Notes: a model not told the origin generated them from the letters alone. Positions 1-37,967 are shown, counted from the first letter of the stretch. The stretch is 37,967 nucleotides of DNA from Desulfurococcales archaeon (GCA_027023255.1 JALVVU010000107.1:1-37967); one strand, 5' to 3'. Translations and numbers: made by a program.

Positions 1-374
1 GAGTTAAGCCCGCCAGCAAGTATTGCCTTTTTACCACCTACGCTAAGGAACCACTCAGCGAATTTTATGGCGTATATGACCCTCTCTGGAGGCTGAGGCA
101 AAGTGTTATTGACGAGTATCATGAGATCCTTATCAGGACATACGAATATCTCGTATGGTGTCATAATGCCATACTCCTCTATTGCTGTGAAATCAGGCAT
201 GTACTTCGTGACCACGTCCCCAACTTTCACCGCCTTTAACTTGGATACTAGGTACCTCGTAGCTATGGTTCCGACGTATCCGAATCCTGGAAACCCTGTT
301 ATCAGGGTCCAAGGTCTCTTACCCTCGAATATATTACTGTATTCATCATGGATGTATATCTTGACTTTCGACAT
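1..374 (-). CDS. PAC2-family (proteasome assembly chaperone-like) protein, truncated at window edge
   Basis: Reverse-strand reading from ATG at 374: MSKVKIYIHDEYSNIFEGKRPWTLITGFPGFGYVGTIATRYLVSKLKAVKVGDVVTKYMPDF..., open to the window edge. GFPGFGYVGTIA is PAC2-like. TAATG overlap with the upstream PUA gene. The + strand ORF 103..393 over it is spurious. Confidence 0.75.
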   Translation of the reverse strand, partial: MSKVKIYIHDEYSNIFEGKRPWTLITGFPGFGYVGTIATRYLVSKLKAVKVGDVVTKYMPDFTAIEEYGIMTPYEIFVCPDKDLMILVNNTLPQPPERVIYAIKFAEWFLSVGGKKAILAGGLN

Positions 375-865
375 TACTTCACACACTCCCTAAGCTTTAC
401 AGCTGGTCCGGTTATAAAGTGTATTATTTCGTCAGGAGAAAGAATTAACCTACCAACGCAAAGCAGGTTATCGTTTTCGTCTACTACAAGTGCCTCTGAA
501 CCTGCCCTTAAGTCCTCATCAACGTGCAGGATGTGCTTTGCGAACACAGAGTTGCCGTACATTACTAGATCCTCTGCTATCTCATTAGCTATGACTACCC
601 TTAACTTAGGCGGGGGTATGGTTTCGTGAATTACCTTAGCTGCCGGTAATCTCAGGTTGAATGTGTACGTTGAGGCTAGGACCGTGGCGATAATTTCCCC
701 AGTAGGTGCTAGGATCTCTCTGATCTTGCCTGTATTTCTCGAGATCTTCAGAAGTATACCCTCAGGAAATACTTTCTCACCAATACCGCTGACACCAAGC
801 TGATGCTCTAGTATTGCTCTTAGACGCCTTAACTCCGAGGGCTTCGCTTTCCTAACTTTATGCAA
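374..865 (-). CDS. PUA-domain RNA-binding protein
   Basis: C-terminal half GNSVFAKHILHVDEDLRAGSEALVVDENDNLLCVGRLILSPDEI is PUA-like. Confidence 0.75.
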   Translation of the reverse strand: MHKVRKAKPSELRRLRAILEHQLGVSGIGEKVFPEGILLKISRNTGKIREILAPTGEIIATVLASTYTFNLRLPAAKVIHETIPPPKLRVVIANEIAEDLVMYGNSVFAKHILHVDEDLRAGSEALVVDENDNLLCVGRLILSPDEIIHFITGPAVKLRECVK

Positions 866-870
866 GACCC

Positions 871-2076
871 CTAAACCACCGCTTGCGTATTCCTCTGGCG
901 GGGCTTAAATCCTTCTTGTGAGCCGTAGGGGCGGTACCTACCATGCAACACTTTCTTTATGGCGTATATGAAGTCCTCATGCGTTACTTGCCTTCTGTTA
1001 TTCCTGAGCGCTGAGTAACCTGCCTCGGTACATATGGCCTTTATGTCAGCACCTGTGGCCCCCTCCGTTAACCTGGCGAGTTCCTCTAGATCAACGTCCT
1101 TACTTATTTTCATTTTACGAGTGTGTATTTTGAAGATCTCCCAACGGCCCTTCAGATCTGGCAATGGTATCTCTATGACTCTATCAAACCTTCCAGGCCT
1201 TAATAGGGCAGGATCCAGTATGTCTAGCCTGTTAGTAGTTGCTATCACCTTAACGTTATCTAGGGGGTCAAAACCATCTAGCTCGGCTAGTAGCTGAGTT
1301 AACGTCCTATGTATTTCCCTCTCACCGCTAGTACCCATATCCATTCTTTTAGATGCTATAGCATCGATTTCATCAATCAACACTATAGCTGGCGCCTTAC
1401 GTCTGGCGAATGCGAAAAGCTCCCTAACTATCCGTGCACCTTCACCAACGAACTTCTGCGCAAGTTCCGATGCTACTAGGCTTATGAAGGTAGCGTTGGT
1501 TTCACCAGCAACTGCCTTGGCTAGGAGGGTCTTACCGCAGCCTGGAGGTCCGTAGAGTAGGATGCCCTTAGGAGGCTCAATACCTAACTCACGGAAGAGT
1601 TCTGGATGCTTCAGAGGAAGCTCCACAACCTCACGTATCTCCTGTATCTGCTCCTTTAATCCGCCAATGTCGGAGTACCGTACCGAGGGTCTCTCTATGA
1701 CTTCCATTCCCCTAACATACGGATCTTCCCTGCTCGGTAGTATCTCAACTATCGTTGAGCCTCGTTGGTTTAACGCCACTTTCACACCTGGTCTTAGTTT
1801 TGTCTTATCTACCTCTCCCGAAACACTAACGATTAGGTGGGGACCTGTTGTGCTCTTTACTATGGCCCTACCGTCAGGCAGTACTTCAAGGAGTGTGCCC
1901 TCGATTAGCGGTGTTGACATTAGCTTCTCTATTTCACGCTTATAGTAGCCGAGCTCGCTACGTAAGTAATTTACCTCAGCCTCAAGTTCCTGTACACGCA
2001 TTTCAAGGTACTTAACGTAGTCTGTTACACCGCGTCTACGCACACTAAAGTCAACGTCCGACAAACCACCCACCAC
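871..2076 (-). CDS. pan: Proteasome-activating nucleotidase (AAA+ ATPase)
   Basis: N-terminal coiled coil, OB region, Walker [14 protein letters not shown], Walker [29 protein letters not shown]. Confidence 0.93.
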
Positions 2077-2202
2077 TATTTAGTATGTTGCTAGAAAACC
2101 TAAAATACTAAGAGCCCCTATACTGCGAAGCATTTCCTTAGTGCCGAATAACTAAGCTATATTAGCCTAGAGGCCAGCATAATCCTAGGAAGGCTGGTAT
2201 CA

Positions 2203-2748
2203 TTGAGCCCGAGGCCTGATATAATCCACTGCGAAATGTGTGGTCGCCCCATGAGAAGAAAGGATTCTAAGGTAGTGTATATTGAGGGTGCCCGCTTAGT
2301 CCTATGTCCTCAGTGCTACTCAAGGGTAGCTAAGCGGGCTGTGAAGGAGGAAGTTAGGAGTGTAACTACTAAGAGAATAAATGCCTCGAGACCCCATACG
2401 ACTGTAAGAAAGCCTGCAAGAAAGGGAGGTCCGAGGCTTGAAAACTATGAGGTTGTGGAAGACTACGCTAGGCGGGTGAGGGAGGCCAGGGAACGACTGG
2501 GCTGGACGCAGAGAACCCTTGCTGAAGCTGTAAGGGAGAGTGAGAACGTTATAAAGAGGATAGAGTCGGGTAGGTTAACGCCCACTATAGAGCTAGCCAT
2601 GAGGCTAGAGAAGGTACTGGGCATTAAGTTACTGGAGCCCGTAGTTGACAGTGATTTCACCGGATCCCTAGGCGGGTTGAGTCGTCCTTCAAAGGAGCTT
2701 ACATTAGGGGACATAGTTTCCATAAGAAGGAGGGGAAGTAAGGAGTAA
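2203..2748 (+). CDS. mbf1: Multiprotein bridging factor 1-type transcription factor (zinc ribbon + HTH)
   Basis: CEMCGRPM...CPQC zinc ribbon, then HTH VREARERLGWTQRTLAEAVRESENVIKRIESG. TTG start. Confidence 0.9.
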   Translation: MSPRPDIIHCEMCGRPMRRKDSKVVYIEGARLVLCPQCYSRVAKRAVKEEVRSVTTKRINASRPHTTVRKPARKGGPRLENYEVVEDYARRVREARERLGWTQRTLAEAVRESENVIKRIESGRLTPTIELAMRLEKVLGIKLLEPVVDSDFTGSLGGLSRPSKELTLGDIVSIRRRGSKE

Positions 2749-3899
2749 TGAGCTGGCTCCATAGAAAAGCAGTGCTAATATCACACGAGGACGATCTTGA
2801 GGAGGCATTAGCACTCATAAAGTGCTTGGATAACGTGGATATAGTTAAGGTAGTGAGTCTCAAGAGAAATTACAGAATTGACAACAAGTCCTATATAAGG
2901 AAGGGTAAGTTAGAGCAACTTAAGCGGGAGCTTGAATCCTTAGAATATAGGGTCGACACCCTCTATGTTTACGATGTTTTGAAGCCACGTCAAGTAGTGA
3001 ATCTAATGAGAGCCCTGAGGGTCGATGTCAAGGATAAGGTAGGTCTTATACTGGATATTTTCGCAGCACACGCAGGATCCAAGGAAGCCAAGCTGCAGAT
3101 AGAAATGGCTGACATATTACATAGACTGCCTCTCATAAAGGAGTGGGTTAGAAGGGCTAAAATGGGAGAGCTACCAGGCTTCATGGGTCCTGGAAGATAC
3201 GCTGTTGACACTTACTACACCCACATGAAGAGAAGGCTCAGTAAAATAAAGCGGGAATTAGAGGAATTAAGAGCACGCAGGTCTTTAGCTAGGTCGCAGA
3301 GAATCCGAAAAGGCATGCAGCAGGTCGCTATAGCAGGGTATGCCAACGCCGGCAAGACCACTCTATTTAACAGAATCACGTCTGAACGCAAACCTGTAGG
3401 ACCCGAGATGTTCACTACCCTCACCCCTAAATCGAAAGCCACTTTGCTAAATGGCAAACGCGTCATATTCGTTGACACAGTGGGTTTCATACGCGACGTC
3501 CCTCACGAGGTAATAGAGGCTTTCTACGCTACGCTGGAGGAGATAGCGCTCTCGGACCTCACCATACTAGTTCTGGACTCCTCCGAGAATCTCCCTCTCC
3601 TCTACAGGAAACTCCTCTCATCACTCGATACGCTAAGGCGCATAGGGTACGTAGGTAAGCCACTAATCGTAGCACTAAACAAGATCGACACCGCCAACAA
3701 CGTTAACATGCTCGTTAGGGATGTAGGCACTCTACTCTCAAAGCACTACTACTGGGCATGGCGCATCACACCGATCTCAGCTTTGAAGGGATACGGCATC
3801 AACACCTTGCTTAAGACCGTTTATGAATACTTGCAACTCCCGAACCTAGGTAGGAACCATACGTCGCCCACAACCTCGGAGGTTCCTGCAGAAGGGTAA
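2748..3899 (+). CDS. hflX: GTPase HflX
   Basis: GYANAGKTTLFNRIT (G1), DTVGFIRDVPHEVIEAF (G3), NKID (G4). Confidence 0.92.
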   Translation: MSWLHRKAVLISHEDDLEEALALIKCLDNVDIVKVVSLKRNYRIDNKSYIRKGKLEQLKRELESLEYRVDTLYVYDVLKPRQVVNLMRALRVDVKDKVGLILDIFAAHAGSKEAKLQIEMADILHRLPLIKEWVRRAKMGELPGFMGPGRYAVDTYYTHMKRRLSKIKRELEELRARRSLARSQRIRKGMQQVAIAGYANAGKTTLFNRITSERKPVGPEMFTTLTPKSKATLLNGKRVIFVDTVGFIRDVPHEVIEAFYATLEEIALSDLTILVLDSSENLPLLYRKLLSSLDTLRRIGYVGKPLIVALNKIDTANNVNMLVRDVGTLLSKHYYWAWRITPISALKGYGINTLLKTVYEYLQLPNLGRNHTSPTTSEVPAEG

Positions 3900-3905
3900 G
3901 CCGCA

Positions 3906-4487
3906 ATGAGTGTCGAAGCGAGGAACCGGAGAATATACGTCCTTAGGATAGGGCACCGGCCCGAAAGAGACAAACGCGTCACAACACATGTTGGTTTGGT
4001 CGCTAGGGCATTCGGAGCTGACGGAATGATCATAGGGGACGTCATAGACGAGAAAATAGTTTCAAAGATTAAGGATGTCTGCGAGAGGTGGGGACGGCGA
4101 GACTTCTACGTGATCTCGGGTGTTAACTCGGTGAAGTATGTGCTGGATTGGAAGGGTAAAGGAGGCATTATTGTGCATTTAACGATGTACGGTCTCCACA
4201 TAGATGATGTTATCGATAATATCAGGAGAGATCCTCGCGATATCTTAGTAATTGTGGGGGCGTCGAAGGTACCGAGGTTCTTTTACGAGGTTGCTGACTT
4301 TAATGTTGCTATAGGTAATCAGCCACACTCTGAGATAGCCGCGCTAGCAATATTCCTTGACAGGCTGTTTGAGGGTCGCGAACTACACTTTATTTTTTCT
4401 GATGCAAAGATATGTATCGAGCCATCACCCAAAGGTAAGAAGGTGACTATGTGTGGCAGGGAAGGGGAAGGACAAGAACATCAATGA
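3906..4487 (+). CDS. trm56: tRNA (cytidine(56)-2'-O)-methyltransferase, SPOUT family
   Basis: [31 protein letters not shown] ... [38 protein letters not shown]. Confidence 0.9.
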
Positions 4488-4995
4488 CCTACTAAGGTTT
4501 ATTGAGAACTACGTTGGAGAAGCTGGTAAGAAGGTGTTCAAAGCCTTAATGAGTAGTGGAGATGAGATGCTCGACACTGAGATCATTGAAAAGACGAAAT
4601 TGAATGAGCAGGATGTAAGGCGAGCACTCTATGAACTCCATAACCTTGGGCTAGTGGCCTACCGCAAGACCAGGAATCCTGAGGACAGCCGCTACATATA
4701 CTTCTGGAAGATAGACACTGCTAGGATTAATCAAGTACTACTTCAGCGCAAAAAAGAGGTACTGAACAAGCTCAAAGAACGGCTGAGATACGAGGAAAGC
4801 AACACATTCTTCACATGCCCCGTTGACGGGGTTAGGCTGACCTTTGATGAGGCCATAGAGACTGACTTTAAGTGCCCGCGCTGCGGGAGCGACCTAGTGG
4901 CTGAGGATAACGAGTACTTTAAGGAGAGACTGCGTGAAATCATAAGGGAGCTTGAAGAGGAAATATCGCATGAGGAACGGCTACTCAGTAGTTGA
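4453..4995 (+). CDS. tfe: Transcription initiation factor E (TFE alpha)
   Basis: N-terminal winged helix, C-terminal zinc ribbon [32 protein letters not shown] start overlapping trm56. Confidence 0.9.
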
Positions 4996-5947
4996 TCTAT
5001 TCTGCGGGGGAGGCGGGTTCTCTCGCGGCTTTGAGGATGCTGGTCTCACCACGGTTCTGGCGATAGATAACAATAGAGCTGCTGCTAGAACATTTGCGGG
5101 CAATTTCAGTAACGCTGTGGTCCTCGTAGAGGATATACACTCCCTATCTTGTGACGATTTATTATACTTGCTGAATCACAAGAGACCTACGATAGTAATA
5201 GGCTCGCCTCCATGCGAACCATTCACTGGTGCTAACCCGGCTAGGAAGAAAGAGCCTCTAGATAGGTTATACAAGGACCCTGTAGGGCAGCTAGTCCTGG
5301 AATTCATACGTATTATCGAATGTCTTCAACCAAAGATATTTGTAATGGAAAATGTCCCAGCCCTCCTTGAAGGCGACCTTAAGGTAGCGTTAAGGGAGGA
5401 GTTCAGAAGGGCAGGTTTTAACGTTGTCTTCAATATCCTGCGAGCCGAAGATTACGGGACCCCTTCACACAGGGTTAGGTTGTTTGCATCTAACATACCT
5501 TTAAGGCCTAAGAAATTACGTCATAGAGTAAGCGTTTGGGATGCTATAGGGGACTTACCGGAACCCTCGGAGGACCCCGTAATACCTAATCACGAGAAAC
5601 CCCCCAGACTCAGTAAGAGAAAGCTCAAGCGCGTAACCAGGTTACAATGGGGACGCTCGGTGATACTCTACGAAGGTGCCGGCGGCCGTCGCTTACCTAA
5701 CTTAATTCGGCTACATCCACAGAAGGTGGCCCCAACAGTGCTTGGATGTTCAAGGTTCATACACCCGTTCGAGGACAGGCTTCTGACAGTGCGTGAGCAG
5801 GCACGACTCATGGGATTCCCCGACGACCATGTATTCCTTGGAGGCAGGGATGAACAGTACAACCAGGTTGGGGAGGCCGTACCGCCTACTATGGCTAAAG
5901 CTATAGCCTCATATGTACTCAATTTATTGGTGGGAGGGAATGCTTGA
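4970..5947 (+). CDS. C-5 cytosine methyltransferase (DNA MTase fold), orphan
   Basis: [19 protein letters not shown] (motif I), GSPPCEPFTGANPARKK (motif IV), MENVPAL (motif VI), GTPSHRVRLF (motif VIII), QVGEAVPPTMAKAIA (motif X). ATG at 4970 preferred over the TTG at 4952 used in the ORF track. Confidence 0.88.
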   Translation: MRNGYSVVDLFCGGGGFSRGFEDAGLTTVLAIDNNRAAARTFAGNFSNAVVLVEDIHSLSCDDLLYLLNHKRPTIVIGSPPCEPFTGANPARKKEPLDRLYKDPVGQLVLEFIRIIECLQPKIFVMENVPALLEGDLKVALREEFRRAGFNVVFNILRAEDYGTPSHRVRLFASNIPLRPKKLRHRVSVWDAIGDLPEPSEDPVIPNHEKPPRLSKRKLKRVTRLQWGRSVILYEGAGGRRLPNLIRLHPQKVAPTVLGCSRFIHPFEDRLLTVREQARLMGFPDDHVFLGGRDEQYNQVGEAVPPTMAKAIASYVLNLLVGGNA

Positions 5948-6404
5948 CAACGTAGTGGTCTGTATCCATAACGTAGCATCGCCACAGAGACTTATGGATG
6001 CGGCAAAAGTAGTGTTCGGCCTAGGTGACGCGAAGGTCCTTGCCGCATCAAGAGTAACTGGCATGGCCGCACAAACAGGTGTTCCGGAGGTCATGAGGTA
6101 CGCATACAGGTTGAAGAAGAGCTTCCTAGTATTTCCAACCCTTCAGGATGTTATAGATTTACTGAAGCCTGATGAGGTGTTGCTGTTGGTTCCAGAGAGT
6201 TTCCCTGGAGCTGAGAATTTAGAGTCTAGGGTTATTCAGAATAAGCGAGTTCTGCTCGTGATTAGTGGTTCTGATGATGGCTTCACTCGCGCAGACCTCG
6301 GTTTAGGGAGTGCTGTATATTTACCGGGCGTTAAGGAATTTCTCCCATCAGTAGCATCCATAGCTATATCCTTGTGGATTCTTAAGACAGGCGCACATCT
6401 GTGA
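5940..6404 (+). CDS. SPOUT/COG4080-like putative RNA methylase-family protein
   Basis: MLDNVVVCIHNVASPQRLMDAAKVVFGLGDAKVLAASRVTGMAAQTGVPEVMRYAYRLKKSFLVFPTLQDVIDLLKPDEVLLL resembles the archaeal COG4080 family. Family recalled, not searched. Confidence 0.55.
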   Translation: MLDNVVVCIHNVASPQRLMDAAKVVFGLGDAKVLAASRVTGMAAQTGVPEVMRYAYRLKKSFLVFPTLQDVIDLLKPDEVLLLVPESFPGAENLESRVIQNKRVLLVISGSDDGFTRADLGLGSAVYLPGVKEFLPSVASIAISLWILKTGAHL

Positions 6405-6512
6405 CCTAGAGGGTAACTCCCGCGTTTTAAACTAGCTTTATAAGTTTTCAGCACAATTCATTATACAACCTTTTTAAGGTTCTATCTTCTCACTAAGACC
6501 TAAGTCAGTGCG

Positions 6513-7282
6513 ATGAGGGCTAGGATAGCGGTAGCAATCGTGCTATGCGTAGTGATAGTGTTGCTTCCAGTAATTACAAAATATTCTAGAGAATTATGTA
6601 GTCAGTACACCTAGGCAATACACGCAGCCCAGCGCAACAACCTTCGTTGCTAATGATAGTGAAGTATGGTTTACTGGATGTAGCGAGTCACATGAAGGTG
6701 CTGATACTTTAATAGTCTGCCCATCGGAGATATTCGTCTCCGAGGCAGGCATTGTAGCTAGAGTCAACATCACTGTTAAGTTCAAGCACACACAACCTTG
6801 CCCTTATAGCGACTGGGAGATAGGTGTAGGTACGCCCTCAAATGCCGAAATTGTTAATGAGTCCGAGACCGAACTCCTAGATCCATATACTGCTGTTGAG
6901 TACTTCTACATCAGAATACAGGGCAATGGCACCGTAACAGTAGTGTACGAGTATGGGTCAGGATGTCCCTATGGGACTGAGGAAAGAGTTGCTGTGAAAT
7001 ACTATATCGTTGAAAACGTATCTTCAGTAGCACTGGAGCAGACAACATCACTTACGGAGTCAACAGCACCCGCATATAAGGTCTTTGAGAGCGTCCCTAA
7101 CGTCAGTCTAGAGAGTAAGAGTCTGCAGATTAACGGGACATCTATTGAAGTACGGGTTCTTGGGTCTGTGATGGAGAGGAATTGAAGTGGCGCGATGCCC
7201 TCACGGAACTCCCTCAACTTTCACCCCAACTAAGGTCGTGGTTGAGGCTGTCTACGAGGAAGAGGATTTGGAGGGCAACTAA
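6513..7282 (+). pseudogene. Secreted/membrane-anchored protein gene with two apparent frameshifts
   Basis: Signal peptide MRARIAVAIVLCVVIVLLPVITKYSREL then stop near 6609. The next frame continues VVSTPRQYTQPSATTFVANDSEVWFTGCSESHEG...VLGSVMERN* to 7185. A third frame continues GIEVARCPHGTPSTFTPTKVVVEAVYEEEDLEGN* to 7282. Confidence 0.65.
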
Positions 7283-7284
7283 AA

Positions 7285-7586
7285 TTGAATTTAATAATAC
7301 CACATGCGTTAGGGGTGAGGGCTAAGATGCGGATTATAGTCCTTAGGAAGATAGTTTCCCTTTCACTATTCGTTTTATGGGTGATTACTGGAATCACAGG
7401 GATATTACTACTGATAGGGCCATTACTTGCTAAAGTGGGAACATACGTACCAACTATAATACCTGGCATACATACTTACGTTGGTTTCGGAGTGCTCGGC
7501 ATTTCCGTGATACGCATAGCACTGAACTAAGACGCGCTGAAGAGTTACATGGGAATAAAGCCTAAGCCGAAAGCCGGAAGGGAGTA
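7285..7586 (+). pseudogene. Small cytochrome b561/DUF4405-like membrane protein interrupted by an in-frame TAA
   Basis: MRIIVLRKIVSLSLFVLWVITGITGILLLIGPLLAKVGTYVPTIIPGIHTYVGFGVLGISVIRIALN*DALKSYMGIKPKPKAGRE*. TAA at 7528-7530; reading continues in frame to TAA at 7584-7586. Confidence 0.5.
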
Positions 7587-7686
7587 AGCTGGAATTGTTC
7601 TTTTTTATTACTGTTCTACTGTAAAATTAATACATAAGAATTATACACCCTCTAGTATAGGAGGATATCGACAGGGGCATATCACC

Positions 7687-8397
7687 GTGGCTTCAATCTA
7701 TAGAAGAAACTGGGACACGAACACGCGTAGAAACAGCGCCGACATCATGATAAGTATGCTTAAATTCATTAACGAACAAGGATTCGCGCTAAAGACCCAT
7801 ATATTATATAACGTGAACTTAAACTCACGAAGCCTTGAGAAATTCCTAAGGAAGCTCATGAATGCTAACCTAGTAACGACGGTTAGACGTGATGGAAGAG
7901 AGCAATTTCAGGTGACCATTAAAGGAAAATTATTCCTAAGCTACATAGATAAAGCATTTACTATGTTGGAAGGAAACAGTTGTGCTGAAGCCTTCCAGCT
8001 GAAATCTTCAGTAAGGAACATGCTGAAGTTTAAGGAGAAGGTAAAGATAAAAGAAGGAGTGGTACGTCATGGAAAGAGTGGTGCGCGCCACATACTAAAC
8101 CTGGTTATGGAGATTCCCTCGAAAACAGGTGATATCCAAGAGGTGTACGTTAGTGTTCTATGCGGCGACGTTAACCTAACAGATGCTGTCCTCTCCCTAG
8201 GTTCAGTAATGGCTGTTTCTAAGGACGTAGGCTTACCGGCTGTAATGATAGTACCATCAAGGATACGTTCACAACTATCAAATCTAGTGGCACAGATACA
8301 GGCGAAGAACAAGGTTCCGAACGTAGTGATACTTGGTAAAGAGGAATGGGAACTCTTGGAAGATACTTTAGTCCGAGCAATAAGGTTTTTCGAATAA
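7687..8397 (+). CDS. Winged-helix N-terminal protein with an uncharacterised C-terminal domain
   Basis: N-terminal wHTH-like region (ADIMISMLKFINEQGFALKTHILYNVNLNSRSLEKFLRKLMNANLVTTVRRDGREQFQVTIKGKLFLSYID). No family recognised for residues ~90-236. Confidence 0.65.
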   Translation: MASIYRRNWDTNTRRNSADIMISMLKFINEQGFALKTHILYNVNLNSRSLEKFLRKLMNANLVTTVRRDGREQFQVTIKGKLFLSYIDKAFTMLEGNSCAEAFQLKSSVRNMLKFKEKVKIKEGVVRHGKSGARHILNLVMEIPSKTGDIQEVYVSVLCGDVNLTDAVLSLGSVMAVSKDVGLPAVMIVPSRIRSQLSNLVAQIQAKNKVPNVVILGKEEWELLEDTLVRAIRFFE

Positions 8398-8510
8398 CAC
8401 GCACCCTAAACTCAATATCATTATAGACGGAAGTCCTCAAAAACAAGGACTTAACTGTCACGAGATATCCCTTCCGGTAATTAAACATGTATAAAATAAA
8501 CCGTGTGAGG

Positions 8511-8605
8511 TGGTAGCCGGGCGGGGATTCGAACCCCGGTCACGGGGGCTCTTCCCGGGTAGCCGGTCCAAAGCCCCGCATCCTTGGCCGCTAGACGACC
8601 CGGCT
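8511..8605 (-). tRNA. tRNA-Gln(UUG), CCA encoded, probable ~19-nt intron at 37/38 (8549..8567)
   Basis: Reverse complement AGCCGGG...CGGGG-CTTTGG-[ACCGGCTACCCGGGAAGAG]-CCCCCG-TGACC-GGGGTTCGAATCCCC-CCCGGCT-ACCA. Cloverleaf assembled by eye. Confidence 0.85.
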
Positions 8606-8946
8606 CCGGATAACAGCATTAAATCGTAGGATTTAAGGTTAACCTTGTTTCCCTATGTAGGGAATGGGGTCGATGAAGTACATAGTAACTAAAAATCAAA
8701 AAATCAATGATTTACTAACCCTCAGAAACTGTAGGGTTATACTCCAGATAATAGATGATGTTTTGAGATATTTTGTAATTTATTACGCCGTTGTCCCATC
8801 CTAGAAGCTTTAAGCCACACACCATAGAAGTCTTGGAGACTACTCCATCATTAAACGCAACTATCATTAAACTTAGATGTACGAGATTTTATACAATCGC
8901 TACTAGTCCACTAATAAGCAATTCCTTAGAGGAACATATTATAACA

Positions 8947-9032
8947 GTGCTGCCTGAGTTAAGGTGATTTTAGTAAATTTATTTTTAAGTTATTAATATT
9001 AATAAGTTATATTAGCTCAACTCAGGCGGTGC
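8947..9032. repeat. Imperfect inverted repeat enclosing a 16-bp perfect AT palindrome
   Basis: Arms GTGCTGCCTGAGTTAAG (8947-8963) and CTCAACTCAGGCGGTGC (9016-9032). Perfect palindrome TTATTAATATTAATAA at 8990-9005. Confidence 0.7.
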
Positions 9033-9420
9033 ATCTACGCGACCAACGGCTTTCAATGCTAAACTATTGATAAGATAACATGTCCTGACTTGCTTGCACA
9101 CAATAATAATCCGCCCAAGATTACCTGAACTAAGTAGTTTGATATTCTCACTCCTTAAGTACCCGTATAGCAATATATCTGTGTAGTTACGTTAAATTAA
9201 TAGAGAACATAAATGACGCAGTGATTAAGGGGAACAACTGTTAATGTTACATAATACCTTGTCTTTCAGAATTTCCCTTAATATATCTTAGTATCATACA
9301 CGTAGGAATGCTATCCATGGACTATACAGGTAGTACCCCTTTAACCACTTTTTAATGGTTAAAACGCAGGCACAACATCCTGTCTTTCCTGATTTAAAAC
9401 TAACATTTCTGTAATACCTT

Positions 9421-9450
9421 CCGCTAACCTGGGATTCGAACCCTATCATA
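9421..9450 (-). other. tRNA 3'-end-like fragment (T-arm remnant)
   Basis: Reverse complement ...TATGATAGGGTTCGAATCCCAGGTTAGCGG has a GGGTTCGAATCCC T-arm core, but no tRNA body follows. Confidence 0.35.
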
Positions 9451-9488
9451 TGGATTAATCTTGGAGGAGTTATCCATCGTGAATCTTT

Positions 9489-9566
9489 TGGTGGGCCCGC
9501 GGGGACTCGAACCCCGGACCTCCGCCGTGTGAGGGCGGCGTCCTAACCGGGCTAGACGACGGGCCC
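9489..9566 (-). tRNA. tRNA-Val(CAC), CCA encoded
   Basis: Reverse complement GGGCCCGTCGTCTAGCCCGGTTAGGACGCCGCCCTCACACGGCGGAGGTCCGGGGTTCGAGTCCCCGCGGGCCCACCA. Loop CTCACAC. Confidence 0.93.
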
Positions 9567-9740
9567 CATTACCCTCTAGAATAAGGCAGGATATTAAGTC
9601 TTACCTCAATTTCTATCGCAGTTAAGGAGCAGAGATCCGTAGTTTAGGTCTGTATGTTATCTCTATATTTTTGTTCTAAATTATATCTGCACAACATTTT
9701 ATACATATATACACTTAAGGATACTTGCAGGTAAAAAGCC

Positions 9741-10301
9741 ATGAACAGAACGCAAATCTTCAGTCTCGCGTCACTCGCACTACTTATTGCCTCAATAGGC
9801 GCGGTAGCTGCGATGTGGTCCGAGACCTTGAAAGTGAATGTAAACGTGAACACTGGTGAGGTAGACGTTAAGTGGAGTAGTTGGAGTTGCAATGATAATG
9901 GTGCCGACCCTCAGATCCCGAACTCAAAATTCAGTAATGATGAGGGTAAGGATGTAGCTAGGTGCTATGTGCAGGCAGAGAAAGAAGATAAAGAAGGCGA
10001 TGTAATTAAGCTAAACGTCACGATAACGAATGCATACCCAGGCTACCATGCAGTAATAACGCTAGTAGTTGATAACGTAGGTACGATCCCTGTAAAGCTG
10101 TACAGCAGTAGTATAGGTAAGTACCCAACATCAGCACTCTCGGTCTCTCTAGACAAACCTACAGATACGCAAATCCATCCGGGAGGGAATTCAACGTATA
10201 CATTAACCGTTGACGTACTGCAGGGCGCCGGTGAGAAGCAAAACTACTCCTTCGAAGTAACTCTGGTCTTCGCCCAGTGGAACGAGGTATCAGGAGACTA
10301 A
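9741..10301 (+). CDS. TasA/AbpA-like secreted filament subunit (SipW-type signal peptide)
   Basis: MNRTQIFSLASLALLIASIGAVAAMWSETLKVNVNVNTGEVDVKWSSW... is a signal peptide followed by the W-S-E-T-L-K-V-N-V-x-V-x-T-G-E motif of camelysin/TasA-like proteins; beta-rich remainder. Confidence 0.75.
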   Translation: MNRTQIFSLASLALLIASIGAVAAMWSETLKVNVNVNTGEVDVKWSSWSCNDNGADPQIPNSKFSNDEGKDVARCYVQAEKEDKEGDVIKLNVTITNAYPGYHAVITLVVDNVGTIPVKLYSSSIGKYPTSALSVSLDKPTDTQIHPGGNSTYTLTVDVLQGAGEKQNYSFEVTLVFAQWNEVSGD

Positions 10302-10302
10302 A

Positions 10303-10326
10303 ACACCTAATGAATAATTCAGGTGT
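10303..10326 (+). promoter_or_regulatory. Small intergenic hairpin between the two filament-subunit genes
   Basis: ACACCT (10303-10308) and AGGTGT (10321-10326) are perfect complements around a 12-nt spacer. Confidence 0.4.
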
Positions 10327-10387
10327 AACTAAAAATGAAAAACATTTTGAATGAAAAATTATTCGATAATGCATATAGGTGTGAGAA

Positions 10388-11074
10388 ATGAGTAATGCAT
10401 ACATACTAAAACCCGTAGCCTACACGCTACTGATAGTAGCCATAGTAACAGGAGCCTTAGCCATGTGGTCTGAAACCCTAAAGATTAACGTAGGTGTGAA
10501 TACTGGTGAACTGCACTGGAGATTCAAGCCAGGCTCCGAGATAGTAAAGGACGAATGCGGCACTGGAAGCTTAGACTGGAACGCCACGTACCTAACAAAT
10601 GGGTCCGTAGGTGCTGAGAGAATAGACGACGCGAAGGATGTTGGTTGTACATCAGCACACTTCTACGATACTGACGGTGACGGTGACCTAGATACCCTAA
10701 ACATAACGATACACAACGGGTACCCATGGTATTATACCCACGTGGCGTTTGCAGTGGAAAACGATGGAACGATACCGCTGAAGATCTGGAAAGTAGTTAT
10801 ACATGGAAGAACTACGTATGAGATCACCAGCAGCACTGGTATGAGGTTAGACCTTACGGGTGATGGTAAGCCTGACGTGTTAATATGGTGGGGTGACAAC
10901 TTCGGGAAGCAGTTACACCCCGGTGACTATGCAGACATTAGCCTCGAGATAGTGGTGCTACAGGATGCACCGGAAAACGCTAATCTCACAGTATCAATAA
11001 CAATGTACGCCATTCAGTGGAACGAGTACGACAGTGTAATGTCGCCCACAACCACTATAACAGGCGGAGCGTAA
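10388..11074 (+). CDS. Second TasA/AbpA-like secreted filament subunit with DxDxDG-type loops
   Basis: AMWSETLKINVGVNTGELHWRF matches the N-terminus of the upstream paralogue. Contains DTDGDGDLDTLN and DLTGDGKPDVL, and the shared ...QWNEYDS/QWNEVSG C-terminus. Confidence 0.75.
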   Translation: MSNAYILKPVAYTLLIVAIVTGALAMWSETLKINVGVNTGELHWRFKPGSEIVKDECGTGSLDWNATYLTNGSVGAERIDDAKDVGCTSAHFYDTDGDGDLDTLNITIHNGYPWYYTHVAFAVENDGTIPLKIWKVVIHGRTTYEITSSTGMRLDLTGDGKPDVLIWWGDNFGKQLHPGDYADISLEIVVLQDAPENANLTVSITMYAIQWNEYDSVMSPTTTITGGA

Positions 11075-11195
11075 CATACTCATCATGACAAGTAGGCTCC
11101 GTAAGCAGAACTGTATTTTTCCTTTAAAATTCATGTATATATTTTGAACTTATATACTTAGATAACAAATCTGTAATAAGGGGTACTGAAGCACT

Positions 11196-12467
11196 GTGCA
11201 CGGACTAAGCAACGACAAGAAAGAGAGAAAGATACTGTTTGTTATAGGTATGTTTACGACTATACTTGCTTACTCTATATCTTTCATAGAGTTAAGAGGA
11301 ATGTCAGCGTACGTCGTACCAGCAATCATCTGGTTACTGGCGGCTGTATTACTGATTAAGTCAACAATTATAGTCAGAAACATTGTTAAGGATAAACTCC
11401 TTGTGATTCTCCTATCGTTACTATCATTACGTTTCGCCACGGATGTTGTCGTGGGTCTGAACCTGGGGTTCGGATTGAATCTGCTTTCAGTAAGTACCAT
11501 GAATATCGTGATCAATATCTTAAGGACCCTCCCAATGATTACCGCTCTTGAGAGCCTACGCACAACCCTCATATTCCGCGTTGATAAACTACGTAGTCCT
11601 AAGACACGGGCATTCCTAATCACTTTAATTACCATCATTATGGCTTTAGCCTATATTCCTGTAACCAGGCTACTCTCATTTTTCCCATTAATCACTGGAG
11701 GCATTATACCCTTTACCATTAACAGGTTCTTCCCGCTGTTAGCGGAGAGTACCGTTCTCACAACACTAGCTTACGTCGGTGGGGCTATCCTCCCAATAAT
11801 TTACATGTCGCTAGTCAAGGCTTACGTATTTGTGATGCCTGTACTTCCAGTTCAGCAAGGACACGTTAGGCCCCTAGCATACATGCTAATGTCGCTACTA
11901 CAGTTGGCGCTACTGTGGATGATGCGAAACAAACGCTTAAGTTTTAGGGAGGTTTATAATTTAACCCTAAGCAAACGCACCGGAGCATTGAAAAGGATAT
12001 TCCATGTAACAATGACTATTCTCAATATCGCCGTAGCTGGAGGAATACTATTTCTACTAGTCTCTGGAGGGAGATTAACGGTAGTTACTAGCGGCAGTAT
12101 GACCCCAACATTGAATGTAGGGGACGTGGTGCTAGTCACACCAACCCAGGAACTCCAGAATGGTACAATTGCTGTTTACATTGGTGAAAGATCCTTAGTT
12201 ATACACAGGGTTGTAGGCATAGTGCATTATAATGGAACGAGGTCCTACGTTTTCAAGGGAGACGCCAACAATGACGTGGATCCCGACCCAATACCCCAAA
12301 AATATGTTGTGGGTAAGATGACGTTTAAGGTGCCCCTGGTGGGTCTGCCAGTGATATTATTAACGAAAAGTGTGGGCGGATTCCCGAGGATGTCTGCGCT
12401 ACTTATATCACTAACAGTGCTTCTGTACGCCCTTGTATTACAGTTGGAGGTCATGAAGCTTTGGTAA
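11196..12467 (+). CDS. Polytopic membrane protein with C-terminal S26 (SipW/Sec11-like) signal peptidase domain
   Basis: C-terminus VVTSGSMTPTLNVGDVVLV (Ser box), VIHRVVGIVHYNGTRSYVFKGDANNDVDPDPI (His and GD-N-D boxes). The preceding ~280 residues are several hydrophobic segments. GTG start. Confidence 0.85.
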   Translation: MHGLSNDKKERKILFVIGMFTTILAYSISFIELRGMSAYVVPAIIWLLAAVLLIKSTIIVRNIVKDKLLVILLSLLSLRFATDVVVGLNLGFGLNLLSVSTMNIVINILRTLPMITALESLRTTLIFRVDKLRSPKTRAFLITLITIIMALAYIPVTRLLSFFPLITGGIIPFTINRFFPLLAESTVLTTLAYVGGAILPIIYMSLVKAYVFVMPVLPVQQGHVRPLAYMLMSLLQLALLWMMRNKRLSFREVYNLTLSKRTGALKRIFHVTMTILNIAVAGGILFLLVSGGRLTVVTSGSMTPTLNVGDVVLVTPTQELQNGTIAVYIGERSLVIHRVVGIVHYNGTRSYVFKGDANNDVDPDPIPQKYVVGKMTFKVPLVGLPVILLTKSVGGFPRMSALLISLTVLLYALVLQLEVMKLW

Positions 12468-13507
12468 AGAAAGACATTGTTAAGTATGTGCAGGTGCTTT
12501 CGGTCATATTACTTGCGCTACTTACATTAACGCTAGTAGAAATGATTATTGCTTATAGAACGCCTGAATATCAGGTACATACAGTCAGTAATTACAGGGT
12601 AGAATACGTAACTGAGGTCTCATACAATGCTTCAGTTAAGCCCTCCCTACTTTACGGCAACAGAAGCAACGTGAGTACTGGCGAACCGCTTTACACTAGG
12701 TTAGTGAAGGAACTAAACATTTGCTTCGTGTACAACATTAAATCAAGCCCCCCTGCACTTAGTAGTAAATACGAAGTAACGCCTAGGGCAATACTGAGGA
12801 GCGAGGGCTGGGACAAGGTCATAGACGTGGAGAAGATACAGCATGAAAGTAACAATCGAGCAAATGGTTTCACGGCATGCATAAGTATAAACTTCACCAA
12901 AGTACTAAGAGATATCACGACAATTGAAAAGGAAATAGGTGTCCGACGAGATAAGCATAATATCACAATAATTATGGACACGTCAGTCGAGACTCTACTA
13001 CACAATAAGACACTACGCTCAAAAATGAGCCCTACCGTAACTCTCCAAATAAATGACGACGGAAGAACCTACGTAATAACCAAGAACCTGAAAGAAGTAG
13101 AGGAAAACTCAACAACACTGAAATCACCAACAACAGTCAATATCATGGGCCTCACAGTACCCACTTCATCAGCTAGAGCAACATTACTACCACTCTCCGT
13201 AATCTTAGGAGTAACTACAGCGATCTCCATAGGGCTACTACTAAAACATGGAAAGGAGGAGAAGAAAAACGTTGAAGAGATCCTGAAAGAGCGACTTAAG
13301 GGTAAACTAATCAGAGGAACCGTAGATAACTCAGGCGTGGCAGAAGTAACACTCCACAACATAGAGGACTTCATAACCATTGCAAACGAACACCGCAACG
13401 ATGTAATATATGACCAAACTAAAGGAAAGTACTACGTCATAGACCTGAACACCATATACTCACTAAACAATGACAACTCACAATTAAGGAAGTCTGAAGA
13501 AAAATGA
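12461..13507 (+). CDS. DUF5305-like membrane-anchored extracellular protein
   Basis: N-terminal TM, IAYRTPEYQVHTVSNYRVEYVTEVSYNASVKPSLLYGNRSNVSTGEPLYTRLVKEL, C-terminal TM VPTSSARATLLPLSVILGVTTAISIGLLL and cytoplasmic tail. Overlaps the signal peptidase gene. Confidence 0.6.
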   Translation: MVKKDIVKYVQVLSVILLALLTLTLVEMIIAYRTPEYQVHTVSNYRVEYVTEVSYNASVKPSLLYGNRSNVSTGEPLYTRLVKELNICFVYNIKSSPPALSSKYEVTPRAILRSEGWDKVIDVEKIQHESNNRANGFTACISINFTKVLRDITTIEKEIGVRRDKHNITIIMDTSVETLLHNKTLRSKMSPTVTLQINDDGRTYVITKNLKEVEENSTTLKSPTTVNIMGLTVPTSSARATLLPLSVILGVTTAISIGLLLKHGKEEKKNVEEILKERLKGKLIRGTVDNSGVAEVTLHNIEDFITIANEHRNDVIYDQTKGKYYVIDLNTIYSLNNDNSQLRKSEEK

Positions 13508-13559
13508 CTTCATTAACCTATAATCTTATTGTAGAGCACATAATACTTGTGTTTTGGAG

Positions 13560-13830
13560 CCGGAGTCAAACTCCACCCTCAACACCTCAAGCAACACTCC
13601 TGATAAAAGAAGGCCTACCCGAAAGAATATTCATGAAAATCATGGGGGCATAAAACCGAGAAAATAATGAAATAGAAAAATATACGTAAACCTAGTCCAA
13701 AAAGACGCGGAAAAGCAATCCTAAACTACTATGGAACGCCAAAACCAGACAACGAAAACAAGGAGGTGATAAGATTCCCAAGATGCGGGGCACTAAACCG
13801 CACCCAATCCTCCTCAAAAATATCCTAGGC
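13560..13830 (+). pseudogene. Possible decayed coding segment
   Basis: Short open stretch KRRGKAILNYYGTPKPDNENKEVIRFPRCGALNRTQSSSKIS* with no start and frames broken around it; weak. Confidence 0.2.
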
Positions 13831-14134
13831 AAATGACCGTACAAGAATTTCTCTGGCATTCTCTTATGCTCCTTCACACCATCATTAACCTAATATCATT
13901 AGCTTGCCTGATATGGGATATAAAAGACCTCAAGCTATTTATGCAGGGTTGTTTTGCCAGATCCATTAGAACCTATGATGCGGTAGACCTCACCCCCTAG
14001 AGACCTGAAGGACGCATTATCAGGAGCTAGAACTCTTTTCTGGAATTAGGTCTAATATAGTACTACTAATGTTCTTAAATCCGCGAACCTCTTAGGAAGT
14101 AGAGGATGGTATTTTGTTAGATTTACTGCCTGCA

Positions 14135-15625
14135 CTACTGGTTCCATACCTTACACCTCATAACGAGGTATGTGAGGGCGATAGTTAATAACGTTAGGAT
14201 AATTATGGCAACATACATTAGATAATGAACTTGATTGGGTCTTGCTGCTTTTATCTTCCGTAATGTTAATGGGTATATGATGTACACTGAGTTATTTGTG
14301 TATAGGCAGCCTGAGGCATAATCATCCAATGTAAATATCGGGCGTTTCTTTATGTATTTGATTATTGTAGTGGCGTTGTTTCCTGTGATTATCCCTAGTG
14401 CTTTTGCTTGATTCGTGTTCGTTATCAGTGTTAGCATGTCTGATGCGTTTGTGTAGCACTTGTTTAGGAGCTTGAATCCATTGCTACAATAACCCACGTA
14501 GTTTCCCTCCATTAATTTAACTGCTGACCTAAACAACGAGGTGCTGGATAAAGTGATAACTAAAACATTACTCCTCAGCAATAAGTTAGCTAAATCACCC
14601 GCTTCAGCGGATGGTTCGATAACTATTGAATTATTAAGGGGGTATAAGTAGGCGTAGTTAAATGACATTACATTCTTAATTAGTTGTGCAACTTCCCTTA
14701 ATTGGGGGTAGTCACTATCATATACTATTGTCGTGTTTGTCAACGCTAAATACTTGTAGAATGGATTATAATCACTGGGATACCTATAATTACTTCTCAA
14801 GTAATTAAGCCATTCTTCCTCTAACTTATCAAGACCTAAACCGTAAACATCCTTAAAGTATTTAGTACTTGGGCTCTGACACATTAGCTTATATAACTTT
14901 AAGTATTTACTTAGACCGTAATTATTTATTAACCAGTAAGCAAAGCTTTCGATCTCTGCACGGTAGGCTAAACTCCCTGCAGTTAATCTACTAAAGGCCT
15001 CCTTCAACGGTATGTCAGCATTATGATCAAATAGGTAAAGCACGGGTTCGTTAGGATAACCGCTCATCTCAAGCTCAATAGCCTCTACTGGTAATGTTTT
15101 CATTGTTAGGTAAAGGTTTAAACCCTCCCTGAAATTAGCTGCTACGTCGTTAAAACTCGGTGAAATATAGTTCCTTATAAAGTACACATTAACCGCATCG
15201 GATATTCTGAGGAATAAGTAATTAAGGTTTTCATAATCTTCCGTAACATTCATGCCAAAGATATGATATCTCAGCTTGTAAGGCACGTAAATAACCGCCA
15301 CACCGTTCTCAGTGATCTTAGGGAAGTAAGGCACGTAACGACGTTTCTCAGGTTCCCTGAAATACTCTATGGAGTATATGGTTATGTTAATGCTTACATC
15401 ACCCTTGATATCAAGGATCTTAACAATCTTGGAAACCAATTCCTCCGCAAGATTATGAATCCTTGCAACATTATGCTTAAGCCAAGGGTCAGCACCAGTA
15501 GTGAGATGGATAATAACCTTTACATGGTCTTCCTGGCGAACTTCATAGGCGCTTCCTGCATGAGTTACAGGTAAAAATAAACTGCCTAACAAACAAAACA
15601 AGACCAAGTAGCATGAAAATTGCAT
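14135..15625 (-). CDS. Secreted, C-terminally membrane-anchored protein, possibly an inactive gluzincin-like peptidase relative
   Basis: Signal peptide MQFSCYLVLFCLLGSLFLPVTHA, C-terminal TM YLMYVAIIILTLLTIALTYLV + basic tail. Has NFREGLNLYL (EGLAxYL-like) but no HExxH. Confidence 0.7.
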   Translation of the reverse strand: MQFSCYLVLFCLLGSLFLPVTHAGSAYEVRQEDHVKVIIHLTTGADPWLKHNVARIHNLAEELVSKIVKILDIKGDVSINITIYSIEYFREPEKRRYVPYFPKITENGVAVIYVPYKLRYHIFGMNVTEDYENLNYLFLRISDAVNVYFIRNYISPSFNDVAANFREGLNLYLTMKTLPVEAIELEMSGYPNEPVLYLFDHNADIPLKEAFSRLTAGSLAYRAEIESFAYWLINNYGLSKYLKLYKLMCQSPSTKYFKDVYGLGLDKLEEEWLNYLRSNYRYPSDYNPFYKYLALTNTTIVYDSDYPQLREVAQLIKNVMSFNYAYLYPLNNSIVIEPSAEAGDLANLLLRSNVLVITLSSTSLFRSAVKLMEGNYVGYCSNGFKLLNKCYTNASDMLTLITNTNQAKALGIITGNNATTIIKYIKKRPIFTLDDYASGCLYTNNSVYIIYPLTLRKIKAARPNQVHYLMYVAIIILTLLTIALTYLVMRCKVWNQ

Positions 15626-15976
15626 TCGCCCACACAGATGTATCTCCTAATGAATTAAATATTTGAATTTTATTAAAACAATTGCATATAACATGCTTCC
15701 CTAACACTTGAGAGAACACATTAAAGAATCATGAGCAAACAGGCTTGTTATATATATATTCCATAATGAAACCAGACAAATGCCCTCTCTAAGGAGGAGT
15801 TTCTACATCCTAGGGAACTAATACTCTCGGCCCTCTTCATCGCTGATATGTAGAACCTCTATCTGGCCACACTAATAGCCCTAATAATATGGTAGGGAAC
15901 AAAGATAGAAAACAATGAGCCCAAGAGCTTATCAACAGAATGAGACAAGCTTAGAAGGAATGCGATTATGCGGGTG

Positions 15977-16076
15977 TGGAGCCGGGGGCGGGATTCGAAC
16001 CCGCGGAAGAGCGGGTTACTACGGGCTTACGCGCACCACTGCAGCCCGCCGCCTTAGACCACTCGGCCACCCCGGC
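15977..16076 (-). tRNA. tRNA-Cys(GCA), CCA encoded, probable ~22-nt intron at 37/38 (16017..16038)
   Basis: Reverse complement GCCGGGG-TGGCCGAGTGGTCTAAGGCG-GCGGG-CTGCAG-[TGGTGCGCGTAAGCCCGTAGTA]-A-CCCGC-TCTTCC-GCGGGTTCGAATCCCGC-CCCCGGC-T-CCA. U73 discriminator fits Cys. Confidence 0.82.
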
Positions 16077-16159
16077 CCCGTGATAGTCATGTTTGACTGG
16101 GCTATAAAGTTTAATTCCTGCTAGTGTAGGTACGTAGGGTTAGGTATAGGTGAGTAGCG

Positions 16160-16729
16160 ATGGGATATAGTAGGAAATCCTTGGCTAAGACAATAGCGCA
16201 GTTGCGTGAGAATGGAATAGATGGTGTTGTAATAGGTAGTACTGTGTACATGGTGCGTTTAGGGTTTCATGAGTTAGAAGATGATGTAGACTTATTCACC
16301 ACGAGTATAATGCCGTCCTTTGATGAGGATGTCGTGCTTAACGCTGCGGAGACCCTCGGATGTTTCCTCGGTCAAAATGAGTGGGGTGGTCCTCAGCTTA
16401 AGTGCCCAATTGATGAGGAGGAAGTAACCGTGGAGTTGCATGAGAATATTTACGACTTCTACGTGCCTCAGGAGATACTTGATGATGCTGAAACGTTATC
16501 TGTAGCCGGTGTTGATGTGAGGATGATACGTGTTGAGGATTATCTGGTCCTAAAGGCTAAGGCTGGCCGCGACCAAGACTTGGAGGACCTCAGATATCTG
16601 TCCGACTTAATTAAGAATGGAAAGCTCAAGATACGTAAGGAGTTACTTCGTCAGAGGCTCTCCCTTTTCGATGAGTACGAGTCTAAATTGATAATCAAGA
16701 GGCTCAGGGATTCAGGAATCTCTATGTGA
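16160..16729 (+). CDS. Minimal nucleotidyltransferase-like (DUF6036/MNT-like) protein
   Basis: GSTVYMVRLGFHELEDDVDLF (GS...DxD), later VRMIRVEDYLVLKAKAGRDQDLEDLRYL typical of nucleotidyltransferase-fold proteins. Confidence 0.55.
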   Translation: MGYSRKSLAKTIAQLRENGIDGVVIGSTVYMVRLGFHELEDDVDLFTTSIMPSFDEDVVLNAAETLGCFLGQNEWGGPQLKCPIDEEEVTVELHENIYDFYVPQEILDDAETLSVAGVDVRMIRVEDYLVLKAKAGRDQDLEDLRYLSDLIKNGKLKIRKELLRQRLSLFDEYESKLIIKRLRDSGISM

Positions 16730-16768
16730 AGGCTAGCAAATAAAATACGGGTAAGGAACTTATGCGGA

Positions 16769-16930
16769 TTACCTGCCTAACTTCTTTCTCTTAGGCCTTA
16801 GGTCCTTACTTCCGCATCTGCGGCACTTTCTAGCCCCCATGGGATTCAGGGCTCCGCACCTACGGCAGACCATCTTGTTCAGCACTCTTGCTTCAACGAT
16901 CTTAAGTAACTCCGGATCCGTTATGGGCAT
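16769..16930 (-). CDS. rpl40e: 50S ribosomal protein L40e (missing from the supplied ORF track)
   Basis: Reverse-strand translation [53 protein letters not shown]. Confidence 0.93.
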
Positions 16931-17077
16931 TCTTTCACCTCACCCTGCCCTTACGTTGGTTGAGGGACTTTAAAGCCTTACCTTACCCCCTCTAGGCAGG
17001 TATAGGACGCGAAAGGTTTAAAGGTTAGATCCAAGTGTGGTTAGTGAAAACAAAGTTAGGTAGCGAGTTGATACGAA

Positions 17078-17596
17078 GTGAAGATACCGCTAGATCATGT
17101 GTGCGTGCGGACGGGTGTGCTGTGTCCCAGATGTCAGCGCCTAGTGGAGAGCGGGGAGGTAGAGAAGTATGAAGTAGATGTTATGAGGGAACTGCTGAAC
17201 TTAGAGGAGAGACCCGATTTCCGGTTCCTTAAGGATGCGAAGTACATTAAATCAATACTGACTCGTAACATGTTAGTACTCATCATAGAGGCAACCGACT
17301 CTAACATTCACCCAAGAATCCTTGGAAGGTTAGGGAGAGCGCTAAGCGAGAGGCTAAACACTAGGGTAAGGGTCATCAACAAGGCTCACGGAGACCTACG
17401 TGAGATAGCACGGCAGCTCATGTACCCTGCCAGGGTTATTGGCGTGAACACCTTATGGTTGCCTGATGGCACCATCGAACACATCGTGAGGATACCTAGG
17501 TCAGACAGCAGATACCTCCCGGCAAACACTGCCGTGTTAGAGGATCTGCTCTCTAAGATAACGGGTATGAACGTTAGAATTAGAACAGGCATCTAA
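17078..17596 (+). CDS. NusA-like KH-domain RNA-binding protein (archaeal transcription elongation factor NusA-like)
   Basis: CVRTGVLCPRCQRLVESGEVEKYEVDVMRELLNLEE N-terminal zinc motif; LMYPARVIGVNTLWLPDGT KH-like C-terminus. GTG start. Confidence 0.8.
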   Translation: MKIPLDHVCVRTGVLCPRCQRLVESGEVEKYEVDVMRELLNLEERPDFRFLKDAKYIKSILTRNMLVLIIEATDSNIHPRILGRLGRALSERLNTRVRVINKAHGDLREIARQLMYPARVIGVNTLWLPDGTIEHIVRIPRSDSRYLPANTAVLEDLLSKITGMNVRIRTGI

Positions 17597-17598
17597 AT

Positions 17599-18825
17599 CT
17601 AGACTAGCTTCAGCCCATCCCTCAAGAACTCACGAAGCATTGTACTAGCGTAGGTTGCTGGACGCAACATGAAGCGCATCAAGAGTCTCTCATTAACTAC
17701 TTCCCAAGACAGGTTGTGGACGTTAAAGTATGTTTCTCTTGCCCCGCTACGTAGGAATTTCCTGAATTCGCTGAGGGCTTTGAAGTTAGCTTCCTTCATT
17801 ACTGATATGACGTAGCGCGTGCACTCATCCTTACTTAACCCAGGCTTAGGCAGGGGAAACACCTCGCATTTAGACACCAGATTATCTAGACCGTCCGAAT
17901 ACGCTATCGCCTTACTCAACGCAAGGTTAAATAGGTAAGCTTGATACGCTTCAATAAAGAACCTCAGGTACCACGGACTCAACGCCATTATGGCCTCCCT
18001 GAAGGATTTGCCACGCATAATCGCCCTCAGTACTCGACGCTCTAAGTGAAAGGACCTTGGAAACAGCGCGTAGGACTCCCTTAAGTCCCCTCTCACATAG
18101 GCTTTCCTTGCCCTCAGCACCCTTCGCGACTCGTTATCTATTGCTGTGGGTGCCAATAAGGCATCAACAGCCCCCCTATAGTCCCCTTCAAGGAGTTTTT
18201 GCCCAATAATATGGGATACAGGTCTCCGGGACCCAAACCTCTGGTACCCATAGAAGTTCGGAAAAGGTGCTGTTGACGCCACCTGCAAGGCCCTGCGTAG
18301 CATGCCCCCCTCTACACGGTTAATCTCATCTATAGTGACTTCGAACACATTGCCTTCTAAGTCACCGCGTTTTATCATGAACTGCCTGACGTCCTTAAAG
18401 TAGAAACGGGCAGCGCCATTTAATAATACGTACTTCTTCTTCAAGCGAAGCCCTGGCCTGCACTTAACGGTTACGTACTGACATGTGAAAGCGTTAACAT
18501 CCTTCAGGCCGGCGTAACCCACTCTCATGCCTGTTGCCCGTGTGAGTGCGTCAACCGCATCTTTGGTCGAGACACCCACCTTACATAGGACGTACCTGAC
18601 GGATTCCCTACGCTTGCATACGTACTCGCCTTCAGTATCGCTTAGTGGCGTTGCTATAGACCCGTCATCTCCTACCTCAAATACCTTAAATGAAGTTGGC
18701 GTGAATTTGAAGGTAACCCCTGAATCTATGTAGATCTCCGGCCTTCCGTAGACTGTCATACCTACGAATTTATCCAATTCATTCCTGCTAACTTCGTATG
18801 TGGGCAATGCGCATCCCTCCGTCAA
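17599..18825 (-). CDS. truD: tRNA pseudouridine(13) synthase TruD
   Basis: [18 protein letters not shown] (TruD motif), [29 protein letters not shown]. Confidence 0.93.
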
Positions 18826-19184
18826 AGAAGCTTCAAGTTCCCTGTCACCTTATCCACGATTTCAGATGGGGCCGGACCTATACCTGCGGTCGTTAGCGTT
18901 CCTGGAGGAAGCTCAGTATGTCCAGCATCTCTTATGATGACCGCAGGTAAACCCATGCCTTTAGCCTTGTTGTAGTAGAAAAGGAGATCCTCCTCCGATC
19001 CCCCCTTCAGGACAACTTTCTTCTGACCTTCCTCAAACCACCTCTCAAACCACTCCCGCCTCACTTTGTAAGCCTCGAACGCCGCCGCGACCGCCGCATG
19101 TGCTACCTGTGCAGCTAACTTTCCCCGGCTCATCCTGATGTCTGTCCTGACAAGTATTACCTGCTTGAAGCCCATCCCCCTCAC
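18822..19184 (-). CDS. pth2: Peptidyl-tRNA hydrolase 2
   Basis: [32 protein letters not shown] ... [39 protein letters not shown]. Confidence 0.95.
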
Positions 19185-19187
19185 CCG

Positions 19188-19553
19188 TTAAACCTGTGGG
19201 ATCATTGAGTTACTGCTGTTTTCCTTACTTAATTTGAGGATAACCTCCTTAAGTATAGATAACTTGCTACTCTCCTTACACTCTATGTAGCATTGCTGAT
19301 CGAGAACATCCATCACTATGCATTTATCATGACATTTCATCACGTATGTCCTAGGATCTATCTCCACTATGAACAAACCCTTCTTAGGGTCTAGGACATT
19401 CACTCTCAGTATGTGATGAAGGTTACTTTGCCTTAATATCCTGCTGACGAGCTGGTGCTCGTGTTTTGAGAAAATGAAGAACCCAGCTTCGCTGAAAGCT
19501 CTGATCATTCTATTCCTAATTAATTCAGGCTCGTCTGTTGGAGACAATGGCAT
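19188..19553 (-). CDS. Uncharacterised small protein
   Basis: Intact 121-codon ORF overlapping its upstream neighbour within the pth2/truD run; no family recognised. Confidence 0.6.
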   Translation of the reverse strand: MPLSPTDEPELIRNRMIRAFSEAGFFIFSKHEHQLVSRILRQSNLHHILRVNVLDPKKGLFIVEIDPRTYVMKCHDKCIVMDVLDQQCYIECKESSKLSILKEVILKLSKENSSNSMIPQV

Positions 19554-19947
19554 ACTTCTTCACCGGTAATCTTAATTTTCTGAAGACGCACCTAACAAAA
19601 TCTATCACTTCTTCACTAATTAAGTACTTGAAACGCACCTTTAACTTCCTGTAGACGGCTTCCCCTAAGACCTCCCCCTTAGAGTCAATTACCTTAACCT
19701 CCCCCTTTATGTGTCCTCTGCTATTTAACCTAACATCCAGTACAACCACGACGGCATCCTCCGGAATCCTAATTGTCTCTCTAAAAGCATCCCCGACTGC
19801 GTAAAGACCCTTCATTTTCTCCTTCCTTACCACGTCATACTTAAGCTCCTCACACTTTCCTCTCAACACATAGAACAGAACCCTCCTTTTATGCTTACCC
19901 GTTCTGCTACGGGTGTTTTCCTCCAAAACGTCGACCACGCTACTCAA
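19525..19947 (-). CDS. Uncharacterised protein (possible RNA-processing context)
   Basis: Intact 140-codon ORF overlapping both neighbours; no family recognised. Confidence 0.6.
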   Translation of the reverse strand: MSSVVDVLEENTRSRTGKHKRRVLFYVLRGKCEELKYDVVRKEKMKGLYAVGDAFRETIRIPEDAVVVVLDVRLNSRGHIKGEVKVIDSKGEVLGEAVYRKLKVRFKYLISEEVIDFVRCVFRKLRLPVKKYAIVSNRRA

Positions 19948-20165
19948 GCGTCAGCACCCTGCACACATTGAATTACTATAAGGCCACCCGGCCTGTGAAC
20001 ATATCTTGAAATTAAAAATGACTCACAGTAACTTCGTAAATCTATAAATGATCTCGAGGGGCTAAGTACCCTCTTCACTAATCTACCCTTAGAATCATAC
20101 ATGCTTATTTCCACGTCAGAGCCGTTATCGAACGTAAGATGAATTACTATGGCCTCCATCACCAC
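19944..20165 (-). CDS. Uncharacterised small protein
   Basis: MVMEAIVIHLTFDNGSDVEISMYDSKGRLVKRVLSPSRSFIDLRSYCESFLISRYVHRPGGLIVIQCVQGADA; ATGA overlap with the next gene. Confidence 0.55.
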   Translation of the reverse strand: MVMEAIVIHLTFDNGSDVEISMYDSKGRLVKRVLSPSRSFIDLRSYCESFLISRYVHRPGGLIVIQCVQGADA

Positions 20166-20328
20166 ATCCCCTACCTTAACCTAAGTATGCACGTCTTTAA
20201 TACTCTTGATGGTTAAGCACAATCCCTAAAAGGTGTTTGAAACACACCTACAGCAACCTTTTTAACCCTAAAGGCAAGGGAATGCCGTGACTAACTTGAA
20301 GACTCTCCCTGTAGCCGGGTGTAAATGA

Positions 20329-20622
20329 ATGACTAGGTATAGACGTTACTCCAACCCTTATAGCGTAGATGTTCAGCGCTTCAGCATATATCATAGGGAG
20401 GAACAAGGTAGTAGGAAGAGAGCCCTGCAGATCGGTGACGAAGTAAACGTAATGATTAATGAGATGGATGAATTAGGTCGCGGTGTGGTTCACTATCGCG
20501 GCATTAGGATAGCGGTACCGAAAGCTGTTCCGGGCGAGAGGGTCCGGATTAGAATAACTAGGATCGATGGAAACACTGCACAAGCTACCGTCATTAAGAG
20601 GATAGCTGAGCCTAAGCGGTAG
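20329..20622 (+). CDS. TRAM-domain RNA-binding protein
   Basis: LQIGDEVNVMINEMDELGRGVVHYRGIRIAVPKAVPGERVRIRITRIDGNTAQATVI. Confidence 0.85.
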   Translation: MTRYRRYSNPYSVDVQRFSIYHREEQGSRKRALQIGDEVNVMINEMDELGRGVVHYRGIRIAVPKAVPGERVRIRITRIDGNTAQATVIKRIAEPKR

Positions 20623-20689
20623 GGACGACAATGTGATGATGGATCTATTTTTAATCACGTAGCACAATCTATTTCTTAGGTGGTCAATC

Positions 20690-21694
20690 CTGTCAACAGC
20701 AAGGTCTAGAAAGATTCTTGCGGAATTATTATGGGCTGAGAAGTATAGGCCAAGAAGCCTTAAGGAAATAGTTAACCAAGAGGAAATAGTACGTAGGCTG
20801 GAGTTGTTTGTGAAGGAGAGGAATATGCCGCATCTACTATTTGCTGGACCGCCCGGAACAGGTAAGACAACAGCTGCTCACGCTCTCGCCCATGATTTGT
20901 ACGGCGAGGATTATAGAATGTATATGCTTGAGTTAAACGCTTCGGACGAAAGAGGCATTGACGTAATCAGAACAAAGGTAAAGGAATTTGCTAGGAGTAA
21001 ATTACCGGCAAACATACCGTTCAAGATAGTCCTACTGGATGAGGCAGACAACATGACTGCTGACGCGCAACAAGCGTTGCGAAGGCTCATGGAGATGTAC
21101 GTTGAGGTAACACGCTTCATACTAATAGCCAATTACCCAAGCAAGATAATTGAGCCGATACAATCGAGATGCGCAGTATTTAGGTTCGTACCCCTGAAGA
21201 AGGAAGATGTGATAGCTAGGCTGAAGTGGATTTGTGATCAAGAGAAAGTTAAGTGCGATGAAGATGCCCTCGAGGCTATCTACGAGATCTCCGAGGGTGA
21301 CATGCGTAGATCCATAAACATACTCCAGTCATCAGCTGCATTAGGTGAAGTAACCGTTGCTAACGTGTACAAGGTCGTGGGGTTAGCTCACCCAAGAGAA
21401 GTTAGAGAAATGATTAGGACGGCACTCCAAGGTAATTTCCTCAAGGCGAGGGATATGCTTAGGAACCTTATGGCCACTTACGGCCTCTCAGGAACCGACA
21501 TAGTTAAGCAAATGCACAGGGAAATCTTCAGCTCAGAACTCGACATACCGGAACCTGCGAGGATAGACATTGCTGACTACATAGGGGAGATACAGTTTAG
21601 GATTGTGGAAGGGGCTGACGACGAGATCCAGCTGAATACGTTACTAGCGAGAATAGCTATGTTAGGCAAAAGTCTGAGGAGGAAGCAAAAGTAA
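20690..21694 (+). CDS. rfcS: Replication factor C small subunit (start codon uncertain, possibly CTG)
   Basis: Conserved N-terminus [25 protein letters not shown] lies upstream of the ORF-track start (20804). Frame opens after TAG at 20660 and has no ATG/GTG/TTG until 20804. Walker [12 protein letters not shown], Walker [14 protein letters not shown] motif IQSRCAVF. Confidence 0.9.
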
Positions 21695-21722
21695 TGCTCA
21701 AACAACAAAAGGTGCCACAATC

Positions 21723-23177
21723 ATGCCCAGACTTCCATGGGTGATAAAGTACAGGCCGAAACGCGTTGACGACGTCGTAAATCAGAGTGAAGCCAAAGCA
21801 GTAGCGCTTAAGTGGATAAAGAGTTGGGTTGCAGGCAACCCAGTAAAGAAAGCCGCCCTGTTTAATGGACCGCCAGGATGCGGCAAAACGTCCCTCGTAG
21901 AGGCACTAGCTAATGAATTCGGTTACGAATTAATAGAGATGAACGCTAGCGACTATAGGAGGGCAACCGATATAGAGAGAATAGCTAAGGTCGCAGCAAC
22001 ACAGCGTGGACTTACCGGTCGAGGAAAGCTTATACTGCTTGACGAGGTGGATGGGCTCTCGAGGCTAGCCGATGAGGGCGCGATACAGGCCATACTTGAT
22101 CTAATCAAAATAACCAAGAATCCCGTAGTGATGACCGCCAATAATGCGTGGGAACAGAAACTAAAGCCGATAAGGGACGCATCCCTTATGGTGAACTTCA
22201 GGAGACTCACTAAGACTGACGTTAAGAGAGTCCTAAGAAGAATATGCGAGCTCGAAAGAATACAGTGCGATGAGGATGCAATTAACTTCATAGCCGAGAG
22301 GGCTGAGGGAGACTTACGCTCAGCAATAAACGACTTAGAGGCCGTAGCTGAGGGATTCGGTAGGGTAACACTGAAGATATGTAAGGCGGTACTCAGGTAC
22401 CGCGATAGAGTCTATGCTCCTTATGAGGTTGTACGCAAGATATTTATCTCCAAGTACGCTTGGCAAGCGCGGCAAGCAGCATCACAAACGGATCTGTCAC
22501 CCGATGAGTTAATGCAGTGGATTAACGAGAACTTACCTCTTCAAATTACTGACCCGGAGGACCTATGGAGAGCGTACGAGAAACTTTCACGCGCCGATGT
22601 ATTCTTCGGACGGATAGTAAGGAGCGGATCATGGGACCTACTACCTTACGCTATAGAGTTAATGACCGCGGGAGTTGCACTATCCATAGTTAATGACCCG
22701 AAAGCTAGATACAAGTGGGTTAAGTATCAGTTTCCACAAAAGATTCTGCTTATGTCAAGAACTAAGGAAATGAGGCAGTTGCGGGAGCGGGTAGCCGAGG
22801 TTATAGGTCGTCACATACTTGCTTCCAAAAGGAAGGTAAAGAATGATGTGCTGCCGTACATCAAGATAATATTTGACCGTAATCCAGAGTACGCAGCAAG
22901 GCTCGCAGCTGGTTTAAACCTAGACGAGCATATGATAAAATACCTTTCCCCACAGAACGCTGCGACCATCTCGAAAATGGCTGCTGAAATTTGGAGGGAA
23001 ACAGCTAAAGAAGCCCTGAAGAAACACGCTCAACCCGCAAAGGAAGTCAGGGAGGAAGCTAGGTTACCTGAGGAACAGCAAGGGATTAAGGGTGGTGTTG
23101 CTGAGAAGAAACTCAGGAGACGAAAGAAACGAAAGGAAATTAAAGGTAAAGGCCTCGACGCATTCTTCAAGAAATAG
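21723..23177 (+). CDS. rfcL: Replication factor C large subunit
   Basis: [42 protein letters not shown]-terminal PIP-like KGLDAFFKK. Confidence 0.93.
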
Positions 23178-23278
23178 GGAAACCTTACTATCGGAACTGA
23201 AACTAGAAGTGTTGAAGACCATTTAAAGGAATCTTAAATTAAAAACTAGAAAGCCTCACCTTCAAAAGTGATACACTC

Positions 23279-23548
23279 TTAGAACTCACTCAGTAGTTCT
23301 TCTAGTAGCCTTATTCTTGGGTCAATCCATCTTGGCCTGTATATCCTAGCTCTACCTATTCTTAATTCCTCAATGAGTCCTGCTTTAATTAGGAAGTCTA
23401 TGTGGCGAACCGCGGTTCTGTAATTTAACCCAGTCACATGAAGTATTTGAGTTAAGTTGATCTCACCTGAGTTTATTATGGCTTTGAGCACCTTAACGCG
23501 TCCCTTACTAGCAAGAACCTCCTCTATCTTGACCCTGCCTTCCCTCAT
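23279..23548 (-). CDS. Small winged-helix (ArsR-like) DNA-binding protein
   Basis: VLASKGRVKVLKAIINSGEINLTQILHVTGLNYRTAVRHIDFLIKAGLIEELRIGRARIYRP; shares a base with the cdc6 stop region (ATGA). Confidence 0.75.
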   Translation of the reverse strand: MREGRVKIEEVLASKGRVKVLKAIINSGEINLTQILHVTGLNYRTAVRHIDFLIKAGLIEELRIGRARIYRPRWIDPRIRLLEELLSEF

Positions 23549-24798
23549 TATCTCATCAGCCTCTTCTCCTCTATCACCTTGTTCAGTTTCTCAAGCAATC
23601 TATCAAGAGGCGCGGCAGCGAATCCAACATAGGTACTTCTACCCCTTCTACCCTTCATGCTTGTCTTAGTTATTATTATGCCTCTTCTTTTAAGATCCAT
23701 CACCAACATGTATACTCTGGTGTGCTTTCGGGGTTCCTCGCCTAGCTCCTCGCATATTTCACGGTAAGTACGCTCTATCTCCCCCATAGGTATGAAACTT
23801 TCACCTGTCCTGTGGAGCGCTAGTATTATCGCTTTAAGGACAAGTATTTCATGTAGTTCAAGGTGGTATATTTTGTCTAGTACATCTATCAGTGACTGAT
23901 ATTCCTGCGCAACGACCGCCCTAACGTGATCCACTGTGACTCTTGATGTCCTCCCCTCAGCTAACTCCTTATCCGCTAACTTGCCTGCCGCATGGAGTAT
24001 CGCTATAGCTTTCCTAGCGTTACCGTCCCCGCCTGTATCGTAGCCTGTTAGACGGGCTATGCTCTCCACAACCTCCTCGTCCACCACACCCTCGTAAAAT
24101 GCTTCCTTAACCCTGTCGTTTAGTATATCCATCAATTCTGCTGCCGTGTAGGGTTGGAAGGGTATTACATTCTCCATTAAGTAACTTCCCGTTATACTGT
24201 CTAGCACTGCCTGTATGCCTGTGGGAGACCCCCTGGTTACGTAAATGAAGTTCATTCTCTTGACATCCTCCTTGAAGACATCGTAGAACCTCAGTAGCAG
24301 GAACCTTCCTGAAGGACTCGAGGACTTTATGAAATACTCTATTTCGTCGAGCGTTACTATCACATACATATTCTCTCTTTCAAGCATCTTAAGTAATCCT
24401 ACGGCCATTTCACGCGCTGATAATCCACGGTCAGGTAGTGGTAGCCCAAGTTGATTCTTTATGTCCCTAAAAATAGAGGCGGGATTAGACGACTTAGAGC
24501 AATTCACGTGGACATATCTTAGGAGTACACCCCTCCTCTGCATCATTCTAGAAAATGCCCTGCCAAAGGCTATCGCGGTTGCCGTCTTACCCGTACCTAC
24601 AGGGCCTACGAGGACGACCCTGACAGAAGTTCTGCCCGGGCTGTCAGAGAAAGCCTTGAAGAACGCCGCTATTTTCCTTACATGGTTTTCTCTGTGGGGC
24701 AGTCTCTTAGGGACGTACTCTGGGTACAGTACCGATTCATCAATGAATACCGTGGGTCTCCTAATCTCACTTTCAATTAGCTCATCGATTTCAGGCAT
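23548..24798 (-). CDS. cdc6: Orc1/Cdc6-type AAA+ replication initiator
   Basis: GPVGTGKTATAIAFGRAF Walker A, VTLDEIEYF Walker B, GDGNARKAIAILHAAGKLA sensor 2, C-terminal wHTH. Confidence 0.92.
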   Translation of the reverse strand: MPEIDELIESEIRRPTVFIDESVLYPEYVPKRLPHRENHVRKIAAFFKAFSDSPGRTSVRVVLVGPVGTGKTATAIAFGRAFSRMMQRRGVLLRYVHVNCSKSSNPASIFRDIKNQLGLPLPDRGLSAREMAVGLLKMLERENMYVIVTLDEIEYFIKSSSPSGRFLLLRFYDVFKEDVKRMNFIYVTRGSPTGIQAVLDSITGSYLMENVIPFQPYTAAELMDILNDRVKEAFYEGVVDEEVVESIARLTGYDTGGDGNARKAIAILHAAGKLADKELAEGRTSRVTVDHVRAVVAQEYQSLIDVLDKIYHLELHEILVLKAIILALHRTGESFIPMGEIERTYREICEELGEEPRKHTRVYMLVMDLKRRGIIITKTSMKGRRGRSTYVGFAAAPLDRLLEKLNKVIEEKRLMR

Positions 24799-24921
24799 AC
24801 TTTCACCTATCCTCTGACTTTAGGACGAGTTAATTCAATATATAGTTTCTGGAGAATTTACGAGATTCCCTAACATCAATGAAAGTAATATTCTAAGAAA
24901 ATCCGTAATATCCTGAAAGTC

Positions 24922-25641
24922 TCAGACTTTCACTTTCGTTAACGCGTCTAGTGTCACCTCAGCTGCCTTGTCCGCGTACTTATTCAGCACCTTAGCATCG
25001 GCGAAACCCAGGTCCTCAACTAACGAATCGCTTACCAGAAGCAGTGATGCCGTTTTAATTCCCCTCATAAGACCTATCGAGAATATCCCTGCACACTCCA
25101 TTTCTACGGCAATAACTCCTCGAGAAGCCCATTTCTTCGCGAAATCTGGGTCTTCCGCGTAGAATGCGTCGCTACTTAGTACCGGACCCAATTTGTAAGT
25201 TAAGCCTTTTTCCTCCGCCGTATCCACTAACGCTCTTAGTAGGCTGAAGTCCGGTACTGCAGGTGCACATATTTGCTCCTTATAGTATTGGTAATACGCC
25301 CCTCCAGGATAGTATGAGGCGCCCGTAGGTATGACTACGTCACCTATTTTCATCCCAGGCACCATCGCTCCACAGGATCCTAACCTGACTACGGCCTTAG
25401 CCCCCACCTGTATGAGTTCTTCGAGCACTATCAGAGCTGAAGGGGCGCCCATGCCATGTGTTACTATCGAGATCTTTACTCCCTTGTATTTTCCTGTATA
25501 TGCAATCAAGCCTCTGTTCGTGTTAACTAGGCGCGGTTCCTCAAGGAATTTCTTACTAATGTACTCAACTCTTGCGGGGTCACCTGCTACTACGACCCTC
25601 TTAGCTATATCACCTTGATTTACCTTTAAATGAATGGGCAT
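24922..25641 (-). CDS. Uridine/purine nucleoside phosphorylase
   Basis: VVVAGDPARVEYISKKF, ISIVTHGMGAPSALIVLEELI, RLGSCGAMVPGMKIGDVVIP, AVEMECAGIFSIGL. Confidence 0.92.
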   Translation of the reverse strand: MPIHLKVNQGDIAKRVVVAGDPARVEYISKKFLEEPRLVNTNRGLIAYTGKYKGVKISIVTHGMGAPSALIVLEELIQVGAKAVVRLGSCGAMVPGMKIGDVVIPTGASYYPGGAYYQYYKEQICAPAVPDFSLLRALVDTAEEKGLTYKLGPVLSSDAFYAEDPDFAKKWASRGVIAVEMECAGIFSIGLMRGIKTASLLLVSDSLVEDLGFADAKVLNKYADKAAEVTLDALTKVKV

Positions 25642-25834
25642 GCAATATCCCTCATACAGTACTAGCCATCACAATTAATTATAAGTAACGCTTCTTAGAA
25701 CCTCATGTTAATACCTACTTTACTCAGCCCGAGCTAAAGCGTGAATATGGTAAAATGATCTCTTAAACAATATCTTATAGTAAAAATTCCTTGGCTCACG
25801 CACACTCTAAAATAATCCTTATATCAACGTATGA

Positions 25835-25899
25835 GGGGGTAGGGTGTGGGGGGATAAACTTTTAAATAGGGTACCCCCCTATTTAAAGGGGGTTGGGGG
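25835..25899 (+). promoter_or_regulatory. G-tract-rich leader with palindrome TTTAAATAGGG-TACCC-CCCTATTTAAA upstream of speH
   Basis: G runs at 25835-39, 25842-44, 25848-53, 25888-92 and 25895-99. 11-bp perfect inverted repeat across 25861-25887. Confidence 0.65.
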
Positions 25900-25901
25900 T
25901 A

Positions 25902-26294
25902 ATGACGCAGGCAGGACAAGTATACGAGGTAGGCGTCAAGCCAGGATACAAGGTGTTTGGCAAGCATGTTTACGGTAATCTATACGGCTGCGATAGTGAC
26001 TTGCTATCAAATCCTGATTACTTAGTTGATGTTGTCAGGAATGCCGCGCGCGAGGGTAGGATGACCTTACTTGACGTCAAAGCCTGGCACATTGTGCCAG
26101 GAGTCAGCGTTGTAGGAGTAATTCTAGAATCACACATAACTATACATACATGGCCAGAGCATTCATTCGCAACAGTCGATGTTTATTCCTGCGGCAAACA
26201 CACGAACCCTGAGAGGGCTTTCATGTACATCGTGAGGGCTCTACGTGCATCGAGATTTGACTACGAAATAACTGACAGGTCTTATTTAGAGTAG
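25902..26294 (+). CDS. speH: S-adenosylmethionine decarboxylase proenzyme
   Basis: [29 protein letters not shown]; pyruvoyl proenzyme cleavage region [14 protein letters not shown]. Confidence 0.93.
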
Positions 26295-26381
26295 ATTTCT
26301 CTCAATTATATTGATAACCTTGATTTAACCTTGAGGTCCTTAAATGTCGGAGTAGCCCTATACTGAACAGAGCGATGCAAT

Positions 26382-27467
26382 ATGCGTATACATGTGATTG
26401 GGGCGGGTGTGGCTGGACTATCCTTTGCGTTAGCGGTTACTCTCGCGGGTTATCAGAATGTACTTGTTTCTGAGGAACATTCCAAAGTTGGTATTCCAAA
26501 GCATTGTACAGGCTTAGTTAGTGAGACTACCGTGCAGGCATGGGGAAGTATTGCAAGAAATTGTGTAGTCAGGAAATTCCGCGAGTATGTTGTTAGGGAT
26601 ATGAAAGGACAAAGCATCATTTACCTCAAGCTACTGGAGCCTGTTTACCTGTTAGATCGGGTGAAGTTAGAGGAGGAGCTTGCAGATGCTGTTCTATCGG
26701 CGGGAGGGATCATTAAGTTTAGGCATAAGGTAAGGGTAATTCACCCTCATCGTAACATCTTAATTGATCATAAGGGGAACCATATAGAGTACGACATTGC
26801 TGTAGTATGTGAAGGGGCACCCCGGGTACTCGCAAGAAGCCTTAGCCTTTGTAGCAAGCCTAGAAACCTTGTCGGTATACAGCGGCTAATTTCGCTTAAC
26901 AAATCACCAGAGACAGTTATAGTGTACGCTGATAGAAGGATTAGTCGTAATTTCTTCGGTTGGTGCGTTCCTTTCACCGATAAAATAGCATTGATTGGCA
27001 CTGCTGATCAACACGGCTCTAACGCGTACGCTGGGGTTCTAAGGATACTACATGCACTCGAGAAGGAGGGTTATCGTGTGAGAGACATTCTTGATCGATT
27101 TGGGGGATTAATACCTATTGACTCACCCCACAGTCTAGTTGCTGATAACAATGTGTTATTCTTTGGCGACGCTGCCTCGCTTGTAAAACCGTTAACAGGG
27201 GGAGGTCTTTATGCTATTTCACGTGTTTTTCGTGCATTGACCAGCATTCTCAAACACATAGACCCTGAGGAGCTTCCTCACGCTTTCATGGCTGAGGCCA
27301 GCATGTTTAAACGTAAGTTTAAGCTCCATAATGTAATAAGGAGCGCCCTAACAGCACTTGGTGGGTATGAAACTGCTCTGAAGGTACTTTCGGCAACCGG
27401 AGTTCACTCTGTTAAAATCAGGAAGTACGATGACTTGCTGACTAGCATGAAATTGTGTTTTCGGTAA
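26382..27467 (+). CDS. Geranylgeranyl reductase-family FAD-dependent oxidoreductase
   Basis: MRIHVIGAGVAGLSFALAVTLAGYQNVLVSEE Rossmann, CTGLVSE, FFGDAASLVKPLTGGGLYAI. Confidence 0.87.
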   Translation: MRIHVIGAGVAGLSFALAVTLAGYQNVLVSEEHSKVGIPKHCTGLVSETTVQAWGSIARNCVVRKFREYVVRDMKGQSIIYLKLLEPVYLLDRVKLEEELADAVLSAGGIIKFRHKVRVIHPHRNILIDHKGNHIEYDIAVVCEGAPRVLARSLSLCSKPRNLVGIQRLISLNKSPETVIVYADRRISRNFFGWCVPFTDKIALIGTADQHGSNAYAGVLRILHALEKEGYRVRDILDRFGGLIPIDSPHSLVADNNVLFFGDAASLVKPLTGGGLYAISRVFRALTSILKHIDPEELPHAFMAEASMFKRKFKLHNVIRSALTALGGYETALKVLSATGVHSVKIRKYDDLLTSMKLCFR

Positions 27468-27486
27468 TGCCTATGCCTAAATGATT

Positions 27487-27729
27487 TTAGCTTTTCTTTA
27501 GACTTTCCAGATATTCCTGTAAGATCTTAACATTCCACTCATGCTTGCTCCTTCGTCTAGGGTCAACTGGTAACCCGAGCTTCCTTGCCTCGATAATCGT
27601 TAAGCCAACCTCCGCAAGTTCTAATTTACTGAATCCCCTTCCCTTACGAAGACCTGTTTCAATTCCCCTCATCTTAATCAATCTCGGCTTCTTCACTAAC
27701 GCATCGACCATAACCCTACACACCTCCAT
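27487..27729 (-). CDS. rpl13e: Ribosomal protein L13e
   Basis: KPRLIKMRGIETGLRKGRGFSKLELAEVGLTIIEARKLGLPVDPRRRSKHEWNVKIL. Confidence 0.88.
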   Translation of the reverse strand: MEVCRVMVDALVKKPRLIKMRGIETGLRKGRGFSKLELAEVGLTIIEARKLGLPVDPRRRSKHEWNVKILQEYLESLKKS

Positions 27730-27791
27730 CAGCTTTCAAGGTTCATCTCTCTAAAATATTTTTTACCGCTGCATGACACACAGCTACCTAG

Positions 27792-28793
27792 GTGAATGTT
27801 ACGCCATCACAAATAATTTGCGACGTATGCGGGGCTAATCCAGCAATTTTCCTGCAACGCCACACAGGCAGAGCACTATGCCTCGAGTGCCTACGTAAGG
27901 ACTTAGTGAACAGAGTTACTACTGAAATAACACGCAACAACATGTTCAATGAAGGCGATCGCCTATTATTAGCGCTTTCTGGAGGAAAGGATAGCTACGT
28001 ACTACTGGACATCATAACTAGGATCCATGATCCTAAACTCATTGGCGTGATAACCATAATAGAGGGTATTCCAGGATATAACCGCGTGTCAAATATATCA
28101 TGGATAATAGAGAAAACCCGCAAACTTGGAATTGAATTACATGTAGTTCCCTTCAAATCCTATGCTGGATATACTTTAGAGGAGTTAGTGCTAAGAGCGC
28201 GCGAGCTTGGAATTAACGTAAGCCCGTGTACATTCTGCGGCATTCTAAGAAGGAGAATCATGAATCATTATGCCTTAATGTACGGTTATGATCGTGTGTT
28301 GACGGCACACAATCTTGATGATGAGGTGCAGACAATACTCGCTGACCTCATGCGTGGAGATCTCACTAGATTCATACAGCTACATCCCTTAAGTAAGCCA
28401 CTAAGTAAGTACTTCGTCAAGAGGGTGAAGCCATTAAGGAGGATATATGAATACGAAATAACCGCGTACGCATACGCCACCGGTTTTAAGTTCCAAGAGG
28501 CGGACTGCCCCTACATAATTCACGCCCCAACCCTACGTGCTAAACTCCGGGAATACCTCCATGAAATTGAAGGAAGAAGCCCAGGAACCTTGCTTAGAGT
28601 GCTTGACTGGTATGATAAAACTGTAAGAACCTTGCTTGAAAGTAAAACCTTAGCTTACCCAACTAAGGAACTACCTCAGTGCCCCTTATGCGGGTCACCG
28701 ATGGCATTCGGCAGGAGATACTGCATGCTCTGCGAACTTCTGCTAAGGTTGAAGCTACCGGTGAGGTATCCGGTGCTAGGAAAACCCGATTAA
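27792..28793 (+). CDS. TtuA/Ncs6-family tRNA 2-thiolation ATPase
   Basis: N-terminal CDVCG/CLEC, PP-loop LALSGGKDSYVLLDII, CTFCG, C-terminal CPLCGSPM...CMLC zinc motif. Confidence 0.87.
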   Translation: MNVTPSQIICDVCGANPAIFLQRHTGRALCLECLRKDLVNRVTTEITRNNMFNEGDRLLLALSGGKDSYVLLDIITRIHDPKLIGVITIIEGIPGYNRVSNISWIIEKTRKLGIELHVVPFKSYAGYTLEELVLRARELGINVSPCTFCGILRRRIMNHYALMYGYDRVLTAHNLDDEVQTILADLMRGDLTRFIQLHPLSKPLSKYFVKRVKPLRRIYEYEITAYAYATGFKFQEADCPYIIHAPTLRAKLREYLHEIEGRSPGTLLRVLDWYDKTVRTLLESKTLAYPTKELPQCPLCGSPMAFGRRYCMLCELLLRLKLPVRYPVLGKPD

Positions 28794-28844
28794 CCCGAAA
28801 CACCAAAATTCGGGAATCTAAGGTATGGTATTGAGTGATAACGC

Positions 28845-29327
28845 ATGGCCGTACCCGGCAGGGATGCTGCTAATTTCGTGAAAATGCTTACAGATCCAAA
28901 CACTCAGATACAACCTGCTGGCGTTGACCTCACCGTGAAGCAAGTGTACAGCATTAAAGGAAAGCTCGTACTTGGTGTGAGGGAGCGTATCCTGCCGAGA
29001 TACGAGCCCATACCTGATGACGGGGGTGTGTGGAGCCTTACATCCGGCGTGTATAAGGTAATGTTCAATGAGGTTGTTGAAGTTCCCTCAGACACTGTCG
29101 CGTTATGCTTTCCTAGGTCTACACTACTGCGTTCAGGCGTAGTACTCATGTGCACCGTCTGGGATCCTGGGTACGTAGGTAGGGGTGAGGCTCTTCTTCA
29201 CGTCATTAACCCTTATGGGCTTACCCTTGAGAGAAATGCCCGCATGGCACAACTAGTTTTCATTAAACTAGTTAAGCCGCCCCACAAGACGTATCAAGGA
29301 GTGTATTTTGGTGAGAACCTTGAGTGA
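28845..29327 (+). CDS. dCTP deaminase/dUTPase-family protein
   Basis: QPAGVDLTVKQVYSI, FPRSTLLRSGV, TVWDPGYVGRGEALLHVINPYGLTLERNARMAQLVFIKL. Confidence 0.85.
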   Translation: MAVPGRDAANFVKMLTDPNTQIQPAGVDLTVKQVYSIKGKLVLGVRERILPRYEPIPDDGGVWSLTSGVYKVMFNEVVEVPSDTVALCFPRSTLLRSGVVLMCTVWDPGYVGRGEALLHVINPYGLTLERNARMAQLVFIKLVKPPHKTYQGVYFGENLE

Positions 29328-30342
29328 CTTTCCCGCGTATGATGTGAGGCTAAATTACGGAAGAATAGCGCATGTTGCCTTAATCATGGGTAAGTTAATG
29401 AGGAGCACAAAACTAGATGACTTCACGGATGAACGATACTACCCTCCAGTAGGCAGTGATAAGGAGCACGTTCTTAGGTATTTCCTGTGCATGGTCGCAT
29501 TAGATCACAGGACAAGTCGTTATCAACCTTTCGAGGGATTTGTCAATGGCGAATTCTTTCACGGGGCGGACCTTCTCTATAGGTTAGGTATGAGGAAATT
29601 CCTTACAGACCCTGAGTTCTTCTCGCCCGAGCGTCTTTCGAAGGTAACTACTGACGAGGTTGCTGAGTGGCTCTCCATAACTTTCAACAACAGGAAAATA
29701 ATCATCTGGGATCCGGACGTTCGCGCTGAACTACTGAGGGATATCGGCATCAAACTCCTTAAGTTCTATAACGGGAAAGTATGCCACATCATAGATAGGG
29801 CGGGGAATAAGCTGAAAGGAATGCCAGGCTACGGGCTCATAGATCTGCTTAAGGTATTCAAGGCATATTCAGATCCCGTTGAGAAGAAAGCATACTTATA
29901 CGTTAAGTTCGTCTCACGGAGAGGTCTATTTACTTATGAGGACCCATACAACGCTGAGGTTCCCGTAGACAATCATTTGGTCAGGGTAGCGTTACGTCTC
30001 GGAATAGTTGAACCCTCCAAGCGATTACTTCAGAAAATACTGGAAGGGAAGGAATTCAGCTGGGATGAGGATGTAGAGCTAAGATTCGCTGTTAGAGAGG
30101 CTTACAAGTATATTGCGAGGATCACGAACATAGATCCCCTCATACTGGACGACTTTCTCTGGCTCTTTGGACGCCATTGCTGTACAAAGACCGGACCAAC
30201 ATGTGTTAATGGGTGCTCAGGGAAGTGTGAGACGCTCGGTTACTGTAGCGGAGAATGCCCATTTGAGAACGTATGTGCATATAGAGGTGAGCGCGCCTTA
30301 CGCATTACGGAGCATAATTACCAGAATACCTACTATTACTGA
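29308..30342 (+). CDS. HhH/DUF2419 (queuosine-salvage Qng1)-like protein with C-terminal Cys cluster
   Basis: VDNHLVRVALRLGIVEPSKRLLQKILEGKEFSWDEDVELRFAVREAYKYIARITNIDPLILDDFLWLFGRHCC resembles the DUF2419 C-terminal pattern. Followed by CCTKTGPTCVNGCSGKCETLGYCSGECPFENVC. GTG start. Confidence 0.5.
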   Translation: MVRTLSDFPAYDVRLNYGRIAHVALIMGKLMRSTKLDDFTDERYYPPVGSDKEHVLRYFLCMVALDHRTSRYQPFEGFVNGEFFHGADLLYRLGMRKFLTDPEFFSPERLSKVTTDEVAEWLSITFNNRKIIIWDPDVRAELLRDIGIKLLKFYNGKVCHIIDRAGNKLKGMPGYGLIDLLKVFKAYSDPVEKKAYLYVKFVSRRGLFTYEDPYNAEVPVDNHLVRVALRLGIVEPSKRLLQKILEGKEFSWDEDVELRFAVREAYKYIARITNIDPLILDDFLWLFGRHCCTKTGPTCVNGCSGKCETLGYCSGECPFENVCAYRGERALRITEHNYQNTYYY

Positions 30343-30399
30343 AACCCTATTACCCTATATTTAAGGTAACCCTAAAGTTAAGGAATAGGGTGACTAGCA

Positions 30400-30666
30400 T
30401 TGGACACTGGTGACTTAAGAAAAGTGCTTAAGAGCCTTGACAAAGAATCGCTAAAAGTTCTTAAGTATTTTATTAGGCATCGTTCTGTAGGAGAGCTTAT
30501 AGCGATAAGGGAACTACGCGGCCTTTACAGAATTAACGACCCCGCTAAATGCATAGGAAAGTTAATAGACCTAGGTTTACTGGAGAGAGGTATGGGTTGC
30601 TATAATATCTCAAAGGATTTGCTGAAAGCATTAAAGTCTGAGAGGCCTGAGGAGAGCCTGACATGA
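30400..30666 (+). CDS. Small winged-helix protein
   Basis: LDKESLKVLKYFIRHRSVGELIAIRELRGLYRINDPAKCIGKLIDLGLLERGMGCYNISKDLLKALK; TTG start; overlaps the ubiA-like gene. Confidence 0.55.
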   Translation: MDTGDLRKVLKSLDKESLKVLKYFIRHRSVGELIAIRELRGLYRINDPAKCIGKLIDLGLLERGMGCYNISKDLLKALKSERPEESLT

Positions 30667-31565
30667 AGCCCTCACTCGCAAGGAAGGTTAAGGCATACGT
30701 GACATTAACTAGGCCTCACAATCTGCTGGCCACTATAATAACTACCTTGATAGGTTGGTTTATTATCTACGTTGAAACACAAGGTAATATAATTAATCCC
30801 GCATATCCCGTACTGACAGTAGTGTTGGCGGCTGCTGGGGGATACGTGATAAATGATTATTTTGATGCTGAAGTTGACGCAGTCAATAAACCCTACAGAC
30901 CGATTCCCTCTGGAATTGTTAGCCGTGACGAGGCGCTTATTTTCAGCATTGCCTTAGCTTTAGCAGCTATTATGTTATCCCTTAAGTCAGGCCTGATTTC
31001 CTTCGTATTCGTGATCCTAAACACTGTCCTGCTTTATGCGTATTCCTACAAGTTGAAGGAGCTTGGTTTTCTAGGTAACGTGGTCGTTGCCTTTGAAGGT
31101 GCTGCCTCCATAATATACGGAGGTTTAGCAACGTCTGAACCACTAGGTAAGCTTGAGCTAGTTAACCAAACATTTCTTCCAGCGCTCTACGCGTTCTTGC
31201 TACTTCTTGGTAGGGAGATCGTTAAAACAATCGAGGACTACAAGGCTGACGCCTTGAGGAACGTGAAGTCATTACCTAGGGTACTCGGTATACGTCGTGC
31301 AGCCATGGTAGCATCAATCATATTGCTGAGTGTTGTCGTGATATCACCGCTACCAATAATGCTGGGGTTCGGAGTTATTTACTCTGTGCTTGCTCTTATG
31401 ACGGATGTCATTATTATTTACTCTGTTATCATGCTTGTACGTATGAGGGAGAAATCCGCTGAAGCTACGGCGGCTAAGCTGAGGTCTTACCTTAAGGCGG
31501 CTATTTTCGTAGGGTCATTAGCATTTCTCCTAGACATGATTGTAAGGGCGTTACACTTACTTTAA
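30663..31565 (+). CDS. UbiA-family prenyltransferase (geranylgeranylglycerol-phosphate geranylgeranyltransferase-like)
   Basis: GGYVINDYFDAEVDAVNKPYRPIPSGIVS (NDxxDxxxD), REIVKTIEDYKADALRNVKSLPRVLG second Asp motif. Confidence 0.9.
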   Translation: MKPSLARKVKAYVTLTRPHNLLATIITTLIGWFIIYVETQGNIINPAYPVLTVVLAAAGGYVINDYFDAEVDAVNKPYRPIPSGIVSRDEALIFSIALALAAIMLSLKSGLISFVFVILNTVLLYAYSYKLKELGFLGNVVVAFEGAASIIYGGLATSEPLGKLELVNQTFLPALYAFLLLLGREIVKTIEDYKADALRNVKSLPRVLGIRRAAMVASIILLSVVVISPLPIMLGFGVIYSVLALMTDVIIIYSVIMLVRMREKSAEATAAKLRSYLKAAIFVGSLAFLLDMIVRALHLL

Positions 31566-32588
31566 TCGCTTGCTCACTATGGTCTGTCCCCAAACACCGT
31601 AATACACTGCCCTCACAATAAAGGGCGACATTACTTTCTTCGCAACGCGGAAGAGTATACTCTTTTCCTCGTTTGGCATTATGCTCTCCACGACCTCTCT
31701 GAAAACCATGAAGCCCCCTGATATTCCTACGACAACTACGTTGTATGCTACGGACGAGCCTGTGTTCTTCAGGCATACTTCAATGTCTTCACCACTAGGC
31801 CTAACATCTAGCTCTATTCTTGGTCCTGGAGATAGGGGTATGTATGACACTATCTCATGCAGCATTACACTCTTGGGGTAGTAGTTAACACCTGTTCTCA
31901 GGTGCCTTACACTGATTACCGCGTTTTTAGGTACTTTAACTTCCTTTAACGTTATTTCATCAGTTCCTACGATCCCTGCCACGTTAGTCACTTTGTTTTC
32001 ACCGATGTATACTGCCATGGGTGCGTTCCTTGAGGGCATTGTGAACACCATCACTAGTCCTGCCTTTCCTTCATTCCTATTCCTTAGTTCGAGCTCGTAA
32101 GACTCGCCAGGCGCAATGGTTGTTTCGCCTGCCCAGTAATTCAGGTAAACGCTCGCACCTTTCAACGGGATTATACCCATTAAACCAACTTCATCTATCC
32201 TTACGGACTCCGAAGATTCGCAAGATACTGATAGCTCGTATTTCCCTGGCTCTCTGAGGATCTGCGCCACGTCAAATACTATCGATGCGTATGATCTGTC
32301 ATTAGATCTAATTATGACTTGAGGTTTAAACTCCCTAACTAGGGTGACGGTACCTAGCGAGACCTTCCATAGGAGTTTCCTGACAGCAAGGTTCTTCCCC
32401 GAGACCGATATGTTAAGTAATGTATTTTTTAACGGATATTCAACGCTCAGCCTTACGGTTGCTGACTTCGGATTACCGTAACCGCCGATGACCGTCGCCG
32501 GAAACACGCTTAGTTTATATGGTAATCCTTCCATAATTCCCGAAGTATAGCGTATGAGTTCACCAGTACTCAATTGTGTAGTCACCAC
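31557..32588 (-). CDS. Uncharacterised beta-rich protein
   Basis: Intact 343-codon ORF with CARDB-like alternating hydrophobic strands; convergent with and overlapping the ubiA-like gene end. Confidence 0.6.
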   Translation of the reverse strand: MVTTQLSTGELIRYTSGIMEGLPYKLSVFPATVIGGYGNPKSATVRLSVEYPLKNTLLNISVSGKNLAVRKLLWKVSLGTVTLVREFKPQVIIRSNDRSYASIVFDVAQILREPGKYELSVSCESSESVRIDEVGLMGIIPLKGASVYLNYWAGETTIAPGESYELELRNRNEGKAGLVMVFTMPSRNAPMAVYIGENKVTNVAGIVGTDEITLKEVKVPKNAVISVRHLRTGVNYYPKSVMLHEIVSYIPLSPGPRIELDVRPSGEDIEVCLKNTGSSVAYNVVVVGISGGFMVFREVVESIMPNEEKSILFRVAKKVMSPFIVRAVYYGVWGQTIVSKRLK

Positions 32589-32678
32589 TTTTCTCTAGTG
32601 TACGTTGGTCTTAATTAAATCAACTATTCAGGTTGTTTAATACTTCTGAATCACATTACACTTGTGTTTATAAAATTC

Positions 32679-33833
32679 CTATACATCACTAATGTCCTTG
32701 GGAGCGAGCTTACGTAAGGCTCTGAAGGCCAGTAAACGTTCCTTATTCCCTAACTTTGAATTCTTAATTAACTCCACCAACTCCTTGATCACTGCTTCCG
32801 CCACTTCCTTCTTTACAGGGTAAGGTATGCCATCCTTACCGCCAATCGTGAATGCATACTTAAACGGGCTGTACGGCGTGGTGACGGGATCCTCGAGTGA
32901 GGGAGGTTCTCTGTATATTAGTTCTGAGATAAGTGAAAGGGCTCTAAGAACCTCGGGACCTAAACCCTTGACAGTGAGTACTTCCTCCATACCTTTGGGT
33001 TTTACTTCATACGCGTTTTTGAGTGCTCTAAGTAAGTGGTTACTCAGCCTTACGGGTTTGTAGTAGGGTATATCCTTAAGAATTGGTCTTGGTGGTGAAC
33101 CAAATAATGTTCTCTGCCCTTTTAATATTGCATTTGCTCTGGCTATGTCTTGTAAGACTTTCTTTGGTTTCTCGTTGAGTATATCTATAATTAATTTCCT
33201 GGTGGACAGGGACTTTACGCTGGTTAGGTTCAGGGGCTTTACTTTAATATCGGAAACCACTCCTGAGTGAGGGTCTAAGGTTACGTCAGGCGATACGTAC
33301 CATGCCATATGGTATCTTCTTGCGTATCTTGATTCGACGTTCATGCCTTGCTGAATAACTACCCAGTAGCCATCCTCGCTCAAGAGTATTGTATGGTGAT
33401 ATAAGTTGAAACCATCCTGCAGTAACGCGTTATCGGTTTTCGCACTCAATTTCGAAATGCGTGTGAGCTCCTCTATTCTCCTTGAGCTTAGGCCCAGTTC
33501 TTCCCCGTACTTCCGTATTTCCTCTGGTGTTTTCCTAGAGAGTAATCCTTTACCTCCTGCCAGCCGTAGCCCTGCGTTTATTTCGAGTAGAGCTTCCTTT
33601 ATTATTGCCGTGGTTACTGTTGTTGAGCCGCTACTGTCCCAGTCCATCCCTATTGCATTGTTCAGTGCTTGAAACCATAGTGGATTGGCTAGCCTCCGAA
33701 GCAGTCCTTCGCGCCCTAGCTCGAGTATCGCTATCTCCAGTATTTCCTTAGCTAGTTTACGCATTATTCTGGCTAGCCATGGTGGGACATGCCCCCAATG
33801 TAGCGGTAGGTCAGCCACCCCCGTCAGTTCCAT
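32679..33833 (-). CDS. DUF763 family protein
   Basis: TGVADLPLHWGHVPPWLARIMRKLAKEILEIAILELGREGLLRRLANPLWFQALNNAIGMDWDSSGSTTVTTAIIKEAL. Confidence 0.88.
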   Translation of the reverse strand: MELTGVADLPLHWGHVPPWLARIMRKLAKEILEIAILELGREGLLRRLANPLWFQALNNAIGMDWDSSGSTTVTTAIIKEALLEINAGLRLAGGKGLLSRKTPEEIRKYGEELGLSSRRIEELTRISKLSAKTDNALLQDGFNLYHHTILLSEDGYWVVIQQGMNVESRYARRYHMAWYVSPDVTLDPHSGVVSDIKVKPLNLTSVKSLSTRKLIIDILNEKPKKVLQDIARANAILKGQRTLFGSPPRPILKDIPYYKPVRLSNHLLRALKNAYEVKPKGMEEVLTVKGLGPEVLRALSLISELIYREPPSLEDPVTTPYSPFKYAFTIGGKDGIPYPVKKEVAEAVIKELVELIKNSKLGNKERLLAFRALRKLAPKDISDV

Positions 33834-35235
33834 GAGGTCTCACCCTAAGCACATGGCCCTCTATTCCAGTAACGATTACTTCTGAGCCCTTATCTACCCG
33901 TATGTCGCTTGTCGCTAGCCAGTACTCACCGTCAACGATGACAAATCCCTTGCCACCTGGCTCTATGCTGTCTACCGCCTTACCTATTTTGCCTACCGGG
34001 TCGAATTTCTGCGGCTTCGATCTCTTCGCTTGAATTACCTTGTACAGTATGAACCCTGTTAGCGCTCCGAGCCCCCCACCTATTACCGCCGCAGCTATTT
34101 GGAGGTCGCGGGCGTAAGTCGCAGGGGGGCTGAATCCTGAGGGTATGTTTGCTGGTGCTAGGGCTATCCCAACAGCAATCAATATTATTCCTGTGATGCC
34201 TATCACCCCAAATCCAGGTGTTACGAAGAGCTCTACTGCGAGCATTATAGCTCCTATGATGAGGAACAATATCGAGATTATGTTAGGGTTAAAGCCTGAA
34301 CCTATTAATCCTAGTAGCAGGAAGAGAAGTGCTAGTGGCAGGATGGGTAGTTTGCCTGAAAGTATCGCAAATATTGTTCCGAGTATGCCTATGGTCATCA
34401 ACACGCTACTTACCATGGGGTTCTCAAGAACTGATATCACTCTAGCCCTTAGGCTACATGAGTATCTCTCTATGTTAGTTATTTTAAGGACGTATGTTCC
34501 TGTAGAGGTGTTTACATGCATGCCGTTTACCTTCTTGAGTAGGTCGTTTAAGTTACTTGCGATGAGGTTAGCTACGTGGTTCTTGACTGCTTGATCAGCC
34601 GTTAGTACTAAACTCTTCACCACGAATAGTCTTGCAGCTGTGACGTTCCTACCCCTTAGCTTAGCATAGGACACTGCCTTAGCAACTACGGGATTTATTA
34701 TCTTAGACTCATTAATGAACGTTATTGTGCCCGTCGTTGGATTATACATGATGGGTTGCATAGCCCCTATTATGGAGTTAGGAGATAATGCAATTATGTT
34801 TGCAGGTAATATTATCATTGTCGCTGCACTTAAGGCCTTACCACCGCTGACATACGCTATTACAGGGACTTTAGCCCTCGCGAATGCATCCCCTATTGAG
34901 AAGGCAGCCTCAAGTAATCCTCCATAACTGTCTATACTTAGTATTAGTGCGTAGTTGTGGTCTTCCGCATATTTTAGTGCGTTGAGAATACATTCCTTCA
35001 CCCCATCATCTATCGTGTCCCAAGGCGGCGTTACTTCCACGAGTACTGCCGTAGTTACTTCCTGAGAAGTCATATGCGTCTCCGGGGTCCCTAAGGTGGC
35101 AGGAGCGCAAGTACACTTACTCCATACTGTAAAGACATAGGAATTTGTTAGGACTAGGAACACCATAACTAGGGCAATATAAAGTGTCGCTCTTCCCCGC
35201 ACGCGTATTGAGGAATTCTTGACCGCCGTGTTCAC
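33811..35235 (-). CDS. NfeD-family membrane-bound ClpP-class serine protease
   Basis: Signal/TM, LILSIDSYGGLLEAAFSIGDAFARAKVPVIAYVSGGKALSAATMIILPANIIALSPNSIIGAMQPI, four to five TMs, C-terminal NfeD OB domain. Confidence 0.88.
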   Translation of the reverse strand: MNTAVKNSSIRVRGRATLYIALVMVFLVLTNSYVFTVWSKCTCAPATLGTPETHMTSQEVTTAVLVEVTPPWDTIDDGVKECILNALKYAEDHNYALILSIDSYGGLLEAAFSIGDAFARAKVPVIAYVSGGKALSAATMIILPANIIALSPNSIIGAMQPIMYNPTTGTITFINESKIINPVVAKAVSYAKLRGRNVTAARLFVVKSLVLTADQAVKNHVANLIASNLNDLLKKVNGMHVNTSTGTYVLKITNIERYSCSLRARVISVLENPMVSSVLMTIGILGTIFAILSGKLPILPLALLFLLLGLIGSGFNPNIISILFLIIGAIMLAVELFVTPGFGVIGITGIILIAVGIALAPANIPSGFSPPATYARDLQIAAAVIGGGLGALTGFILYKVIQAKRSKPQKFDPVGKIGKAVDSIEPGGKGFVIVDGEYWLATSDIRVDKGSEVIVTGIEGHVLRVRPHGTDGGG

Positions 35236-35273
35236 CCCCTCACTGTAAGTGTTTTAGTCTAAGTCGGGGTTCA

Positions 35274-36062
35274 TTACTCCTGCTCTTTCAGCTTCTTTTC
35301 CATGGCGTATGCTGCCGCTACGGTCTTACCTAACTCGTGAGCCCCCTTCTCCGTCACCACCACGAGCGCCTTTTCCCTGGCTACCTCGACTAGTGTTTGA
35401 AGTTCCCTTAGCCTCATTGCGGCTGGGTGCTCCTCGTATATACGTGCTGCCTCACCTAGCATCTTCGCTGCCTGCCTCTCGCCCTCCGCTTCAATCACCC
35501 TAGCTCTCCTCCATCTCTCGGCCTCAGCCTGCTTAGCCATTGCCCTCATCATGTTCTCTGGGAGTTCAACGGATCTTATCGTTACTGCTGTTACTTTTAC
35601 TCCCCACGGCATCGTGACCTCGTCTATGAGTTCCTGAATCTTTTTGTTTATCTCATCCCTCTTCTGTAGGAGGTCATCAAGTTCCGCTTGACCTACAACA
35701 TCTCTTAATATCGTCTGACCTAACATAGCGATTGCGTAATTATAGTTTGACACCTTAACGACTGCTGACACCGGGTCGACTACCCTGTAGTATACGACCG
35801 CGTCTACCTTCACGCTCACGTTATCCTTCGTTATTATTTCCTGCTTCGGGACATCGACTGTAACTATTCTTAAGTCTACCTTGATGAATGTGTCAACTAT
35901 TGGTATTCTGAAGAATATTCCTGGGCCTTTAGCCCCTATTAGTCTCCCTAACCTGAACATTACTGCCCTTTCGTACTCCTTGACTATCTTTATGCTTGAC
36001 GCCAGAAACGGCAGGAACACCACGAGTATAAGGAACAGAAGCGAAAGCTCAAACATATTCAT
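35274..36062 (-). CDS. Stomatin/prohibitin (SPFH) family slipin
   Basis: KIVKEYERAVMFRLGRLIGAKGPGIFFRIPIVDTFIKVDLRIVTVDVPKQEIITKDNVSVKVDAVVYYRVVDPVSAVVKV. Confidence 0.94.
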   Translation of the reverse strand: MNMFELSLLFLILVVFLPFLASSIKIVKEYERAVMFRLGRLIGAKGPGIFFRIPIVDTFIKVDLRIVTVDVPKQEIITKDNVSVKVDAVVYYRVVDPVSAVVKVSNYNYAIAMLGQTILRDVVGQAELDDLLQKRDEINKKIQELIDEVTMPWGVKVTAVTIRSVELPENMMRAMAKQAEAERWRRARVIEAEGERQAAKMLGEAARIYEEHPAAMRLRELQTLVEVAREKALVVVTEKGAHELGKTVAAAYAMEKKLKEQE

Positions 36063-36141
36063 GTTTTACTACCACCACGTCTTGCTTAAACAACAAAAAT
36101 AATAAACACTTCAAGCACCAAACCCTAATGGACATCAACCC

Positions 36142-36594
36142 ATGAGAGACCGAAGAAGATCTAGAGGATACCGTGCCGAACGGGATCTAGTCATAAGGCT
36201 ATGGCGCTTGGGTTTCGCCGTGCTCCGCGCCCCCGCAAGCGGGGCTAAAATCAAAAGGGCAGACTACCCTGACATCGTGGCAATAAAGAACGGGAAGGTA
36301 GCAGTCTTCGAGGTAAAATCCAGGAGGGAACTCTCAACAATCTACATAGAGGAAGAACAGTTAAGGAAACTAAAGACATTCACCGAGCGAGCCGGAGGAA
36401 AAGCTTACATAGCGGTCAAAATACCGAGAATCGAATGGAAATTCATCCCAATAGAAGAACTCGAAAGAACCCCTAAAGGACGCTACAAAGTGCGCAAGGA
36501 CACAATAGCAAAGTCACCTGGCCTAGAGAAGGTACTGGCAGACTTGGGTCTTCTAAGAACATTGGAAGACTATATTGGGAATAAGGGAAAATGA
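36142..36594 (+). CDS. hjc: Archaeal Holliday junction resolvase Hjc
   Basis: RGYRAERDLVIRLWRLGFAVLRAPASGAKIKRADYPDIVAIKNGKVAVFEVKSRRE (PD...E-x-K core). Confidence 0.92.
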   Translation: MRDRRRSRGYRAERDLVIRLWRLGFAVLRAPASGAKIKRADYPDIVAIKNGKVAVFEVKSRRELSTIYIEEEQLRKLKTFTERAGGKAYIAVKIPRIEWKFIPIEELERTPKGRYKVRKDTIAKSPGLEKVLADLGLLRTLEDYIGNKGK

Positions 36595-36626
36595 CTTATA
36601 AACCCAAAAGTATCCCTACATTTACG

Positions 36627-36704
36627 GGGCCCGTCGTCTAGCCCGGTTAGGACGCCGCCCTGACACGGCGGAGGTCCGGGGTTCGAGTCCCCGCGGGCCC
36701 ACCA
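36627..36704 (+). tRNA. tRNA-Val(GAC), CCA encoded
   Basis: GGGCCCGTCGTCTAGCCCGGTTAGGACGCCGCCCTGACACGGCGGAGGTCCGGGGTTCGAGTCCCCGCGGGCCCACCA; loop CTGACAC. Confidence 0.93.
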
Positions 36705-36810
36705 TTTGCATGGATTCTGTTAATTTCTCGGGTGAATTCGCCGTTTTATTTGCGTGTTCGTGTAGTGTTGTTTTTTCCACGCGTGGGTCGTGTGAGTTTT
36801 TCTTCAATCG

Positions 36811-36846
36811 TATCATATGACATTGTGTCATCGTTGTCATATGACA
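36811..36846. repeat. Paired palindromic motifs TATCATATGACA / TGTCATATGACA, 24 bp apart
   Basis: TATCATATGACA at 36811-36822 and perfect 12-bp palindrome TGTCATATGACA at 36835-36846, with TGTGTCAT between. Confidence 0.7.
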
Positions 36847-37022
36847 ATTTTCGTTCTCTACGTTCTACTTTAGAGACCATGAAGTTACCCGTGATTTTTG
36901 GGTTAACGCCCTATGGTGGGGCGGTGGTCCGGGCCGGGCGTTCGCCCGCGTTGAGGGCGTTGATCCGGGGTGGGCGTTGGTGAGCGTTTCTTAAGGTCCC
37001 TATTCTCGTGGGGGTGGTTGCG

Positions 37023-37157
37023 GTGGTCGTGCTGACTCCGGCGGAGGTCGCCAGGATTGACCATGAGGCGAGGATGAAGATACTTGAGTACGTCCTGGGT
37101 AAGGGTGTGAAGCCCAGGGACCTCGGAGTCACGTCGTCGCTGCTGTTCACTCAATAA
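37023..37157 (+). pseudogene. Truncated N-terminus of a crenarchaeal-type tyrosine integrase
   Basis: VVVLTPAEVARIDHEARMKILEYVLGKGVKPRDLGVTSSLLFTQ* resembles the helical N-terminal region of crenarchaeal integrases as I recall it; body missing. Confidence 0.5.
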
Positions 37158-37556
37158 GGAAACTTCGGGAATGCGGAGGTGGTAAAGACAGCGGTTAAGG
37201 AAATGAAGAGAGTTGTTAAGCCTGAAGGATGTGTGGTGCTAGTTGAGAATCTCCCAATAGCGAGGAACGAACCTTAGAGGAACCACTTAAAGTTTCATTC
37301 GATAAGAGTGAAGTTCATCGAGAGCGAACCGAGATACTTCAGTGGGGATGAGCTTGCGGAAGTAGTCAATGAGGCCGGGTTTAAGGACATAGGGGTTAAG
37401 GTTGTGGATTACGGTCTCTGCTCAACTCCAGCAATATTCTACGTAGGTAAGGAACACGTTCAAAGGGGCGTGGATCCTGCACTCATTGACGAGTTCGGGG
37501 AGGTTACGCAGGCAATTAAGGAGTGGGGGAGCATCACCACCCGTACTTATAATTAA
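37158..37556 (+). pseudogene. 5'-truncated class I SAM-dependent methyltransferase with in-frame TAG
   Basis: GNFGNAEVVKTAVKEMKRVVKPEGCVVLVENLPIARNEP*RNHLKFHSIRVKFIESEPRYFSGDELAEVVNEAGFKDIGVKVVDYGLCSTPAIFYVGKE...; TAG at 37275-37277. Confidence 0.7.
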
Positions 37557-37623
37557 GGCAAGGAAGTGAGCTTTCGATCCGTCCGATCCACCTAATAAAA
37601 GGGCGCTATCTTTAGATCTTGGC

Positions 37624-37967
37624 TTAGTGTGAGAGACCCATTGTTTTTGCGTATAGTTCCGCTATCAACACTGCAGTACCTGCCGCTCCTCTTATGGTGT
37701 TGTGTCCTAGGACCACGTACCGTATCCACCTGTCCCCTAGTTCCTTCATCTTCTCAACTCTTCCTACTGTTACGCTCATACCGTTTCCTGCTAGCCTGTC
37801 GAGCCTGGGTTGTGGTCTGTCTTTCTCCTTTCTCACTATTACTGGTTTACTTGGTGCTGTCGGTAGCTTGAGTTCCTGTGGTAGCGATTTGAAATTCTCA
37901 AGGATATCCATGATTTCTGATGGCTCTGCTTCGTTGGAGGTCTTTATGTACACTACCTCCATATGTC
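37624..37967 (-). CDS. asd: Aspartate-semialdehyde dehydrogenase, C-terminal part (truncated at window edge)
   Basis: GNGMSVTVGRVEKMKELGDRWIRYVVLGHNTIRGAAGTAVLIAELYAKTMGL; frame open to the window edge. Confidence 0.88.
   Translation of the reverse strand, partial: HMEVVYIKTSNEAEPSEIMDILENFKSLPQELKLPTAPSKPVIVRKEKDRPQPRLDRLAGNGMSVTVGRVEKMKELGDRWIRYVVLGHNTIRGAAGTAVLIAELYAKTMGLSH

Follow-up and report, generated by a model that had tools for sequence, protein, structure and literature searches.

The window, a stretch of 37,967 nucleotides from a heat-loving Desulfurococcales archaeon, carries on its + strand four consecutive genes, which we call P1 to P4, and a fifth, P5, lying upstream of them. 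P1 (9741-10301, ATG start, 186 aa) encodes a secreted protein, a putative fibre subunit, with a predicted cleavage site at A24|M25; P2 (10388-11074, ATG start, 228 aa) encodes a second such subunit, with predicted cleavage at A25|M26. After a T-rich gap of 121 bp comes P3 (11196-12467, GTG start, 423 aa), an S26 signal peptidase behind a polytopic membrane domain, and the start of P4 (12461-13507, TTG start, 348 aa), a DUF5305 protein with two membrane segments, overlaps the 3′ end of P3. The winged-helix (HTH_45) gene P5 (7687-8397, + strand), a probable regulator, lies upstream of P1, with tRNA-Ser and tRNA-Val genes between the two. That an S26 peptidase and then a DUF5305-like protein follow on the same strand had been proposed in an earlier note, and was confirmed by matches of P3 to the archaeal signal peptidase I model TIGR02228 (83.7 bits, cut-off 51.85) and of P4 to DUF5305 (PF17231, 72.7 bits, cut-off 29). 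P5 matches HTH_45 (PF14947) at 50.8 bits (cut-off 25.5).

P1 and P2 have ATG start codons, whereas P3 has GTG and P4 has TTG; output of P1 and P2 could therefore exceed that of P3 and P4, with the two subunits made in the larger amounts. The RNA between P1 and P2 (10299-10388) folds better than shuffled sequences do (z=-3.5), with pairing that covers the ribosome site of P2; we dropped the idea of a hairpin occluding this site because the stem is broken in a copy from the same genus. Beyond P4, on the - strand (14135-15625), lies a gene for a secreted protein with a C-terminal membrane segment and a weak match to Peptidase_MA_2 (19.9 bits, below cut-off).

P1 and P2 have in common the N-terminal pattern AMWSETLK[VI]NVxVNTGE and a C-terminal QWNE, so that the description of two consecutive paralogous secreted proteins given in the earlier note holds. 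P1 reads A-MWSETLKVNVNVNTGE and P2 reads A-MWSETLKINVGVNTGE, each directly after a hydrophobic signal peptide; P1 ends in FAQWNEVSGD, and P2 continues for 15 residues beyond its QWNE. Since the two find each other in profile searches, and since paired P1/P2-type genes recur in 62 of the loci examined, the resemblance is not due to chance. The best PDB match of each, by single-sequence search, is AbpX (archaeal bundling protein X), and profiles built from 12-13 relatives again placed AbpX at the top, at E=8.3e-14 for P1 (PDB 9sj2, a Pyrodictium abyssi fibre) and E=4.3e-9 for P2. This is a remote similarity (35% over about 100 aa). Most archaeal P1 and P2 sequences fall into two main groups of a tree, read here by its topology with branch support left aside, and AbpX lies outside both.

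Membership of narrower families was not supported. The earlier note had placed the two subunits with camelysin/TasA and AbpA, but PF12389 (camelysin/TasA) matched neither P1 nor P2 nor anything else in the genome, and the PDB matches of the P1 and P2 profiles at E<=10 included no chain under the name AbpA, which the PDB set searched may perhaps lack; the family-level label is therefore dropped. The models for SipW-dependent secreted proteins (TIGR04088/TIGR04090) did not match P1 or P2 of the window, and matched some relatives weakly (best E 0.0049). AlphaFold2 predicted beta-rich cores for both proteins (mean pLDDT 75 for P1 and 74 for P2), and a Foldseek search of these models against the PDB gave no match with E<1e-3. 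The best of 350,542 chains for P2 was the TasA fibre 8aur, below significance (E=4.8e-3, TM 0.26); no TasA fibre was among the 50 matches listed for P1. What stands of the TasA/AbpA-like filament locus proposed earlier is thus its functional core, restated as a donor-strand fibre locus of AbpX type.

DxDxD-type loops, which may bind metal, occur in all 62 P2-type members and in 25 of 75 P1-type members; the window P2 has two, and loops of the DxDxDG type produce its sub-threshold FG-GAP matches, which we set aside. P1 ends near the last strand in most lineages. P2 is fused to adhesin-like domain(s) of the SdrD_B type at one locus (L057), and at three others (L090, L085, L187) a further subunit combines the shared N-terminal strand with a long C-terminal region. 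These loops, the fusion and the extra subunits with their C-terminal parts suggest a minor or adhesive role for P2 with its variants, and P1 as the bulk subunit. Alternatively, P1 and P2 could have equal rank in one mixed fibre, where they would alternate or replace each other. Such a co-polymer is conceivable because the two show much the same conservation (57% median identity to the copies in the window, compared with 30% for P3 and 25% for P4), and both carry the same donor-strand motif; however, the universal loops of P2-type proteins, the extra domains at L057, and the fact that P. abyssi AbpX apparently functions without a P2 at its own locus make us regard it as possible but doubtful. 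In 59 of 71 P1 and 53 of 61 P2 members, two Cys residues follow the donor strand within 75 aa, and a stabilising disulphide is possible.

Two loci (L195, L181) have a third protein with a similar N-terminus that is otherwise unrelated. Between P2 and P3 at L195:9782-10465, L186:10585-11175 and L175:10430-11038, a P1-like N-terminus is followed by an unrelated RSKGYW-type body, which reads as a donor strand grafted onto another fold. A third, diverged paralogue, starting AMWSTRLGINVSVNTG, is present in the window's own genome (L067:9680-10345, on G000:C80) and also at L068, far from the P1-P2 locus; it adjoins genes for a type II/IV secretion ATPase, a TadC-like protein and a HerA/TraG-like ATPase.

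The mature N-termini predicted for P1 (MWSETLKVNVNVNTGEV, 9813-9863, + strand) and P2 (MWSETLKINVGVNTGEL, 10463-10513, + strand) each place a Trp at P2′, and that of P1 aligns to the mature N-terminus of AbpX. The AbpX gene, located by a 100% match in what is presumably P. abyssi, reads ...TYA|QWSETLSLSATISTG, so that MWSETL in P1 and P2 and QWSETL in AbpX all directly follow the predicted signal peptide. As this Trp is residue 2 of the deposited fibre chain 9sj2, mature AbpX begins exactly at the shared motif. In PDB 9rhp a glycine-rich linker leads into the same stretch at the C-terminal end, a layout which reads as that expected of a donor-strand-complemented design. Given the position of the motif in 9sj2 and its C-terminal copy in 9rhp, the shared N-terminus is very probably the donor strand.

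A different possibility is that P1 and P2 are surface proteins, S-layer-associated or adhesins, which have the fold and processing of fibre subunits and do not polymerise. The fibre locus of this archaeon is known from its genes alone, and the N-terminal motif is also present in proteins with other downstream sequence, both of which would allow this. Against it, the AbpX match of P1 covers the donor strand and the core together, and the motif stands at the mature N-terminus in both the window proteins and AbpX; we consider it improbable.

The Trp at P2′ of the predicted cleavage site was found in 71 P1-type and 61 P2-type sequences with the motif, a count made with a pattern that itself demands W and that missed five members: one is truncated, two have the W but differ elsewhere, and two (both at L192) carry Phe, likewise aromatic, in place of Trp. 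In TasA the P2′ residue is Phe; E. coli LepB cuts this protein poorly, and its processing falls to the dedicated ER-type peptidase SipW (PMC10269814). TasA F29 also contacts the next subunits within the fibre (PMC9674648). By analogy with TasA, one aromatic residue may both serve assembly and create the demand for a special peptidase.

P3 would be that peptidase. Its predicted catalytic residues are S301, H337 and either D356 or D362, all four positions being invariant in 11 related sequences, and hydropathy places about 270-290 residues rich in membrane-spanning segments ahead of the peptidase part; this N-terminal domain matched no credible Pfam family, and P3 scores below the SipW model NF046067 (57 bits, cut-off 190). 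Among 60 related genomes, the fused P3 is present in 26 of the 29 with P1 and in none of the 31 without (Fisher p=5e-14, kinship ignored); the three exceptions have the locus on contigs of 3.0, 6.9 and 4.6 kb. The view that this archaeal/ER-type peptidase is dedicated to the locus, already put forward in the earlier note, is upheld by this co-occurrence. P3 could instead be the cell's general signal peptidase, standing beside P1 and P2 by accident, and the T-rich gap after P2 does mean that P3 may be transcribed apart. That is most unlikely: besides the complete absence of the fused form from sampled genomes without P1, a separate short S26 peptidase is found in most genomes whether they have the locus or not (here at G000:C74:659-1108), and the linkage of P3 persists in a bacterium.

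At five loci (L201:5188-8817, L203, L205, L202, L206) an S26 peptidase of another kind, about 365-397 aa long, is encoded beside secreted proteins that begin with NASVFVYY or a similar sequence, which suggests a further secreted-fibre or thread-like locus, again with a peptidase to itself.

The cassette is conserved as a unit. Of the 229 genomes sampled from the class, 77 have P2-type homologues, and 62 loci have two P1/P2-type genes. The neighbours were counted at the 41 of these with more than 4.5 kb downstream, which include near-identical species of one genus: P3 is intact in 39 of 41 (split in two frames at L089), so that P1, P2 and P3 are nearly universally linked, the DUF5305 gene is frequent (31/41), and a P5 homologue adjoins the cassette in 25/41. 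This agrees with the conserved four-gene linkage expected in the earlier note; its idea of a self-contained locus needs some qualification, for a likely regulator, P5, lies outside the proposed bounds. Because the P5 family is conserved beside the cassette, the true unit is probably larger than 9741-13507. Self-containment is limited further by lineages in which DUF5305 is absent or replaced, and by others with adhesin-like extra subunits.

P4 has membrane segments at 12-30 and 242-260 by hydropathy and is probably a membrane-anchored accessory protein, either a base or an assembly factor; we found no paper on DUF5305 in the literature searched. At L062 and L166 its slot holds a diverged DUF5305-like protein (sub-threshold), followed by P5. 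At five other loci (L175, L176, L182, L186, L195) the slot is filled by a secreted protein of 450-500 aa, that of L195 matching divergent InlB B-repeats (PF18998).

One copy of the cassette lies outside the archaea. A Clostridia metagenome-assembled genome keeps the gene order on a 194-kb contig (L106), with three subunit genes, then P3, then DUF5305 (112 bits); genes for a multihaem cytochrome, GGDEF-EAL and LuxR proteins flank the cassette, and its P1 copy lacks both Cys residues. The GC content of this cassette is 0.53-0.57 against 0.62-0.66 in the upstream flank, the downstream flank also being low, and the subunit is absent from 21 other genomes grouped with this one. Lateral transfer of the cassette to a bacterium is likely; an artefact of the assembled genome is conceivable.

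We propose, with good though not full confidence, that the locus encodes an AbpX-type fibre, an archaeal bundling pilus, built by donor-strand exchange. P1 and P2 would leave the cell through Sec, and P3, as a locus-specific membrane peptidase, would cut both just before M-W-S-E-T-L; the N-terminal strand so freed would fill the beta-sandwich groove of the next subunit, giving an extracellular fibre. P1 would most likely be the bulk subunit and P2 most likely a minor one with a terminal, initiating or adhesive role; P4 would probably be anchored in the membrane as a base or assembly factor, and the locus would probably be under the control of P5. Such a fibre could serve in cell-cell bundling or biofilm formation. 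That the genes instead build a cannula-like tube of the CanA type is scarcely credible, since, although Pyrodictium cannulae are also reported to assemble by donor-strand complementation with calcium (title of Sleutel et al., cited in PMC12326000), neither profile matched a PDB chain named CanA or cannula protein at E<=10, AbpX being the top match.

More speculatively, and we would not ourselves favour it, P3, with its extra polytopic domain, and the DUF5305 protein might form a membrane platform that couples signal-peptide cleavage to donor-strand polymerisation; this would be a peptidase-driven counterpart of chaperone-usher systems, a module handed down through an archaeal order and acquired by one bacterium or more.

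The fibre locus is real, well conserved and of the ABP/AbpX type, and the functional idea of the earlier note holds. The kind is known, that of AbpX, and the window has a two-subunit variant of it. We found no description of a two-subunit cassette with fused peptidase and DUF5305 in the literature searched, which excluded the source papers on AbpA and AbpX, and these may describe parts of it. With this locus the single structural case of AbpX becomes a recognisable genetic system, and a first functional context is given to DUF5305, to the polytopic domain fused to a signal peptidase and to the HTH_45 regulator family. A simple reason is also offered for the private peptidase of donor-strand fibres, namely that the aromatic start of the donor strand is the P2′ residue of the cleavage site. 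As the module is small, it is testable in one cultivated relative.

Several known systems share parts of this design. The threads of Sulfolobus acidocaldarius (Saci_0406) are likewise Sec-exported donor-strand archaeal filaments encoded in a conserved gene cluster, but Asp and a YYY motif open their subunits, for which an isopeptide bond is proposed (PMC9715654), whereas those of the window start MWSETL. The AbpA of Pyrobaculum calidifontis is, as cited in PMC9674648 and PMC11952670, an archaeal donor-strand bundling pilus, but no sequence match between it and P1 or P2 was found, as judged by PDB chain names. The TasA systems, tapA-sipW-tasA in B. subtilis and sipW-tasA-calY in B. cereus (PMC9674648, PMC10151520, PMC4292775, PMC10269814), resemble the window locus in having a secreted beta-sandwich subunit with an N-terminal donor strand and an aromatic P2′ residue (features predicted in the window), a dedicated ER-type signal peptidase, and a second subunit or accessory protein. 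They differ in that the window subunits do not match PF12389, in that P3 has a long polytopic N-terminal domain and lies under the NF046067 cut-off for SipW, and in that DUF5305 stands in place of TapA. Closest is AbpX (PDB 9sj2, 9rhp), whose fibres in P. abyssi are described as donor-strand exchanged (PMC11952670): its subunit is homologous, with the mature N-terminus [MQ]WSETL, and after its gene comes one for a fused, P3-like S26 peptidase (L177). No DUF5305 or P5 homologue was detected at the AbpX locus, and where one subunit gene was found there, the window has two paralogous subunits.
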